Shown: one piece after another, positions 1 through 64,000 of the stretch
Layout: each line of letters begins with the position of its first letter
Numbering within the stretch: position 1 is the stretch's first letter
NCBI RefSeq assembly: GCF_026020075.1
Contig: NZ_CP102773.1
Coordinates: 186,001 to 250,000, forward strand
Source of the DNA: Bosea sp. NBC_00550
GTDB taxonomy: Bacteria > Pseudomonadota > Alphaproteobacteria > Rhizobiales > Beijerinckiaceae
Length of the DNA stretch: 64,000 nt
Direction: 5' to 3'
The notes under the pieces: generated by a model
What the model was told of the DNA's origin: nothing
The model's input: the letters and a program-made list of their open reading frames with translations, nothing else
Databases searched by the model: none
Position numbers and translations under genes: made by a program

Positions 1-2
1 TC

Positions 3-1019
3 ATGGAGTATTTTGCTGGGCTGGCGTCTCGATGGAGGAGACGCACATCTGCCTCGTTGATCGCGACGGCGCGGTTGTGCACGAGGTCAAAGCCGTCTCG
101 TCCGCGGTGGCGATAGCAGTGGCCCTGGCGCAAGCGCCGCCCTGCACACGGGTGGTGTTCGAGACAGGCCGGATGGCGCCGATGCTCTACCACGGCTTGG
201 CTGAGCGTGGTGTTCCGGTCGTCTGCATCGAGAGCCGGCAGGCCTATCAGGCGCTCAAGACCCTGGCGACGCACAAGACCGACCGCAACGATGCGCGTGG
301 GCTGGCGCAGCTGGCGAGAACCGGCTTCTACAAGGCCGTGCATGTGAAGTCGCTGCCGGCCCATGCGATCCGCGCGCTGATCGTCGCCCGCAAGAAGCTC
401 GTCAGCCAACGCGTCCGTCACCCTGGAGAACCAGATCCGGGGTCTGGCCGTGGTGTTCGGCGTCCGGCTGCCGCGTGGGCTCAGCCCGGCCTTCGTCGAC
501 GAGGTCGTGCGGATGAGCGACGGCATCACCGGCCTGGCCGGCGCCATGCGCGGCCTCGTCGCTGCCCGGGACTTGGTTCTCGGCGCGGTCGCTGCCATCG
601 ACGCGGATATGAAGCGCCTCGTTCGCGCCTCCGATGCTTGTCGTCGGTTGATGACCATCCCCGGCGTTGGGCAGCTCACCGCTCTGGCCTTCACGGCGGC
701 CGTCGATGATCCTGCACGCTTCCGGCGCTCGCGCGATCTCGGCGCCTATCTCGGCCTTGTGCCGCGTCGCTATCAGTCCGGTGAGATCGACTATGTCGGC
801 AGCATCTCCAAGGTGGGCGACCAGCGCATGCGGACGCTCCTCTATGAGGCCGCCAACGTCATGCTGACCCGCTACAAGGGCGAGCTGAAACTGAAGGACT
901 GGGCACTCGCCATTGCCAGGCGCTCGACAATACGCAAGGCGCGGATCGCGCTCGCCCGCCGTCTCGCCATTATCATGCACGCCATGCTGCGGCATGGCAC
1001 CGAATTCCGGCCCGCCTGA
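3..1019 (+). pseudogene. IS110-family transposase, two frameshifts
   Basis: IS110-type transposase with the N-terminal DEDD resolvase-like domain (METHICLVDRDG, then TDRNDARGLAQLARTGF) and the C-terminal transposase domain (MTIPGVGQLTALAFTAAV, then FRRSRDLGAYLGLVPRRYQS). The coding frame is broken twice. From the ATG at 3 the protein reads MEYFAGL and then shifts, because one base is missing near 23; restoring it gives GLDVSMEETH, so the lost base removes the first catalytic Asp codon. The second break is a tandem CGTC at 412-415 and 416-419; one copy fewer would give QRVTLENQIRGL. Downstream the original frame runs cleanly to the stop at 1017-1019. The family and both lesions are seen directly. 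Inactivity is inferred. IS ends were not identified because the left end lies outside the window. Confidence 0.88.
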
Positions 1020-1380
1020 CAATCAGAGCCAGGCAGAAGCAGACGAGACAGGAGGCCGCAACGAGCTCCCAAGCGGGAGCGACGCCCGAGGGAGGGAGCA
1101 GGTGATGGCGCCGATTCCGTAGCATGCCGCCGATCATGTCGGCCGACTGCGCTTTCAACCAAGCCACTTTGCACCCAGCTGACCCCATCAAGTGCCGATG
1201 AGCACGCAGAGAACGCAGGCACCCAACGGCATCAACCGCTCAGGACCAAGCAGCCAGACCTTGACCCGTTAGAGAACGGTATCGGCGCGAGGTCGAAGTC
1301 CGCCCACGGCTAGGCACCAATAGCGGATCGTGGCCCGCTGCCCCAGACCCACTGGCGGTTTCCAGAAGCGCGCTGGGCTC
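1020..1380. other. Non-coding stretch after the IS110 remnant
   Basis: No credible gene. Short open frames here have no family resemblance or ribosome site. It probably holds the right end of the IS110 element and flanking DNA. I could not define an inverted repeat. Confidence 0.4.
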
Positions 1381-1417
1381 GTTCCGTTCAGCCAGGAAGG
1401 CTGAACGGAACCTTTTT
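1381..1417 (+). terminator. Strong intrinsic terminator
   Basis: Perfect 13-bp stem: GTTCCGTTCAGCC at 1381-1393, loop AGGAA, GGCTGAACGGAAC at 1399-1411, followed by CTTTTTC. The T-tract is on the plus strand, so it best terminates transcription arriving from the IS110 side. It lies 13 bp beyond the stop of the minus-strand gltI-like gene and could also act as a stabilising hairpin for that transcript. Confidence 0.85.
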
Positions 1418-1424
1418 CGGTAAC

Positions 1425-2294
1425 TTATTCGGCGTAGGACTGGGTCGCCCAAGCGGCTCTGAGTTTGGGTGAGACCTGGGCGCCGAAGGGGCCGAACCAT
1501 TTGTTGAAGAGGGCCTCGGCTTCGCCCGATTTGAACATCTTCGCCATGGCGTGATTGACGATCCAGAGCACAGTGGGGTTCAGTCTCGGCACCATGAAGC
1601 CCTGTGGCGCATAGCCATATTCGGTGCCGACGATTGTCAGGGCCTCTGGGTTCTTCGATTGCCGGATCAGGCTGTAGAAGGCGCCGTTGTCGCTGAAATA
1701 GGCATCCGCACGCCGCGTCTCGACGGAGATCAGCGCGGCCGCATGGTCATCGACATTCTGGATGCGAATGTTCAGGTTCTTTTCCGCGACGAGCTTCTTC
1801 AGGTCCGGCTCGCTGCTGCCGCCGGTCGCGACGGCGACGATCTTGCCGTTCAGATCCTCGTATTTGGCGATGCCGGAGCTCTTCAGAACGAGCAGCTGGC
1901 TCGACGAGACATAGGAGACCGATGAGAAGTCGACTTGCTTGTTGCGACCGAAAGTGTTGACCGTGCCGCCGCATTCCAGATCGACGGTACCGTTGGCGAC
2001 GAGCGCCTGGCGGTTCTGAATGCTGACCGGCACGTATTTGACCTTGAGGTCGGGCAACTTCAGCTCCGCCTTGATGTCCTCGATGATGCGCTGACAGAAC
2101 TCGACCGAATAGCCAGACGGCTTCTTGTCATTGTCGAGGAAGCCATAGGGGTAGAGCGCTTCCCGGATTCCCATGGTGATGGTGTTGGTTTCGCGCAGCT
2201 TCTTGACGATCGAATCTACCTCTTGCGCCTGGGCGCTGGCAGCCAGACCGAATGCGAAGAGGCCGCCAATCGCCGCAGCAAAATTCCGTTTCAT
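1425..2294 (-). CDS. gltI: Amino-acid ABC transporter substrate-binding protein (glutamate/aspartate GltI-like)
   Basis: Periplasmic binding protein of solute-binding family 3, 289 residues, a normal length. Residues 1-23 form a signal peptide ending in AQA. The mature part starts QEVDSIVKKLRETNTITMGI and shows the two-lobe family pattern, with GYSVEFCQRI near residue 60 and CGGTVNTFGRNKQVDFS near 110. It would deliver an acidic amino acid or a conjugate to the permease pair encoded at 4839-6208. It is the last gene of the minus-strand run and sits 54 bp after the opine-dehydrogenase-like gene. The Glu/Asp assignment comes from resemblance to GltI. The neighbouring opine-type enzyme means an opine or N-alkyl amino acid substrate is equally possible. 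Confidence 0.88.
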   Translation of the reverse strand: MKRNFAAAIGGLFAFGLAASAQAQEVDSIVKKLRETNTITMGIREALYPYGFLDNDKKPSGYSVEFCQRIIEDIKAELKLPDLKVKYVPVSIQNRQALVANGTVDLECGGTVNTFGRNKQVDFSSVSYVSSSQLLVLKSSGIAKYEDLNGKIVAVATGGSSEPDLKKLVAEKNLNIRIQNVDDHAAALISVETRRADAYFSDNGAFYSLIRQSKNPEALTIVGTEYGYAPQGFMVPRLNPTVLWIVNHAMAKMFKSGEAEALFNKWFGPFGAQVSPKLRAAWATQSYAE

Positions 2295-2348
2295 GTTTCT
2301 CTCCCGTTTGAAGCAATCATTCCCAATGCACCGGCCGGTGCGGGGAGT

Positions 2349-3419
2349 CTAAAATCCAGCGCGGGCCCGCTCCCGCAGCTGCCCGCTACTCATCTTTTCA
2401 AAGCCAAGCGCGGGCAGCAGGTCGTTGTCCTTGACAAAATCTCGGCCATAGGCGGCCGACAGCATGGTCAGGCCGGCCTCGTGCAGTCTCGCGGGCTGCC
2501 CGGCGAGGCGTCCTAGCAAGATCGTCGGCAGCAGACCAAAAGGCGCATCTTCGAGGACATAGCGGCTATTCAAGGTCGTCGGCCCGAAACCGCCATTGCC
2601 GCGCCGATGCAGCTCCGCGTTCATTTCCGCGATGCTCGCGACCGGGAGCTGATATGAGAAGGCATAGTGCTCCTTGATCGTCCGCACCGACACGTCGAAG
2701 GCTTTCGCGATCGCCAGGCGTTCGGCGTCGAGCATTTCCATCACGCGCCCGACCGCCGGCGTGACGTTTTCGGCCTGTCCCCAGCGCTCCCCATGCTCCA
2801 TCCGGGTGAGGTTGAACAACGCAATCGCGAGATGGTTTTGCGGATTGAGATTGCTGAGTGCGATCGCCAGGAGCCCATCCCGCTTGACGAAGCGACCGCC
2901 GAAGAGAGCGGTGCAGAGCGCGTGCCCGGCTTCGAGTTCCGCTTCTGGCACGGTGGCGATATCAATCTTGGAGCGCAGCGAATTGACCGTGACCTCGGTC
3001 GGCGAGGTTCTGCGTCCCGTTGTCAGGGTGGTGCCCCAGGCGATGATCGGCGCCTTGACGCCGCGCTCGGCCAGGAGCCGTGACAGATAGAGCGCGCCGA
3101 AGGAGGCATGCGAGCTGATGATGACCGGCTGATCCGCGCGCAGATGCTCGGCCGTCGCCTCCAGCGCCAGCTTATGAGCGTTGCCCGGCATGGCGAGCAT
3201 CACAACGTCGGAGCCGGTCACGGCCTCCTTCGCGCTCTGTGCGATGCGCGGGCGGCAGCTCGTCTCGATTGCGCCGATCGCCCGCAATGGCGCTCCCGCC
3301 GCCAGCTCGACCGTGCTTTGGCCGGATGGCGACCATAGCAGGGGATCATGTCCGCCGATCAAAAGCTGGGCGGCGGCGCCGTAGGCGGCGGCACCGGCAC
3401 CGAGAATGCTCACACGCAT
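2349..3419 (-). CDS. NAD/NADP octopine/nopaline dehydrogenase family protein
   Basis: 356 residues from the ATG at 3419, chosen because a GAGG ribosome site precedes it and the protein then begins directly with the Rossmann strand MRVSILGAGAAAYG (GxGxxA at residues 7-12). The upstream in-frame extension lacks similarity. The N-terminal NAD(P)-binding domain is followed by the helical domain of the octopine/nopaline dehydrogenase family (NLNPQNHLAIALFNLTRMEHG, then HYAFSYQLPV). Members oxidise or make N-(carboxyalkyl) amino acids. Placement between an amino-acid importer's ATPase/regulator genes and its binding protein suggests catabolism of an imported opine-like amino acid. That role is inference. 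The family call is firm. Confidence 0.85.
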   Translation of the reverse strand: MRVSILGAGAAAYGAAAQLLIGGHDPLLWSPSGQSTVELAAGAPLRAIGAIETSCRPRIAQSAKEAVTGSDVVMLAMPGNAHKLALEATAEHLRADQPVIISSHASFGALYLSRLLAERGVKAPIIAWGTTLTTGRRTSPTEVTVNSLRSKIDIATVPEAELEAGHALCTALFGGRFVKRDGLLAIALSNLNPQNHLAIALFNLTRMEHGERWGQAENVTPAVGRVMEMLDAERLAIAKAFDVSVRTIKEHYAFSYQLPVASIAEMNAELHRRGNGGFGPTTLNSRYVLEDAPFGLLPTILLGRLAGQPARLHEAGLTMLSAAYGRDFVKDNDLLPALGFEKMSSGQLRERARAGF

Positions 3420-3484
3420 AGGAGGGCCTCTGTTGAAGCTGAAGAAGACGGCCCCCGGTCGAACGCGACCAGAGAACAAGGCGA

Positions 3485-3499
3485 TCCATTATAGCGGAA
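3485..3499. promoter_or_regulatory. Operator/promoter-like motif upstream of the opine-dehydrogenase gene
   Basis: TCCATTATAGCGGAA. It matches 14 of 15 bases with the motif at 6281-6295 upstream of the first gene of the same transporter run. Read on the minus strand it contains GCTATAAT, a perfect -10 hexamer with an extended-type upstream GC, so it may be promoter, operator or both. It lies in the 85-bp gap after the XRE-cupin gene, implying separate initiation for the dehydrogenase and gltI-like genes. Confidence 0.55.
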
Positions 3500-3504
3500 G
3501 AAAT

Positions 3505-4101
3505 TCAAGAGCCGGCCTTCCCTTGTGGCGTCTTCCGGTAGAGCAGAACCATCAGGCCCCGGGCCGGCTCGTCGCGCTCGTTGCTGATCGAATGCGGCAC
3601 ATCGACGGGATAGCGTGCCGTCTCTCCGGTCTTGACTGGATAGCACGACTGACCGCTGGCGATGACGAGCTGGCCCGACAGCACGGTGAAATGCTCGACC
3701 GCACCGGCCGCGTGCGCGGCGCTATCGAGCCGGCCATGGCCGGCGATCTCGACATCGTACCATTCAACCGTGCCGGCAAGGCTCGGTGGGCTGAGAATCC
3801 GCAATTGGCAGGAGCCATCGGCGCTGCGGATTTCCGGCGTATGCGCCGGCGCGATGATTTCGATGGCGCTTGTGCCGGCACCCGGCTCGCTCGCTTGCAG
3901 AAGCACGGAAAAATCGATCTGCAACCCTCGCGTCAGGCTCCAGAGCACCGCGAAGGTGGGGTTGGCTTCGCCTCGCTCGATTTGCGACAACATCGATTTC
4001 GAGACGCCCGACAAGGCTGCAAGCTGCTGCAGCGTCAAATCCCGTGCCTTGCGCTGGCGCTGAAGGATCGGTCCGATCTGGGGGGTGCTCAGCTCTGTCA
4101 T
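3505..4101 (-). CDS. XRE-family transcriptional regulator with C-terminal cupin domain
   Basis: 198 residues. Residues about 11-66 form a lambda-repressor-type helix-turn-helix (LTLQQLAALSGVSKSMLSQ, then IERGEANPTFAVLWSLTRGL). The rest is a cupin beta-barrel (VEWYDVEIAGHGRLDSAAHA, then EHFTVLSGQLVIASG and YPVDVPHSISN), which normally binds the small-molecule effector. The gene starts 9 bp after the ATPase gene and is therefore co-transcribed with the transporter it probably controls. This architecture is common for local regulators of amino-acid or amine utilisation. The repeated motifs at 3485-3499 and 6281-6295 are its likely targets, which is inference. Confidence 0.9.
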   Translation of the reverse strand: MTELSTPQIGPILQRQRKARDLTLQQLAALSGVSKSMLSQIERGEANPTFAVLWSLTRGLQIDFSVLLQASEPGAGTSAIEIIAPAHTPEIRSADGSCQLRILSPPSLAGTVEWYDVEIAGHGRLDSAAHAAGAVEHFTVLSGQLVIASGQSCYPVKTGETARYPVDVPHSISNERDEPARGLMVLLYRKTPQGKAGS

Positions 4102-4110
4102 GATGGCCGG

Positions 4111-4839
4111 CTAATGCGTCAGGACCTTGGTCAGGAACTGCTTGGCGCGCTCCGTCGCCGGGGCGGTGAAGAACTGCGCCTTGGGCGTGTCCTCGAGAAT
4201 TTCGCCGCCGTCCATGAACAGCACCCGGTTAGCCACGCGCTGCGCGAAGCCCATCTCATGCGTCACGACCATCATGGTCATGCCTTCGAGCGCGAGCTCC
4301 TGCATCACCTCCAACACCTCGTTGATCATTTCGGGATCGAGCGCTGAGGTCGGCTCGTCGAACAGCATCGCCGCCGGATCCATGGCCAGCGCCCGCGCGA
4401 TGCCGACACGTTGCTGCTGCCCACCGGAGAGCTGGCTCGGGCGGCTCGCCAACTTGTTGCCGAGCCCAACCCGCGCCAGGATCTTCTCCGAGCGTGCATT
4501 GGCCTCCGAGCGGGAGCGTTTCAGCACATGGATCTGCGCCAGGCTGACATTCTCCAGCGCGGTCATGTGCGGATAGAGCTCGAAGCTCTGGAACACCATG
4601 CCAATGCGCGAGCGCAGCGCCGGGAGGTCAGTCTTCGGGTCAGAGACCGAGACGCCGTTGATGGTAATTGTGCCGCTCTCGAACGGGACGAGCCCGTTGA
4701 CGCATTTGATCAGCGTGCTCTTGCCGGAGCCCGAAGGGCCGCAGATCACTACGACCTCGCCCTGACGGACCGTCGCTGAGCAGCCACGCAAGATAAGCAG
4801 CTTGCCGTAGGATTTATGCACATCCTCGACGAAGATCAT
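4111..4839 (-). CDS. gltL: Amino-acid ABC transporter ATP-binding protein (GltL-like)
   Basis: 242 residues from the ATG at 4839, which shares its A with the last base of the upstream permease stop. A longer upstream frame is only the shadow of that permease. Walker [10 protein letters not shown] is at 34-42, the Q-loop around [11 protein letters not shown] at 81-91, signature LSGGQQQR at 137-144 and Walker B MLFDEP at 158-163, with a conserved switch His in VVTHEMGFA. It is a polar-amino-acid-uptake-type ATPase that energises the two permeases upstream. The one-base overlap indicates translational coupling. Confidence 0.93.
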
Positions 4840-5492
4840 TACGCGCGGCCTTTCCGATAGAAGTCGAGCGCCTTCGTCGACGTCAGACAAATGACCAGAT
4901 AGACGACGGCGACCAGCGTATACATTTCCGTGGGCCGCCCATCGCGCGAGGCGACGATGCTCGCCGTCGTCAGGAAGTCGTGCAGCGCCACGACATAGAC
5001 TAGGGAGGTGTCCTGGAAGACGATGACGATCTGGTTCAACACCAGTGGCGTCATCGTGCGCAGAGCCTGCGGCATGACGATATGGCGCATCACTTGGCTG
5101 CGGCGCAAACCTGTCGCGAGGCCCGCCTCGGTCTGGCCCTTGCGGACATTGTTGATGCCCGCGCGGATGATCTCGCAATAAAAGGCGGCCTCGAAGAGCA
5201 CGAAGGCGACCAGCGCCGACATCAGCGAGCCGATCGGCCGGCCGATTGCCAGCGGCATCAGAAAATAAAACCAGAACAGCACCAGCACGAGCGGCAACGA
5301 ACGCATCACGGTGACATAGGCCGCGGCCGGCGCCGCGATGAGCCGGTGCGTCGACAGCCGCATCAACGCGAGGCCGAAGCCGAGGATCAGCCCGCCCACG
5401 GTCGCGACCAGCACGAGCAGGGCGCTGAGCGCCATGCCCTCGGCGAGGAAGCTCCAGGACCGAGCGATGACGCCCCAGTCGAAATGGCTCAT
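4839..5492 (-). CDS. gltK: Amino-acid ABC transporter permease (GltK-like)
   Basis: 217-residue inner-membrane permease of the HisM/GltK type, with about five hydrophobic segments. The ATG at 5492 overlaps the stop of the preceding permease by 4 bp (ATGA). Residues upstream of it in the open frame come from the neighbouring gene. The coupling-helix EAA region reads [28 protein letters not shown], typical of contacts to the ATPase. It forms the membrane pore with the 5489-6208 product. Substrate specificity cannot be read from the permease. Confidence 0.92.
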
Positions 5493-6208
5493 GTCGCAGT
5501 CTTCCGCAGGGCTGCGCCGCCGATCCTGCTGTCGATGAAGTGCATCAGCGCCGTCACGCACAGTCCGATCACCAGATAGCCGACGGTGGCGAAGGTGAAG
5601 GCCTCGAGGCCTTGGAAGGTATAGTTCTCGACATGGCGGCTCTGCGCCGTCAGCTCGAGGACGCCGATTGTCAGGCTCAGCGACGACAGCTTGATCGTGA
5701 TCAGGAACTCGGAGGTCAGCGGCCCCACGATTGCGCGAAGACCGAGCGGCAGGACGACCAGCCGGAACGCTTGCGCAGGGCGCAGGCCCGTCGCCAGCGC
5801 GGCGGGCAACAACGGACTGCCAACCGCCTCAATCCCGGCCCGGACCTGCTCCGCGACACGAGACCCCGCGAATAGCCCAATCGCGACGACCGCCGTGCTG
5901 AATTCAGGATAAGGTAGATCACGCTTAAGCCAGAGCCCGATCGTGTCAGGCACCACCTCGGGCATCACGTAGAACCACAGGAAGAGCTGGACCAGCGGCG
6001 GAATGTTGCGAAATACGTCGACATAGGCACCCGCCACCAAGCGAGCGCTCCGGCTGGGGAGGCTGCGTGCGATGCCCACCGCGACGCCGATCGTCAGCGC
6101 TAGCGCCCAGCTGGTCAGGCTGATGGAGAGCGTCCACTGCACGCCGCTCCAGAGCCACTCCCAATAGGGCTCCTGCAGGAGGATGGACCAGTTCCACCGG
6201 TAATTCAT
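5489..6208 (-). CDS. gltJ: Amino-acid ABC transporter permease (GltJ-like)
   Basis: 239-residue permease and first gene of the minus-strand run gltJ-gltK-gltL-XRE-opine dehydrogenase-gltI. Its N-terminus [20 protein letters not shown] matches GltJ/HisQ-type permeases. It carries five predicted membrane segments and an EAA loop ([20 protein letters not shown]). The ATG at 6208 has only a weak ribosome site. The promoter region upstream carries the motif at 6281-6295, and IS3-family DNA begins about 150 bp upstream, so the native upstream region may be truncated. Confidence 0.92.
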
Positions 6209-6278
6209 GCCGCAGGCACGTTGCTGCGTCGGGATTTACGAAACGCTACCACGGGCCGGTCTCCATCGAAGTCACTGA

Positions 6279-6297
6279 ATTCCACTATAGCGGAATG
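6279..6297. promoter_or_regulatory. Palindromic operator/promoter-like motif upstream of the gltJ run
   Basis: ATTCC-N8-GGAAT inverted repeat surrounding the core TCCACTATAGCGGAA (6281-6295), a near-identical copy of the site at 3485-3499. On the minus strand it reads GCTATAGT, a plausible -10 element about 75 bp from the gltJ start. It may be bound by the XRE-cupin regulator encoded in the operon. Confidence 0.55.
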
Positions 6298-6354
6298 GTG
6301 AGACCGTCCATAGTTGGTTGTCAACATGCGCTGCAACATTGAGACCATGCGCCC

Positions 6355-6682
6355 CTGTAGGTAGACAGGATCAGGCTGCGGCTTTGACGGTGAGCCGGGC
6401 TTTCGGAGGATGGAAGCCCATGGCCCGACACCGCACCCACAGCATCGAGTTCAAACGCCAGGTGGCACAGGATTACCTGGCAGGCGAGACGCTCCATAGC
6501 CTCGCCCGCCGGCACGACCTGTCACGCAACCTCGTCCGGATCTGGATCCAGAAGTTCGAGGCTGGCGCCTTCGACGACGAGGCAGTCGCCGCCGATACGA
6601 TCGAAGCCTACGAAGCGCGCATCGCCGCGCTTGAACGGCTCGTCGGCAGACAGGCTCTGGAGATCGAGTTCCTAAAGGGGGG
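6355..6682 (+). mobile_element. Truncated IS3-family element (orfA fragment)
   Basis: The ATG at 6420, with GGAGG upstream, begins MARHRTHSIEFKRQVAQDYL. This is the helix-turn-helix OrfA of an IS3-family element (LHSLARRHDLSRNLVRIWIQ), followed by its leucine-rich coil (IAALERLVGRQALEIEFLK). Similarity stops at about residue 87 (near 6682), where unrelated DNA begins. The rest of OrfA and all of OrfB, with its DDE domain, are missing. The sequence starting TGTAGGTAGACAG at 6355 is a plausible left end. It is non-functional as it stands. Confidence 0.75.
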
Positions 6683-6912
6683 TTTTGGACGGGCCATTGG
6701 CCTAGCTGGACCGGACCAGCCCGGTTCGTCTGTCTGGCCCGATGGGGAATGTGATGACCTGCGCTTCTGTTAATGGCAGCGTCGCGAGGGGCGAGAGGCT
6801 GCAAAATTTAAGGGCCGCTGAGCCCGCAAGGGAGCGCGTATCTCGCCTATCATCAAACCCGACCATTCGCTTGGGCCGCTTGCGAAGCCCGCTTGCGCAA
6901 GGATGGGATCAG

Positions 6913-7100
6913 ATGGACGCCATGACCGTTGGCAGCGATGTGTCGACGGATCGGTTGGATGCGGCGGTTCGTCCGACCAGCGAGAGCTTTATCGTCACGT
7001 GCATGGGCGCGGCGATCGACAATCTCATCGCCCCGCTCATGGCCTTGTCGCCGAAGCTAGTGGCGATCGAAGCTACCGGAGGCTTCGAGGCGGTAGTCGC
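6913..7100 (+). pseudogene. IS110-family transposase N-terminal fragment
   Basis: MDAMTVGSDVSTDRLDAAVR, then LMALSPKLVAIEATGGFEAV, is the first ~62 residues of an IS110-type transposase, with the DVS and EATGG motifs of the DEDD domain. Similarity ends at about 7100, and the next bases encode nothing related. It is a different subgroup from the copy at the window start. Confidence 0.7.
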
Positions 7101-7294
7101 TGGAAATCGCTCGGGCGATAGGTCATCGAGGGGAATTGAACGACCTCTTCAGCATGCGAATGTGTCGTCAGCTCAAGAAGGAGCATCGCCAGGGTGGAGA
7201 GCATGGCTCGCTTTGACGACGAAGGCATTTGCGAACCTCCCAGCGGTCAACCTGTCACGTCGAAAGAGAGCAACGAGAGCCTATCGGCGCCACG

Positions 7295-7370
7295 CCGCGC
7301 GTCATGACCGACAACGGCTTGGGCTCCAAAACCCATGCCTGCCGCGATCTCGGCCTGCGCCAAGTCCCTC
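7295..7370 (+). pseudogene. Possible integrase-core transposase scrap (IS481/IS3-like)
   Basis: A short frame reads RVMTDNGLGSKTHACRDLGL, resembling the second-Asp block (VMTDNGS...FR..C..LGL) of IS481/IS3-type integrase cores. Only about 25 residues match, and the flanks on both sides are unrelated. Confidence 0.4.
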
Positions 7371-7979
7371 CGGATTCAGCGCGCCTGAGCGAAAGTAACC
7401 TGCACCTGCGCGCGCCCTACCCCTCTGAATGGCCGCGAAGGGCTGTTGCGACGATGACGACCCGCTCCAAATCCGGCTCCGGCTCGACCGGGAATCCGAC
7501 GCTCTCCACGAGGATGAGTCAAAGATCGGGAGGGCGGCCGCGCGCGAATGACGAAGCCGTCTATTGAGCGTAGGATCGTGTTCGAAGCCTTCCGCCGGGA
7601 ACGCGTTTCGAGGAAAAGGGGCATGGGGCACGGCAGACGGCCTCGGTGGCGCGCTTATGACAATAGCGCCGCAGGCGGATCTCTGAGCGATCAGCGCGGT
7701 GCGCGCCGACATCTACCTCTTCGAATATTCGGACCCGCGAATTCGGCATCGGTCCGGAAATGCAATCAATTTTCGAATTAAATTGTTGCAACGACAGTCC
7801 GATCAAGGACCTGAGACGAATCATCAAGTTTTAGATTCCTTATTGATACATAATACCTGTCCTTGGTTGAATTTTGACCGTCATAAATTGCAGCAGCTGA
7901 AGCAAAGGACTTGAGTGACTGCAGCTTGAGCCAGTGCCCGAAGCAGAGGCACGCCTCGAAACAAGGGTGGAATCGACCT
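7371..7979. other. Intergenic stretch before the sugar ABC operon
   Basis: 7371-7560 is IS-derived debris with no recognisable gene. From about 7760 the composition becomes AT-rich, as expected for the promoter region of the downstream transporter. I could not place a convincing -35/-10 pair. No dedicated regulator gene lies beside this operon. Confidence 0.4.
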
Positions 7980-8720
7980 ATGCCGCTTCTGGAGCTTCAG
8001 GGCATCTCAAAGCATTTCGGTGCGATCGAAGCCCTCAAGGGCATCGATCTGGCGATCGATGCCGGCGAGGTCGTCGGTCTGATGGGCGACAATGGCGCCG
8101 GCAAATCGACATTGGTGAAGATTGTCGCCGGCAATTTTCTCCCCTCCGAGGGCGAGCTTCGCCTTGACGGCATCGTCAAGCACTTTCGCAGGCCGGTCGA
8201 CGCCCGGACCGACGGGATCGAGGTCGTCTATCAGGACCTCGCCCTGTGCGATAATCTGACTGCGGCCGCCAATGTCTTCCTCGGGCGCGAATTGAAACGC
8301 CGCATCGGTCCGCTGGTGATCCTTGACTACAAGGCGATGTACGCCCGGGCCGCAGAGCTGTTCAAGGAACTCAAGTCAGAGACCCGCCCCCGCGATCTCG
8401 TGAAATTGATGTCCGGCGGCCAGCGCCAGGCTGTGGCGATCGCGCGGACACGCCTTGCCAACGCGAAGATGGTGCTGATGGACGAGCCGACGGCGGCGAT
8501 CAGCGTTCGTCAGGTCGCCGAGGTGCTGGATCTGATCCACCGGCTCAAGGATCGCGGGATCGCCGTCGTTCTGATCAGTCACCGCATGCCGGACGTGTTC
8601 GCCGTCTGTGACCGGGTGGTCGTGATGAGGCGGGGACGCAAGGTCGCGGACAAGGCGATTGCATCGAGTTCTCCTGAAGAGGTGACCGGACTGATCACCG
8701 GCGCCATCCAGGCCGCCTGA
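7980..8720 (+). CDS. Sugar ABC transporter ATP-binding protein (ribose/fructose type, single domain)
   Basis: 246 residues from the ATG at 7980 (AGGGTGGA upstream). Walker A GDNGAGKS is at 36-43, the Q-loop near VVYQDLALCDNL, signature MSGGQRQ at 144-150 and Walker B MVLMDEP at 164-170, then a switch His in LISHRMPDVF. This is the short FrcA-like form with one nucleotide domain, not the double-domain RbsA. The signature's first residue is Met rather than Leu, which is tolerated in the family. The operon order is ATPase-permease-binding protein; the stop overlaps the next open frame (TGATG). Confidence 0.9.
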   Translation: MPLLELQGISKHFGAIEALKGIDLAIDAGEVVGLMGDNGAGKSTLVKIVAGNFLPSEGELRLDGIVKHFRRPVDARTDGIEVVYQDLALCDNLTAAANVFLGRELKRRIGPLVILDYKAMYARAAELFKELKSETRPRDLVKLMSGGQRQAVAIARTRLANAKMVLMDEPTAAISVRQVAEVLDLIHRLKDRGIAVVLISHRMPDVFAVCDRVVVMRRGRKVADKAIASSSPEEVTGLITGAIQAA

Positions 8721-8740
8721 TGCTGCGCAAGGAGCCCTCC

Positions 8741-9766
8741 ATGTCGAGCAACACATTCCGCCCGATCCCGAACATTATCGCCATCGAGGACGTCACGGGC
8801 CTGCGGGAACGGAGCCTCCTGCAGAAGCTGCTCGCGAGCCAGCCGTTCTGGGTGACGATCGCCCTGATCGCCATGATCCTCGTGATGACATGGGATCAAC
8901 CGGACGCCTTTGCCTCGGCCGACAACTTCTTTAACATCACCCGGAACTTCGCCTTCATTGGCATCATGGCGATCGGCATGACCGCCGTTATTCTCACCGG
9001 CGGCATCGATTTGTCGGTTGGGTCGATCATGGGGCTCGCCGGCGTCGTCAGCGGACTTGTCCTCCAGGCCGAGGGGCATTGGCTGCTCGCGATCTTCGCC
9101 GGCCTTCTCACCGGCGCGGCTGTCGGGGTCGTGAACGGCGTGCTGATTTCCTATGTCGGCCTACCGGCCTTCGTCGTCACGCTCGGGATGCTGTCGGGCG
9201 CCCGATCGCTTGCCATCGTCCTGTCCGAAAACAAGATGATCTACGAATTCGGCCCTTGGGGAGACACCTTCAACGCCATCGGCGGCGGGGCCATCTTCGG
9301 CATCGCCAACCCGGTCTGGGTGCTGCTCGCGCTGGCCATCATCTTCAGCATCATCCTGAACTTCACCGGCTGGGGCAATTATCTCTACGCCATCGGCAGC
9401 AACGAAAATGCCGCCCGCCTGACGGGCGTGCCGGTCCGGCGGATCAAGCTGCAGGCCTATATCGTCTCAGGCCTGACAGCCGCGCTGAGCGCCGTTCTCA
9501 TCGTCGGCTGGCAAGGCTCGGCCATCAATGCGCTCGGACAGGGCTACGAATTGCGGGTGATCGCGTCGACCGTGATCGGCGGTGCGGATCTGATGGGTGG
9601 CCAGGGCGGAGCCTACGGCGCCGTGATCGGGGCTGCGCTGATCGAGGTGATCCGCAACTCTCTGCTCATGGCCGGGGTCGATTCCAACTGGCAGGGCGCC
9701 TTCGTCGGCCTGTTCATCGTATTGGCGGTTCTGCTGCAGCGGATCCGCGGCAAGGGTTCGGCATAG
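8741..9766 (+). CDS. Sugar ABC transporter permease (RbsC/FrcC-like)
   Basis: 341 residues from the ATG at 8741, preferred because AAGGAG lies 6 bp upstream. An alternative ATG at 8720 overlaps the ATPase stop and adds 7 residues. It is a BPD_transp_2-type permease with 8-10 hydrophobic segments. The family block GMTAVILTGGIDLSVGSIMG, the loop GLPAFVVTLGMLSGARS and the C-terminal GVDSNWQGAFVGLFIVLAVL are all present. It pairs with the flanking ATPase and binding protein as a ribose/xylose/fructose-class importer. The sugar is not determinable from sequence. Confidence 0.92.
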   Translation: MSSNTFRPIPNIIAIEDVTGLRERSLLQKLLASQPFWVTIALIAMILVMTWDQPDAFASADNFFNITRNFAFIGIMAIGMTAVILTGGIDLSVGSIMGLAGVVSGLVLQAEGHWLLAIFAGLLTGAAVGVVNGVLISYVGLPAFVVTLGMLSGARSLAIVLSENKMIYEFGPWGDTFNAIGGGAIFGIANPVWVLLALAIIFSIILNFTGWGNYLYAIGSNENAARLTGVPVRRIKLQAYIVSGLTAALSAVLIVGWQGSAINALGQGYELRVIASTVIGGADLMGGQGGAYGAVIGAALIEVIRNSLLMAGVDSNWQGAFVGLFIVLAVLLQRIRGKGSA

Positions 9767-9804
9767 GAACACCGGACAATAATAACCACCAGGAGGAGAG
9801 GCTC

Positions 9805-10818
9805 ATGAAAACGCTGACTTTAGGTGTCGCCGCGCTCGCACTGCTCGCCGTTGGAGGAGAAGCCCAGTCTCAGGGCAAGAAATACGTCTTCGCCCTGGTG
9901 CCCAAGAACATGAACAATCCCTTCTTCGACCAGGCCCGCGACGGCTGCAAGAAGGCCGAGAAGGAACTCAACGGCGCGATCGAGTGCCTTTATATCGGAC
10001 CTGGGGAACATGGCGGCGGCGATGAACAGGTCCAGGTCATCAACGATCTCATTGCCAAGAAGGTCGATGGCATCGCCGTCTCGCCGTCGAATGCCGCCGC
10101 GATGGGCAAGGCGCTCGAGGGCGCAAAGAAAGCGGGAATTCCGGTTCTGACCTGGGATTCCGACCTGCTTGCGAAGGACAAGGGCCTGCGCAGCGCCTAT
10201 GTCGGCACCTATAACTACGACATCGGCGTCAATCTCGCGAAGCTCGTCCAGCAAATCAAGCCGAAGGGCGGCACGATCTGCATCCAGTCGGGCGGTGCGG
10301 CGGCTGCAAACCATAACGAGCGCATGCAAGGGATTCGCGATACGCTTGCCGGCGCGAAATCGGCCTCCGCGCCGGGTGCCAAGCTCACCGGCCAGCATGG
10401 CTGGACGGAAGCCGCGGGTTGCCCGCTCTATACCAATGACGACTTCCCGCTCTCGGTGCAGCAGATGGAGGATACGCTCGGCAAGAACCCCAAGCTCGAT
10501 GCCTTCGTGCCGACCGGCGGCTTCCCGCAATTCATCCCGCAAGCGTATCGCAAGGTCGCCGAGAAGTATAAGGCCCGGATCGATGACGGCTCGCTTGCGC
10601 TGGTCGTCGCAGATACGCTGCCCGTCCAGATGGATCTCCTGAAGGCAGGCCTGTCCAAGGGGCAAGTCGGTCAACGCCCCTTCGAGATGGGCTACAGGAC
10701 CATGCTGTTCCTGAAGGATATGAAGGACGGCAAACCCGCCCCGAAGGATCCGACCTATACCGGCCTGGATGTCTGCACGCCGCAGAATGCCGCGACCTGC
10801 GTCGGCGCCGGGAGCTAA
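9805..10818 (+). CDS. Sugar ABC transporter periplasmic binding protein (family 2, FrcB/RbsB-like)
   Basis: 337 residues. The start at 9805 follows AGGAGGAG, and residues 1-22 form a signal peptide. The open frame extends far upstream, but that part is the shadow of the permease. Peripla_BP_4 features are visible: YVFALVPKNMNNPFFDQARD at the first strand, LIAKKVDGIAVSPSNAAAM, GIPVLTWDSDL, and GYRTMLFLKDMKDGKPAP near the C-terminus. Two late Cys (VCTPQNAATCV) may form a disulfide. The gene lies 38 bp after the permease and completes the importer. Confidence 0.93.
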   Translation: MKTLTLGVAALALLAVGGEAQSQGKKYVFALVPKNMNNPFFDQARDGCKKAEKELNGAIECLYIGPGEHGGGDEQVQVINDLIAKKVDGIAVSPSNAAAMGKALEGAKKAGIPVLTWDSDLLAKDKGLRSAYVGTYNYDIGVNLAKLVQQIKPKGGTICIQSGGAAAANHNERMQGIRDTLAGAKSASAPGAKLTGQHGWTEAAGCPLYTNDDFPLSVQQMEDTLGKNPKLDAFVPTGGFPQFIPQAYRKVAEKYKARIDDGSLALVVADTLPVQMDLLKAGLSKGQVGQRPFEMGYRTMLFLKDMKDGKPAPKDPTYTGLDVCTPQNAATCVGAGS

Positions 10819-10821
10819 AGA

Positions 10822-10904
10822 TCGGCCCGAAAAGTGGATGGCGGTTTTGGGGCAAAGCCGATGCCAATGGTTAGATCATCGGACCGGATACGATATCCGG
10901 TCCG
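10822..10904. repeat. Hyphomicrobiales-type intergenic repeat with perfect hairpin
   Basis: The segment reads cccgaaaagtggatggcggt and onward to gatcatc, resembling the CCGAAAAGTGG/ACCGGTTTTCGG/GATCATGC intergenic repeat I recall from many Hyphomicrobiales genomes. It is followed by an 11-bp perfect hairpin (10880-10890 pairing with 10894-10904, loop CGA). There is no T-tract. The hairpin lies 61 bp after the binding-protein stop and may act as a transcript 3' end. Confidence 0.6.
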
Positions 10905-11300
10905 GCGAACTAAGCGAGGGCGGGATGCCGTCCCGCTCGGGCGCTGACTTCGCCCGGGCTCGCAGTCAGCCGCGATACGGAGCCAGGCATGCGCCCCAGA
11001 ACAGGCTGGAAAAGTACCATGTTGGCGGCCCAAACCCGGCAGCTCCAGCAAGGCAGCAACCTCGTTCTCCAAGGCACGCGGATCGGCGCCCTGCAATATT
11101 TTGGCGCGCTCGCCTCGACTTCGGCGGGCTGGGCGCCGTGCATGCGCCAGCGCTCTGCCCAGGCCGCCAGCAGCAGAGGTTCGGCGGCGTAGGCAAAGCG
11201 ATTGCCGGCAAGTATGAGGTGAGCGCCGGGTTTCAGCCGTGACGCAATGGCGTCAGGAAAGTCGCCGATCTGGTAGGCTTTCTGGAGCGATCCGAGGGCT
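10905..11300 (-). pseudogene. Degenerate coding remnant, family unknown
   Basis: On the minus strand, coding-like sequence runs from about 11317 (MKRAMQALGSLQKAYQIGDF, then ASRLKPGAHLILAGNRFAYA and WAERWRMHGAQPAEVEA). It continues in another frame as ADPRALENEVAALLELPG down to about 11000. The amino-acid pattern looks protein-like across the frame change, so this is probably a decayed gene. I cannot assign a family. It is flanked by a repeat on one side and an IS1182 fragment on the other. Confidence 0.35.
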
Positions 11301-11303
11301 TGC

Positions 11304-11526
11304 ATGGCGCGCTTCATCGAAGGCGAGAACCGGCGGCAGACAGAGCTCCTGCCCGCCTGTCTTTTGGATTACGTCAGCGAAGACAACCCGGTCCGGGTGG
11401 TGGATGTCGTCATCAACTAACTCGATTTGAGAGCGATTGGCTTTGGCGCCCGGCCTCGACGGGGCGGCTTGGATACCATCCCGCTACCCTTCCCAAGCTG
11501 TACCTCTACACGATCCGGCGTTGACA
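11304..11526 (+). pseudogene. IS1182-family transposase N-terminal fragment
   Basis: The ATG at 11304 begins MARFIEGENRRQTELLPACL, then LDYVSEDNPVRVVDVVIN, an in-frame stop, and LDLRAIGFGARP. A shifted frame then supplies TGRLGYHPATLPKLYLYTIR. This is the conserved N-terminus of IS1182-type transposases (TLLPECLDDYV.EDNPVRV...GRP.YHPA.LLKLY.YGY), truncated at about 75 residues and interrupted by a stop and a frameshift. It belongs to a different subgroup from the intact element at 25183-26706. Confidence 0.75.
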
Positions 11527-11590
11527 AAAATAAGGCTGATGCCGGATCTCCTCCGCGAGTTCATGGATCGCGGATGACGACGCGACTCCC

Positions 11591-12487
11591 CTAGCGAGAT
11601 GAAAGCCCGAACGTACCAATAGCCTGTCGCGTTGCATCCGCTACGACGGCATCAATGGCGTCGGGTGATGCGTTTTGCGCGCCCGTGAAGAACACGCAGA
11701 TCAGAATCGATGGCCCGCTTGGCGGCCAAATAATGCCGATATTGTTGTGCGTCGCCCGCGCCCCGGTGCCGGTCTTGTGGCCGACGGTGTAGCCGGCGGG
11801 GACGCCTGCCTTGATCCGGCCTGCCCCGGTCGGAGTCTCGGTGATCCAGCGCACAAGCAACTGCAGGTGCGCCGCCGAGAGCAAGTTGCCGCGCAAGACC
11901 TCGTCGAGATTGGCGACATACTGCTCGGCCGTGGTGGTGTCGCGCATGTCGCCGGGCAACGCGGTGTTCAGCTCGGTTTCCATTCGATCAACGCGTGTGA
12001 CCTGGTCGCCGATGCTGCGATACCACTGCTGGAATGCAGCGAGACCGCCCATTTCGCGGATGAGGATATTCGCCGCTGGGTTGTCGCTAATCTCGACAGT
12101 TGCTTTGCACAGCTCCTCCAGCGTGAGCGTTCTGCCGATCGCCGGCTGCGTGACCGGCCCATGCGGCACCATGTCGGCGGCTGTGATCGGGACGGCTCGG
12201 TCGAGCCGGTCGCGCCCCTGCTGCACAGTCTGCATCACATAGGCTGCGAGAAACAGTTTGAATGTTGAACAGAAAGCGAAGCGCTCGGTCGAGCGCCAGC
12301 CGACCCGCTGACTCTCCCGCGTGGCGAAAAGCCCGAGGCGGCCGCCATGGCGCACTTCCAGGGACCGAAGATCGAGACTAGCCCGAGGTGCAGCCGCGGC
12401 ATGCCCGGCGCCAAAAAGAGCGGCACCAGCGCCGATCAAGAACCAGCGGCGGTCCGCCACAAGGGAATCGATGGTGCGAGTTGTCAT
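11591..12487 (-). CDS. Class A beta-lactamase (serine), Tat-type leader
   Basis: 298 residues. All class A motifs are present: STFK with nucleophile Ser74 and Lys77, SDN at 134-136, omega-loop Glu170 in RMETELN, and KTG at 238-240. It hydrolyses beta-lactams in the periplasm. The leader contains DRRWFLIGAG, a twin-arginine pattern, so Tat export is likely. A Cys precedes the nucleophile (Cys73, Ambler 69), but the partner position after KTGT is Gly, so the Cys69-Cys238 disulfide of KPC-type carbapenemases cannot form. The gene is divergent from a LysR gene across a 103-bp region, the classical ampR-bla arrangement. Its spectrum cannot be predicted. Confidence 0.95.
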   Translation of the reverse strand: MTTRTIDSLVADRRWFLIGAGAALFGAGHAAAAPRASLDLRSLEVRHGGRLGLFATRESQRVGWRSTERFAFCSTFKLFLAAYVMQTVQQGRDRLDRAVPITAADMVPHGPVTQPAIGRTLTLEELCKATVEISDNPAANILIREMGGLAAFQQWYRSIGDQVTRVDRMETELNTALPGDMRDTTTAEQYVANLDEVLRGNLLSAAHLQLLVRWITETPTGAGRIKAGVPAGYTVGHKTGTGARATHNNIGIIWPPSGPSILICVFFTGAQNASPDAIDAVVADATRQAIGTFGLSSR

Positions 12488-12590
12488 GTGCGTTTCGTCT
12501 CCAGAGGGAGGCGCAGAGGTAGCGAGGCCGCATGGCCCTAGCCAAATGATCGTTACTCAGATTTGATATGAATAAAATTGGGGCTTCTGG
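12488..12590. promoter_or_regulatory. Divergent bla/LysR promoter region
   Basis: 103 bp between the beta-lactamase and the AmpR-like gene. The half near the regulator is AT-rich and holds an imperfect dyad TCA-N9-TGA at 12557-12571, a plausible LysR-type site. I could not match the AmpR consensus with certainty. Confidence 0.45.
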
Positions 12591-13454
12591 ATGGATGTTT
12601 CGAGACTGCCGCTCAACGCCTTGCGCGCCTTTGAGGCATCGGCACGGCTCGGTAGCCTGACCAAGGCCGGGATGGAGCTGCGCGTCGGCCAGACCGCTAT
12701 TAGTCATCAGATCAAGCTGCTTGAGAAGGATCTCGGCTTCATCTTGTTCGAGCGCTTGCCGCGTGGCATCGCCCTGACCGAGGAGGCCCAGGCGTTGCTG
12801 CCGGTGCTGACGGATGCGCTACGGCGAGTCGGCGACAAGGTGCACCAGCTGCGTACAGGCGGCACGGCCGAGATTCTCACGATCGGCGTGGTGAGCAGCT
12901 TCGCCCTCGGATGGCTCCTGCCGCGCCTGCAGGACTTCAACGCGCGGCATCCGCAGATCGAGGTGCGGATCAAGACGAACAACAACCGTGCCGACACGCT
13001 CCTAGACGGCCTCGATCTGTTCATTCGGTTCGGTGACGGCGCCTGGCACGGCACCGAGGCGGTCGAGCTGATGCAAGCCCCGCTTGCTCCGGTCTGCAGC
13101 CCTGCGCTCGCCATGTCAGTCCGCACTCCGGCTGACCTGCTGGCCCAGCACCTCCTGCGCTCATACCGCCAGGACGAATGGCCGCTCTGGTTCCTTACCG
13201 TGGGGCTGACCCCGCCGGTTGCGCGAGGCTGGATTTTTGATAATTCGCTGGCGCTGGTCGAAGCGGCAGCGCAAGGTCTAGGCGTTGCGCTTGTCCCCGC
13301 CGCGATGTTCTCGCGTGATATCTCTTCCGGACGGATCGTACAGCCGCTCGACCTCGGTATCGTCACCGGGGCCTACTGGATGACGCGGCTGAGATCACGG
13401 ACCGAAACCAGCGCCATGGTGGCCTTTAAGAGGTGGATTGTCGCTGAGCTGTAG
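12591..13454 (+). CDS. LysR-family regulator, AmpR/GcvA-like
   Basis: 287 residues. The N-terminal winged helix-turn-helix (LPLNALRAFEASARLGSLTK, then QTAISHQIKLLEKDLG) resembles AmpR and GcvA, which share the LPLNALRAFEA opening. The effector domain spans about residues 90-287 (VVSSFALGWLLPRLQDFNAR, later FDNSLALVEAAAQGLGVAL). In the AmpR paradigm this protein represses or activates the divergent beta-lactamase in response to peptidoglycan fragments. The context fits that role, and the M15 peptidase downstream adds to it. Effector identity is inference. Confidence 0.88.
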   Translation: MDVSRLPLNALRAFEASARLGSLTKAGMELRVGQTAISHQIKLLEKDLGFILFERLPRGIALTEEAQALLPVLTDALRRVGDKVHQLRTGGTAEILTIGVVSSFALGWLLPRLQDFNARHPQIEVRIKTNNNRADTLLDGLDLFIRFGDGAWHGTEAVELMQAPLAPVCSPALAMSVRTPADLLAQHLLRSYRQDEWPLWFLTVGLTPPVARGWIFDNSLALVEAAAQGLGVALVPAAMFSRDISSGRIVQPLDLGIVTGAYWMTRLRSRTETSAMVAFKRWIVAEL

Positions 13455-13640
13455 GCTGAGAATGGCAACCGGTCTGCGGCATCAAAGCGGACCATTTTTC
13501 AACGGTAAGCGGCAAGATGGACATTGGCGCATCGCCCGGAAACAGACATTCACACGGTGCGGCTCCAGGTCATTTTCGAGACAAATGGATCCTCTGCCTG
13601 CCTTCCTTTCGAGGCTCTCACAGGTAAATGTTGATCTATC

Positions 13641-14213
13641 ATGTCCTCTCGTGCACGCGCCGCCTGCTTGCTGCCGATCAGCCTCTTGCTGACGAGCCTC
13701 GCGCTGGCATGCGCCGCGCACGGCCAATCAGGCACTCCAAGCGCTGATGGTGTCTACGCCAGAATCCCGATCCGCGACGAGTTCGGCCGCGACCAGATTC
13801 CGATGTTTCGCTCGTGGAACCCGAACCCGGTGGGAAATCACGACGCCAACCTGCGTGCGCTCGACCCAATCCTCGCCAATATCGTTAGAGGGGCGCAAGC
13901 CGGCCTTCCGAACCTGCGCTTTGTCATTGGCTCGGGCCGGCGTGACCGAGATCAACAAGGTCGGGCCGTGGCCTGGGGATGGTCGAGGACGAAAAGCTCT
14001 TCGCATCGCTCCGGACGGGCTGTGGATCTCTGGCCGCTCGACGGGGAGGGGCGTGTCGTCTTCGATCCGACGCTTCAGGGCCAAATCGCCGCGGCCATGA
14101 GAAAGGCCGCCTCGGACACTGGGGTCCGGCTTCGCTGGGGCGGTCACTTTGGTCGCTACAAGGACAATGACCGGTCGCATTTTGAACTGGCGGCGAGGCG
14201 TCATCGCAGATGA
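13641..14213 (+). CDS. Secreted M15-family peptidoglycan peptidase
   Basis: 190 residues with a signal peptide or lipoprotein-like leader (hydrophobic 9-25, ALAC at 21-24). The C-terminal M15 domain carries the zinc ligands His122 and Asp129 in SSHRSGRAVDLWP and His180 in NDRSHFEL, with WGGHF between them. Such enzymes cleave the D-Ala-D-Ala or L-Ala-D-Glu bond of cell-wall peptides. It lies 186 bp after the AmpR-like gene in the same direction. Together with the beta-lactamase it forms a small cell-wall-related cluster. A Cys at 24 could be lipidated, but the lipobox is not canonical. Confidence 0.85.
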   Translation: MSSRARAACLLPISLLLTSLALACAAHGQSGTPSADGVYARIPIRDEFGRDQIPMFRSWNPNPVGNHDANLRALDPILANIVRGAQAGLPNLRFVIGSGRRDRDQQGRAVAWGWSRTKSSSHRSGRAVDLWPLDGEGRVVFDPTLQGQIAAAMRKAASDTGVRLRWGGHFGRYKDNDRSHFELAARRHRR

Positions 14214-14344
14214 CGGCAACTGACGAGACCTGTGAGGACGCACACGGCCGACTAGAGGCACGGTTTCCACTGGATGGCACGTCACAACCGTCGCTAACAT
14301 CGCGGATGCCGACGGGATTGCGGTTGCGCGGCACTACGGGACAC

Positions 14345-15277
14345 TCAACGATCGCCTGACGGATGCGCTCGCTGATGAGTGTTTCCCCCGCCGGCAGCAT
14401 CACGGAGTTTTTCGACCAGGAGACTGGCAGGAAGCGACAGTCCCTTGTTCCTTACCGAGATGACAAATTGGCGGCGGGCCCAAGGGTCGGTCAGCGGGAC
14501 CACCGTCAGACACAGTGCCTGTTGAACGGCGCGCGCTTCCTCGCCAGGGACGATGGCGACTGCCAGACCAGCGGCGACGATCCGGTAGGCAGCATCCACC
14601 GTCGACACCTGGATCCGGTGGATCAGCTGCTTTCCGGCTGCTCCTGCGGCGCTCCGTTGTCTTTGCTGCATGATGCTGCGAGCCAGGATATCGACGTGCT
14701 CGTAATCCAGGGTCTCGCTAAATGCGACCGAGTCGCGGCTGGCAAGCGGGTGCCCCTCGGGTACAACGACGGCGAGGTGATCCCGGTGATAGGGAAAGAG
14801 GGTCAGATCTCGGAAGTCCACCGCATCCCAGCAAACGCCGATGTCGGCTCGTCCCTCTTCGACGCCCCTTACAACCTCCCAGATTTCCCGCTCTTCCATG
14901 CTCACTCGGACGTCGCGATACATCTTGGCGAAGCGACCAATATCATTGGGTAGAAACTGGGCGAGCGCCGACTTGCTGCCGAAAACGCGAACGTGGCCCT
15001 GCACACCCTGCGCAAAGGCGCCGAGGTCCGATTTGATCCGGTCGAGCATCTGCAGCGACTCGCGCGCATAGCGGCAGAGCGCCTCGCCCGCGGCCGTGAC
15101 CGTCACGCCTCGGCGACCACGTTCAAACAATCTGACGCCGGCTTCGCTTTCCATATGGGCGAGGCGCTTGCTGACGGCCGAGGGCACGATCGCTTCCCTC
15201 TGGGCTGCGGCCGCGATGATGCCCTCCTCGCAGACGGCTACGAACAAGCGCAAGGACACGGGGTCGAAACTGCGCAT
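14345..15277 (-). CDS. LysR-family transcriptional regulator
   Basis: 310 residues from the ATG at 15277, chosen for the GGAGG 7 bp upstream and because MRSFDPVSLRLFVAVCEEG is the usual LysR N-terminus. A longer frame to 15340 adds no conserved residues. The helix-turn-helix reads QREAIVPSAVSKRLAHMESE, and the effector domain begins near VQGHVRVFGSKSALAQFLP. It is divergent from the Bug-type binding protein and tartrate dehydratase genes and so is their likely regulator, probably sensing tartrate or a related hydroxy-acid. Confidence 0.9.
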   Translation of the reverse strand: MRSFDPVSLRLFVAVCEEGIIAAAAQREAIVPSAVSKRLAHMESEAGVRLFERGRRGVTVTAAGEALCRYARESLQMLDRIKSDLGAFAQGVQGHVRVFGSKSALAQFLPNDIGRFAKMYRDVRVSMEEREIWEVVRGVEEGRADIGVCWDAVDFRDLTLFPYHRDHLAVVVPEGHPLASRDSVAFSETLDYEHVDILARSIMQQRQRSAAGAAGKQLIHRIQVSTVDAAYRIVAAGLAVAIVPGEEARAVQQALCLTVVPLTDPWARRQFVISVRNKGLSLPASLLVEKLRDAAGGGNTHQRAHPSGDR

Positions 15278-15408
15278 GACGCCTCCTGCAGAGCTTTGCA
15301 GCCATCTCCAAATGGAACGGCTTGGATGAAAAATGACCATGCCAGCGGTGGCTGATATTCCCTTCGCCTCGCTCTATCGTCCCGTCAACGAAGAACGGGG
15401 AGGCGACG

Positions 15409-16374
15409 ATGGCGAAACTGGCTCTTGGCATTTTGCTGGCGGCGGCGATCGCGACGCCGGCTGCGGCGCAGAATTATCCTTCACGGCCGATCACGATGAT
15501 CGTTCCTTTTGCCGCCGGGGGGCCGACCGACACGGTCGCTCGTGTGACCGCGGAAACTATGGGCCGCATTCTGGGCCAGAACATCATCGTCGAGAATGTG
15601 GCCGGCGCTGGCGGCACGACCGGCAGTCATCGAGCGGTTCGCTCCGATCCCGATGGGCACACCATCCTGCTCAACCATCTCGGTCTGGCGACGGCTGTCA
15701 CGCTCTATCGCAAGCTGGCTTTCGATCCGACGGCCGATCTCAGGCCCGTCGGCGTCGTCTCGGATGCCAGCATGGCGATCATCGCCCGACCGGGATACCA
15801 GCCTGAATCGCTGGTGGATCTGATCAAGGACGTCAAAGCACGCGGGCAGGATGTGACATTTGCCCATTCTGGCCTGGGCGCCTCCTCGCAACTCTGCGGA
15901 CTGCTGTTCATGGCCGCCATGGACAAGAAGCTCACTCAGGTGCCTTTCCGGGGCGGCGGGCCAGTACTGCAGGCGCTGCTGGCGAACCAGGTCGACCTTG
16001 GCTGCGAGCAGGCCACCACTGCCGCGCCCCAGCTGCAGTCGAAGAGCATCAAGGGCTATGCAGTTACGAGCGCGCAGCGAATCCCCGCGCTTCCTGATCT
16101 GCCCACCGTCGGCGAAGGCGGCCTTCCCAACATGGAAATTAGCGTGTGGCACGGCCTCTTCGTGCCTGCGAAGACCCCAGACTCCGTGGTTCAGACTTTG
16201 TCGGCCGCGTTGGCGAAGGCGTTGCAGGACCCCACGCTCGCCAGACGTTTCATTGACATTAGCACTGTGCCGACGCCTGAAAAGGCCACGCCGCAGTCCC
16301 TGGCGCAGACGCTGAAAGACGACATCGGCCGCTGGCGTCCGCTGATCCAGGCCGCCGGTCAGTTCGCCGACTGA
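15409..16374 (+). CDS. Bug-family (TctC-type) tripartite transporter binding protein
   Basis: 321 residues with a signal peptide ending AAAQ near residue 21. Family hallmarks are present: YPSRPITMIVPFAAGGPTDT at the mature N-terminus, ENVAGAGGTTGS, and VPFRGGGPVLQALLANQVDL. Bug proteins deliver carboxylates to TctAB-type membrane proteins, but no tctA or tctB gene is present in the window, so it is an orphan or uses a distant transporter. The next gene encodes D-tartrate dehydratase, which points to D-tartrate or a related diacid as ligand (inference). Confidence 0.92.
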   Translation: MAKLALGILLAAAIATPAAAQNYPSRPITMIVPFAAGGPTDTVARVTAETMGRILGQNIIVENVAGAGGTTGSHRAVRSDPDGHTILLNHLGLATAVTLYRKLAFDPTADLRPVGVVSDASMAIIARPGYQPESLVDLIKDVKARGQDVTFAHSGLGASSQLCGLLFMAAMDKKLTQVPFRGGGPVLQALLANQVDLGCEQATTAAPQLQSKSIKGYAVTSAQRIPALPDLPTVGEGGLPNMEISVWHGLFVPAKTPDSVVQTLSAALAKALQDPTLARRFIDISTVPTPEKATPQSLAQTLKDDIGRWRPLIQAAGQFAD

Positions 16375-16408
16375 ACCCAGCCGCTCCTCCCACCAGGAAG
16401 CCCTCTAA

Positions 16409-17572
16409 ATGCGTATCGTCGACATCCGGGAGCGCACCGCTCCGATCGCCTCGCCCATCGCCAATGCCTTCATCGACTTCTCGAAGATGACGCTGAGCCT
16501 GGTTGCTGTCGTTACCAACGTCATCCGCGACGGCAAGCCGGTGATCGGCTACGGCTTCAACTCGAACGGGCGCTATGGCCAGGGCGGGTTGATCCGCGAG
16601 CGCTTCGCCCCGCGCGTGCTCCAGGCGGCGCCCAACAGCCTGCTCGATGCTGAGGGTGGCAATATCGATCCAGGCAAGGTGTGGGCCGCGATGTTCACCA
16701 ATGAGAAGCCCGGCGGCCATGGTGAGCGCTCCGTCGCCATGGGCACGATCGACATGGCGGTCTGGGACGCCGTCGCCAAGATCGCCGGCAAGCCGCTCTT
16801 CCGGCTGCTGGCGGAGCGCCACGGTACGCAGGCCGATCCTAAGGTCTTTGTCTATGCCGCCGGCGGCTACTACTACCCAGGCAAGGGGCTGGAGGGTCTG
16901 GCGGCCGAGATGGAGGGCTATCTCGACCGCGGCTACACGGTCGTGAAGATGAAGATCGGCGGCGCGCCGCTGGCAGACGACTGCAAGCGTATCGAGGCGG
17001 TGCTGAAGCTGCTGCCGGCCGGCAGCAGGCTCGCGGTCGATGCCAATGGCCGCTTCGATCTCGATACCGCGATCGCTTATGCCAAGGCGCTGCGCCAGTA
17101 CGACCTGTTCTGGTACGAGGAGGCCGGCGATCCGCTCGACTACGATCTTCAAGCCAGGCTCACCGAGCATTATCCCGGCCCGATGGCAACCGGCGAGAAC
17201 CTGTTCTCAATGCAGGACGCACGCAACCTGATCCGCTATGGCGGCATGCGGCCGGATCGCGACTGGCTGCAGTTCGACTGCGCGCTGAGCTACGGCCTCG
17301 TCGAGTATCTGCGCACGCTCGACATGCTCAAGGAAAACGGCTGGTCGTGGCGCCGCTGCATCCCCCATGGCGGCCACCAGATGTCGCTGAACATCGCGGC
17401 GGGGCTGGGGCTCGGCGGCAACGAGTCCTATCCGGACCTTTTCCAGCCCTATGGCGGTTTCCCGGATGGCGTCCGCGTCGAGGCCGGCCACATCGTCATG
17501 CCGGAACTGCCGGGCATCGGCTTCGAGCGCAAGTCGGACCTTATCGCGGAGATGCGTAGCCTCGCCGCGTGA
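16409..17572 (+). CDS. tarD: D(-)-tartrate dehydratase (enolase superfamily)
   Basis: 387 residues, the family's normal length. It closely resembles the Bradyrhizobium D-tartrate dehydratase as I remember it. Diagnostic stretches include GYGFNSNGRYGQGGLIRERF, NEKPGGHGERSVA and QFDCALSYGL. Catalytic KxK is Lys180-Met-Lys182, metal ligands are Asp211, Glu237 or Glu238, and Glu263, and the acid/base His320 is in IPHGGHQ. It converts D-tartrate to oxaloacetate in the cytoplasm. The gene follows the Bug protein by 34 bp and is probably co-transcribed with it under the divergent LysR regulator. Confidence 0.93.
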   Translation: MRIVDIRERTAPIASPIANAFIDFSKMTLSLVAVVTNVIRDGKPVIGYGFNSNGRYGQGGLIRERFAPRVLQAAPNSLLDAEGGNIDPGKVWAAMFTNEKPGGHGERSVAMGTIDMAVWDAVAKIAGKPLFRLLAERHGTQADPKVFVYAAGGYYYPGKGLEGLAAEMEGYLDRGYTVVKMKIGGAPLADDCKRIEAVLKLLPAGSRLAVDANGRFDLDTAIAYAKALRQYDLFWYEEAGDPLDYDLQARLTEHYPGPMATGENLFSMQDARNLIRYGGMRPDRDWLQFDCALSYGLVEYLRTLDMLKENGWSWRRCIPHGGHQMSLNIAAGLGLGGNESYPDLFQPYGGFPDGVRVEAGHIVMPELPGIGFERKSDLIAEMRSLAA

Positions 17573-17688
17573 GGCTACAGGCGCCGTCCTTGTGCGCCAA
17601 CTGCTGACGTTGGAGTGCCGCATGAAACCAGACGTTCGCAGGCAGGACTTTCTCTTTGCAAATGCGCGACCTCACCCGCTGATTGCCC

Positions 17689-17924
17689 TCACGGACGCTC
17701 CGCATGGATTTCCGCCATCCGAGCCCGCAAGCGCGGCACAGTCCAGTCCAGGAAACACCTCACCTTCAGCGGCAGCAGTTCAGCCGCAGGATAGACAAGG
17801 CTAACCGGCAGCGGCTCCGGCGCAAAATCCGTAAGGACGACCTCCAGTCGGCCAGACCTTAATTCTTCCTCTACCTGATAGGATAACACGCGGATAATCC
17901 CGAGATCGGCGCCCGTCCCGGCTC
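17689..17924 (-). pseudogene. LysR-family regulator, C-terminal fragment
   Basis: Reads DLGIIRVLSYQVEEELRSGR, then LPVSLVYPAAELLPLKVRCF, which is the last ~75 residues of a LysR effector domain. The rest of the gene is absent. Its upstream edge joins directly to an RND-pump fragment at about 17925, a recombination or deletion junction. Confidence 0.7.
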
Positions 17925-18632
17925 ATCAGGGAGAAGTCGGCGAGACGCGTCGGATCGAGCCGTTCGGCGCCTGCGCTGCGGGCGATGACCGGCACGTTGC
18001 GGATGTCTTCCCGGACCTGCGTGACAGGAACGCCGCTCAGCAGGAACTGGAGCTGCTGGCCGACCTGCGCCGACGACAGCCCAATCAAATTGAGGCGGTC
18101 CTGGTCCGGCACGAAGCGAGGGACCGGTGTGCGGTTGCCCCAGTCGCTTGCCTGACATCGAGGATGCCGCGCATGACCTGCATGGCATGTCCGGAGATTT
18201 TGTAGAGCTCAGCCGGGTCGGGACCGACGATGCGGAACTCGACCGGGAACACCGAGGGAGGCCCGAAGACAAATTGTGTGGCGCGTACATAGGCCTCGGG
18301 CGCGAACCCGTTCGCAATCTCCTCTCGCTGCCGAAGCTTGGGCTCTTCACGCGCATGAGCATCCGGCGTCAGCACGACGATCTTGGCGAAGGCCGGATCG
18401 GGGAGTTCCAGCGACAGCGCGAGGAAGAAGCGCTGCGCGCCCTGGCCGACATAGCTGGTGAGGATCTTGGCTTCCGGCTGCCGTTCGAGCCAGCGCTCGA
18501 CCTTTTGGACCGCAGCGGCGGTGGTCTCGATGCTGCTGCCTTCCGGCAGGCGGATTTCGACGAGTACCTCGGGCCGGTCGGAGGTGGGAAAGAACTGCTG
18601 CTTCAGCCCGCCCATGCCGACGCCAACGCGCC
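17925..18632 (-). pseudogene. RND efflux permease, internal fragment with frameshift
   Basis: Minus-strand sequence from about 18632 reads GGLKQQFFPTSDRPEVLVEI, RLPEGSSIETTAAAVQKVER and ASYVGQGAQ-like blocks of the large periplasmic loop of AcrB-type pumps, to MQVMRGILDVRQ. It then shifts frame near 18150 and continues FVPDQDRLNLIGLSSAQVGQ to LADFSLMSRDGR. Both transmembrane halves are missing. It is about 235 codons of an expected ~1040. Confidence 0.75.
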
Positions 18633-18919
18633 GAAGGATGCCCGTTCGTCGCGCTTGCGTCCGACGCGGCCCGGCAGGGCCCGGAGGTGAAGGCCGAGTT
18701 CGAAGCCGGCATCCGCGCGAAACTCCACATAATCGCAAGCCTGTCCGCGGAAGAAGGTCGCGACACTCTTCTGGCGAAGGTGTCGATGATGGTCGGAGCC
18801 GTCCTGCTGTCGCGAACGGTCAATGACGAGACGCTGGCGCGCCAGATCCTGAACGCAGCCGGCTCCCAGATCGCCGGCGGTGCGAGCACAACCAACGGCG
18901 AGCTGGAGCGCGTGCAGTG
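18633..18919 (+). pseudogene. TetR-family regulator, C-terminal fragment
   Basis: Reads GCPFVALASDAARQGPEVKA, then AKVSMMVGAVLLSRTVNDET, the C-terminal ligand-binding part of TetR-type repressors. The DNA-binding half is missing, cut at the junction with the RND fragment. It ends just before the following MFS remnant and was probably that transporter's divergent or co-directional repressor. Confidence 0.65.
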
Positions 18920-19788
18920 AGTGCTGCGGAAACTGCCCTAGACGGACCGCCGCAGGCTTCCCAAGCTGGCCTCGATCCACTTCGATCCGACCTCCACGAA
19001 GTGAGGAGCCCGATCGTCCTGATTCTCGCGGGTCTCGTTGCCCTCGGCACGCTGGCGACCAACATTATTCTCCCGGCTTTTCCCCGCATGGCTGCTGAAA
19101 TGAGCCTGACGAGCACCCAGCTCGGAATCCTCCTCAGCAAACGCACCCCGTCGAAGCAAGGAGCACGCTCGCGCTCGGCAGCGTGTCTGCAACCTATCGA
19201 TCCCTCTTGGGCGACGGTCGCTTCCTGCTGCCGGCGATCTCGGTCAGCATGGTCCTCGGCGGGTTGTTCAGCTTCTTTGCCGCGGCGCCCGGTGTCCTGA
19301 TGGGCCAGTTTGGGCTCACCGCGTTTCAAATGGGTCAGTCCTTCGCTGCGACTGTACTGAGGCTCATGGCGCCTCGACCGGCACGGCGCCATGGCGACAG
19401 AACCGGCGGCTTCGCGGAGCTGATCATCTTCGCCACGGGCTCGCTGGCGATGGTCGCGGTGGCGTCTCAGCCGACCTATGCGACATTCACCGCGGCAATT
19501 TCGATCGTCCTCTTCGGCATGGGGCTCATCAGTCCGCTTGGCACGGCGATCGCGCTGCAGCCGTTTGGTCGTCAGGCCGGATCGGCCTCTGCCCTGCTCG
19601 GCTTCCTACAGATGGGCAGCGCCGCCATCGGATCGACGCTGGCGAGCGCGATGCCGTTCTCGCCATCGGCCTCGCTTGCAATCGTGATGACGGCGGCCTC
19701 GGTCGTCGCGCTCGCTGCCTTCCCTTCCATCGCGACCGTCCGCGACGCGAAAAGCAGCCTTCTGCCATCATCGAAGCGCAGGTCTTGA
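18917..19788 (+). pseudogene. MFS (Bcr/CflA-type) exporter with internal deletion and frameshift
   Basis: The GTG at 18917 opens a frame with the first membrane segment (VLILAGLVALGTLATNIILP, AFPRMAAEMSLTSTQLGILL). The frame is lost at about 19135. From 19165 another frame (LALGSVSATYRSLLGDGRFL to the stop at 19786-19788) provides the C-terminal half: VLGGLFSFFAAAPGVLMGQF and GLISPLGTAIALQPFGRQAG. Roughly segments 2-5 are missing, so no functional transporter can be made. Confidence 0.75.
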
Positions 19789-19791
19789 ACG

Positions 19792-21065
19792 ATGCGTAGG
19801 ATAGTTGTCACGGGAATGGGAGCCGTCACGCCGCTCGGCTCCGGCGTCGGCCGCTCCTGGGAGCGCTTGCTCGCCGGCCACTCTGGCTTGCGCCGGCTCT
19901 CGGACGAGGTCGTTCGCGATTTGCAGGCGAAGGTTGGAGGGGTCGTTCCCTCGATCGAAGAAGATCCCGAGGGCGGTTTCGAGCCGGCTCGCGTCCTCGC
20001 GCCGAAGGACCAGCGCAAGGTCGACCGCTTTATCTTGCTCGCCATGGCAGCCGCCGACGAGGCGATCGCTCAGGCCGGCTGGAATCCGGAGGATGAGCGG
20101 CAGCGGTGCCGCACGGCCACCATAATCGCCTCCGGCATCGGCGGGTTTCCTGCGATCACCGAGGCGGTTCGCACCGTCGATACGCGTGGGGTGCGTCGTC
20201 TTTCGCGATTCACGGTGCCGTCCTTCCTCGTCAATCTCGCCGCCGGCCAGGTCTCGATCCGCCATGGCTTCAAGGGCCCGTTGGGCGCGCCGGTGACGGC
20301 CTGCGCGGCTGGTATCCAGGCGATCGGCGACGCGGGCCGCCTGATCCGTGCCGGCGAGGCCGACATTGCGGTCTGCGGGGGAACTGAGGCTTGCATCAAT
20401 ATCGTCAGCCTCGGCGGCTTCGTCGCAGCCCGCTCCCTCTCGACCGGCTTCAACGACCGGCTGGGTGAGGCCTCCCGGCCGTTCGATTCGAGACGCGACG
20501 GGTTCGTCATGGGCGAAGGCGCGGGAATGCTCGTCGTCGAAGCACTCGATCACGCGCTGGACGGTGGAGCGACGCCCATTGCTGAACTCGTCGGCTACGG
20601 CACGACGGCCGACGCCCATCATATCACCTCCGGCCCCGAGGATGGCAGTGGAGCACGCCGCGCGATGGAGATTGCGATCGCGCAGGCTGGGATCGTGCCG
20701 GCGGACATCCGACATCTCAACGCCCATGCGACATCGACGCCGGTAGGCGATCTCGGCGAGATCGCTGCGATCAAGACATTGTTCGGCGAGTATCCCGAGC
20801 TTTGTGTGAGCGCGACCAAATCCGCGACTGGCCACCTGCTCGGCGCCGCCGGCGGATTGGGCGCGATCTTGCTATCCTGTCGCTCCGCGATCAGATCGCG
20901 CCACCTACGCTCAATCTCGAAGACCCGGATCCGAAGAGTGCGGGGATCGACCTGGTGGCCCAACATGCGCGTCCCGCCGCCATGGAATTCGCGATGGCGA
21001 ACGGTTTTGGCTTCGGCGGAGTCAACGGCAGCCTGCTGTTACGGCGATGGAACGGCGACGGTTGA
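19792..21065 (+). pseudogene. fabF: 3-oxoacyl-ACP synthase II (FabF-like), single-base frameshift
   Basis: It starts MRRIVVTGMGAVTPLGSGVG with all three catalytic residues: Cys in VTACAAGIQ, His in NAHATSTPVGD, and His in SATGHLLGAAG preceded by Lys in ATKSATG. Near 20877 the frame is lost. One frame over, the protein continues RDQIAPPTLNLEDPDPKSAG and NGFGFGGVNGSLLLRRW to a stop at 21063-21065. One restored base gives 425 codons, the normal FabF length. It is either a recent mutation or a sequencing error. As written, the product would have an unrelated tail to 21171. It is probably a secondary fabF, since it lies among decayed genes. Confidence 0.85.
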
Positions 21066-21250
21066 AGGTCGCATGATCGCGGCTTCGCCAGCAAGACGAG
21101 ACCCACGCGGCAGCGCTGCAATGTTGCCGCGCGAAGCGCGTCGAACGGACGTTCCGATAGTGCCGGAATAACGGTCTGAGAGCTCCTGTCGATGAGGTCG
21201 CACGCGGACATTCGAGCACGCCGCTCAGCGGTGTCGACTTGGTAGCGATT

Positions 21251-22144
21251 TCACTCCCGGTGCCTCAGCGCCTCGACGACCACCTTGAAGGCCGGGAGGT
21301 TCTGCCGGCGGCTCGGGTAATAGAGGAAGTAGCCGTCGAAGTGGGGCGACCAGTCGTCGAGCACCTGTACCAGAGCCCCGGATGCCATCTCTCGCTCGAC
21401 GATGTCGTTTGGGACGTAGGCGATGCCGAAGCCGCTCACGGCCGCATCGATCATCGCGTAGGAGTTATTGAAGGTGAGCTGACCACCCACCCGCACTCGC
21501 AGTTCCTGCCCGTCCTTCTCGAACTCCCAGGCATATAGTCCGCCCGCGCTCTCGTGGCGCATGTTGATGCAGGCGTGCCCGACGAGATCCTTCGGATGGC
21601 GCGGCGTGCCGCGGGCGGCGAGATAGGCCGGCGAGGCGACCGCGACGAGGCGCCAGTCAGGCCCGATCCGGACCGCGATCATATCCTTCTCGACGCTCTC
21701 GCCCAAACGAACGCCGGCGTCGAAGCCTTCCTCGACGATGTTGCGGAACGTGCTGTCGAGGATCAGCTCGACGGTGACGTCGGGATAGTCCTGCAGGACG
21801 GGCTTGAGCTTCGGCCAGACGACGCGATCCAGGGCGTGATCCGATAGCGTCAGCCTGATCGAGCCGGAGGGCTTGTCGCGAAACGCGGACAGCGCGACGA
21901 TCTCGTCGTCGATCTCCATCAGGCGTGGCGCGATCGTCTGCAAGAGCCGCTCGCCCGCCTCGGTCAGCGCCACATTGCGCGTTGTCCGCGTCAATAGCCG
22001 GATGCCAATTTGTGCTTCGAGCTGCTTGATGGAGTGGCTGAGCGTTGACTGGGCCACGCCGAGCCGGGCAGCAGCGCGCGTAAAGCTGCGCTCCTCCGCC
22101 ACGAGCTGGAACCATCGAAGCCTGTTCAGGTCGCCGATCGACAT
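21251..22144 (-). CDS. LysR-family transcriptional regulator
   Basis: 297 residues. The N-terminal helix-turn-helix (LRWFQLVAEERSFTRAAARL, QSTLSHSIKQLEAQIG) is followed by a full effector domain (VELILDSTFRNIVEEGFDAG, VRLGESVEKDMIAVRIGPDW). It belongs to the subgroup that includes many regulators of divergent MFS exporters and reductases. The MFS gene begins 122 bp away on the other strand, so it likely controls that gene and the hydrolase after it. Confidence 0.9.
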   Translation of the reverse strand: MSIGDLNRLRWFQLVAEERSFTRAAARLGVAQSTLSHSIKQLEAQIGIRLLTRTTRNVALTEAGERLLQTIAPRLMEIDDEIVALSAFRDKPSGSIRLTLSDHALDRVVWPKLKPVLQDYPDVTVELILDSTFRNIVEEGFDAGVRLGESVEKDMIAVRIGPDWRLVAVASPAYLAARGTPRHPKDLVGHACINMRHESAGGLYAWEFEKDGQELRVRVGGQLTFNNSYAMIDAAVSGFGIAYVPNDIVEREMASGALVQVLDDWSPHFDGYFLYYPSRRQNLPAFKVVVEALRHRE

Positions 22145-22266
22145 AAGGGTCCCTCACGCACGAATCTATTATTCGACCTGTTCGATCAGTTTAATCTGTT
22201 TGCGACGGCTAATAGAAGGATACCGGAACTGCTAGATCGTTTCCATCGATACGGGAGGCGCTTGCG

Positions 22267-23451
22267 ATGGCAGCCGTTACGACCATGAACGAGGGCAGGC
22301 CCACCGCCGCCTGGGGTGCCGTCCTATCGATGGCGCTTTGCGTCGCGATGCTCATCGCCTCGGAGTTTATGCCGGTCAGCCTGCTTACGCCGATGGCGGC
22401 CGGGTTGAACGCGACCGAGGGCCAGACCGGGCAGGCGATCTCGGTGAGCGGGCTTTTCGCGATTGCTGCGAGCATGCTCGTCACGACCGTGGCCGGTCGG
22501 CTCGATCGCAAATGGGTGCTGGTTGCGATGACGGCGCTCATGCTGCTGTCGCTCGTTCTGGTCGCGGCCGCTCCGAACTTCGCCATGCTGATGCTGGGCC
22601 GCGCGCTGCTGGGCATCTGCATCGGCGGCTTCTGGGCGCTGGCCACGGCCGTCATCATGCGGCTGGTCCCCGCCGCCGACATGCCGCGGGCGCTGGCTCT
22701 CATGTATGGCGGCCAAGCGATCGCGGCCGCCTTCGCCGCACCGATCGGCAGCTATTTCGGCGGCCTGCTCGGCTGGCGCGCCGTCTTCTGGATGCTGGTC
22801 CCGATCGTCGCCGTCAATCTCGCCTGGCACGTGGTCTCGCTGCCTTCTCTCCCCGCCCGCGGCCGGCAGGACTTCCGCGGCATGATTGGCTTGCTTGCGC
22901 GACCACATTTCCGGCTCGGCCTCATCGCCGCCATGCTGTCCTGGGGCTCGGCTTTCACCATGTTCACCTATCTGCGCCCCTTCCTGGAGCAGGTCACCGG
23001 CGCCGACGTCGCCGTCCTCTCCATGCTGCTGCTCCTGCTGGGTTGCGCCGGATTCGCCGGCACCTGGGGGGCCGGTCGGTTCTTTACCGGCAGCATCGCG
23101 CCCTGGCTCAGGCTTCCCGCCCTCGTCATGGGCGGATGCACGCTCGGCCTGCTGCTATTGGGCAGTTCGGTCGTCGCTGCGGGCATGTTCCTGGCGATCT
23201 GGGGGGCGATGAACACCGCGATGTCGGTGATCTGGATGACCTGGATGTCCCGGACCGTCGACGATGCCCCGGAAGCCGCCGGCAGCCTGATGGTGGCCGC
23301 GATCCAGGCCTCGATCCTGCTGGGCGCGGTCCTCGGGGGCATCCTGCTCGACAGTCTTTCGATCGCCGCGACCTTCGCAGGAAGCGTCGCACTCGCTGCC
23401 GTGGCCGTCCTGCTGATCGGCGGCGGCCGATCCCTTCTCAAGCCGAACTGA
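22267..23451 (+). CDS. MFS transporter (DHA1/AraJ-type)
   Basis: 394 residues with 12 hydrophobic segments. The loop 2-3 motif reads GRLDRKWVLVA, and segment 4-5 reads GRALLGICIGGFWALATAVI, MRLVPAADMPRALALMYGGQ, as in sugar-efflux and drug-efflux DHA1 members. It is a likely proton-driven exporter in the inner membrane. It is divergent from a LysR gene and 23 bp before an alpha/beta hydrolase gene, suggesting a shared operon. The substrate is unknown. Confidence 0.9.
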   Translation: MAAVTTMNEGRPTAAWGAVLSMALCVAMLIASEFMPVSLLTPMAAGLNATEGQTGQAISVSGLFAIAASMLVTTVAGRLDRKWVLVAMTALMLLSLVLVAAAPNFAMLMLGRALLGICIGGFWALATAVIMRLVPAADMPRALALMYGGQAIAAAFAAPIGSYFGGLLGWRAVFWMLVPIVAVNLAWHVVSLPSLPARGRQDFRGMIGLLARPHFRLGLIAAMLSWGSAFTMFTYLRPFLEQVTGADVAVLSMLLLLLGCAGFAGTWGAGRFFTGSIAPWLRLPALVMGGCTLGLLLLGSSVVAAGMFLAIWGAMNTAMSVIWMTWMSRTVDDAPEAAGSLMVAAIQASILLGAVLGGILLDSLSIAATFAGSVALAAVAVLLIGGGRSLLKPN

Positions 23452-23474
23452 CCTCAACCGCAAGGGAGCATGCC

Positions 23475-24572
23475 ATGACCCACGAACACACAGCATCCCG
23501 GAATGATCGATCTGCTCGACTGGACCGTCGCGGCCTCATGAAGCTGACGGGCGTGGGCGTGGCGATCGCCGCCGCCGCCTCACTCCGCCCGAACGCCGAG
23601 GCGCAGACACAGGCCCCCTCGGCCAGCTGGGACAAGACCTTTCCTCGCAGCGAGAAGGTCGACCACCGCAAGATGACCTTCAAGAACCGCTACGGCTTCA
23701 CCCTCTCGGGCGACTTCTACCTGCCCAAGGCTCGCGGCGATGGATGGCTTGCGGCGATCGCGGTCGGCGGACCCTTCGGCGCGGTGAAGGAGCAGTCGTC
23801 GGGTCTCTATGCCCAGACCATGGCCGAGCGCGGCTTCGCTACGCTGGCCTTCGACGGGTCGTTCACGGGCGAGAGTACCGGCGAGCCGCGCAACGTCGCG
23901 TCGCCGGACATCAACACTGAGGACTTCAGCGCGGCCGTGGACTTCCTCGGCCTGCAGCCGATGGTGGACCGCGAGCGCATTGGCGTCATCGGCATCTGCG
24001 GCTGGGGCGGGATGGCGTTGAACGCCGTCGCGGTCGACAAGCGGGTCAAGGCCGTGGTCGCGAGCACGATGTACGACATGACCCGCGTCATGTCGAAAGG
24101 GTACAACGACAGCGTGACGCTCGAACAGCGGGCGAAGACGCTGGAACAGCTCAGCCGGCAGCGCTGGGAGGACGCGGCCAAGGGCACGCCGGCCTACCAG
24201 CCGCCCTATAACGATCGCAAGGGCGGCGAAGCGCAGTTCATGATCGACTACCACGACTATTATCGCACCCCGCGGGGCTATCACCCGCGGGCGGTGAACT
24301 CCGGCAACTCCTGGACCCAGACCACGCCGCTGTCTTTCATGAACATGCCGATTCTCACCTACATCAAGGAGATCGCGCCGCGACCCGTCCTGTTCGTCCA
24401 CGGCGAGAAGGCGCATTCCAGGTACTTCGCCGAGACCGCCTATGCGGCCGCGGCAGAGCCGAAGGAGCTCATGATCATCCCCGGCGCCAGCCACGTCGAC
24501 CTCTACGACAAGCCGGACGCGATCCCGTTCGACAAGCTGGCGAGCTTCTTCGACCGGCATCTCGTCGCCTGA
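23475..24572 (+). CDS. Tat-exported alpha/beta hydrolase (dienelactone-hydrolase-like, Cys nucleophile)
   Basis: 365 residues from the ATG at 23475. The longer open frame upstream is only the shadow of the MFS gene. A twin-arginine leader (LDRRGLMKLTGVGVAIAAAA) covers residues 16-45. In the hydrolase fold the nucleophile elbow reads GVIGICGWGG, with Cys175 instead of the usual Ser, as in dienelactone hydrolases. The late His lies in IPGASHVDLYD. It probably acts in the periplasm on an ester or lactone. A 12-bp hairpin follows at 24589-24629. The substrate is unknown. Confidence 0.88.
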   Translation: MTHEHTASRNDRSARLDRRGLMKLTGVGVAIAAAASLRPNAEAQTQAPSASWDKTFPRSEKVDHRKMTFKNRYGFTLSGDFYLPKARGDGWLAAIAVGGPFGAVKEQSSGLYAQTMAERGFATLAFDGSFTGESTGEPRNVASPDINTEDFSAAVDFLGLQPMVDRERIGVIGICGWGGMALNAVAVDKRVKAVVASTMYDMTRVMSKGYNDSVTLEQRAKTLEQLSRQRWEDAAKGTPAYQPPYNDRKGGEAQFMIDYHDYYRTPRGYHPRAVNSGNSWTQTTPLSFMNMPILTYIKEIAPRPVLFVHGEKAHSRYFAETAYAAAAEPKELMIIPGASHVDLYDKPDAIPFDKLASFFDRHLVA

Positions 24573-24588
24573 TTGCGACCCGACACGA

Positions 24589-24629
24589 AGCGTTCGGGCC
24601 GCCTGCCCTCCGACGTCGGCCCGAACGCT
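24589..24629 (+). terminator. Hairpin after the hydrolase gene
   Basis: Perfect 12-bp stem AGCGTTCGGGCC (24589-24600) with GGCCCGAACGCT (24618-24629) around a 17-base loop, starting 16 bp after the stop. There is no T-tract, so termination strength is uncertain. Confidence 0.55.
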
Positions 24630-24699
24630 CGCGGGGCCGAGCCCCGCCCCTGGACCCGGCGGGCATCGGGGGACGACAATCATTGGGGAGCACCGGACA

Positions 24700-25113
24700 A
24701 TGCCGCTCAGGACCATTGCGATCGCCAGCGCGATATTCCTAGGAACGATCGGAGCAGCCATGGCTCAGGAACGCATCAAGATCTCGTCGGAGTGGGGGGC
24801 CGTGACCGCCGTGCTCGCGGACAACGCCGCATCCAAAGCACTGCTTGGCATGCTGCCCCTGATCATCCCCATGACGGACCATCTTCGGCAGGAGAAAACG
24901 GGAAGCCTTCCGTCTGGCCTGCCACCCGCAGCGCGGCAGCGGGCTTTCAAGAACGGCACGATCGGACTTTGGGGCCCCGACCATTTCGTCGTGTACTACC
25001 GCGACGGTCAGGTCCCGCAGCCGGGCATCGTTATCCTCGGCGAGGTGACGGGCGGCGCCTCGCTCTTCGATCGAGAGGGACCAGTTTCGGTCCGGGTTGA
25101 GCGCGCGGATTAA
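24700..25113 (+). CDS. Secreted cyclophilin-like fold protein
   Basis: 137 residues with a cleavable leader (residues 1-23, GAAMAQ). The mature part (VTAVLADNAASKALLGMLPL, then IPMTDHLRQEK, GTIGLWGPDHFVVYYRDGQV and PQPGIVILGEVTGGASLF) matches the small cyclophilin-like fold family often found beside alpha/beta hydrolases and LysR regulators. Prolyl isomerase active-site residues are not evident, and the family's biochemical role is not established. It lies 127 bp after the hydrolase gene and follows the hairpin, so it may have its own promoter. Confidence 0.75.
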   Translation: MPLRTIAIASAIFLGTIGAAMAQERIKISSEWGAVTAVLADNAASKALLGMLPLIIPMTDHLRQEKTGSLPSGLPPAARQRAFKNGTIGLWGPDHFVVYYRDGQVPQPGIVILGEVTGGASLFDREGPVSVRVERAD

Positions 25114-25182
25114 CGGCAACTCGCTGCGGCTGGTTACAACCAAGCTTCAGCTGCCTCCTCCCAGTCAGCCTTGCGCCGATGT

Positions 25183-26706
25183 CGTTGAAAAAGTCGTCGT
25201 TGCTGCGGGTGTGAAGTCCTGATTCAGTCGTCTTGGGCGGAGGGCGGCGCGATGATGGGTGAACGGCGGGTGGCGCAGGAGGCGCTGTTCTACGAGTTCA
25301 GTCTTGAGCGTCACGTGCCGGACGATCATTGGGTGCGGTCGATAGACCGGTTCGTCGATCTTTCCGAGATCCGCGCACATCTGCGGCCGTTCTACAGCGA
25401 GATGGGTCGGCCCTCGATCGATCCGGAGCTGATGATCCGGATGCTGCTCATCGGCTATTGCTTCGGCATCCGTTCCGAGCGGCGCCTGTGCGAGGAGGTG
25501 CACCTGAACCTCGCCTATCGCTGGTTCTGCCGGCTCGGGCTTGAGGGCGACGTTCCCGATCACTCGACCTTCTCGAAGAACCGGCATGGCCGCTTCCGCG
25601 AGAGCGATCTTCTGCGTGAGCTGTTCGAGACGACCGTCCGGCGTTGCATCGAAGAAGGGCTCGTGGGCGGAGAAGGCTTCGCGGTCGATGCCAGCCTGAT
25701 CAAGGCCGATGCGAACAAGCAACGTTCCGCGGACGCCTCAGAGCTGGTCGACTGGCACGATCTCGCCCGGACGCGTCGCTCGGTGCGCGAATATCTCGAT
25801 ACGCTCGATGAGGCCGCCTGGGGCGCGGCGAGCGAGGCGAAGCCGAAGTTCGTGTCGCGCGCCGATCCGGCCGCGCAATGGACCGGCGCTTTGAAGGGGC
25901 ATGCCTTCTTCGCCTACGCCACCAACTACCTGATCGACCTCGACCACGCCGTCATCGTCGATGTCGAGGCCAGCCGCGCCATCCGGCAGGCCGAAGTCGG
26001 CTCGGCCCGGACCATGCTCGACCGAACGCAGGAGCGTTTTGGCCTCTGGCCGGCCAGGCTAGCCGCCGACAGCGCCTATGGCTCGGCCGAGAACCTCGCC
26101 TGGCTGGTGCATAAGCGCGGGATCGAGCCGCATATCCCGGTCTTCGACAAATCCCAGCGCAGCGACGGCACCTTCAGCCGCTCCGACTTCGCCTATGACC
26201 ACGCGCGCGATCGCTACACCTGCCCGGGCGGGAAGGAGTTGAGGCCGCGCCAGAAGGCCTATCGAACCGAGCGGCCGCTCGTCGATGACGAGGGCATGAT
26301 GCGTTACCGCGCCAGCAAGTTCGACTGCGACGCCTGCTCGCTGAAGCCGCAGTGCTCACCCAACATGCCCGCTCGCAAGATCCTGCGCTCGATCCATGAG
26401 GGCGCCCGCGACATGGCCAGGGACATCGCCGAGACCGACGCCTATGTCACCTCGCGGCGCGAACGGAAAAAGGTCGAGATGCTGTTTGCTCACCTCAAGC
26501 GCATCTTGCGGCTCGACCGGTTGCGACTGCGCGGACCGAATGGCGCCAGAGACGAGTTCCACCTCGCCGCAGCAGCCCAGAACCTCAGGAAGCTCGCCAA
26601 ACTCAAGCCAAACGGGCCGCAGGTCAGGCCTGCCTGACCAAGCGAAGCCCTACTCTGCTAAATCCGCTCCCCGCCAGCGCCGATCTCAGGGCCGACTTTT
26701 TCAACG
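25183..26706 (+). mobile_element. IS1182-family insertion sequence, apparently complete
   Basis: A 14-bp perfect terminal inverted repeat, CGTTGAAAAAGTCG at 25183-25196 and its complement at 26693-26706, brackets one transposase gene. Imperfect matches extend into the flanks. The element is about 1.5 kb, normal for the family. I saw no clear target duplication. It separates the cyclophilin-like gene from the haloperoxidase locus. Confidence 0.85.
25252..26637 (+). CDS. IS1182-family transposase
   Basis: 461 residues, full length. The N-terminal part is MMGERRVAQEALFYEFSLER, RPSIDPELMIRMLLIGYCFG. The DDE catalytic core contains VGGEGFAVDASLIKADANKQ (first Asp) and LAADSAYGSAENLAWLVHKR (second Asp). 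A zinc-binding-like cysteine cluster is CDACSLKPQC, and the C-terminal Glu region is RRERKKVEMLFAHLKRILRL. It catalyses transposition of the surrounding element. No lesion is visible, so it may be active. Confidence 0.93.
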   Translation: MMGERRVAQEALFYEFSLERHVPDDHWVRSIDRFVDLSEIRAHLRPFYSEMGRPSIDPELMIRMLLIGYCFGIRSERRLCEEVHLNLAYRWFCRLGLEGDVPDHSTFSKNRHGRFRESDLLRELFETTVRRCIEEGLVGGEGFAVDASLIKADANKQRSADASELVDWHDLARTRRSVREYLDTLDEAAWGAASEAKPKFVSRADPAAQWTGALKGHAFFAYATNYLIDLDHAVIVDVEASRAIRQAEVGSARTMLDRTQERFGLWPARLAADSAYGSAENLAWLVHKRGIEPHIPVFDKSQRSDGTFSRSDFAYDHARDRYTCPGGKELRPRQKAYRTERPLVDDEGMMRYRASKFDCDACSLKPQCSPNMPARKILRSIHEGARDMARDIAETDAYVTSRRERKKVEMLFAHLKRILRLDRLRLRGPNGARDEFHLAAAAQNLRKLAKLKPNGPQVRPA

Positions 26707-26967
26707 GTATCCGCCACTTCCGGACGTTCGTGCCTTGCCAAGAAGCGGACATACAACAGGGTACAACAAGGGGGGTACCGCGACTGATTTCACGACGGCT
26801 GCAATGCGCGTGCGCCTTGGCACCGATGCTAGGCGCATCAGTAGAGGCAGCCGTTTTCATCAGCGAGGGAAGATGGAGCGAGCTCCTCAAAACTGAGGTA
26901 CGAGCGCTATCACGTCTGGACCAGCGCGCTTAGCCGGATGGCTGGTTGGTATGGATTACAGTGGAGC
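26707..26967. other. Non-coding stretch between IS1182 and the LuxR-type gene
   Basis: About 260 bp with no gene that I can support. It is the 3' flank of the minus-strand regulator. Confidence 0.4.
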
Positions 26968-27582
26968 TCAGGCGCCGTACGGAACATAAGTCGCGACGAA
27001 GCTGACGAGCTGGCTCTGCCGGGCCGTGCCGGTTTTCGAAAAAATCCTTTGAAGATGGGTTCGTGCCGTCGTCGTCGCGATGCCCATGCGTTTGGCCGCC
27101 AGGATCGTGTCGAGGCCCTCCACCACGAGCGCCAGCATGCGCGCCTCGGCAGCGGTCAGGCAGAATGCCCGACCGATCTCGGAGAGATTGCGAGCGATAG
27201 CCCGATAGGGATCGTCCACGGTGAGGACGAAAAGATCCAGGCCGAGGCCGCCCAGATGCACGGCGTCGACCGCGACCTGCCGCCCGTCCATCATCGCCAG
27301 CGGCAGCCGTGCGGCGTCGCCGGTCGTGCCCTTGCAGCAGCGCCTGAGCCAGGTCTGCAGTCGGGCGGCAAAATTCCGGTCGGTCGAGACAAAGCGCTTC
27401 GCCGATCCAAGGCCCTCCCGAGCAAGCGCCACGCCGGCGCTGTTGCCGAAACGGATTTGCAGATCGGCGTCGATGACCAGGAAAGCTTTGGCGCCGCAAT
27501 CCAGCGCATCAAGCCCGTGATGCTCGATGCCCCAGGAGGGATGGGGCCGCGCGGAGCCGGTAGCCTGCAATGCGAACGACAT
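26968..27582 (-). CDS. PAS-like/LuxR-type helix-turn-helix regulator
   Basis: 204 residues. Residues about 20-120 look like a degenerate PAS sensor (DCGAKAFLVIDADLQIRFGN near 28). Residues about 135-200 are a LuxR-type helix-turn-helix (FCLTAAEARMLALVVEGLDT, ILAAKRMGIATTTARTHLQR, IFSKTGTARQSQLV). No phosphoacceptor receiver domain is present. It lies 3 bp after a small gene and faces away from the SARP-TolB-haloperoxidase run, making it a candidate regulator of that locus (inference). The start at 27582 is not strongly supported by a ribosome site. Confidence 0.82.
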   Translation of the reverse strand: MSFALQATGSARPHPSWGIEHHGLDALDCGAKAFLVIDADLQIRFGNSAGVALAREGLGSAKRFVSTDRNFAARLQTWLRRCCKGTTGDAARLPLAMMDGRQVAVDAVHLGGLGLDLFVLTVDDPYRAIARNLSEIGRAFCLTAAEARMLALVVEGLDTILAAKRMGIATTTARTHLQRIFSKTGTARQSQLVSFVATYVPYGA

Positions 27583-27585
27583 CAG

Positions 27586-27783
27586 CTATTCTCGCGTTAG
27601 ATCCCGGTCGCCGATCCTGTCTGCCATGCGGATCAGCCAGAGAATGGTTTCGCGCTCCTGTGAAACGAGTGCCGTTGAGCGCGAGGCCTTCACGGCGGCC
27701 TCCCGAAATTCCGACCATCTCAAATGGAAATCCGCCAAATCCCTGATGGGCATAAGTTCGACTCCGAGGGGTTTTTTAGTCAT
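27586..27783 (-). CDS. Small conserved-looking protein, function unknown
   Basis: 65 residues from the ATG at 27783, preceded by GAAGAAA. A GTG start at 27804 would add 7. The protein is charged and helical (MPIRDLADFHLRWSEFREAA, then SQERETILWLIRMADRIGDR), with no leader. I do not recognise the family. Tight spacing to the LuxR-type gene suggests co-translation, perhaps as a small partner of that regulator. Confidence 0.6.
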   Translation of the reverse strand: MTKKPLGVELMPIRDLADFHLRWSEFREAAVKASRSTALVSQERETILWLIRMADRIGDRDLTRE

Positions 27784-27804
27784 TGCGTTTTCTTCGCCAG
27801 CCAC

Positions 27805-27937
27805 AACTCGCAGCTTATTCGGCCGCCGCGGCCGCTGGCGCGTGAAAAAACCGTGAAGCGCATTGTGGTGCGTCGCGGGAGGTTGCTAATCTTTGATTGC
27901 AGCGCGGGACGCTGCGTCATGGACGGCAAGCTTCGTC
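27805..27937. promoter_or_regulatory. Divergent promoter region with 19-bp tandem duplication
   Basis: It separates the minus-strand regulator pair from the plus-strand haloperoxidase run. At its end lie two 19-base units, 27915-27933 and 27934-27952 (17 of 19 identical), each carrying GTCATGGAC. The second unit's ATG (27938) starts the SARP-TolB-TPR gene. The first unit's ATG (27919) opens a 12-codon frame ending at 27957. Confidence 0.5.
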
Positions 27938-29581
27938 ATGGACAGCAGGCTTCTTGAGATCAATCTCTTCGGCGCGTGCTCGGTTAGGTCGAGCGTGGCC
28001 GAGGGGTTCGAGATCACCGGCGCCAAGCACAAGGCTCTGTTCGTTCTGCTTGCGACCGCGCCGTTTGGCCGTCGCACGCGGTCGTTCCTGCAGGAAACGC
28101 TCTGGGGGGTGGCCTGCTACGACACGGGGCGCCAAAGCCTTCGTCGCGCGCTCGCCGACATCAAGGCCGTCATGGGCGACAGCTTCGGGGATCTCCTGAC
28201 GAGCACCAACTCAGAGGTTTCGCTGGATCTCTCGCGCGTCACCTTCCTCGGACGGTCCGGCCAAGGCGCGTTTCTGGAAGGCCTGGACATCAAGGAGGCC
28301 GGCTTCGGACAATGGCTGTCCGGCATCCGCCAGAATCCGCGGCAGCTCGACGGCCTGTTCACCCTGGCGTCGAGCGCCGCTGGCGCATCGGTGCTTCCCG
28401 CCATCGCCGTCCTGCCCTTCCGCGCCGTCGGCAACGACGTCGCCGACGCGACCATCAGCGATTGGCTGGCGGAGGAAATCTGCCGGTCGCTCAGCCGCTC
28501 GCGACTGCTCTCGGTGATCTCGCACCTGTCCTGCCGCGAGCTTGCGCGGACCGGTATCGACATCGCGCAGGTCCGCTCGTCGCTGCGCGTCGATTTCTGC
28601 GTTGCCGGGAGCCTTCGGCGGTCGGGAGGGCAACTCGTGCTGGATGCCGATTTCATCGACGTGCGCTCCGGACGCATCCTGTGGACGCGCCAGACGAGCA
28701 ATCCGATCGACAGCTTCTTCCAGGCTGCCGAGGACGGCATCGCGGCGATCGTCGGCTCAATCGGTGCCGCCATCGCCGACGAAGCGCTCAACCACGTCGC
28801 GGGCCGCCATCTGGCCGATGTGGAGGACCACCGCCTCGTCATCGCCGGCGTGCGCCTGATGAACCGGTCGACGCTTCACGACCTGGCGCGTGCGCGCGAG
28901 TTGCTGGAGGAAGCGCTGCGGCGCGCGCCTTATGTCGCCGAGACCCATGCCTGGCTCGGCAAGTGGTATTTCCTCAGCGTCTTCAACGGTTGGAGTACCG
29001 ATACAGCTGCGGAAACGCAGCATGGGATCGACTGTACCGCCCGGGCGCTCGATCTTTCGCCCGACAACGCCTTCTGCCTAACCATCGACGGGCTCGCGCA
29101 GAACAATCTCCTGAAGCGGCTCGACGTCGCCGAGCAGCGCTACGCGACTGCACTGGCGATCAATCCCAACGAGGCCCTGTCCCTGCTGTTGCGCGGCGCG
29201 CTGCACGCCTTCCGCGACGAGGGGCCGGAGGCGATCCGGTCCGTCGAGCGGGCAAGACGGCTCTCGCCGATCGACCCGTTCCGATACTTCTACGAGTCCC
29301 TGAGCGCGACCGCGTATCTGTCGGCAGGCGCCTACGAGCGCGCGCTGGAGCTGGCGGAATCTTCGCTAATGCTCAACGATCGCCATGTCTCGACGCTGCG
29401 GGCCAAGATCATCGCGCTGCATAATCTCGATCGTGGCGACGAATTGAAGGCCGCAGGGCAGCAGCTGCGGCGGCACGTGCCCGATTTCACGATCGACGGC
29501 TATCTCCGCAGCCATCCGGCCTCGGATTCGAAATTCGGCCGCAAGGCGGTGGCGGCTCTCGCCGCCGCCGGGCTTTCCTAG
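27938..29581 (+). CDS. OmpR/SARP-type regulator with TolB-like and TPR domains
   Basis: 547 residues from the ATG at 27938. A TTG at 27893 would add 15 residues. The N-terminal winged helix resembles OmpR/SARP-type activators (RLLEINLFGACSV, ITGAKHKALFVLLA, RQSLRRALADIKAVMGD). A TolB/FlgO-like domain spans about residues 150-270 (IAVLPFRAVGNDVADATISD, then VDFCVAGSLRRSGGQLVLDA and DVRSGRILWTRQ). Several TPR-like helices follow, from about 300 to the end. This is the adenylate-cyclase-neighbour architecture common in Hyphomicrobiales. No membrane segment is visible. It is likely a cytoplasmic transcription factor for the haloperoxidase and protease genes 17 and 1199 bp downstream (inference). 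Confidence 0.82.
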   Translation: MDSRLLEINLFGACSVRSSVAEGFEITGAKHKALFVLLATAPFGRRTRSFLQETLWGVACYDTGRQSLRRALADIKAVMGDSFGDLLTSTNSEVSLDLSRVTFLGRSGQGAFLEGLDIKEAGFGQWLSGIRQNPRQLDGLFTLASSAAGASVLPAIAVLPFRAVGNDVADATISDWLAEEICRSLSRSRLLSVISHLSCRELARTGIDIAQVRSSLRVDFCVAGSLRRSGGQLVLDADFIDVRSGRILWTRQTSNPIDSFFQAAEDGIAAIVGSIGAAIADEALNHVAGRHLADVEDHRLVIAGVRLMNRSTLHDLARARELLEEALRRAPYVAETHAWLGKWYFLSVFNGWSTDTAAETQHGIDCTARALDLSPDNAFCLTIDGLAQNNLLKRLDVAEQRYATALAINPNEALSLLLRGALHAFRDEGPEAIRSVERARRLSPIDPFRYFYESLSATAYLSAGAYERALELAESSLMLNDRHVSTLRAKIIALHNLDRGDELKAAGQQLRRHVPDFTIDGYLRSHPASDSKFGRKAVAALAAAGLS

Positions 29582-29598
29582 AAGATCCGGGGAACGAC

Positions 29599-30753
29599 AT
29601 GTCGAGTGCAGGCGGTATCGGTGGAATCGGCGGGATAGGCGGCATCGGTGGAATTGGAGGCATAGGTGGTATAGGAGGCATAGGCGCGACGGGCGTCGGT
29701 CCCTTCGTTCCGGGCGGCGGTGCCAATCCGCTTCTGGCCCAGGGTTTGACCATCAACGCCCAGGCGATCGGTCATATCGGCGGCGTCGACGATACGGGCA
29801 ACTCGGCAGAGGGCAGCTATGCCGAGCTTCCGGTCGGGCCGGCCGCGAACATGGACAGCTGGGCCGCATGGGTGCGCGCCTCGCTTTATCTCAGCGACGT
29901 TCTGAAGCGCCTCGACTGGACTCCCAGCAAGCGGCGAAGTGCGGCTGGAACGGAAGCCTTCAACGGGATCGAGATGACCTATGGTCCAAAGCCGCTCGTC
30001 ACCCTGCAACGACCGAGCGTCGATCTCTTTCGGCGGCAGCTTCGCCACATCCGCGCCTATGCCGACCAGCGCGCCGACAGGGCGCCGGAGATCCTCACGC
30101 AGGTCGGTTATCCCGTCGATTATTTCGCCAGCGTACTCGGACTGAACGCCGATGCCAACAAGTCGACCTTTGAACTCATCGGCATCACGCAGGTCGTCAC
30201 CTCGCATGTGGCGATGGTCGCCAAGCATCATCTTGCCTGTCGGCGGCCCGACCGTCTCGGTGCGACGACGATGGCGATGATCCCGACGCCGGCGCATGGG
30301 ACCTTTCCGAGCGCCCATGCGGCGGAGGCCTTCGCGGTCGCGACCGTGCTGGAAGGCCTGCTCAGGAAACTGGATGCCAAGCCGCCGGCCGAGCACCACT
30401 TTCCCCAAAGCGGGCGGCTGATCAGACTGCTCTACAAGCAGGCGGAAAGGATCGCGGTCAATCGGACCGTCGCAGGCGTCCATTATCCAATCGACAGCTG
30501 GGCCGGCGCCGCGCTCGGCGAGGCGGTCGGCCAAATTATACTGGCCAAATGCCAGGGTGGCGACGTCACACCCCGGACCTACGAGGCCAAGGACGCCGAC
30601 TTCCTGCTCGCCGACTTCCTCCCACGCATAACTGGCGGCATCGGCGATCCCGCGGCGAAGGGACTGCTGCGGGCGGCCTCGGGCAATCCTTTCCCGAGCA
30701 GTCCGCTGTTCGCCTGGCTCTGGGGCAAGGCCCTGAACGAGTTCAAACTCTGA
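29599..30753 (+). CDS. Vanadium-dependent haloperoxidase/PAP2-family enzyme with N-terminal Gly-Gly-Ile repeats
   Basis: 384 residues. The full vanadate/phosphate-binding motif of the vanadium haloperoxidase and acid phosphatase superfamily is present with correct spacing: Lys209-x6-Arg216-Pro217, Pro237-Ser-Ala-His240 and Arg289-x5-His295-x3-Asp299. Residues 5-28 are eight perfect Gly-Gly-Ile triplets. No signal peptide is visible. Members oxidise halides with peroxide, or hydrolyse phosphate esters; sequence alone does not decide which. The canonical PSGH is PSAH here. The gene starts 17 bp after the TPR regulator and is followed 27 bp later by a subtilase, suggesting one operon. Confidence 0.88.
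   Translation: MSSAGGIGGIGGIGGIGGIGGIGGIGGIGATGVGPFVPGGGANPLLAQGLTINAQAIGHIGGVDDTGNSAEGSYAELPVGPAANMDSWAAWVRASLYLSDVLKRLDWTPSKRRSAAGTEAFNGIEMTYGPKPLVTLQRPSVDLFRRQLRHIRAYADQRADRAPEILTQVGYPVDYFASVLGLNADANKSTFELIGITQVVTSHVAMVAKHHLACRRPDRLGATTMAMIPTPAHGTFPSAHAAEAFAVATVLEGLLRKLDAKPPAEHHFPQSGRLIRLLYKQAERIAVNRTVAGVHYPIDSWAGAALGEAVGQIILAKCQGGDVTPRTYEAKDADFLLADFLPRITGGIGDPAAKGLLRAASGNPFPSSPLFAWLWGKALNEFKL
29611..29682 (+). repeat. Tandem 9-bp repeat encoding (Gly-Gly-Ile)x8
   Basis: Eight consecutive 9-base units, each encoding Gly-Gly-Ile. The units differ at third positions (GGC/GGT/GGA/GGG and ATC/ATT/ATA), so the repeat is conserved as protein more than as DNA. Confidence 0.9.
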
Positions 30754-30780
30754 CGTTGCAGTCGCGGGAGCGCTCGGATC

Positions 30781-32904
30781 ATGTCGCCAGACCAGCCGGG
30801 ATCGGAGCGTCGCCCGCAGCTGACGGGCGCCTATGAGGAATGGACCTACGGGGCCGGCGCCGCCTATGCCAATCCGGAGGTGCCGCCCGCCGACACACGC
30901 TTCGTCAGCGCCATCGTCCGTCTTCCGCCGGGCGCACAACTCCGTGATTTCGCCGATGGGATCGAGACCAGAACCGCGAGCCGTGGCGAGCCGCTGGTCG
31001 CAAAGCTTCGACGTCCCCTGGTTTGGGGTGATCTTTCGACGACGGACCAGGCAACCTTCTGGCCGGTCGTGCTGGATTTCCAAGGCGGCGAACGCGACGA
31101 ATTCGACATCTCGCGCATCGGCAGGGCGCTCGACGCACTGAGCCAGCCGGTTCGTCGCGCCTCGGCGGCGAATGGGGCCGAGGGCGAGCCGTCATTCGCG
31201 CTCGGCCCGCCGATGCTGGCCCACAGCGTGCAAGACGACGTAGCCGGCACGCTGTCCTACGCGGCCGATCCCGGCCTGCTCGCCAAGCTGGCTGCGGGCG
31301 GCAAGGCGGTGATCGTGGCAGTGATCGACGACGGCATTCCGTTCGCCCATCGCAACCTCCGGGTCGCCGATGGCGACGGCTCGCGCGTCGAGTTCTGCTG
31401 GCTGCAATCGGCGGAGGCGAACCCGAGCGGCCATGTCCCGTTCGGCCGCGAGTTCACGCGCGGCGCGATCGACGAACTCGTGCGCGCACACGGACCGGAC
31501 GAGGATGCGATCTATCTCAGGGCGGGTGCCGTCGAACAGGGCGCGCGGCGTATTGCAACGATCAATCACGCCGCCAGCCACGGTGCGCATGTTCTCGACG
31601 CGGCAGCCGGCCGCAGGCCCGACGATGGCGGGGTTGATCTCGACCTGCTGCGCATCATCGCGGTCCAGCTGCCGGCCGCGGTCACTGCGGATACCTCGGG
31701 ATATCGCAAGGACGCGTTCATCCTCAGCGCCCTGCACTACATCTTCGACCGGGCCGACCGGTTTGCCGCGACTCATCCTGGCGATGAAGCTGCATCGCTG
31801 CCGCTGATCGTCAACCTCAGCTACGGATACACCGGCGGCCCGCACGATGGCACCGACGCGCTCGAAATTGCGATGTCGCGAATGATCGAAGCACGGCAGG
31901 CGCAGGGAAAGCCGACGACGCTCGTCATGCCGGCCGGCAACAGCTTTGCCGAGCGGTTGAACGGAGAAATTTCCGCGGACCGGATGAACACCGGCGAGGC
32001 ACATGCGATCGCCTGGTGCCTGCAACCCAATGATCGTACATCGAGCTATCTCGAGCTCTGGTTGCCGAAGGCGACCGGCGCGACCCGTTTCCAGCTGTCG
32101 ATCACAGATCCGGACGGCGCCTCGTCCTTGACGGGCGCGACGCTGCTCGCGGATTGCGCGGCGGCGGATCAGCAAGGCGACGCGCCCGCCTTATCGAGCG
32201 ACGTTTTCTGCGGCGAGCAACGCGTCGGCGGCGTCGTGATCGCTGCCTACAACGCTCATTGGACCCGAATTCTGATTGCGCTCGCTCCCACCGAGCCCGA
32301 CGATGCCAGCCTGTCCGCAGCCCCGGCCGGCCGATGGACGATCGGCTTGGCCAAGGTTGGGGGCGCCGATCTGAACGCTCCGGTGGGCTGCCGCATCCAG
32401 CGCGATTTCGATCCGTTCGGTTATGCGAGGGGCGCTCGCCAGAGCTATTTCGATGATCCGCTGGATGCGCGTTTCACCGAAGACGGGGCGCCCGCGCGGG
32501 TGGACAACCCGGCACCGGCGTTCGTGCGGCGGCTGGGCACATTGAACGGCATCGCCACGCACGCGCATGTAACTGTCGTCAGCGGCTATTACGGCGATAC
32601 CGGCCGGGCGACGGAGTATGCCGGTGCCGGGCGACGGCGCAGGCCCGGTTCATCCGCCGGCCCCGGAGACGTCCGCATGTCGGCGGCTTCGGACGATTCC
32701 ACGGCGTTGCGCGGCGTGCTCGCCGCCGGGACACGCAGCGGAAGCACGGCGAGACTGTCGGGAACGAGCATGGCGGCCCCGCAGATTTCGCGCTGGATCG
32801 CAGTTCAACACCTGTCGCAAAACCCGATGCCGGCCCAGCCCGTCCCGCTGACGTTTCCGTCTGGCCCAATCGAGCTCGACGAGAGAACGACGCGCCTGAG
32901 CTAA
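30781..32904 (+). CDS. Subtilisin-like (S8) serine protease, leaderless
   Basis: 707 residues. The catalytic triad is Asp183 (VIDDGIPFAH), His267 (SHGAHVLDAAAG) and Ser663 (SGTSMAAP), with oxyanion Asn387 (MPAGNS). About 180 residues precede the protease domain, and a long insert with a beta-rich segment (about 400-560) separates Asn and Ser. There is no signal peptide, in contrast to most subtilases, so it is cytoplasmic or leaves by a non-classical route. It follows the haloperoxidase-family gene by 27 bp. Processing of that protein's repeat tail is conceivable but unsupported beyond adjacency. Confidence 0.9.
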   Translation: MSPDQPGSERRPQLTGAYEEWTYGAGAAYANPEVPPADTRFVSAIVRLPPGAQLRDFADGIETRTASRGEPLVAKLRRPLVWGDLSTTDQATFWPVVLDFQGGERDEFDISRIGRALDALSQPVRRASAANGAEGEPSFALGPPMLAHSVQDDVAGTLSYAADPGLLAKLAAGGKAVIVAVIDDGIPFAHRNLRVADGDGSRVEFCWLQSAEANPSGHVPFGREFTRGAIDELVRAHGPDEDAIYLRAGAVEQGARRIATINHAASHGAHVLDAAAGRRPDDGGVDLDLLRIIAVQLPAAVTADTSGYRKDAFILSALHYIFDRADRFAATHPGDEAASLPLIVNLSYGYTGGPHDGTDALEIAMSRMIEARQAQGKPTTLVMPAGNSFAERLNGEISADRMNTGEAHAIAWCLQPNDRTSSYLELWLPKATGATRFQLSITDPDGASSLTGATLLADCAAADQQGDAPALSSDVFCGEQRVGGVVIAAYNAHWTRILIALAPTEPDDASLSAAPAGRWTIGLAKVGGADLNAPVGCRIQRDFDPFGYARGARQSYFDDPLDARFTEDGAPARVDNPAPAFVRRLGTLNGIATHAHVTVVSGYYGDTGRATEYAGAGRRRRPGSSAGPGDVRMSAASDDSTALRGVLAAGTRSGSTARLSGTSMAAPQISRWIAVQHLSQNPMPAQPVPLTFPSGPIELDERTTRLS

Positions 32905-33185
32905 TCGATAGCACGGGTTCATCGCTCTTCGCCGCCGGCCGCTCCCGCCAAACTCACGCTTTCCTCACGCGCTTCCGCTGCCAATCGCGAGTTAGATCAC
33001 CCTGCCGCTGCGGCAGGAAAGTTTGAAGTTAGCGCATGGCACGATGGCTCGTAAGCGACGCACCGCTGCTTCGCTCGCCAGCTTCCATCGCCGTCATTGA
33101 CGCGTTCCCTCCTATCGCATCGCGGTCCGAGCCCCAGGCCCCCGGCACAGTCCGAGTGCCTCCTCTCTTATTCGGGGGTTCTACG
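32905..33185. other. Intergenic region with a 17-bp palindrome
   Basis: About 280 bp with no gene. It holds CCTGCCGCTGCGGCAGG at 33001-33017, a perfect palindrome around one T that can fold as a 6-bp hairpin with a 5-base loop. It may be a weak terminator for the protease gene or a protein-binding site. Confidence 0.4.
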
Positions 33186-33488
33186 ATGCGTACGACAGCT
33201 ATCGTTCTCTTGCTGCTGGCACTGGCCGGTCACGCCACACGAGCGCAAAGTCCGTCATCGGCCCCAAGCGACCTTCAGGTCGCGGCCTGCAAAAGTTGGA
33301 GCAAGCAGGTTCGGGCCACGGTCGGGCGCCTGAACGACCATGGACTTCTTGACGCCGACGATACAGCGGCCGTGAACAACCTGATTGAAATCATGGGCCA
33401 TCGCTGCTCCCACGGCGACGCAGGTCGGATCTCGGCACTGTACGCGATCCTGCTTGACACCCTCGTCGACCAGAGACACCAGCCGTGA
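33186..33488 (+). CDS. Small secreted protein, function unknown
   Basis: 100 residues with a clear signal peptide (MRTTAIVLLLLALAGHATRA). The mature part is helical and has two Cys (AACKSW and GHRCSH) that could form a disulfide. I do not recognise the family. Its stop overlaps the next start by 4 bp (GTGA), so the two genes are translationally coupled. Confidence 0.65.
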   Translation: MRTTAIVLLLLALAGHATRAQSPSSAPSDLQVAACKSWSKQVRATVGRLNDHGLLDADDTAAVNNLIEIMGHRCSHGDAGRISALYAILLDTLVDQRHQP

Positions 33489-33739
33489 CCACGCCTTCCG
33501 CGTTTCTGGATCTGGTCGGGTTTGCCGCCGCCTTCGCGACGGTCATCGCCTTCTGCTGCAAGCGCATGGCGCCGCTTCGCGCGGCTGCGATCACCGCCAA
33601 TCTGCTTTTCATCACCTATGGCGCCCTGCTCGGCCTGATGCCGGTCCTCCTGCTCCATTGCGCGCTCCTGCCGCTGAACGTGGTGCGCTTCGGTGCCTGC
33701 CTTCGCGAGCGCCGGGCCGCGATCCGGCATCCGCAATAG
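33485..33739 (+). CDS. Small inner-membrane protein (YgjV/SemiSWEET-like topology)
   Basis: 84 residues from a GTG that overlaps the preceding stop. It has three hydrophobic segments (LVGFAAAFATVIAFCC, AAAITANLLFITYGALLGLM, PVLLLHCALLPLNVVRFG). The pattern resembles the YgjV-type inner-membrane domain sometimes fused to cyclic-nucleotide-binding regulators, here free-standing. Function unknown. Confidence 0.65.
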   Translation: MTTPSAFLDLVGFAAAFATVIAFCCKRMAPLRAAAITANLLFITYGALLGLMPVLLLHCALLPLNVVRFGACLRERRAAIRHPQ

Positions 33740-33782
33740 GCGGCCAGCACCTCCCGACCGCCGCCGATCGCGCGGAACCCCG

Positions 33783-34409
33783 ATGTTCAACTGGGACGCG
33801 GATTCAATGATGCTTCTGGTCACGTCGCTCGCCGTTCCCTACGCGCTGGTTTTGGCTTCACCGGGCCCCAACCTGCTTGTGATGCTTCGCGTCAGTCTTG
33901 CGGCCTCGATGCAACGAACGCTCGCGGCCGCTTTCGGCATCGCATGCGGTGCGACCCTGGCTGCTATGATCGCCTATCAGGGCTCGCTTCTCGTCGTCTG
34001 GGCCGACCAGCTCCGCGGGCCGTTCGCGTTCCTGCTTGCCGCGATCCTCGTCCGCTCCGCGATCCGCCTGAAGCGCCGCACGCGTCCGACCCGAGCCGAG
34101 TTCAACGGCGACACGGCGCCGCGAATTTCCAAGGCCTTCGGACTCGGAATCGTCTCCTCCCTGTCCAATCCCATGACAATCCCGTTCTTCCTCAGCTTCT
34201 TCGTCGCGCATCAAGCGTTCCACTCCGCCGCGTGGATGGCGCCAGCGGTTGTATTCGTCATGGCCGCGAGCTGGTTCTCGCTGGTGGGAATCTGCCTCGG
34301 CATGATTTCGCGGTTTAAGATCAACCTGATGATGCAGTTTAGCCTAAAGTTGGCGGTCTCGATTTCGATGACCGCTTATGCGATCTACGTGGTTTGTGCG
34401 GCTCTTTAG
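33783..34409 (+). CDS. LysE/RhtB-family exporter
   Basis: 208 residues with about six hydrophobic segments and the family opening ALVLASPGPNLLVMLRVSLA, followed by GIACGATLAAMIAYQG and GLGIVSSLSNPMTIPFFLSF. It is an inner-membrane amino-acid or small-metabolite exporter. The start at 33783 is chosen because similarity begins there. The gene lies 43 bp after the small membrane-protein gene and may belong to the same transcript. The substrate is unknown. Confidence 0.85.
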   Translation: MFNWDADSMMLLVTSLAVPYALVLASPGPNLLVMLRVSLAASMQRTLAAAFGIACGATLAAMIAYQGSLLVVWADQLRGPFAFLLAAILVRSAIRLKRRTRPTRAEFNGDTAPRISKAFGLGIVSSLSNPMTIPFFLSFFVAHQAFHSAAWMAPAVVFVMAASWFSLVGICLGMISRFKINLMMQFSLKLAVSISMTAYAIYVVCAAL

Positions 34410-34666
34410 ATGCGGACTTGTTTTATACTCAGCGGGCCGAGATTAGGTGTTTCATGACGCCGGAGGATCCTTTAGCCAAACACGACGGCGGCGTAGCGCC
34501 ATTTCCTGACGTTAGCCGCTGCCGCAAAGCGCACGCGAATTAGAAAAATACGCCGAGATCGTCACGGCCGCCGTGGGCTGAGCCAAGACACGCGAGCCGG
34601 GAGCGGATCAGTCATCTGGCTCAGATGGCAGTAGGCGAAATGTCGACGTTTGACGGCATCGGAAAT
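34410..34666. other. Non-coding stretch between convergent genes
   Basis: About 257 bp between the convergent LysE-type and SDR genes. No gene, repeat or clear terminator was seen. Confidence 0.4.
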
Positions 34667-35425
34667 CTAGACCCAGCCACCATCGACGACATAGTGCTGT
34701 GCGGTGCAAGCCGAGGCTTCGTCCGAGGCTAAGAAGACCGTGAACCTAGCCAGTTCGTCCGGGACCAGCCTGCGCTTCAGGCATTGCCGGCGCATCAGCT
34801 CGGCCTCGCCTTCAGGCGTCAGCCATTTCTCGATCTGTCGCTCCGTCATGATCCAGCCCGGCGCGATCGCGTTCACGCGAACGTTGAAGGGGCCGTAGTC
34901 CCGCGCCAGCGAGCGCGTCAGTCCGATGACGCCCGACTTGCTCGCCGTATACGCCGCCATTCCGCCCTGACCGGCCATCCATGAGGTGGAGCCGAAATTG
35001 ATGATGACGCCGCCGTTGGCAGCCTTCATCTCCGGCAGCACCGCCTGCGCGGCGAAGAACTGGTGCTTCAGGTTCACAGCGATGCGCTCGTCCCAGTACT
35101 CGGGCGTGACGTCGTCGGTCGCATGGCGCTCGTCATGGGCGGCGTTGTTGACGAGGATCTCGGTCGGGCCGTGGCGACGTCGTGACGCCTCGATGCCGGC
35201 CTGGAGAGCGCGGATATCCCGCAGATCCACCTTATGGAAATGTACAGATCCCCCACTCTCCCGGAGCTCTTGCGCGAGCGCCTCGCCGGCGTCGCGCAGA
35301 ATGTCGAACAGGATGACGGTCGATCCTTGCGCGGCGAAGGCCCGGGAGATTGCCGCGCCGATCCCGGAGGCGCCGCCGGTCACAAGAACGACCCTGCCGG
35401 CAAGGTCTGAGTAAACGGCGGCCAT
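34667..35425 (-). CDS. Short-chain dehydrogenase/reductase
   Basis: 252 residues from the ATG at 35425; the longer frame to 35566 runs into the divergent promoter. The cofactor motif TGGASGIG is at 16-23. The catalytic Ser-Tyr-Lys lie in FGSTSWMAGQ and AAYTASKSG, and the C-terminal YVVDGGWV is typical. It is a classical NAD(P)-dependent SDR, usually a sugar-acid or polyol dehydrogenase when next to carbohydrate ABC genes. It is divergent from the sugar-binding protein across 140 bp with palindromic sites and so is probably part of the same regulon. Confidence 0.92.
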   Translation of the reverse strand: MAAVYSDLAGRVVLVTGGASGIGAAISRAFAAQGSTVILFDILRDAGEALAQELRESGGSVHFHKVDLRDIRALQAGIEASRRRHGPTEILVNNAAHDERHATDDVTPEYWDERIAVNLKHQFFAAQAVLPEMKAANGGVIINFGSTSWMAGQGGMAAYTASKSGVIGLTRSLARDYGPFNVRVNAIAPGWIMTERQIEKWLTPEGEAELMRRQCLKRRLVPDELARFTVFLASDEASACTAQHYVVDGGWV

Positions 35426-35507
35426 GGCATGCTCCGGACTCTGCTGCGCCGACCAGTGGGCGGTGTGGCGCCGCCAAACTCTATAGCGCATTTTTTGAGT
35501 TGCGCAC

Positions 35508-35535
35508 CTCAGGATCTGAGATAGCTTGAGATCAA
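35508..35535. promoter_or_regulatory. Paired palindromes in the SDR/sugar-ABC divergent promoter
   Basis: CTCAG-GAT-CTGAG at 35508-35520 and TTGA-GA-TCAA at 35526-35535, both perfect inverted repeats, lie 30-58 bp upstream of the binding-protein ATG (35566). They are candidate operators for the LacI-type regulator encoded at the end of the operon. Confidence 0.45.
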
Positions 35536-35565
35536 CCCGCATCAGACGGGACCAGGGAGGATGCA

Positions 35566-36825
35566 ATGCGATTTCTCACGAAGTTGGCGCTTGCTGCTGC
35601 AGGATTGACGCTCACTGTCGGCGCCGCTGCCGCACAGACCACCATCCGCTGGCTCCACATCGAGCAGAACCCGGCCCAGGTGAAGATCTGGGAGGAGGTC
35701 GCCCGGCGCTTCGAGGCCAAGAATGCCGGCGTCAAAGTCGAGATGCAGTTCCTTGAAAACGAGGCCTACAAGGCCAAGCTTCCGACCGTGCTGCAATCGC
35801 GCGATCGGCCCCACATCCTATATTCCTGGGCCGGCGGCGTGCTGAGGACGCAAGTGGAGGCAGGCGTGCTGGAGGACATCACGGCGGGCGTCGGCGCCTA
35901 CAAGGACAATCTCTCTGCCGGCGCGGTCGAGGCCTTCACGGTCGGCAGCAAGCTCTATGGCCTGCCCTATACGGTCTCGCAGGTTGGCTTCATGTACAAC
36001 AAGGACCTCTTCGCCAAGGCCGGGGTTGACGGCGGCACCATCAAGAGCTGGGACGATTTCCTGGTCGGAGTGAAGAAGCTCAAGGCGGCCGGCATAACGC
36101 CGATCGCCGTCGGTGGCCAGGACAAATGGCCGTTGCACTTCTACTGGACCCATCTCGCCGTCCGGCTCGGCGGCAAGCCGGCCTTCGAGGCCGCGCTCAA
36201 GGGCCAGAATGGCGGCTTCGAGGGCGAGACCTTCCAGAAGGCCGGCGAATTAATGAAGCAGCTGGTCGATCTCGAACCCTTCCAAACCGGCTTCCTCGGC
36301 TTCAAGAACCAGCAGGCGCTTGGCTTCTTCGGTGATGGCAAGGCCGCGATGAACCTGGCGATCTCGCATCATTCCGCGACGCAGCGCGCGCTCGCCGCCG
36401 ACAAGAAGGGTATCGCCGAGGACAACCTCGGCTGGATCGACTTCCCGATGCCCGCAGGCGGCAAGGGCCAGCCCTCGGATACGCTCGGCGGCGTCAATGG
36501 CTGGATCATCACCAAGGGCGCGCCAAAGGAAGCGGTCGAGTTCGTCAAGTTCTTCATCTCGGACGAAGTCCAGCGCGAACTCTCCAAGCAGAATTTCATC
36601 ATCCCGACCTTTAAGGGCGCGGAATTGTCCCTGAGCGCCGCCTTCATGCAGAACGTCGCCAAAAACATCGCCGCATCGCAGTATCACCAGAACTTCTACG
36701 ACCAGGATCTGGGACCCTCGGTCGGCCGGGTGGTCAATGACGCGACGGCCGAGATTGCCGGCGGCTCAATGACGCCCAAGCAAGCCGCCAAGGCGATCCA
36801 GGAGGCGTTCAAGCAGGGCAATTGA
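35566..36825 (+). CDS. Carbohydrate ABC transporter binding protein (family 1)
   Basis: 419 residues with a signal peptide ending AAAAQ near residue 24. Solute-binding family 1 features are present: TIRWLHIEQNPAQVKIWEEV, ARRFEAKNAGVKVEMQFLEN, VLEDITAG, KLYGLPYTVSQVGFMYNKDL and the C-terminal MTPKQAAKAIQEAFKQ. It binds an oligosaccharide or polyol in the periplasm for the two permeases that follow. GGGAGG precedes the ATG. It is the first gene of a run that ends with a LacI regulator. Confidence 0.93.
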   Translation: MRFLTKLALAAAGLTLTVGAAAAQTTIRWLHIEQNPAQVKIWEEVARRFEAKNAGVKVEMQFLENEAYKAKLPTVLQSRDRPHILYSWAGGVLRTQVEAGVLEDITAGVGAYKDNLSAGAVEAFTVGSKLYGLPYTVSQVGFMYNKDLFAKAGVDGGTIKSWDDFLVGVKKLKAAGITPIAVGGQDKWPLHFYWTHLAVRLGGKPAFEAALKGQNGGFEGETFQKAGELMKQLVDLEPFQTGFLGFKNQQALGFFGDGKAAMNLAISHHSATQRALAADKKGIAEDNLGWIDFPMPAGGKGQPSDTLGGVNGWIITKGAPKEAVEFVKFFISDEVQRELSKQNFIIPTFKGAELSLSAAFMQNVAKNIAASQYHQNFYDQDLGPSVGRVVNDATAEIAGGSMTPKQAAKAIQEAFKQGN

Positions 36826-36863
36826 GCCCGGCATCCCTGCGTCAACCTTGGAAAGCGATACCG

Positions 36864-37802
36864 ATGTCTCAGCACAGCGCTGCCGCCGTCATCCGCGGTA
36901 GGCCTGCGGCTCCGGCTCCGGCTGCGCGCCGCAAAGTGACGACCGACGGACAGATCGGCGCCCTCCTGCTATTCCTGCCGCCGGCTCTACTGCTGTTCAC
37001 GCTCTTCGTCGTGATGCCGATCGGGGAGGCGGCCTGGTATTCCGGTTTCAACTGGAACGGCTTTGGCACGCCGACCCGCTGGATCGGCTTCGACAACTAC
37101 CGCTTCGTCTTCGATACCCGCGGCTTCGGCATCGCCTTCCGCAATAACCTGCTGATCATCGCGGTCTCGCTGGTAATCCAGTTGCCCATCGCGCTGACGC
37201 TGGCTTTGCTGCTCGCCGAGAAATTCCTCGGCTCGTTGGCGCTGCGGATGTTGTTCTTCCTGCCCTATGTGCTGGCCGAGGTGGCGACGGGCCTGATCTT
37301 CAGCTTCATCTATGACGGCAATTATGGCCTGCTCGCATCGATCTACCGGATGTTCGGAGCCGAGGCGCCGCATCTGCTCGCCAGCACGCAGACCTCGATG
37401 CTGGCGATCCTGATCGTCGTCGTCTGGAAGTATTTTGGCTTCCACATGATGCTGTTCATTGCCGCGTTGCAGGGCATGGACCGCAATCTAGTCGAGGCTG
37501 CGCGCATCGACGGGGCGTCGCGCTGGCAGGTGCTGCACCATATCGTGATCCCGCTGCTCTATCCGACGATCCGCCTCTCGGTGTTCTTTGCCGTAGTCGG
37601 CTCGTTGCAGCTCTTCGACCTCGTCATGCCGCTGACCCGGGGCGGACCGGCCGATTCCTCCAATACGATGGTCAGCTTCCTCTATAATAACGGCGTCTCG
37701 CGCATGCGCGTCGGCTATGGCAGCGCCATCGGTGTCATCCTCTTCGTGATCTGCGTGACCTTCGCGATCACCTACAAACGCTGGTTCATGCGCGATGAGT
37801 GA
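36864..37802 (+). CDS. Carbohydrate ABC transporter permease (UgpA/MalF-type)
   Basis: 312 residues from the ATG at 36864 (GGAAAG upstream). An in-frame start at 36822 that overlaps the preceding stop is possible and adds 14 residues. It has six hydrophobic segments and an EAA loop reading LVEAARIDGASRWQVLHHIV, IPLLYP. It pairs with the next permease, with which it overlaps by 8 bp. Confidence 0.92.
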   Translation: MSQHSAAAVIRGRPAAPAPAARRKVTTDGQIGALLLFLPPALLLFTLFVVMPIGEAAWYSGFNWNGFGTPTRWIGFDNYRFVFDTRGFGIAFRNNLLIIAVSLVIQLPIALTLALLLAEKFLGSLALRMLFFLPYVLAEVATGLIFSFIYDGNYGLLASIYRMFGAEAPHLLASTQTSMLAILIVVVWKYFGFHMMLFIAALQGMDRNLVEAARIDGASRWQVLHHIVIPLLYPTIRLSVFFAVVGSLQLFDLVMPLTRGGPADSSNTMVSFLYNNGVSRMRVGYGSAIGVILFVICVTFAITYKRWFMRDE

Positions 37803-38646
37803 AGCCGCCATCGCCGGCCACCGGCCGCTCGACCTCATCCTCGTCTACAAGATCCTGTTTCTCGGAATCGTGGCGCTGTTCGTCGCCGTGCCGCTGCTTG
37901 CGACCCTGCTCGGCGGCTTCAAGACGCTGGGTGAATTGCGCACCAACCCGTTCGGCCTGCCGCAAACCTGGGAATGGCAGAACTACACCGGCATCCTATT
38001 CTCCGGCCGCTACTGGCAGATGCTGTGGAACTCGTTCGTGATTTCGGGCTTCACCGTTCTGCTGACGCTGATCGTGGCCTCGATGGCGGCCTTCGCCTTC
38101 GCCCATATCCGCTTCTTCGGCTCCTCGATGCTGCTGAGCTATCTCACCATGGGGCTGCTGTTTCCGGCCGCGACGGCGATCCTGCCGCTGTTCATCAAGG
38201 TCCGCGATCTCGGCCTGCTGGATAATTACTTCGGCGTGATCCTGCCGCAGGTCGCATTCGGCCTCGCCATGAGCATCTTGCTCCTGCGGCGCTTCTTTAA
38301 GGACCTGCCGCATGAATTGCTGGAGGCGGCGCTGGTCGACGGCTGCAGCTATTTCGCCTTCTTCCGCCATGTGACCCTGCCGCTGTCGCGGCCGATCCTC
38401 GCCACGGTCGGCACCATCACCTTCGTCCATAGCTGGAACAGCTATTTGCTGCCGCTGGTGATGCTGAACTCCGAGCAGCTTTATCCCTGGCCGCTCGGCA
38501 TCATGATCTATCAGGGCGAATTCTCGTCGGAATGGCACCTGATCCTGGCGTTCATCACGCTCACTTTGCTACCGACGGTGCTGCTCTTCATCCTCGCGCA
38601 GAAGCACATCGTCGCGGGGCTTACCGCCGGCGCGGTCAAGGGCTGA
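37795..38646 (+). CDS. Carbohydrate ABC transporter permease (UgpE/MalG-type)
   Basis: 283 residues with six membrane segments. The EAA loop reads LLEAALVDGCSYFAFFRHVT, LPLSRP. It forms the pore with the preceding permease. No nucleotide-binding subunit is encoded in this operon, so an MsmK/UgpC-type ATPase from elsewhere must energise it. The C-terminus AQKHIVAGLTAGAVKG is typical of the family. Confidence 0.93.
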   Translation: MSEAAIAGHRPLDLILVYKILFLGIVALFVAVPLLATLLGGFKTLGELRTNPFGLPQTWEWQNYTGILFSGRYWQMLWNSFVISGFTVLLTLIVASMAAFAFAHIRFFGSSMLLSYLTMGLLFPAATAILPLFIKVRDLGLLDNYFGVILPQVAFGLAMSILLLRRFFKDLPHELLEAALVDGCSYFAFFRHVTLPLSRPILATVGTITFVHSWNSYLLPLVMLNSEQLYPWPLGIMIYQGEFSSEWHLILAFITLTLLPTVLLFILAQKHIVAGLTAGAVKG

Positions 38647-38692
38647 CGCCGTTTCAACGAACCGACATCGGGCAACATCTGTGGAGACGAGC

Positions 38693-39790
38693 ATGCGCAA
38701 GGTCGGGATAGGCATCATTGGCTGCGGCAACATCAGCACGAAATATCTGGAGGCGCTCAAGCACTTCCCAATGGTCGAGCTCAAGGCCGTCGCGGATATG
38801 CGCAGTGCCGCAGCCGAGAAGCGCGGCGCCGAATTCGGCGCGCCGGGCCTGCGCGTCGACCAGTTGCTCAAGCGCGACGATGTCGAGATTGTGGTCAATC
38901 TCACGGTGCCGCTGGCCCATACCGATGTCAGCCTCGCGGTCCTCAACGCTGGCAAGCATGTCCATTCCGAGAAGCCGCTCGGCATCAACACCGTCGAGGC
39001 CCGCAAGGTCATGGAGCTCGCGGCCCAGAAGGGCCTGCGTGTCGGCTGCGCCCCGGACACCTTCCTCGGCGGAGGCCACCAGACGGCACGCAAGCTGATT
39101 GACGACGGAGCGATCGGCAAGCCGGTGGCGGGCAGCGCCTTTTTCGGCTGCCCCGGCCATGAGAGCTGGCATCCGGCGCCGGGCTTCTACTATCTGCGCG
39201 GCGGCGGACCCATGCTCGACATGGGGCCCTATTACATCACCGATCTCGTGCAACTGCTCGGGCCTGTGGCAGGGGTAGTGGGTTCGACGGCGCGGCCGCG
39301 CTCCGAGCGGCTCGTCAACAGCCCGCCGATGAAGGGCGCGCTGATCCCCGTCGAGGTCGACACCCATGTCGCGGGCACATTGGAGTTCGACAACGGAGCT
39401 GTGGTCTCGATCACGATGAGTTTCGACGTGCCCCAGCACAGCCATTCGCCGATCGAGATCCATGGCGACAAGGCGAGTCTGCTGGTGCCCGATCCCAATA
39501 AGTTTGGCGGCGAGGTCAAGATCGCCAAGCCGCGCGGCGCATGGGAAACGATCCCCCTTTCCCATGGTCACGCCGATGGCGAGTTCCGCTCGATCGGCGT
39601 GGCGGACATGGCCGCCTCGCTCCTGAGCAACCGGCCGCATCGCGCCAGCGGCGAGCTCGCCTTCCATGTGCTGGAGGTGATGGAGGCGTTCCAGACATCG
39701 TCCAATGAGGGCCGGCGGGTCAAAATCGAAAGCCGCGTCGACCGGCCTGCTGCCATGCCCGCCGGCCGTGCCACCGGCCAGATTGATTGA
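38693..39790 (+). CDS. Gfo/Idh/MocA-family oxidoreductase
   Basis: 365 residues from the ATG at 38693, preferred over a GTG at 38681 because GGAGA sits just upstream. The N-terminal Rossmann fold (GIGIIGCGNISTKYLEAL) is followed by the family EKP motif (VHSEKPLGINTVEA) with the conserved Lys, and a C-terminal sheet domain containing GPMLDMGPYYITDLVQLLGP. These enzymes oxidise sugars or sugar acids with NAD(P). It probably acts on the sugar imported by the upstream transporter. Confidence 0.92.
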   Translation: MRKVGIGIIGCGNISTKYLEALKHFPMVELKAVADMRSAAAEKRGAEFGAPGLRVDQLLKRDDVEIVVNLTVPLAHTDVSLAVLNAGKHVHSEKPLGINTVEARKVMELAAQKGLRVGCAPDTFLGGGHQTARKLIDDGAIGKPVAGSAFFGCPGHESWHPAPGFYYLRGGGPMLDMGPYYITDLVQLLGPVAGVVGSTARPRSERLVNSPPMKGALIPVEVDTHVAGTLEFDNGAVVSITMSFDVPQHSHSPIEIHGDKASLLVPDPNKFGGEVKIAKPRGAWETIPLSHGHADGEFRSIGVADMAASLLSNRPHRASGELAFHVLEVMEAFQTSSNEGRRVKIESRVDRPAAMPAGRATGQID

Positions 39791-39807
39791 ACCAGGGGAT
39801 CACGAGA

Positions 39808-40449
39808 ATGCGCAAGGCGATGATAGTGTGGGGCGGCTGGGCGGGTCACGACCCGGATCTCTGCGCCTCGATGATGCGCGGTTGGCTCAAGGCGGAGGGT
39901 TTCGAGGTCCGGGTCGACACCTCGACCGAGGTCTTCCTCGATCCGAGCATCCGCGACCTCTCCCTGATCGTGCCGATCTACACCATGTCGAAGATCGAGA
40001 AGCCCGAGGCGCTGGCGCTGTGCGAGGCCGTGCGCGGCGGTGTCGGGCTCGCCGGCCATCATGGTGGCATGGCCGATGCTTTCCGCGATTCTGTGGACTA
40101 CCAGTTCATGTGCGGCGGGCAGTGGGTTGCCCATCCCGGCAACATCATCGACTACAAGGTCGATATCACGAGGCCGGACGACCCGATCATGGCCGGGATC
40201 AGCGGTTTCGAGCATCGGTCGGAGCAGTATTACATGCATGTCGATCCGGCCAACGAGGTCCTGGCGACGACGCGGTTCAATGGCGATCATGCGTCCTGGA
40301 TCGACGGCGTCGAGATGCCGGTCGTCTGGAAGAAGCGCTACGGCGACGGCCGCGTCTTCTACTGTTCGCTCGGCCACCGCGCCTATGAGTTGGACGTGCC
40401 GGAGATCCGCACGATGCTGACGCGCGGGATGCTCTGGGCGGCGCGCTGA
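39808..40449 (+). CDS. ThuA-like domain protein
   Basis: 213 residues from the ATG at 39808. An ATG at 39787, overlapping the previous stop, would add 7. A trehalose-utilisation ThuA fold is recognisable: MIVWGGWAGHDPDLCASMMR, then RGGVGLAGHHGGMADAFRDS, FEHRSEQYYMHVDP, PVVWKKRYGDGRVFYCSLGH. ThuA-like proteins usually accompany Gfo/Idh/MocA dehydrogenases in sugar-catabolic operons. The reaction is not established for most members. Confidence 0.88.
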   Translation: MRKAMIVWGGWAGHDPDLCASMMRGWLKAEGFEVRVDTSTEVFLDPSIRDLSLIVPIYTMSKIEKPEALALCEAVRGGVGLAGHHGGMADAFRDSVDYQFMCGGQWVAHPGNIIDYKVDITRPDDPIMAGISGFEHRSEQYYMHVDPANEVLATTRFNGDHASWIDGVEMPVVWKKRYGDGRVFYCSLGHRAYELDVPEIRTMLTRGMLWAAR

Positions 40450-41498
40450 TGGGAGCTGGCGAGGCAGGGTTGATCGGCCGCGCGACGCTCGAGGATGTCG
40501 CGCGTGCCGCGGGCGTGTCGCTCGCGACCGCCGACCGCGTCGTGAACCGCCGCGACGGCGTGCGCGACAAGACGATCGCGCGGGTCGAGGCCGCCGTCTC
40601 GCTGCTCGGCTACAGGCCGGACCCCGCCGCCGCCCGCCTGGCCCGCAACCAGAGCTTCCGCTTCCTCTTCGTCCTGCCCAGCGGCGCCAACAGCTTCATG
40701 AACCTGCTGGGCGACCAGGTTGCGCGCACCGCCGATTGGCTGGCCGCCCAACGTGCCTTCATCGACGTCGAATATGTCGACGTCTTTGATGCCGACGCCT
40801 TGGCGCGCGTGCTGGAAAATCTCCTGCCGGGCTATCACGGCGTCGCCACGATCGCGCTCGATCATCCGCGCGTGCGTGCCGCCATCGACGATCTCGCCGA
40901 TCGCGGCGTCCCCGTCGTGACGCTCGTCTCCGACGTGCCGAGCGCGCGGCGCCTGCATTATGTCGGCATCGACAATCCGGCCGCCGGGCGCACGGCGGCC
41001 AATCTCATGGGCCGTTTCCTGCGTGGACGCCAAGGCACCGTCGGCGTGATCGCGGGCTCGCTGTCGCTGCGCGACCACGCCGAGCGCCTCTACGGCTTCA
41101 ACCAGGTGATGGCGGGCGAGTATCCCAACCTGACCATGCTGCCGGTGGTGCAGGGCCGCGACGACAACGAATTGACGCTTGCCGGCACGAAGGCGTTGCT
41201 GGAGCGGCATGACCATCTCGTCGGCCTCTACAATGTCGGCGCCGGCAGTCGCGGCGTCGCGGCGGCGCTGCAGGAAGCCGGGCGCGCCCAGGAGATCGTC
41301 TGGATCGCACATGAACTGACGCCGCATACGCGGCGCTTCCTGGTGCATGGCGAGGTCGACGCGATCATCAGCCAGAATCCCGGGCACGAGGCGCGCTCGG
41401 CGGCGCGCGTGCTGCTGGCGCATTGCTCCGGCGACCAGCTGGTGCCGGATCAGGAACACATCGGGATCGACATTTTCCTCAGGGACAATCTGCCTTGA
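40449..41498 (+). CDS. LacI-family regulator
   Basis: 349 residues. The N-terminal LacI helix-turn-helix reads ATLEDVARAAGVSLATADRV, VNRRDGVRDKT. A periplasmic-binding-protein-like effector domain follows from about residue 70 (RFLFVLPSGANSFMNLLGDQ). The start ATG at 40449 overlaps the ThuA stop (TGATG), so the regulator is made with the operon it likely represses, an autoregulatory layout. The palindromes at 35508-35535 are candidate operators. Confidence 0.9.
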   Translation: MGAGEAGLIGRATLEDVARAAGVSLATADRVVNRRDGVRDKTIARVEAAVSLLGYRPDPAAARLARNQSFRFLFVLPSGANSFMNLLGDQVARTADWLAAQRAFIDVEYVDVFDADALARVLENLLPGYHGVATIALDHPRVRAAIDDLADRGVPVVTLVSDVPSARRLHYVGIDNPAAGRTAANLMGRFLRGRQGTVGVIAGSLSLRDHAERLYGFNQVMAGEYPNLTMLPVVQGRDDNELTLAGTKALLERHDHLVGLYNVGAGSRGVAAALQEAGRAQEIVWIAHELTPHTRRFLVHGEVDAIISQNPGHEARSAARVLLAHCSGDQLVPDQEHIGIDIFLRDNLP

Positions 41499-41958
41499 TC
41501 GCGGAGCGCGCAACGGCAGGTCGCAACTCCCCCGCGCGCGTGGACGAATGCGTCAAGGGCAGCGATGCCAAATCCAAGCTTGACCGCTCGCCCCTTTCTT
41601 TGGTGAGTTTTCAGGTGCGCGTCATCGCTGCTATCTGTGCAATTGTATCTATTCTTTCAGCATCTTCAACAGACCATGCTTCTCAAGTAGGCATCTAATT
41701 GTACGGCTTGATGTCGGGGTATATTGCCTCTCGCGCCGACACTTCCTAGCGATTGACGGAAAATCAACTGCTTCGGATCGTCGAGGCATCCAAGAGCTCA
41801 GGTCGTCCGGACATCTGGTAACGGTGGAGCGGACAAGGATCCTTCGACCACCGGTCCCGGCAAGCCCGGTGCGAACGTCGATATGATCGATCCCAGAGTG
41901 GTCCATTTCGAGTTGCCACAGGAGCAGCTCAGGGCCGTCGGCTGGCAGATGACCTGTC
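41499..41958. other. Intergenic region, no gene recognised
   Basis: About 460 bp between a plus-strand and a minus-strand LacI gene. Short frames on both strands (for example a minus frame at 41649-41906) show no family resemblance or good start. Composition around 41620-41760 is AT-richer than neighbours, as in relic or horizontally acquired DNA. No clear terminator was seen. Confidence 0.4.
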
Positions 41959-42981
41959 TCATACAGTTATCGGCGGCGCCTCAGGGTTCCAATGTGTTGA
42001 CGACCGCTTCACCAGCGTGCCGGGGAAGCGCAGGTCCAGAGGTCCAGCCCACGGCGTGGAATCTGGCATCGCCCGCGTGATCGCCTCCTCCACGATTCTG
42101 TCGATCGGGTGCTGAATTGTCGTGAGCTGGTAATGGGGCCAGGACGACATCGCAATGTCGTCGAAGCCAGCCACCGCAATGTCCCGGGGGATGTTCAACC
42201 CGCGCTCGTCGCGCAAGGCGTCCATGCCGCCGACCGCGAGGATGTCGTTGGCGAAGAAGACAGCCTCGGGTCGGCTCGCGCTTGACAGGTGATGCGCCGC
42301 TTTCCATCCGGCCATGTAGCTGTATTCGCCGGCGCTCAACGCGTCGGTCAGCGTCATGCCATGCTCGGCGATCCGCGTGATGAACGCATCCCGCCTCTCG
42401 CGGGCGATTACCGTATGCGCGAGCCCCCCGATATAAGCGACCTTGCGTACGCCGAGATCGTGGAAATGGTCAGCGACGGCGCGAGCGCCCGCCACGCTGT
42501 CGCATGAGACCGACGGAAGGTCCGTCTCAGCCGCCACCCGGTTCACCAGAAGCATCTGGCGCCCCTCGGCTGCCCAGAGCAGATCCCTGGCGGACAGCAC
42601 CGTCGCCGAGATCACGATCACCGACGAGACATGGTGCAGTTTCAGCGCCGCGAGCTGCTGCTTCACGTCGGCGCCGAGCGTGATGTTAAACAGCAGCGTC
42701 TGGAGCCTTGCCTCCTGGAGCGCCTGGGTCATGCGCTCGAGCAGCACGGAATAGAACGGATTCCTCAAATCCGAGATCACAAGTCCGACGATATCGCGCG
42801 ATTGACCAGACAGGGTTCGCTCGGGGCTCGGGCTGTAACCGAGGCGTTCGGCCGCCGAGAGCACGCGAGCGCGCAACCGCGGCGAGATGGACGCACCGGG
42901 CGTGAAGGCGCGCGAGACGGCCGATTGGCTGACGCCGATAAGCTGCGCCAGATCGCGCGATGTCAAAGTCCGTTCGCTCAT
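41959..42981 (-). CDS. LacI-family regulator
   Basis: 340 residues from the ATG at 42981. A LacI helix-turn-helix (LTSRDLAQLIGVSQSAVSRA, FTPGASISPRLRARV) is followed by an effector domain (IVGLVISDLRNPFYSVLLER, later AVAGFDDIAMSSWPHYQLTT). It is divergent from the double CoA-transferase gene across 264 bp. It is therefore the likely regulator of the catabolic and dipeptide-type ABC run. Confidence 0.92.
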   Translation of the reverse strand: MSERTLTSRDLAQLIGVSQSAVSRAFTPGASISPRLRARVLSAAERLGYSPSPERTLSGQSRDIVGLVISDLRNPFYSVLLERMTQALQEARLQTLLFNITLGADVKQQLAALKLHHVSSVIVISATVLSARDLLWAAEGRQMLLVNRVAAETDLPSVSCDSVAGARAVADHFHDLGVRKVAYIGGLAHTVIARERRDAFITRIAEHGMTLTDALSAGEYSYMAGWKAAHHLSSASRPEAVFFANDILAVGGMDALRDERGLNIPRDIAVAGFDDIAMSSWPHYQLTTIQHPIDRIVEEAITRAMPDSTPWAGPLDLRFPGTLVKRSSTHWNPEAPPITV

Positions 42982-43245
42982 GGCCATTCTAAAACACGTT
43001 TGCATCAGTGATGCAAGAATTTGATTCGTCGTAATCAACGAGCATTTCGAAATTTGCTGAATTTTTCATGCCATCTACTGCGCCACAGTGCCGCTTTTGA
43101 TCAGAGAAGCACCGATTCTGGATGAAGCGTGGATTAATTCCAGAGATGATCGAAAACGTCTTGAATGACAATTCAGCCCGCGCTAGGCTCTCGCCAACTC
43201 GGGGCCGCTAAATGCCCGGATCGCGAGGCGGGAGGATCTGACGAC

Positions 43246-45627
43246 ATGCCGCACCCTGCGTTGCATGGCATCCGCGTGCTGGACCTGTCTGAATCGATCG
43301 CGGGCCAATACTGCTCGCGGTTGCTTGCGGATTTCGGTGCGGATGTCGCCCTCATCGAGCCCGCTAGCGGCTCGGCGCTCAGGTCTCAGTCGCCGATGTC
43401 CATGGGCAGCGACACGTCGCTGACCTTTCTGCATCTCAATTCAGGCAAGTCGTCCATCGTACTCGATGCATTGTCCCGGGAGCAGCGGCACGAGCTCTTC
43501 GCCTCCACCGATGTCGCCATCTTGGGCCCCTCTATGAGCCAGTCAGCACTGCCCTTGCCGGAATCTGCCGTAACGGTCGAGATCACGCCATTCGGCCGCG
43601 ATGGCCCCCGCGCCGGCTGGCAGGGTCCCGAAATCGTCATCCAGGCGTTATCGGGCATGATGTTCAACAATGGCGCGGAAGGGCGCGAGCCGCTTTATGG
43701 CTGCGGCGAGCGCTCCTCTTACGCGGCGGGCCTCGCGGCCCATATCGGTGTTGCCACAGCCCTGCTGGCGCGCGGCACGTCCGGGCGCGGGCAGCATGTC
43801 GAGATCTCGGCCGCCGAGACAGCCGCGGCCATGTGCTTTCCCTACGCCTTCCAACACATCTACAGCAGGACGCTCCGCCGTCGCGGGGACATCACTAACC
43901 CCTGCGGCCAGGTCCAGTGTCGCGACGGCTGGGTCTGCATATGGATCTACAACCATCGCTGGCCTCGCTTTTGCGAGACAGTCGGTCTCGAACACCTGAC
44001 CGACGATGCGCGCTTCGCCGATCCAGCGATCAGACGCCAGAACTGGGCACAGCTTTTCGAGATCGTCCAGATCCATCTCGCTGATCGGGAGGCCGAGGCG
44101 CTGGTCGACGAGCTTCAGCGGGCGGACGTCATCGCGGCCAAATCCTATCGTCTCACCGAGCTGCCGCGCCAAAAGCACCTGCTCGAACGCGGCTACTGGG
44201 AACGGCTGCCCGATGGACAACCGATCCTGGGGCCTCCCTTCAGACTCTCGCGCACGCCCCGCCGCGTGATGGGAGGGGCTCCGGCGCTGGGCCAGAGGCG
44301 GGCCGAGCCAGCGACGATCCCGCAACCGGCCCCGGTCAGGACCTCGCCGCGGCAGGTGGCGGCAACCGGTTCAGGGCCTCTCGCCGGGCTGCGCGTGCTG
44401 GAACTGACGACGGCTTGGGCCGGGCCGATGGCCGGCCGCGTGCTCGGCTTCCTCGGCGCCGAGTGCATCCACATCGAGTCGCCTAATCGGGTGAACTCCT
44501 GGCGGCTCAACAAGGAAAAGCCCAACCCGGACAACTTCCCGGAGGGTGAGCCGGGCGAGCGCCCTTACGACCGTTCGTTCCTGTTCAACTCGCAGAACGT
44601 TAACAAGCTGTCGTGCATCCTCGACCTCAAGACGGGCGAAGGCCGTGAGATCGCCAAGCGGCTGGCCGTGGCCTGCGATGTCGTCATCTGCAATTTCCGC
44701 CCGGGCACGCTGGCGAAGCTAGGGCTCGACTATGATAGCCTCCGGGAGGTGCGGCCTGACATCATCGTGGCGGAATTGCCGGCCTTCGGCGTCCACGGGC
44801 CGCTGGCGAACCATGCGGCGCTTGGGCCGACCATGGAGATGGCGGCGGGGATGTCGAGCCTCGTAGGCTATCGCGACGCGCAGCCCGAGACTACGGGACC
44901 GTCCTATCTTGACCCGATCGGCGGCTTCAACACGGCCGCCGCCGTTCTCACCGCTCTCATCCACCGCCAGCGCACGGGCGAAGGCCAGCAGATCGAGGTG
45001 CCCCAGGTCGAGGCCGCGATGCACTTCATCGGCGGTGAAATCCTGGCCGCGGCCGAAACCGGACGCGACCCTGGCAGGAACGGCAACCGGGTCGAGCACG
45101 CGTCGCCCCACGATGCCTTTCCATGCGCCGGGCTGGACTCATGGATCGCGATTGCCGTCCGCGACGAGACGGAGTGGGCCTCGCTGTGCCGCGTGATCGA
45201 TCGTCCGGAGCTGATCGGCGACCCGCGTTTCGTCTCGCTGGCGGCCCGCAAGCGCCATGAGGACGAGCTCGCGGCCCTGATTGCGGGCCGGACCGCGCCG
45301 CAGGACCGGCACGCGCTCGCGGAGCGCCTCCAGCGGGCCGGCGTACCCGCCGCGCCGGTGCAGACACCGCGCGATATCGCCGAAGACGCACATTTGTCCC
45401 AACGCGGCTTCTTCCATCGGCTCCACCATCCTGATGCGGGAGAGCATAGCCATCCGGGACTGCCCTTCCATCTCAGTGCCACGCCTGGCAGCCAACACCG
45501 TGCCGCGCCGGCCTTCGGAGAGCACACGGAAGACGTGTTGGCCCGGATCGCCGGCCTCGCGCCCCATGAAATCGCGCATGCCTGGGCCGCGAATGCGACC
45601 GCGACGCGGCCGTTGCCGGGCTTCTGA
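43246..45627 (+). CDS. Fused double CaiB/BaiF-type CoA-transferase
   Basis: 793 residues from the ATG at 43246 (GGAGG upstream). The open frame begins at 43165, but the added 27 residues are not conserved. Two complete family III CoA-transferase domains lie in tandem: residues 1-370 (LHGIRVLDLSESIAGQYCSR) and 377-793 (LAGLRVLELTTAWAGPMAGR). The catalytic Asp of the family is kept in the second half (Asp556 in SYLDPIGG). The aligned residue in the first half is Ser158 (GERSSYAAG), so only the second may be catalytic. It transfers CoA between carboxylic acids in the cytoplasm. A hotdog-fold gene follows by 9 bp. Confidence 0.9.
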   Translation: MPHPALHGIRVLDLSESIAGQYCSRLLADFGADVALIEPASGSALRSQSPMSMGSDTSLTFLHLNSGKSSIVLDALSREQRHELFASTDVAILGPSMSQSALPLPESAVTVEITPFGRDGPRAGWQGPEIVIQALSGMMFNNGAEGREPLYGCGERSSYAAGLAAHIGVATALLARGTSGRGQHVEISAAETAAAMCFPYAFQHIYSRTLRRRGDITNPCGQVQCRDGWVCIWIYNHRWPRFCETVGLEHLTDDARFADPAIRRQNWAQLFEIVQIHLADREAEALVDELQRADVIAAKSYRLTELPRQKHLLERGYWERLPDGQPILGPPFRLSRTPRRVMGGAPALGQRRAEPATIPQPAPVRTSPRQVAATGSGPLAGLRVLELTTAWAGPMAGRVLGFLGAECIHIESPNRVNSWRLNKEKPNPDNFPEGEPGERPYDRSFLFNSQNVNKLSCILDLKTGEGREIAKRLAVACDVVICNFRPGTLAKLGLDYDSLREVRPDIIVAELPAFGVHGPLANHAALGPTMEMAAGMSSLVGYRDAQPETTGPSYLDPIGGFNTAAAVLTALIHRQRTGEGQQIEVPQVEAAMHFIGGEILAAAETGRDPGRNGNRVEHASPHDAFPCAGLDSWIAIAVRDETEWASLCRVIDRPELIGDPRFVSLAARKRHEDELAALIAGRTAPQDRHALAERLQRAGVPAAPVQTPRDIAEDAHLSQRGFFHRLHHPDAGEHSHPGLPFHLSATPGSQHRAAPAFGEHTEDVLARIAGLAPHEIAHAWAANATATRPLPGF

Positions 45628-45636
45628 GGGCGCGAC

Positions 45637-46443
45637 ATGCTGATGACCCGTCCCGAACCTGTCACGCTCACCATCCGACTGGACGACAGCCCGCGTTACC
45701 GTGGCAGCGTCCATGACGACGAAGTGGCCAAGCGCATGGGCTATCGCGCCGCGCTCGTGCCCGGCGCCTTCCTGTATGGCCATTTCAGCCGGCTCGCGGT
45801 CGATCTTTGGGGCCGGTCCTGGATCGAGACGGGGGCGATGGCGGCGACCTTCCGCCGCCCTGTTTACAATGGCGACGACGTCGGCATCGACGCGGCACTC
45901 GACAGCGACGGGAACCGACTCGCGCTCGCTATGCACGGGCCGGACGGACAGCTGGTTGCCGATGGCTGGATCGCTCCTCCCGCCGCCGTGCCCGCGCCTG
46001 CGCTCGCCCTATGGCCCATGCTCGCCGTGTCCGACGTCCGCCCCGCGATCGGTGATGGCAGGCAGATGGTCGGTCTGCGCGGTACGACGGCGGGAGCCGT
46101 CCTCACTCAAGATGACATTGCCACGTCGCGCGCGGCCTTCGCCGAGCGGCACCCGATCTACGAGACGCAGGGCCTCGCCCATCCCGGATTCCTGATGCGT
46201 CGCGCCATGTTCGAAGTGAATGCGAGCTATCGCTGGCCGGGACCGGTGGTGCTGACCGGCTGCGAGGCACGGCACTTCGCGCCCGTTGCCGCCGGTATGC
46301 GTTTCGAGACGTCGAGCGTGATCAGCGAGACCTTCGAGCGGCGCGGCAAGAATTATGTCGTCACCGAAGAACTGGTGCTGGCCGACGGCCGGCCGGCCGC
46401 GCTGTTCAGGCGCACGCAGCTTTATACGCAGCGAGCCGCGTGA
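45637..46443 (+). CDS. MaoC-like hotdog-fold hydratase/dehydratase
   Basis: 268 residues, long enough for two hotdog domains. The N-terminal half has DDEVAKRMGYRAALVPGAFL, YGHFSRLAVDLWG and the strand AATFRRPVYNGDDVGID, as in (R)-specific enoyl-CoA hydratases. The C-terminal half (FEVNASYRWPGPVVLTGCEA) repeats the fold more weakly. With the CoA-transferase upstream it would hydrate or dehydrate an acyl-CoA intermediate. The substrate is unknown. It sits 9 bp after the CoA-transferase gene. Confidence 0.8.
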   Translation: MLMTRPEPVTLTIRLDDSPRYRGSVHDDEVAKRMGYRAALVPGAFLYGHFSRLAVDLWGRSWIETGAMAATFRRPVYNGDDVGIDAALDSDGNRLALAMHGPDGQLVADGWIAPPAAVPAPALALWPMLAVSDVRPAIGDGRQMVGLRGTTAGAVLTQDDIATSRAAFAERHPIYETQGLAHPGFLMRRAMFEVNASYRWPGPVVLTGCEARHFAPVAAGMRFETSSVISETFERRGKNYVVTEELVLADGRPAALFRRTQLYTQRAA

Positions 46444-46687
46444 TGCACGCGATGCGTGCTTTGCCCGCTCAAGTCGAGATGTGGTCAGATCAATTTCAAG
46501 CGAGCCGGCGCTTGACGCCTGGAACGCCAAAAAGAAGCAGAGAAACGGATGGAAACGTGGGGAGCGGAGAGCGATGGCAGCATGAGGCCTGAGGCTGGAA
46601 CTGCCTTGGCGGCGAGACGCGCCCGGCAGCAGCACTGACCGCATTCGCCGTTCTTCGAGGCTCCTCCCGCAATGGGAGGCCGATATC
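46444..46687. other. Gap with terminator-like hairpin before the enolase-family gene
   Basis: 244 bp. GCACGC-GAT-GCGTGC at 46445-46459, immediately after the hotdog stop, is a short perfect hairpin followed by TTT and may attenuate transcription. The remainder holds no gene; GGGAGG near 46675 is the ribosome site of the next gene. Confidence 0.45.
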
Positions 46688-47803
46688 GTGCAAGCGCTAG
46701 CGACGATAAAAAGCGTCGAGCCGTTTCAGGTGGCATGGTCGCCAGAGGATCCTGCGGGGAGCCGCAGCGCCTTCGTTCGGATCACGACCAGCGATGGCGT
46801 GGTGGGCTATGGCGAGGCTTCCCCAATGCAGGGCGGGCTGCACTCGCTCGGCATCATCGCGCGTGACATCGCCCCCGGCCTCGTCGGAGCCGACGCGTTC
46901 GATCAGGCGGTGCTGCATGACCGATTCTTTCACAAGAATATAAAACTGGGCCCTGAAGGCGCGCTGACCGGCGCGCTGGCGGCCGTAGATATCGCGCTGT
47001 GGGACATCAAGGGAAAGGTGCTGGGCCTGCCAATCGCGAAGCTGCTTGGCGGGGCATGGCGCCGGGATGTCGCCTTCTATTCGTCGATCGGGGGCAATGC
47101 CAACCGCACGGTCGACGAGGTGCTGAAAGTGGTCGAAGGGAGATTTCGGCGCGAGACGCCCTCCGCCATCAAGGTCCGGCGCGACGGCGATCGCTCCAAG
47201 CTCGACATGGACATTCCCGGCGACATCGCGAAAGCTACGGCGGTGCGTAATCTCGTCGGCGAGGACTTCCCCCTCGCCTTCGACGCCAACAATGGCTACT
47301 CGGTCGGCGGCGCGATCAGGGTCGGCCGGGCGCTCGAAGACCTCGGCTATGTCTGGTTCGAGGAGCCCGTCCAGCATTATGACGTGCGCAATATGGGCGA
47401 GGTCGCGCAGCGGCTCGACATCACCGTTTCGGCAGCGGAGCAGACCTACACGCTCCAGGCCCTCGTCGACATCATCAACGCGGGCGTTCGCATGGTCCAG
47501 CCCGACATCGTCAAGATGGGCGGCATCACCGGCCTGATGCAGTGCGCGGCCGTCTGCTTCGCGCATGGCGTCGAACTTGTGCCGCACCAGACCCAGCCCA
47601 CCATCGGCCATGTTGCCAACCTACACGTCCTTGGCGCGATCATGCATCTCACCAAGCCTGCGGAGTATGCCGATGGTTCGGGTCGCATGGACGCAGCCTT
47701 TCCCGATCTGCCGAGGCCTCAGGACGGGCGCTTCACCATCCCGGACGGGCCCGGGCTGGGAATTTCCATCAACGATGGCGAACTCAGACGTAAAACGGTC
47801 TGA
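46688..47803 (+). CDS. Mandelate racemase/muconate lactonizing enzyme family protein
   Basis: 371 residues from a GTG start at 46688. It is an enolase-superfamily enzyme with an N-terminal capping domain and a barrel. The base motif reads SAIKVRRDGDR (Lys-x-Arg), metal ligands are Asp in FDANNGYS, Glu in WFEEPVQ and Glu in SAAEQTYT, and the Asp-His dyad is QPDIVKMGG and VPHQTQPTIG. These features place it in the mandelate-racemase subgroup, mostly acid-sugar dehydratases. The substrate is presumably a hydroxy-acid imported by the ABC system that begins 29 bp downstream. Confidence 0.9.
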   Translation: MQALATIKSVEPFQVAWSPEDPAGSRSAFVRITTSDGVVGYGEASPMQGGLHSLGIIARDIAPGLVGADAFDQAVLHDRFFHKNIKLGPEGALTGALAAVDIALWDIKGKVLGLPIAKLLGGAWRRDVAFYSSIGGNANRTVDEVLKVVEGRFRRETPSAIKVRRDGDRSKLDMDIPGDIAKATAVRNLVGEDFPLAFDANNGYSVGGAIRVGRALEDLGYVWFEEPVQHYDVRNMGEVAQRLDITVSAAEQTYTLQALVDIINAGVRMVQPDIVKMGGITGLMQCAAVCFAHGVELVPHQTQPTIGHVANLHVLGAIMHLTKPAEYADGSGRMDAAFPDLPRPQDGRFTIPDGPGLGISINDGELRRKTV

Positions 47804-47832
47804 CAAACAGCCGTTCAACAGGAGGGAAACCC

Positions 47833-49419
47833 ATGGACCGTCGTGAAGTTCTCAAGCTCGGGACGGCCGTCTTCGCGGCGAGCGTCGCTGGGCTCTCCTC
47901 GTCGCACGCTCAGGAAGCCGACGTCCTGCGCATCGGCATCGCGGCCGCGCGGCCGCGGCATACCGATCCCAACTTGACCACGCAGGGGTCGGACAATTGG
48001 GCCACCGAACAGATGTACGAACAGCTTGTCCGGCCCGACGACGGCCGCTTCGCGGTCAAGCCGGAAGACAACATCCCGACGCTGGCGACGAGTTGGACAC
48101 AGTCGGACGACGCGCTGACCTGGCGCTTCAAGCTTCGCGAGGGTGTGCAGTTCCACAAAGGCTACGGCGAGATGACCTCCGAGGACGTGGTATTCTCGTA
48201 CGAACGCGCCATCAAAAGCGGCACGAATACCACCGTTCTGTCGAACATCGCGGACGTCCAGCCGGACGGCCGCCATGGCGTGGTCGTCAGGCTCAAGGGC
48301 CCCGATGCGCTGTTTCTCGGCTCGATCGCCTTCAGCAACAACACATCGATCGTCTCCAAGAAAGCCGCGCTGGAACTCGGGGAACGCTTCGCCACCGACG
48401 CAGTCGGGACGGGACCTTACGAACTCGCCAAGTTCGACCCCAATGGCGCGGTGATCCTCAAGCGCCATGAGGGCTATTGGGGCCAGAAGGCCAAAATCGG
48501 CAATGTCGAGTGCCTCTATATTGCCGACACGACCGCCCGCACGCTCGCTTTGCTCGCTGGCAAGATCGACATGATGGAAGCCGTCCGCGCGCCGGGGTGG
48601 GTCGACTCGATCCTGCAGCGCGACCGCACCGTCAAGATGGACATGACCGCCCCGGGCTCGTTCAACACGCTGCATGTCAACCTGACCCGCCAGCCTTTCG
48701 GCAACCTCAAGGTCCGCCAGGCGCTGATGCATGCCATCAACCGGCCGGCCGTGTCGCAGGCACTGGCGCCGATGGGCGGCGTTCTGGCCTGCCTCCAGCC
48801 AGCCGGCTTCCCCGCCGGCTTCACCACCGAGGAATTGCCGCCGGAGCTGCGCTATCCGCATGATCCGCGCCGGGCGCGCCAGCTCCTTGTGGAGGCCGGA
48901 TTTCCCAACGGCATCGCCTTCTCCGCCAACAGCAGCCGCCGCGAGGACTATGCTTCGACCATGCTAATCGTGCAGGAGCAGCTGCGCGAGGCCGGCTTCA
49001 ACATGGATCTCAAGATCGGGGATCACACAGCCTATCATGCCGACAACCGCTCCGACAAAAACACGCTGGCGATGCACTCGTCGAGCTATCCGCCGATCCC
49101 GACGCAGCTCTACCAGCAGCAGCTCGCCAAGGCCTCGCTGGTCACGGCCGACGGAACCGGAGGCGGAAACTACAGCCATTACGGCGTCGCCATGCCCGGA
49201 ATCGACGGCCTGCTCGACAAGGCCCTGAACACGGCAAGCTTTAAGGACTACGAAGCGATCTGCCGGCAGATCGAGCTGCAGGTCCTGCGCGACCTTCCGC
49301 TCATCGGCCTGTCGACCCTCTCCTTCACCGTCGCGCGCCGGGGCAATGTCGATCTCGGCTACGAGGTGAAGGGTGGCTACGCACGCTGGCGCTTCCACCG
49401 CGCCACAAAGCGCGTCTGA
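47833..49419 (+). CDS. ABC transporter binding protein, family 5 (DppA/OppA-like)
   Basis: 528 residues. The leader MDRREVLKLGTAVFAASVAG carries a twin-arginine-like pattern with cleavage after residue 26. Family 5 blocks are present: DNWATEQMYEQLVRPDDGRF, TWRFKLREGVQFHKGYGEMT, EDVVFSYER, DAVGTGPYELAKF and PFGNLKVRQALMHAINR. It binds peptides or other bulky organic solutes in the periplasm. It is the first gene of a complete five-gene importer. Confidence 0.93.
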   Translation: MDRREVLKLGTAVFAASVAGLSSSHAQEADVLRIGIAAARPRHTDPNLTTQGSDNWATEQMYEQLVRPDDGRFAVKPEDNIPTLATSWTQSDDALTWRFKLREGVQFHKGYGEMTSEDVVFSYERAIKSGTNTTVLSNIADVQPDGRHGVVVRLKGPDALFLGSIAFSNNTSIVSKKAALELGERFATDAVGTGPYELAKFDPNGAVILKRHEGYWGQKAKIGNVECLYIADTTARTLALLAGKIDMMEAVRAPGWVDSILQRDRTVKMDMTAPGSFNTLHVNLTRQPFGNLKVRQALMHAINRPAVSQALAPMGGVLACLQPAGFPAGFTTEELPPELRYPHDPRRARQLLVEAGFPNGIAFSANSSRREDYASTMLIVQEQLREAGFNMDLKIGDHTAYHADNRSDKNTLAMHSSSYPPIPTQLYQQQLAKASLVTADGTGGGNYSHYGVAMPGIDGLLDKALNTASFKDYEAICRQIELQVLRDLPLIGLSTLSFTVARRGNVDLGYEVKGGYARWRFHRATKRV

Positions 49420-49433
49420 GGAGCGAGGGTGAG

Positions 49434-50372
49434 ATGGGTCAATTTCTGCTGAGACGCCTCTTTGATGCGTTGCCGACGGTTCTGCTCGTCCTGACCCTCG
49501 TCTTCGGAGCGATGCGGATTCTGCCGGGCGATCCGGCCCTCGCCGCCCTCGGCGACAACGCGTTGCCCGAACAGCTCGCGGCCTTCCGCGAGCATTTCGG
49601 GCTCAACATGCCGCTCTGGCGCCAGTATCTCGACTTTCTGGCAGGTGTGCTGACTTTCGACCTCGGGCGCTCACTGCTGCACAACCAGCCGGTGGTGACG
49701 CTTCTGGCCAACGCCCTGCCCTTCACGATCGAGTTGACCATCGTGGCGACGCTGATCGGCGTGACGATTGGCGTGCCGCTTGGGGTGCTTGCTGCGACGC
49801 ACCGCAACAGGCTGGCCGATTCCGGCGTGCGCCTGTTCTCCCTCGTCGGCTACGCGGTGCCGGACTTCTATCTTGGGGCGCTGCTGCTCATCGCGCTCTC
49901 GCTGAATCTCGGACTATTCCCGATCAGTGGCGGCGGCCAGGGATTCTGGGACCGCATGCATCACATCATGCTGCCTGCGGTCACACTGGCCTTCCTCAAG
50001 GCGGCCTTCATCGGCAAGCTCACGCGGACCTCGCTGCTCGAGGTCTTCGGCAAGGACTATGTCCGCACGGCCCGGGCCAAGGGTGCGCGCGAGGGCCGCG
50101 TCATCTATCGCCACGCGCTGCGCAATGCGCTGCTGCCGCTGACGACCGGTCTCGGCATCAGTCTGCTCGCCACGCTGTCGGGCTCCGTCGCGGTGGAACT
50201 GGTGTTCAACCGGCCAGGCCTCGGGACCCTGCTCATCGGGGCGATCAGCGAACGCGACTACGCGGTCATCCAGGGCGGCATCATCGTGTTCGCACTGCTC
50301 GTGGTGGGCGTGAACCTCATGATCGACCTGCTCTACATCGCCGTCGATCCCAGGCTGAGGATACAGGCATGA
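49434..50372 (+). CDS. Dipeptide-type ABC transporter permease (DppB-like)
   Basis: 312 residues, about six membrane segments, with the DppB N-terminus FLLRRLFDALPTVLLVLTLV, RILPGDPALAALGDNA and the EAA loop DYVRTARAKGAREGRVIYRH. It lies 14 bp after the binding-protein gene and overlaps the next permease by 4 bp (ATGA). It forms the pore with the DppC-like protein. Confidence 0.94.
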   Translation: MGQFLLRRLFDALPTVLLVLTLVFGAMRILPGDPALAALGDNALPEQLAAFREHFGLNMPLWRQYLDFLAGVLTFDLGRSLLHNQPVVTLLANALPFTIELTIVATLIGVTIGVPLGVLAATHRNRLADSGVRLFSLVGYAVPDFYLGALLLIALSLNLGLFPISGGGQGFWDRMHHIMLPAVTLAFLKAAFIGKLTRTSLLEVFGKDYVRTARAKGAREGRVIYRHALRNALLPLTTGLGISLLATLSGSVAVELVFNRPGLGTLLIGAISERDYAVIQGGIIVFALLVVGVNLMIDLLYIAVDPRLRIQA

Positions 50373-51246
50373 CGTTTGCCGCAGACCAGATCGATACGAT
50401 CGCGCCCGAGCCGTCCCGCCTCGCCATCGCCCGGCGGGTCGTTTTGGACAGGCCCGGCACCATGGCGGCCGTCGCACTGATCGCGGTCTTCGTCCTGATC
50501 GCGACCTTCGCGCCGCTGCTCTCGCCCTACAATCCGCTCGCGCAGAGCTACGTCAAGATCAACCGCGTGCCGTCATGGGAGCATTGGCTCGGTACAGACC
50601 AGTTCGGCCGGGATGTGTTGTCGCGGATACTCTACGGCTCCCGGAACTCCCTCATCATCGGCGTGCTAGCACCGTTTCTAGCTGCGATCATCGGCACTAC
50701 CCTGGGCGTCGTCGCCGGTTTCTTCGGGGGCCTTGTCGACAGGATCATCTCGCGGGTCATCGATCTGCTCATTTCCTTTCCCGAACTGCTCCTCGCCATC
50801 ATCATCGCCGCGGCCCTGGGCGGCGGGTTCTGGAACATCGTGATCGTGCTCGCAGCGGCATTCGTCCCGAACTTTGCGCGCGTCGCTAGGGCGCAGACCA
50901 TGACGGTGCGGGCCGAGCCGTATGTCGAGGCGGCTGTCGCCTCCGGCGTCACCAGGTTTCGCATCATCCTGCGCCACATCATTCCCAACATCGCCGCGCC
51001 CGTAGTGGTGCTGATGACTTTGTGGACGGCGTCCGCCATCCGACTCGAGGCTTCGCTGAGCTTTCTGGGCCTCGGCACGCAGGCGCCCCAGCCGAGCTGG
51101 GGCAACATCATCCGCGACGGGCTCAACAACCTGTTTGGTTCGCCCTGGCCCGTGATCGGCGCTGGCCTGGCCATCACTGGCGTCGTCCTCGCGTTCAACC
51201 TGCTGGGCGACACCATTCGCGACGTGCTCGATCCGGAGATTTCGTC

Positions 51247-51250
<4 letters not shown>
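50369..51250 (+). CDS. Dipeptide-type ABC transporter permease (DppC-like)
   Basis: 293 residues with a soluble N-terminal stretch and six membrane segments. Family blocks are HWLGTDQFGRDVLSRILYGS, VAGFFGGLVDRIISRVIDLL, and the EAA loop YVEAAVASGVTRFRIILRHI. The stop overlaps the GTG of the ATPase gene (GTGA), so the operon is translationally coupled throughout. Confidence 0.94.
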
Positions 51251-52265
<1,015 letters not shown>

Positions 52266-52269
<4 letters not shown>

Positions 52270-53261
52270 ACGATACGCTCCTGTCGGTCACGGACCTCTG
52301 GAAGGTCTTCAGCGCCAGGGCCGGCCTCGGCCTCGGGCGAACCACGAAGGATGTACGCGCCGTCGATGGCGTATCCTTCGACATCAAGCGCGGCGAGACC
52401 ATGGCGCTGGTCGGCGAGACGGGGTGCGGAAAATCGACCCTTGGCCGGCTTATCCTTCAGTTGATCCCGCCAAGCGGCGGCGAGGTGCTTTTTGAAGGGG
52501 TCAGCCTGACCAAGCTCGGCGCGCGCCCCCTGCGCGAGATGCGGCGGCGCATGCAGATGGTCTTTCAGGATCCGTTCGGCTCGCTAAGCCCGCGCCGTAG
52601 TATCGCCGACATCGTCGCCGAACCGATCGACGCCTTCGGACTGGCGCCCTCACGCCCGGCGCGGCGCGAGATGGTCGCGCAACTCCTGCATCAGGTCGGC
52701 TTATCGACGTCCGTCATGGACCGCTATCCGCGCCAGTTCTCAGGCGGTCAGCGGCAGAGGATCGGCATCGCCAGGGCGATTGCGGCCGGCCCGTCTTTCA
52801 TCGTGGCCGACGAGCCGGTCTCCGCCCTCGACGTTTCGGTTCAGGCCCAGGTGATCAACCTCATGCAGGACCTTCAGGAAAGCCGGGACCTGACCTACCT
52901 ATTCATCGCCCATGATCTCGCCGTCGTGCGCCATATCGCGACGAGAGTGGCCGTAATGTATCTGGGTCGCATCGTCGAGATCGGCCCCAAACGTCTGGTC
53001 TACGACACGCCTCACCATCCCTACACCCAGGCGCTCCTTTCCGCCGCGCCCAACCCGGATCCGGACGCGCCGAGGCGGCAGATCGTTCTGAGCGGTGATG
53101 TTCCCAACCCGAGCAACGCGCCGAGCGGCTGCGCCTTCCACAGCCGCTGCCCGATAGCGGTTGCTCGCTGCCGGACTGAGCGACCGGAGTTGATAGCCGT
53201 GGCCTCTGGACATGCAGCAGCCTGCCATTTTGCAAGGCCGAGTCCGATCCAAGCCGTCTAG
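52266..53261 (+). CDS. Dipeptide-type ABC transporter ATP-binding protein (DppF-like)
   Basis: 331 residues from the ATG at 52266, which overlaps the previous stop (ATGA). Walker [10 protein letters not shown] is at 50-58, Q-loop [20 protein letters not shown], signature FSGGQRQRI, Walker B FIVADEP, and the C-terminal block [15 protein letters not shown]. It is the last gene of the importer. An IS110 remnant follows about 125 bp later. Confidence 0.94.
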
Positions 53262-53385
53262 ATAAGGCTTCGCTGCCGCTCACCAGATTTCACTGTCAGA
53301 AAGCAGATGGGGTGGATGGCTCCCGCTCCCGGCGTTGCGGCGCCACAGTGGTGCTGTCACGCAGCACGAGCTTGGAGCGACCACG

Positions 53386-53757
53386 ATGGAGATCACGACT
53401 GTCGGCATCGACTTGGCCAAGAATGTCTTCCAGGTGCACGCTATCAGCGGAACAGGAGAGGTTCTCGCCCGACGAGGGCTGAGGCGCGCTCAGGTCATGC
53501 CCTTCTTCCGCAAGCTTGCTCCGTCCCTGCCTGGTCGGCATGGAGGCCTGCGGCACAAGCCATCACTGGGCGCGCGAGCTGACCGCTCTGGGCCATACTG
53601 TGCGGTTGATGCCGCCGGCCTACGTCAAGCCATATGTGAAGCGAGGCAAGACCGACGCCGCTGATGCGGAGGCGATCTGCGAGGCGGTCACGCGCCCGAC
53701 CATGCGCTTTGTTCCAATCAAGTCGGTCGAGGCCGCGCTGGCGCTTCATCGGACACA
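53386..53757 (+). pseudogene. IS110-family transposase, frameshifted N-terminal fragment
   Basis: The ATG at 53386 opens MEITTVGIDLAKNVFQVHAI with the first catalytic Asp (GIDLAKNVFQVH). An extra base near 53520 shifts the frame. The protein resumes as CLVGMEACGTSHHWARELTA, then PPAYVKPYVKRGKTDAADAE and FVPIKSVE, and stops matching at about 53757. The C-terminal domain is missing. This is a third IS110 lineage in the window. Confidence 0.82.
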
Positions 53758-54074
53758 CGCGGCATCTCCATCGTCGATCTCACCGGCCACACGCCCGGGC
53801 ATATCGGCGTACGATCGAAGATGCCGGCCAGAGCCTGATCATGGTGTCCGACATGCTCTTTCCCGTGGTGCATCCGGTTGCGACCGATGTGAGCTTTCTG
53901 TTCGAGCAAGATCGCGCCGCGGCTAAGACGATGCGGGATCGCTTCTTCCCGCTTGCCGCGTCAGAAGGCGCACTCATCGCCGCAACCCACATGCCCTTCC
54001 CAGGCCTCGGCCGGATCGTCTCTGATCGGGGATAACATCGCTGGGAGGTTGCAGACTGGGCGCTGCAAGGCTGA
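53757..54074 (+). pseudogene. Metallo-beta-lactamase-fold hydrolase, C-terminal fragment
   Basis: Starting at the IS110 break, the sequence reads GISIVDLTGHTPGHIGVR, shifts frame near 53815, and continues EDAGQSLIMVSDMLFPVVHP to AATHMPFPGLGRIVSD. It then shifts again near 54030 to WEVADWALQG with a stop at 54072-54074. GHTPGHIG and the late His in THMPFPGLGRI are typical of metallo-beta-lactamase-fold hydrolases. The N-terminal HxHxDH half is absent. Confidence 0.7.
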
Positions 54075-54114
54075 CGGAAACAGCATACTCGATTGCTCGC
54101 TCTCAGCCCGCAGA

Positions 54115-54383
54115 TGTCAGTGATGTTCGCCTGCGGACTGCGCGAGCCTAGACGACGGAAATCCGGGACGGCCGAAGCGGTCCCGGAACAGGTAATGGCC
54201 GACCAGTTCGGTGAAGGCGCGGGTTCGCTCGCGCTTGCCGTCGCCGTAGATCTTCGCCACCGCGATGCCCGTGTTGTCGTAGAGATCGATAGTGACCCCT
54301 CGATCCTCAGACGGCTCGGCCGCCCCTACAACAGAATCTGTGGCGCCGCCTCCATGCGCCGCCCCTGCCGCGAGAGCGGCTTA
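54115..54383 (-). pseudogene. Possible coding remnant, family unknown
   Basis: The minus strand is open for about 90 codons without a good start. It reads EDRGVTIDLYDNTGIAVAKI, YGDGKRERTRAFTELVGHYL, FRDRFGRPGFPSS. The residue pattern looks protein-like, but I cannot name a family. It may be the tail of a gene disrupted by the rearrangement that also left the IS110 and hydrolase fragments. Confidence 0.3.
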
Positions 54384-54632
54384 GAAGCCATGGCGGTCGC
54401 CTGGTATTGGCCCCCCATGACGCCCAGAGCCATGACCACGGCTTTCCGCCCTTCGCCAGCAATCCGGGGATGATCGTGGGGAACGGCCGCTTGCTTGGTG
54501 CGATCGGTCTTGCACGGTTGGGTAGTGCCGCAACGGCACCCTGGCCCGCTCGCGAAAAAACATGCTTGCGATCGCACCGGCATTGGCCAAGCTAGACCGC
54601 ACTTTGACCTGCTGCCTTCCCCGGAGACGCCG

Positions 54633-55310
54633 ATGCCCGACTATCTGATCGACCCCATGCCGCCGCAGCTTTCCGCGGCCTTGGTGGCCAAGCTCCAGCG
54701 CGTCGAGACCGCGACGGTCGGGCATTCCAGGCATTGGGGATTCATGGATCGTGGCATCCAGCCCGTGCTTCGGGGCAAGCGGATTGCGGGCGCCGCCGTG
54801 ACGCTGGCGATCCCCAGCCAGGATTCGACGCTGCTGCATCACGCGCTGGGGCTGCTGCGCCCCGGCGATATCCTTGTCGTCGACAGGCTTGGCGACGACA
54901 AGCACGCCTGCTGGGGCGGCGGCGTCACCATCGCCGCGAAGACCGCCGGTGCCATCGGCGGCATCGTCGACGGGCCCTGCACGGACCTCGCCGAGATCGA
55001 GGATTCTGATTTTCCGATGTGGTGCCGGGGCATGACGCCGATCACCACGCGCGTCTACAATCTCGGCGGCACGATGAACCGGGCGATCTCCTGCGGCAAT
55101 GTGCCAGTCAATGCCGGGGACGTCATCCTGGCCGATGAATCCGGCGTGTTGGTGCTGGCCGTCGCGGAAGCCGAGGCCATCGCCGATGCAGCAATCGCGC
55201 GCCAGGAGCGCGGCGAACGCAACCAGGAGCGCGTCAAGGCGGGCGAGAAGCTCGGAGACATTTCTGGTGCCACGAAAATGGTGCTCGACGCCATGAAGGC
55301 CAACGACTGA
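54633..55310 (+). CDS. RraA-family protein (demethylmenaquinone methyltransferase-like/aldolase fold)
   Basis: 225 residues from the ATG at 54633 (CGGAGA upstream). The frame extends upstream without similarity. RraA-fold blocks are present: GPAVTL-like AGAAVTLAIPSQDSTLLHHA, RPGDILVVDRLGDDKHACWG and GGIVDGPCTDLAEI. In the fold's aldolases (HMG/CHA type) the last block is DGxxRD, with Arg binding substrate and Asp the metal. Here it is Thr117-Asp118, so the Arg is missing. It may be a non-aldolase member. The gene is upstream of a family 5 binding protein. Confidence 0.82.
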   Translation: MPDYLIDPMPPQLSAALVAKLQRVETATVGHSRHWGFMDRGIQPVLRGKRIAGAAVTLAIPSQDSTLLHHALGLLRPGDILVVDRLGDDKHACWGGGVTIAAKTAGAIGGIVDGPCTDLAEIEDSDFPMWCRGMTPITTRVYNLGGTMNRAISCGNVPVNAGDVILADESGVLVLAVAEAEAIADAAIARQERGERNQERVKAGEKLGDISGATKMVLDAMKAND

Positions 55311-55393
55311 CCGCAGACAGACCATATGGCTCCCTCCGATCACTGCGGAGGCTGGCCGCTCAATTGCAACGGGATCATCAGGGGAATCACGCC

Positions 55394-56986
55394 ATGTCTT
55401 TCACGCGCTTCTTGAAAGTTGCCTCGCTGGCCGTCGGGCTGATCGGCGCGAGCGCCGCCTCCGCACAGACGCTCAACATGGGCGTCCGGGCCGGGCCGGA
55501 ATCGATGGACCCGCATTACAGCGCGCTGGGCGTCCATGTCGAGGCGCTCAAGCACATCTTCGACACGCTGGTGCGCTCGAACGAGAAGCTGCAGGTCGAG
55601 CCCAATCTGGCCGAGTCGTGGAAGGCCATCGATGCCACGACCTGGGAGTTCAAGCTGCGCAAGGGCGTCAAGTTCCATGACGGCTCCGACTTCACCGCCG
55701 AAGACGTGAAGTTCTCGATCGAGCGCATTCCCAACGTAACCGGCCCCAATCCGGCGACGCTCTATACGCGCCGCATCAAGGAGGTGCGGGTCATCGACAG
55801 CCATACGGTGCATCTCCTCACCGACAGCGCCGCGCCGACCCTGCCCAACGACCTCGTCCGGCTGTTCATCGTCTCGTCGAAGGCCGCCGCCGGTCTGACC
55901 CGCGAGACCTCGAACGAGGCCTTCAATTCAGGCAAGGCCGCGATCGGAACCGGCCCCTACAAGCTCGTCTCCTGGACGCCCAAGGCCGATCTGACGCTCG
56001 ACCGGTTCGACGGCTACTGGGCCGGCCCGCAGCCCTGGCAGCGCGTCATCCGCAAGGAGATTTCCAACGATGCAGCCCGCGTCGCGCAGTTGCGTGCCCG
56101 CCAGGTCGACATGATCTCGCGCGTCTCGGCGACCGATGTCGCCGCGCTGCAGAAGGACAGCAAGCTCAACGTCCCGACGCAGGACACGATCTTCGTCTTC
56201 CTGCTTGATTTCGATCTGCGCGAGAAAACGCCGCAGGTCAGCGCCAAGGACGGCTCGCCGCTCGCCGCCAACCCCTTCCGCGATCCGCGCGTCCGCGAGG
56301 CACTGGATCTCGCGATCGATCGCCGCCAACTCGGGGACATCGCCATGGACGGGATGGGCTCGCCCGCGACGCAACTGGTCTCGCAGGGGATCTTCGGCTT
56401 CAATCCCGAGATTCCCGAAGTCAAGGCCGATCTAGCGCGCTCGCGACAGTTGCTGGCCGAGGCCGGATATCCCAATGGCTTTAAGTTCACGCTGAGCTTC
56501 ACCGTCGACCGCCTCCCGGGCGACCGCGAGATCGGCACGACGCTGGTGCAGATGCTGGCGCGTGTCGGCGTCGATGTGCAGGCCAATGGCGTGCCCGTCT
56601 CGATCCTGTTCTCGGCGCGGCCGCGCGGCGAGCTCTCGGCGACGATGGCCGGCTGGGGCACGATCACCGGCGAGGCCTATTACACCCTGTCCGCGATCGC
56701 GCATTCCAACGATGCGGACCGCAAGCTCGGCCAGTTCAACTGGCGCGGCTATGCCAATCCCGCCGTCGACAAGCTGATCGACAGTGCCGGCAGCGAACTC
56801 GACAATGCTAAGCGCAGCGCCATGCTCAGCGAGGCGGGAGCGCTGTTTATGAAGGATCGCGTCACGCTGCCGCTGACCGTGATCAAATATGGCTGGGCGG
56901 TCTGGCGGGATCGCGCCCAGACAGTGCGCCTGCGCAGCGACGAGGAAACGCTCGCCATGGACGTCGTCCCGGTCAAGGCGAACTGA
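55394..56986 (+). CDS. ABC transporter binding protein, family 5
   Basis: 530 residues from the ATG at 55394. Signal peptide to about residue 25 (ASAASAQ). Family blocks are TLNMGVRAGPESMDPHYSAL, TWEFKLRKGVKFHDGSDFTA, EDVKFSIERI, IGTGPYKLVSWTPKADLTLD and DPRVREALDLAIDRRQLGDI. It is not followed by its own permeases. The nearest pair (61688-63545) lies next to another family 5 binding protein, so the two may share one transporter. A hairpin follows the stop. Confidence 0.92.
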   Translation: MSFTRFLKVASLAVGLIGASAASAQTLNMGVRAGPESMDPHYSALGVHVEALKHIFDTLVRSNEKLQVEPNLAESWKAIDATTWEFKLRKGVKFHDGSDFTAEDVKFSIERIPNVTGPNPATLYTRRIKEVRVIDSHTVHLLTDSAAPTLPNDLVRLFIVSSKAAAGLTRETSNEAFNSGKAAIGTGPYKLVSWTPKADLTLDRFDGYWAGPQPWQRVIRKEISNDAARVAQLRARQVDMISRVSATDVAALQKDSKLNVPTQDTIFVFLLDFDLREKTPQVSAKDGSPLAANPFRDPRVREALDLAIDRRQLGDIAMDGMGSPATQLVSQGIFGFNPEIPEVKADLARSRQLLAEAGYPNGFKFTLSFTVDRLPGDREIGTTLVQMLARVGVDVQANGVPVSILFSARPRGELSATMAGWGTITGEAYYTLSAIAHSNDADRKLGQFNWRGYANPAVDKLIDSAGSELDNAKRSAMLSEAGALFMKDRVTLPLTVIKYGWAVWRDRAQTVRLRSDEETLAMDVVPVKAN

Positions 56987-56994
56987 GGCCAGCC

Positions 56995-57024
56995 GGCCCG
57001 GCCTTCCAGACGGAACGCCGGGCC
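56995..57024. terminator. Bidirectional hairpin between convergent genes
   Basis: GGCCCGGC at 56995-57002 pairs with GCCGGGCC at 57017-57024. Inside, TTCC (57004-57007) pairs with GGAA (57012-57015) around AGAC, with one C-C mismatch between the stems. It lies 8 bp after the binding-protein stop and 15 bp before the end of the convergent hydrolase gene. There is no T-tract. Confidence 0.6.
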
Positions 57025-57039
57025 TCCCCGCCGATTGCG

Positions 57040-57843
57040 TCAATCGAGCCGGGCGACGATGCCCGCCGCCTCGGCTGAGGAAGGCGGAAAGCGCGTCATG
57101 ATCTGCGGATCGTGGCCGGGAATGACCATACTCTCGGAATTGGCGAGCTCGCGCAGCCGTTGGAAGCCGTCGAGCGTCGCCCCGACGTTGTAGACCCACG
57201 GAAACGGAATGTTGCGCTCGAAGTTCTCGAAGAAATGGGTCGCGTCCGAGGCCAGCACGAGCCAGCCATTGCGTGTCATCACCCGCACGACCTGCTGGCC
57301 GTCGGTGTGCCCGCCCACGCGATGGAGCGTGATTCCGGGAGCAACCTCGCCCTCGCCTTGATGATAGACGACGCGCCCCTCGAACAGCTTGCGCACGGTC
57401 TCGGCGATATCATGGGGATCATAACCGCCGCGCAGCATGCCGTGGCACATGCAGGGGCCCGTGGCATAGGCCATCTCGGCCGCCTGGAGATGAAAGCGCG
57501 CCTTCGGGAACAGGTTCTGGTTGCCCGAATGGTCGTAATGCAAATGCGTCAGCACGACATCGGCGATGCTGCCCGGATCGATCCCGAGCAGCCTCAGGCC
57601 CTCGCTCGGACACAGCAAGAATTCGCGCCCGCGCTTCTGAGCGACCTCGGCGCTGAAGCCGGTATCGACGATGATCGCGCCATCCGGGCCCTTGATGACG
57701 AAGACGAAGTAGTCAAACGGCATCGGCCCGTCATGGGCATCGCCGCCCAGGAAATTCTCGGCGCGCCGGCGCGCCGCATGATGTGCGAAACGGATCGCAT
57801 GGACTTCATGCACCGGGATGCCGCTGGCAGGAGTGGTGTTCAT
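57040..57843 (-). CDS. Metallo-beta-lactamase-fold hydrolase (AHL-lactonase-like family)
   Basis: 267 residues. The metal motif HxHxDH is His100-Leu-His102-Tyr-Asp104-His105 (THLHYDHSGN). A further His is in RVGGHTDGQ, an Asp in LVLASDATHFFEN, and a late His in VIPGHDPQI. Overall it resembles the AttM/BlcC group of lactonases. Hydrolysis of a lactone in the cytoplasm is likely; quorum-signal degradation is possible but not indicated by context. It follows an SDR gene by 15 bp on the same strand. Confidence 0.85.
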   Translation of the reverse strand: MNTTPASGIPVHEVHAIRFAHHAARRRAENFLGGDAHDGPMPFDYFVFVIKGPDGAIIVDTGFSAEVAQKRGREFLLCPSEGLRLLGIDPGSIADVVLTHLHYDHSGNQNLFPKARFHLQAAEMAYATGPCMCHGMLRGGYDPHDIAETVRKLFEGRVVYHQGEGEVAPGITLHRVGGHTDGQQVVRVMTRNGWLVLASDATHFFENFERNIPFPWVYNVGATLDGFQRLRELANSESMVIPGHDPQIMTRFPPSSAEAAGIVARLD

Positions 57844-57858
57844 CGGACGACTTTCGGT

Positions 57859-58617
57859 TCAGGCGATGGTCAGGCCGCCGTCCACCACGATCGTGGCGCC
57901 GGTGACATAGGCTGCGGCATCGCTTGCGAGATAGGCCACGGCCCCTGCCACATCCTCGGGGGTGCCGGCGCGGCGCAACGGCACCGGCGCGAGCTTGCGC
58001 GCCCGGAACTCCGGATCGGCCAGCATGTGCCGGTTGATGTCAGTTTCGATCGTACCCGGCGCGACGAGATTGACGGTGATGTCGTGCGGCGCCAGCTCCA
58101 GCGCCATGGCCCGGGCCAGCATCATGACGCCTCCCTTGGTGGCGACGTAATGGGCGATGTCGGGATTGGCATGGGCCTGGTTAACCGAGGAGACCATGAC
58201 GATGCGGCCGGGCTTGCCCCGATCGATCATGATCTTCGCCGCCTCCTGCGCACAGGCGAAATAGCCGTGCAGGTTGACGGCATGTATGGCGGCCCAGTCC
58301 TCGTCGGTGATCTCCATGAAGGCCCGGCGCTGGATCCTGGCCGCGTTGCAGACGAGGATGCCGAGCCCGCTCAACGCCTCGGACGCGCCCCGCACGGCGG
58401 CCCGGGCGGCCGCCGGATCCCCCATATCGGCGTGAACCAGCTCTGCCCGTCGCCCCATGCCCCGGATCGTGACCGCCAGTTCCTCAGCCAGCTCGCGGCT
58501 GCGATACCAGTGCAGGGCGACGTCGGCTCCGGCTTCGGCAAGGGCGAGCGCCACGGCACGGCCGATGCCCTGGCTATCCGCTCCAGTCACGAGAGCGGTC
58601 GATGATGCAAGCGTCAC
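57859..58617 (-). CDS. Short-chain dehydrogenase/reductase
   Basis: 252 residues. The cofactor motif TGADSQGIG is at 11-19, NAA in LVCNAARIQ, the catalytic Ser in VMVSSVNQAH, and Tyr-x3-Lys in HYVATKGG. The C-terminus VTGATIVVDGGLTIA is typical. The Rossmann loop has SQ inserted compared with TGxxxGIG, as in some sugar or bile-acid type SDRs. With the lactonase-like gene downstream it could form a dehydrogenase-plus-lactonase pair that oxidises a cyclic alcohol and opens the lactone (inference). Confidence 0.92.
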   Translation of the reverse strand: MTLASSTALVTGADSQGIGRAVALALAEAGADVALHWYRSRELAEELAVTIRGMGRRAELVHADMGDPAAARAAVRGASEALSGLGILVCNAARIQRRAFMEITDEDWAAIHAVNLHGYFACAQEAAKIMIDRGKPGRIVMVSSVNQAHANPDIAHYVATKGGVMMLARAMALELAPHDITVNLVAPGTIETDINRHMLADPEFRARKLAPVPLRRAGTPEDVAGAVAYLASDAAAYVTGATIVVDGGLTIA

Positions 58618-58858
58618 GGCTTAAGTCCTGTGGAGTCAGATCGGCTGCGGGGTCATTCCAGCGCCGCGTCGGACCCCGATCGGCCCGGCCCGGTATTCTC
58701 GCTTGCCGAGGCCCGCTGAAGCAAGGCGTGCGACGTTTTCCGCGAAGCTTGGGCGCGGCTTAGCGGTATGCGGGCAGGGCATTGCGGCGCGAGGCAAATT
58801 AGACCCAAATGGCACGATCCCTGCTTTATGCGGGTCGAGCTACCGGCGTTCAAAGACG

Positions 58859-59911
58859 ATGGACAGGCATACGATTTTCCTCACCTCTCCGCTCGAGCCG
58901 GAGCATGTCGATCGCATCCGGGCGGCCGCGACGGCGGCCGTCGAGGTGATCCATGAACCCGATCTGCTGCCGACTGTCCGCTTCGTCGCGGATCACAAGG
59001 GCGAGCCGGATTTCAAGCGCGATGCCGGACAGGAGGCGCGCTGGCGCGCCCATCTCGGACGCGCGACGATCCTATGGGATTTCCCGTCCGGACCTGCCAC
59101 GAACGGCGGCGGGCTCTCGGTGGCTCCCCATGTCCGCTGGGTTCAGACCACGAGCTCCGGCGTCGGCCGGATGGTCAACGATTACGGCCTGGCCGGGAGC
59201 GAGCTCATCGTCACGACCGCACGCGGCGTTCATGCTAGGCCCCTTGCGGAGTTCGCCGTGATGGCGCTGCTCGTTCACGCCAAGCGCTATCCGTTCCTCA
59301 AGGACGAGCAGAAGGCGCATCGCTGGGAGCGCTATTGCGGCACGTCGCTGGCGGGGCAGACCCTTCTCGTGGTCGGAGCCGGCAAGGTCGGTGCGGAAGT
59401 CGGACGCTTCGCGCAGGCCTTCGGCATGAGGGTCATCGCACTGGTGCGCCGTCCCTCGGACGATAGGCGCGCCGAACTTTTTGCCGACGAGGTCCACGGC
59501 CTCGACATGCTGGAGCAGGCCGTCGCGCGTGCCGACGCCGTCGTGCTCGCGGCGCCGCATACGCCGGCGACGGAGGGCATGCTCAGCCGCGCCATCATCG
59601 CGCGTATGAAACCGGGCGTCGTCTTCGTCAATATCGGGCGCGGGCAGTTGGTCGATGAGGAGGCACTGACCGAGGCGCTGCAATCCGGCGCGATCGGCTT
59701 GGCGGCGCTCGATGTCGCGCAGATCGAGCCGCTGCCGGATGTCTCCGCACTTTGGGACCTACCCAATGTGTTGATCTCGCCGCACTCGGCCAGCACCGTC
59801 GCCAGCGAGAACGATGCGATCACCGATATCTTCTGCCACAATATCCCGCTGTTCCTGGCGGGCCGAAGCTCCGAAATGACCAATATCCTCGACAAGGCGC
59901 AAATGTACTGA
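58859..59911 (+). CDS. D-2-hydroxyacid dehydrogenase family protein
   Basis: 350 residues from the ATG at 58859; the earlier part of the frame lacks similarity. The NAD-binding motif GAGKVG is at 173-178 (LLVVGAGKVGAEVGRFAQAF). The catalytic Arg is in TTARGVHARPLAEFAV or the later NIGRGQLVDEEAL, the Glu in DVAQIEPLPD, and the His in LISPHSAS, the usual Arg-Glu-His relay. It interconverts a 2-hydroxyacid and a 2-ketoacid. It precedes a family 5 binding protein by 56 bp, so the pair probably shares a transcript with the following transporter. Confidence 0.9.
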   Translation: MDRHTIFLTSPLEPEHVDRIRAAATAAVEVIHEPDLLPTVRFVADHKGEPDFKRDAGQEARWRAHLGRATILWDFPSGPATNGGGLSVAPHVRWVQTTSSGVGRMVNDYGLAGSELIVTTARGVHARPLAEFAVMALLVHAKRYPFLKDEQKAHRWERYCGTSLAGQTLLVVGAGKVGAEVGRFAQAFGMRVIALVRRPSDDRRAELFADEVHGLDMLEQAVARADAVVLAAPHTPATEGMLSRAIIARMKPGVVFVNIGRGQLVDEEALTEALQSGAIGLAALDVAQIEPLPDVSALWDLPNVLISPHSASTVASENDAITDIFCHNIPLFLAGRSSEMTNILDKAQMY

Positions 59912-59967
59912 ATGCGGCTCGCGGTCGCCTCCGGCGCACCCGAACCGGCAACCATGGAGGACAGATC

Positions 59968-61614
59968 ATGCTGCCGAGACTGACGAACCTGCTCGCACGG
60001 CTCGCCCTCGCGGGAGCGCTCGCCTCAGGTGCCGCCTTGGCGCAGGATGCCGGCAAGCCGCAATATGGCGGGCAACTGATCTATGCCCAGTCCGGCGAGA
60101 AGTTCACGCTCTTCATGGGCCGCAGCACCGACCAGTCGGGGCAGGATGTCTGGTTGCATGCCTGCGAGACGCTCGTCGAACTGAGCCCGCAAAACGAGAT
60201 CAAGCCACTGCTCGCCAAGAGCTGGACGACCTCGCCCGATGGCAAGACCGTGACCTTCAAGCTGCAGGAGGGCGTCAAGTTCCATGACGGATCGTCCTTC
60301 AACGCCGAGGCCGCGGCATTCGTGTTCAACGAGGCGAAGGCCAAGAAATTCATCTATCTGCCGCTGCTCGAGGGCTTCGAGAACGCGACGGCCGATTCCG
60401 AATACGAGATGTCGTTCCATCTCGCGGCACCCTTCGCCGCGCTGTTGCCGACGCTGGGCTACCGCCCGCTCTGCATGTTCAGCCCGACTGCCTACAAGGC
60501 CGTGGGCGAGGCCGGGCTGGCGACCAAGGTTGTCGGAACCGGCCCCTTCGTGCACACGCAGTTCGTCAAGGGCGAATACACGATCTTCGAGAAGAACAAG
60601 GACTACTGGCAGGCCGGAAAGCCCTATTTTGACAGCGTCAAGATCGTGATCGTGCCCGATGCCGCGACACGCACGGCGATGCTAGAGCGCGGCGAGATCG
60701 ACCGCACCGTCCAGCTCGGCGATCTCGAACTGGCCAGGCTCGAGCGCAACAAGAGCGTGCTGGTCAGGACGGTGCCGAGCACGCGCCAGTTCTACGTCGT
60801 GCTGAATCACAAGGTCCCGGCGCTTGCCAATCCGACCTTCCGCCGGGCGCTAAACTACGCGATCGACAAGGCCGGCATCGTGCAGAGCGTCTTCGCCGGG
60901 CGCGGCGCCGCGCTGATGACGGCGCCAACCCTGATGGAAGGCGTCGTCGGCTACACCGATATGCGCGCGCCGGGCGAGGACACCATCTTCCCCTATGATC
61001 CCGATAAGGCGCTAGCGCTGATGAAGGAGGCCGGCTACGCCTTTAGCGGCGGCGTGCTCAAGGACCCACAGGGCCAGCCGGTCAAGCTGAAACTCTTCAC
61101 CCCGCGCGGCGCCACCAAGGGCGACTATCAGATCGCCCAGCTGCTCCAGACCTTCCTGAAACAGGTCGGCATCGCCGTCGATCTCACCGTGATGGAGAGC
61201 GCCGCCTTCAGCTCGGCGACGAATTTGGGTCCCAACGACGCGAAATACGACATGGCGCTGCTGTCCTGGGGCATTCCGACGGCCGATCCCGATCAGCCGA
61301 TGATGTATTTCACCCACACCAACGCCTGGAAGCCCAATGGCGCCAACCGTATGTTCTTCTCCGACGCCGAGATCGACCGCCTCGCCAACGTCGCCCATAC
61401 CGAGACCGACCCGGCCAAACGCAACGAATATGTCAAGCAGTGGATGGCGCGGCTCCTAGTCCTGGCGCCGGTGATCTACCTGCCGACGCTCAATCTCGGC
61501 TTGGCCGGCCGGACCTATCTCAAGGGCGACGAGATCTTGGCGGTCGACAATTATCCGGCGCATTTCGCCTGGTTCGACAAGGGCGAGATGGAGCGCCAGG
61601 GCGTAAAGCGCTGA
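59968..61614 (+). CDS. ABC transporter binding protein, family 5
   Basis: 548 residues from the ATG at 59968 (GGAGG at 59956-59960). A leader to about residue 28 (ASGAALAQ). Family blocks are YGGQLIYAQSGEKFTLFMGR, KTVTFKLQEGVKFHDGSSFN, VGTGPFVHTQFVKGEYTIFE and NPTFRRALNYAIDKAGIVQS. It feeds the two permeases downstream. It differs clearly from the binding protein at 55394, so the ligand probably differs too. Confidence 0.93.
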   Translation: MLPRLTNLLARLALAGALASGAALAQDAGKPQYGGQLIYAQSGEKFTLFMGRSTDQSGQDVWLHACETLVELSPQNEIKPLLAKSWTTSPDGKTVTFKLQEGVKFHDGSSFNAEAAAFVFNEAKAKKFIYLPLLEGFENATADSEYEMSFHLAAPFAALLPTLGYRPLCMFSPTAYKAVGEAGLATKVVGTGPFVHTQFVKGEYTIFEKNKDYWQAGKPYFDSVKIVIVPDAATRTAMLERGEIDRTVQLGDLELARLERNKSVLVRTVPSTRQFYVVLNHKVPALANPTFRRALNYAIDKAGIVQSVFAGRGAALMTAPTLMEGVVGYTDMRAPGEDTIFPYDPDKALALMKEAGYAFSGGVLKDPQGQPVKLKLFTPRGATKGDYQIAQLLQTFLKQVGIAVDLTVMESAAFSSATNLGPNDAKYDMALLSWGIPTADPDQPMMYFTHTNAWKPNGANRMFFSDAEIDRLANVAHTETDPAKRNEYVKQWMARLLVLAPVIYLPTLNLGLAGRTYLKGDEILAVDNYPAHFAWFDKGEMERQGVKR

Positions 61615-61687
61615 GCGCAGCGGGGATCGGGCCGCGCATCGGCGCCAAACGCTGCGCGGCCTCGCCAACACATGGGGACGTCATGCC

Positions 61688-62605
61688 TTGCTCAGAATGA
61701 TCATCGGACGGATGGGCTTCATCGTCCTCGCCGGACTGCTACTGCTGACGTTCCTGTTCGCGCTGTTCCACATCATTCCGGGCGATCCGGCCGTGCTGCT
61801 GGCCGGCGACAATGCGCCCAAGGACGTGGTCGACGGCATCCGCAAGGCCTATGGCTTCGACCGGCCGCTCTATATCCAGTACAGCACCTATATCGGCAAT
61901 GTGCTGCTCGGCGATTTCGGTGTCTCGAACTACAACCGCCAGCCCGTGCTCGGAATCGTCCTGACCCGGGTCTTCAACACGGCGCAACTCGCCACGCTGG
62001 CGATGATCTTCGCCGTCGTAGTCAGCCTGACGCTCGGCTCGCTCTCGGCGACGTTCTGGGGCAGTTCGCTCGACAAGACCGTAACGGTCGGGTCGCTGGT
62101 TGGCATCTGCCTGCCGGTATTCGTCACCGGCATCGCCGGAATCTATCTCTTCGGCGTGCACCTCGAATGGCTGCCGATCGCTGGAATGGCGAGTTGGGCC
62201 AACTATGTCCTGCCAGTCGTTACGCTGGGCGCCTATCAGGCAGCGATCTTCACGCGCATGGTCCGCTCCTGCATGATCGAAGCGCTCGGCAAGGAGTTCG
62301 TGATCACCGCCCGCGCCAAGGGCGTCGCCGAGTGGCGCATCGTGTTGACTCATGCGCTGCCCAACGCCTTCTTGCCGATCATCACGCTGTTCGGCCTGGG
62401 CTTCGGACACACGCTCGGCGGCTCAGTGGTGATCGAATCGATCTTCAACTGGCCCGGCCTCGGCCGGCTGATGGTCGAATCCGTGCTGACGCGCGATCTG
62501 CCGATCATCCAGGCCTCGATCTTCTTTTTCGCGATCATCTTCATCACGCTGAACATGGTCGTGGACATCCTCTACACTTGGTTCGACCCGAGGATCTCGT
62601 ATTGA
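61688..62605 (+). CDS. Dipeptide-type ABC transporter permease (DppB-like)
   Basis: 305 residues from a TTG at 61688 (GGGGAC upstream); an ATG at 61697 would give a product 3 residues shorter. Family blocks are FHIIPGDPAVLLAGDNAPKD, VVDGIRKAYGFDRPLYIQYS and the EAA loop FVITARAKGVAEWRIVLTHA. It has six membrane segments. It pairs with the next permease, 28 bp downstream. Confidence 0.92.
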   Translation: MLRMIIGRMGFIVLAGLLLLTFLFALFHIIPGDPAVLLAGDNAPKDVVDGIRKAYGFDRPLYIQYSTYIGNVLLGDFGVSNYNRQPVLGIVLTRVFNTAQLATLAMIFAVVVSLTLGSLSATFWGSSLDKTVTVGSLVGICLPVFVTGIAGIYLFGVHLEWLPIAGMASWANYVLPVVTLGAYQAAIFTRMVRSCMIEALGKEFVITARAKGVAEWRIVLTHALPNAFLPIITLFGLGFGHTLGGSVVIESIFNWPGLGRLMVESVLTRDLPIIQASIFFFAIIFITLNMVVDILYTWFDPRISY

Positions 62606-62633
62606 CCCGCTCGCAGCCCCCAAAAGCGAGGCC

Positions 62634-63545
62634 GTGATGGATTTCCTCAGGAGCTTCGCGCGCGATCGCGTCGGCCTGTTCTTCGCCGTCGTGCTGCTGG
62701 CGCTCTTCGTGGTCGCGCTGACGGCCCCTTGGATCACCCCGCGCGACCCCTTCGCGATCAGCCTGCGCCAGGGCATGAAGCCGCCCTCCTGGGCGAACTT
62801 GCTCGGCACCGACCAGTTCGGCCGCGACGTGCTTTCGCGGGTGATCCTGGCGACCCAGGTGACGACCAAGATCGCTCTCGCCTCGATCTTGTTCGCCGTC
62901 GTGCTGGGCGTGCCGCTGGGCATGTTCGTCGGTTATCGCGGCGGCATCTGGGATGCGGTGACGATGCGCATCACGGACATCATGCTAATCTTCCCGATTA
63001 TCCTGCTGGCGATCGTCATCGTCGTCGTCGCCGGCCCCTCTGAGCAGGGCGTCGTCATCGCGCTCGGCCTGTCGCAGATGCCGCAATTCATCCGCGTCGC
63101 GCGCGGCGTGACGCTGTCGGCCAAGGAGGAGCTCTATGTCGAGGCGGCGATCGCGGCGGGTGCAAGTTGGCCCGGCATCCTGTGGCGCCACATCTGGCCC
63201 AACATCTCCACCCCGATCATCGTCCAGGCGACGCTGACCCTGCCCGTCTTCGTGCTGAACACCGCCGCGCTGAGCTATCTCGGCCTCGGCGTTCAGCCGC
63301 CGACGCCGGAATGGGGCCAGATGCTGAACGAGGCCAAGGAGGTGCTGACCAGCGCGCCGTATCTGATCATCGGCCCTTCGGTCGCACTGTTCCTGTTCGT
63401 GCTCTCGGCAAACCTCGTCGGTGACACGCTGCAGGAGACGCTGAATCCGAAGCTGAAGGGCCGGCGCCTGGCGATGATGGGGCCACGGCGCTTCGGCGCG
63501 AAGACGGCGGGCGAGCCGCGACCCGAACCGAAGGTCGTGCCATGA
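62634..63545 (+). CDS. Dipeptide-type ABC transporter permease (DppC-like)
   Basis: 303 residues from a GTG directly followed by ATG, so the true start may be 62637. It has six membrane segments. NLLGTDQFGRDVLSRVILAT and the EAA loop YVEAAIAAGASWPGILWRHI identify the DppC type. The stop overlaps the next gene's ATG (ATGA). The ATPase genes, if present, lie beyond the window. Confidence 0.93.
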   Translation: MMDFLRSFARDRVGLFFAVVLLALFVVALTAPWITPRDPFAISLRQGMKPPSWANLLGTDQFGRDVLSRVILATQVTTKIALASILFAVVLGVPLGMFVGYRGGIWDAVTMRITDIMLIFPIILLAIVIVVVAGPSEQGVVIALGLSQMPQFIRVARGVTLSAKEELYVEAAIAAGASWPGILWRHIWPNISTPIIVQATLTLPVFVLNTAALSYLGLGVQPPTPEWGQMLNEAKEVLTSAPYLIIGPSVALFLFVLSANLVGDTLQETLNPKLKGRRLAMMGPRRFGAKTAGEPRPEPKVVP

Positions 63546-64000
63546 GCGATCGAGACACCATTCACGCCCATATCGAGGCGCATATCGGCGAGCATATCGC
63601 CAACATCCAGCGCTTGGTCCAACAGCCGAGCGTCAGCCTGGAGAAGACGGGTCTACGCGAATGCGCCGCACTGCTCGTCTCGAACATGATGGCGGCGGGC
63701 TTCACTGAGGCCGAGACCGTCGATGTTGGCGACGATTATCCCGGCGTCTGGGGAATGGTCGACTGCGGCAAGCCGACGACCATGCTGATCTACGGCCATT
63801 ACGACGTCCGCCCCGTCGGCACAGAGGCTTGGACCCATCCGCCGTTTTCCGGCGAGGCGATACCCTTCGACGGCTTTCCGAAGGTGGTGCTCGGCCGTGG
63901 TGCCGCCGCGCAAAAGGGACCGTTGCAGGCATGGATCAACGCGGTCTCCTCGATCCTCTCCGTCGAGGGGGCATTACCGGTCAACCTGATCTTCCTGATC
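63542..64000 (+). CDS. M20-family metallopeptidase (partial, cut by window end)
   Basis: The first 153 residues of an M20/M28-type dipeptidase or acylase, open at the window edge. The first metal ligand lies in IYGHYDVRPVG. The bridging-Asp region reads LGRGAAAQKGPL, where most relatives have GRG.xDdKG, so the expected metal-ligand Asp is replaced by Ala or Gln. The start overlaps the permease stop (ATGA). It probably hydrolyses a peptide or N-acyl amino acid brought in by the adjacent transporter. Confidence 0.85.
   Translation, partial: MSDRDTIHAHIEAHIGEHIANIQRLVQQPSVSLEKTGLRECAALLVSNMMAAGFTEAETVDVGDDYPGVWGMVDCGKPTTMLIYGHYDVRPVGTEAWTHPPFSGEAIPFDGFPKVVLGRGAAAQKGPLQAWINAVSSILSVEGALPVNLIFLI

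Follow-up and report, generated by a model that had tools for sequence, protein, structure and literature searches.

A gene set that pairs a regulator, a repeat-tailed enzyme and a protease is widespread in bacteria, and one copy of it lies in the 64,000-nucleotide stretch of Bosea sp. NBC_00550 analysed here (the window). It joins the genes of a TolB/TPR regulator, of a PAP2 enzyme that begins with a tail of near-perfect amino-acid repeats, and of a nearby protease whose class is exchangeable; the unit of the tail changes in step with regulator residues 489, 533 and 537. Because repeat identity shifts between species together with so few regulator residues, these data suggest that the regulator reads the repeat.

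In the window, the regulator, PAP2/haloperoxidase-fold enzyme and subtilase genes follow one another on one strand, separated by gaps of 17 and 27 bp according to the ORF calls, and a small protein and a LuxR-type protein are encoded divergently (Table 1). The first-pass annotation had described this gene order, spacing and divergent pair, all of which the open reading frames confirmed; it overlooked the repeat tail.

Table 1. Features of the module and its divergent neighbours, in window coordinates (association, normalised association with the tail residue)
Feature	Position	Strand	Remarks
LuxR-type protein	26968-27582	-	divergent; GerE 31.2 bits (cut-off 23.5)
Small protein, 65 aa	27586..27783	-	motif D(L)xDFxxRW...WLIxxADRxGxxDL; divergent from regulator; iterated HMM
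Regulator, 547 aa from ATG 27938	27938..29581	+	OmpR/SARP-like winged helix, TolB-like domain, TPR region
Regulator residue 489 (Ala) codon	29402..29404	+	tail-matching position 1; association 0.51
Regulator residue 533 (Phe) codon	29534..29536	+	tail-matching position 2; association 0.63
Regulator residue 537 (Ala) codon	29546..29548	+	tail-matching position 3; association 0.58
PAP2/vanadium-haloperoxidase-fold enzyme, 384 aa	29599..30753	+	active-site motif complete
Homogeneous repeat tail, N-terminus of PAP2 protein	29611..29685	+	(Gly-Gly-Ile)8-Gly
Subtilase (S8), 707 aa	30781..32904	+	full triad; predicted Csp-like fold, prodomain and inserted beta domain

The enzyme contains a PAP2 domain (PF01569, 41.8 bits; cut-off 27.2), and its active-site motif, K-x6-RP...PSxH...R-x5-H-x3-D, occupies residues 209-217, 237-240 and 289-299, with PSAH where PSGH is usual. 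K209, R216, P237, S238, H240, R289, H295 and D299 were invariant, and P217 nearly so, in an alignment of 24 sequences including that of the window, bearing out the complete haloperoxidase-family motif noted earlier. The motif does not discriminate for haloperoxidases, since PAP2 phosphatases have the same one. Both by profile and by fold (predicted for this enzyme and for the subtilase), the protein is nearer to acid phosphatases. Known haloperoxidases have Trp three residues ahead of the Lys; the enzyme has Met206 at this position, as does the aligned acid phosphatase. A match to VCPO_2nd (PF22778), considered as proof of a haloperoxidase, was not reproduced. Neither the PAP2 enzyme nor the subtilase showed a signal-peptide-like N-terminus when read by eye, in agreement with the first-pass annotation. 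That annotation had proposed that the module provides halogenation or phosphatase activity together with a protease, both products working jointly on a target; given the closeness to acid phosphatases, the Met in place of Trp and the lack of a visible signal peptide, we regard this as the least probable of the readings considered here. Halogenation by the PAP2 enzyme is not supported; the pairing with a subtilase does recur, and the interpretation as a whole is supported in part.

The subtilase, annotated as a 707-residue protein from the outset, matched Peptidase_S8 (PF00082) with 29.3 bits (cut-off 21.8). Residues D183, H267 and S663, which we take to be the catalytic triad, and N387, presumably the oxyanion residue, were invariant in 28 aligned sequences, the window included. 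As to the proposed domain make-up of the regulator (OmpR/SARP winged helix, TolB-like, TPR), TPR profiles matched its TPR region and the head profile matched solved ToxR-type winged helices (E 0.003); the only Pfam matches, to TPR, were below cut-off and those to HilA-type proteins and TolB were weak. BTAD had no Pfam match in the window regulator; PF03704 matched a regulator at another locus, L207, with E 8.5e-23.

The subtilase gene adjoined the PAP2 gene in 80 of 80 retrieved genome loci (the best 80 of 480), a recurrence beyond chance, and the regulator lay upstream on the same strand in all 79 loci that had upstream DNA, the window included. Linkage of the module was complete in both directions in a family sample (8/8). 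In a phylum sample of 398 genomes, in which strong PAP2 matches were counted outside the window's own genome, the tail and the TolB/TPR regulator accompanied all 24 strong matches, and a protease was found near 23 of them (S8 in 21, A4/G1 in 2), whereas module features occurred with 0 of the next 12 weaker matches. The hosts are Alpha-, Beta- and Gammaproteobacteria. The protease class is exchangeable, being either S8 or the unrelated A4/G1, and the regulator head is likewise exchangeable on one conserved TolB/TPR body, with a winged helix in 70 and a nucleotidyl cyclase in 9 of 79 loci. Copies of the module are also carried on conjugative Phaeobacter plasmids. Individual loci vary in composition: L129 has the regulator and PAP2 genes and no tail, L184 has no recognised protease, and the sole candidate is a sub-threshold papain-like neighbour at L207 and an M24-family one at L211.

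The two divergent genes differ in how they follow the module. An iterated HMM found the small protein in 67/67 winged-helix-headed loci with upstream DNA and in none of eight cyclase-headed loci of an 81-locus set. Beyond that set it was detected in L171, L208, L215 and L217 and was not found in the winged-helix-headed L164, L170, L172 and L174, so that its role as an obligate companion of every winged-helix head fails in the phylum sample. The LuxR-type gene had a close match in only 1 of 80 loci (L008, 87%), sited away from the module there, which rules it out as a module member; three more matches were 25-27% identical.

Related modules carry 21 different tail units, including GGF, GGV, NGL, HAS and SGGY, where the window has (GGI)8. 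All eight A4/G1-linked tails seen were [T/A][G/S]N repeats, a type with no instance among S8-linked tails. Units can switch between close relatives: at L076 and L077, the PAP2 bodies are 96.8% identical and the tails are built from SAGV and SGGY, respectively. The codons of the tail are scrambled, in the window (4 of 22 neighbouring-unit codons identical) and in most related modules. Overall, codons agreed between neighbouring units less often than in shuffles (522/1962 against 669 +- 17), which leads us to reject a DNA microsatellite for most loci. Codon identity two units apart exceeded the shuffles (658/1718 against 582 +- 16), and at L079 the value of 0/34 identical neighbouring codons owes partly to an 18-bp two-unit repeat. 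At least half of the neighbouring codons were identical in 7 of 79 loci, which have the appearance of recent amplification.

The normalised association with the tail residue was 0.51-0.63 at the three regulator residues (Table 1), compared with maxima of 0.41 in other regulator columns, 0.40 in the subtilase and 0.38 in the PAP2 body. Close pairs of modules with different units differed at residues 489/533/537 in 37 of 37 cases, and those with the same unit in 5 of 38. Of the 32 changes at residue 533 on the tree, 23 coincided with one of the 36 branches along which the unit changes (p = 2.5e-11), as did 15 of the 23 changes at residue 537 (p 3.8e-6). With all relatives of at least 65% PAP2 identity left out, the three residues predicted the tail residue X correctly in 49 of 56 loci, whereas 400 random regulator triplets reached a mean of 22% and a best of 56%; for the most part, the loci that served to test this code were those from which it had been derived. 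The code is not universal, the exceptions being the GGF loci L162 and L163 and the GGI locus L093. Simple size complementarity was weak: summed pocket volume was only weakly related to tail side-chain volume (rho -0.27, p 0.04, 59 loci; rho -0.32, p 0.14, over 23 unique combinations).

Such covariation could in principle arise if recombination carried the regulator 3' end and the adjoining tail DNA together, both sites lying within about 0.3 kb (window 29402-29685). We consider this very unlikely, because values above 0.4 are confined to three of the final 68 regulator columns, of which one lies 44 residues upstream of the other two, the columns flanking 533 and 537 are low (0.07-0.37), and the PAP2 body stays at or below 0.38. 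Slightly less credible still is a structural role, in which the tail is a spacer or polymerising segment (e.g. a polyglycine-type helix) whose unit drifts neutrally. Most units are indeed Gly-rich with a period of 3, but HAS, QTQ, DAR, NK and four-residue units also exist, and the full concordance of close pairs with the regulator residues argues against it.

The reading that we favour, at roughly even chances, is that the genes in the window form a regulatory module of a kind not yet described, in which the regulator reads the tail and the protease acts on it. Residues 489, 533 and 537, placed from the sequence in the predicted TPR/C-terminal helix, would line a site for the repeat unit where the TPR region ends, so that the PAP2 tail could serve as a multivalent ligand of its own regulator. 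The protease would be the switch, tail cutting altering how much regulator the enzyme retains. The head would convert this change into transcription (winged helix) or a second messenger (nucleotidyl cyclase). As no subtilase column matches the tail unit (maximum 0.40, near the PAP2-body level), it is linkage that argues for the protease step. Each of the six genomes seen to hold two modules had two different tail units, as insulation would predict. More tentatively, with the balance somewhat against it, the modules may together embody a bacterial repeat code, with a genetically encoded, lineage-specific tail, a three-residue reader site, an interchangeable tail-cutting protease that writes the signal, and a joint switching of unit and site that insulates modules within one genome or among close relatives.

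The same covariation would also fit if the tail were a multi-copy precursor from which the protease excises short peptides (e.g. GGI) that bind the TPR region in RRNPP-like fashion, inside the cell or after export, unit switching by lineage then being signal diversification. The protease co-encoded with nearly every tail, the identical units within a tail and their fast switching among close relatives such as L076/L077 all accord with this. We nevertheless hold it to be unlikely: the PAP2 protein has no visible export signal, the subtilase is not matched to the unit, no transporter keeps a constant position relative to the module (20 loci contain ABC ATPases, but in varying places), and tripeptides are shorter than known RRNPP peptides. 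Less probable again is that the Csp-like subtilase strips the tail to activate or release the PAP2 enzyme while the regulator controls expression only, which leaves unexplained the homogeneity of the tail, its unit switching and its tracking of regulator residues.

If regulators do read tails, the module would represent a new principle of signalling whose recognition code can be read, namely peptide-TPR signalling in Pseudomonadota built into an enzyme. With the unit readable from DNA and three residues tracking it, one could test directly how specific and how insulated a peptide-protein code is and how it evolves. The tail is unusual in itself, being a near-perfect amino-acid repeat with less codon sharing between neighbouring units than expected by chance. 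The module also offers a framework for genes annotated merely as 'phosphatase PAP2 family protein', 'S8 family serine peptidase' or 'winged helix-turn-helix domain-containing protein'. Literature searches found no description of it; some members come from Bradyrhizobium, but a term search of the text of a paper on Bradyrhizobium self-suppression (PMC11896636) gave no occurrence of TPR, operon, haloperoxidase, phosphatase or peptidase.

Among known systems, RRNPP signalling in Firmicutes is similar in layout. According to the accessible portion of PMC10075063, TPRs are known binders of short peptides, and the RRNPP peptide-source gene, encoding a small exported propeptide (10-100 aa), adjoins that of a TPR-containing intracellular receptor of 250-500 aa. 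Likewise, the TPR regulator of the module lies upstream of the tailed gene. In contrast, the module's repeats form the N-terminus of a 384-aa enzyme without a visible signal peptide rather than a small exported propeptide, a protease is co-encoded, the hosts belong to the Pseudomonadota, and the regulator, with 547 aa, includes a TolB-like domain and has heads that can be exchanged. The germination proteases of Clostridia known as Csp, which cut SleC at a single site (PMC3567191, in the portion available), are the closest solved fold to the predicted subtilase model, with a prodomain, a subtilase domain and an inserted beta/jelly-roll domain. However, identity is 13-19%, the hosts are not spore formers, and the conserved neighbours are the regulator and the repeat-tailed PAP2-fold gene instead of a cspBAC/sleC context. 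With class A acid phosphatases and vanadium haloperoxidases, the PAP2 enzyme has the active-site motif and helical fold in common, but it adds an N-terminal region and the repeat tail, and its gene has regulator and protease neighbours. A secretion signal is typical of class A acid phosphatases; the N-terminus of the PAP2 enzyme, by eye, has none. SARP/HilA-type regulators share the combination of winged helix, TolB-like domain and TPR, and TolB/TPR class III cyclases that of cyclase and TPR; different from both, the module alternates the two head types on a single conserved TolB/TPR body, while the enzyme pair next to it stays the same.

In the window, the regulator, the PAP2-fold enzyme and the subtilase are plus-strand genes separated by 17 and 27 bp, with genes for a small protein and a LuxR-type protein on the minus strand, as the first-pass annotation had correctly described. 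The window covers positions 186001-250000 of contig C2, which comprises 580,662 bases, compared to 5.69 Mb for C1 of the same genome; from these sizes, C2 is possibly a megaplasmid or chromid. A protein search placed the nearest relative of the PAP2 enzyme in Bosea sp. PAMC 26642 (82% identity over 92%). An IS-type transposase gene is located shortly upstream of the module. The LuxR-type gene comes after the small-protein gene both in the window and, away from the module, in locus L008, and the two genes may therefore travel as a pair.

Coordinates of the module and of related features (window or locus numbering; G000 is the genome of the window, C1 and C2 its contigs, and L-numbers are loci with PAP2 relatives)
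Feature	Locus	Position	Strand	Remarks
Regulator	window	27938-29581	+	
PAP2 enzyme	window	29599-30753	+	tail (GGI)8
Subtilase	window	30781-32904	+	707 aa
Small protein	window	27586-27783	-	
LuxR-type and small-protein genes	window	26968-27783	-	
IS-type transposase	window	25252-26637		DUF772 and DDE domains
LuxR gene after second small-protein copy	L008	9878-10677		87% identical LuxR
Small divergent protein	L041	6659-7175		two tandem copies 5' of one module
Second module of G000	L124, G000:C1:3372000-3388000	5206-9285		cyclase-headed TolB/TPR regulator; PAP2 with (TGN)6; Peptidase_A4/G1, E 1.6e-23
PAP2 remnant	L128, G000:C2:360000-376000	6884-8091 (C2:367255-367946)		split over two frames; lacks tail, regulator and protease
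Subtilase, then metallo-beta-lactamase-like gene	L129	3738-7137		convergent with the single PAP2/regulator pair lacking a tail
Papain-like gene (C70/C39_2, below cut-off)	L207	6870-7514		converges on PAP2 with short EGGG repeat
Thr-Lys or Asn-Lys dipeptide repeats	L130	7932-8846		~60-100 residues into PAP2 protein
Thr-Lys or Asn-Lys dipeptide repeats	L180	5571-6590		as L130
Thr-Lys or Asn-Lys dipeptide repeats	L181	5349-6296		as L130

A genome-contig scan with the PAP2 alignment returned 480 relatives, the best 80 of which were examined. The co-occurrence of the two enzymes that the first-pass annotation had proposed as a check was found throughout: in 80/80 of these best loci a match to the subtilase alignment lies directly 3' of the PAP2 gene on the same strand (in L022 only the subtilase start precedes the contig end; in L023 the gene is in two frames). 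Their hosts are Alphaproteobacteria, Hydrogenophaga and another Betaproteobacteria bin, and one Gammaproteobacteria bin. Counting the window, all 79 loci with upstream DNA carry the regulator 5' of the PAP2 gene on the same strand (77 from clustering, L055 and L061 from an HMM; split in two frames in L057), L052 and L087 beginning at the PAP2 gene. In the reverse direction, 149 genomes of the window's family contained eight strong subtilase (E <= 1e-60) and eight strong PAP2 (E <= 1e-30) matches, which are the same eight adjacent pairs; the other 141 had neither at this level, and weaker partnerless matches occur. Distance matrices agreed with r of 0.95 (PAP2-subtilase), 0.87 (PAP2-regulator) and 0.84 (subtilase-regulator). 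All three genes are annotated singly on named plasmid records, some conjugative, of Phaeobacter inhibens (twice) and P. piscinae, and likewise on P. gallaeciensis, Microvirga and Terrarubrum plasmids.

The regulator head is exchangeable. A winged-helix profile, which also matched ToxR-type structures, was found in 70 of the 79 regulators, and the remaining nine (L075-L081, L083 and L084) contain class III nucleotidyl cyclase motifs, with Guanylate_cyc PF00211 detected in L075 and L084; the TolB/TPR body is common to both head types. In the L207 regulator a BTAD domain was detected. Within the 81-locus set (the best 80 and the window), the small divergent protein accompanies 67/67 loci with a winged-helix head and sufficient upstream DNA, and 0/8 with a cyclase head, a tie that is weaker in the wider sample.

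On reading, the PAP2 N-termini consist of a short leader followed by a homogeneous repeat, here termed the tail, which an automatic search detected in 79/81 loci, missing L015, whose repeat is the compound GGVGGVGPM, and L057, where the repeat lies in a different frame. The units comprise 23 strings, or 21 once rotations are merged: GGF (19 loci), GGI (14), GGL (13) and GGV (10), further GGT, SGT, NGL, NGA, HAS, HAA, TGL, QGL, MHG, TGA and TAM, and units of four residues, SGGY among them. At the amino-acid level the repeat is almost perfect, and its codons are scrambled: adjacent units share codons more rarely than in shuffles within unit positions (522/1962 observed, 669 +- 17 expected), and units two apart share them above expectation, such z-values being inflated by the relatedness of the loci. 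Unit switching among close relatives is common. Units differ in 41 of 83 pairs with PAP2 bodies at least 75% identical, the closest being L076/L077 (96.8%; SAGV and SGGY), and four Phaeobacter plasmids keep one unit, NSF, in 5, 6, 6 and 7 copies.

We then related X, the third residue of GGX, to each alignment column across the 56 loci with GGF, GGI, GGL or GGV tails. Three regulator columns stood out, residues 533 (0.63), 537 (0.58) and 489 (0.51), followed by 0.41 for the next regulator column and maxima of 0.38 in the PAP2 body and 0.40 in the subtilase. From the sequence, these residues are predicted to fall close to the TPR region's end and within the C-terminal helix. Association was low in the columns neighbouring them, which speaks against neighbouring DNA having simply been transferred together.

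Residues 489-533-537 associated with each tail unit
Unit	Residues	Exceptions or remarks
GGI	A-[L/I/F]-A	489 V in L079
GGV	A-[L/M]-V	489 I in L083
GGL	[T/S/V]-[I/V/A/S]-[V/M/S]	
GGF	[T/S/V/I]-[T/S/A]-[V/I/L]	
GGT	T-F-A	two lineages
SGT	S-F-A	

Both exceptions are cyclase-headed, belong to a Hydrogenophaga-type group and keep the pattern at 533 and 537. With relatives of at least 75, 65 or 55% PAP2 identity removed, the three residues, picked and tested on the same locus set, predicted X correctly in 51, 49 and 47 of 56 loci; 400 triplets drawn at random from variable regulator columns reached 22% on average and 56% at most (65% exclusion). Among pairs with PAP2 bodies at least 80% identical, many of which share relatives, 37/37 different-unit pairs show at least one difference among the three residues (mean 1.89, expected 0.42), compared with 5/38 equal-unit pairs (mean 0.13, expected 0.30). 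On a PAP2 plus subtilase tree (77 loci, 152 branches, 36 unit changes), 23 of 32 changes at residue 533 (p 2.5e-11, uncorrected for 1191 columns) and 15 of 23 at residue 537 (p 3.8e-6) fell on unit-changing branches; the next-ranked column anywhere had p 1.3e-4, and residue 489 did not rank among the first 14 columns. One or more of the three residues changed on 32/36 unit-changing branches versus 26/116 others. Outside that set, L215 (GGL, S-V-V) and the GSF locus L217 (I-T-V, as GGF) fit, whereas the GGF loci L162/L163 (533 V, 537 F) and the GGI locus L093 (537 W) deviate, so that the code, as read from these alignments, is clade-dependent.

More distant PAP2 relatives retain the architecture with another protease: Peptidase_A4/G1 in L124, L125 (same genus) and L126 (same family), and other S8 subtilases in L130 and L127. 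In L129 (same genus), regulator and PAP2 occur without a tail; its subtilase/metallo-beta-lactamase-like arrangement is possibly a different system. A broad PAP2 alignment was searched against 398 genomes sampled across the phylum, and flanks were taken for all 24 matches with E <= 1e-30 outside the window's genome and for the next 12 (E 1e-21 to 1e-13). For all 24 strong matches the PAP2 protein bears a tail and the gene group includes a TolB/TPR regulator; 23 also have a protease (21 S8, 2 A4/G1), S8 being recognised through Pfam alone in L178, L180, L181 and L182; in L184 none was recognised. None of the 12 weaker matches had tail, regulator or protease. Six of the 24 align only from profile position 67-100 onward, so their selection did not depend on the tail. 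Gene order and strand are less uniform than among the 80 loci (e.g. L176, L177, L178, L183). In L164, L170 and L177 the active-serine motif reads GSS rather than GTS, and the Asp and His motifs are retained. The subgroup with dipeptide repeats (L130, L180, L181) has a different S8 subtilase. In the window's genome, the three PAP2 matches with E <= 1e-30 are the window module, the TGN module and L128, which looks like a decayed copy. In a separate class sample, 8/8 matches had regulator and tail (weak in L207), with S8 in three and A4/G1 in three; L211 had only an M24-family neighbour, and the sub-threshold papain-like neighbour in L207 could be a third protease class. All eight A4/G1-linked tails seen (L124, L125, L126, L168, L173, L205, L209, L210) have [T/A][G/S]N units, found with no S8; these loci are probably one clade.

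The halogenation reading of the first-pass annotation was not supported. Beside the observed co-encoding, tail, exchangeable head and protease, and tail-regulator covariation, we propose a scheme in which the tail would be bound by the regulator's TPR region, the protease would cut or control the tail, and the head's output would follow from this step. The homogeneous unit is consistent with a repeated ligand, and unit switching with insulation of modules. All six genomes seen with two modules carry two different units: GGI/TGN (G000), GGF/NAE (G243), TAM/GNQ (G476), NSF/GLGL (G259), NAD/TSN (G615) and GSF/EGGG (G875; EGGG a weak run). No account of the module was found in the open-access literature searched; we describe it here as a module of a new kind, whose putative recognition code lends itself to testing. 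In RRNPP signalling, short peptides encoded by a neighbouring gene are bound by TPR receptors (PMC10075063), and a free-peptide variant of our scheme would resemble it. Different from RRNPP systems, the source of the repeat in this module is the N-terminus of an enzyme.
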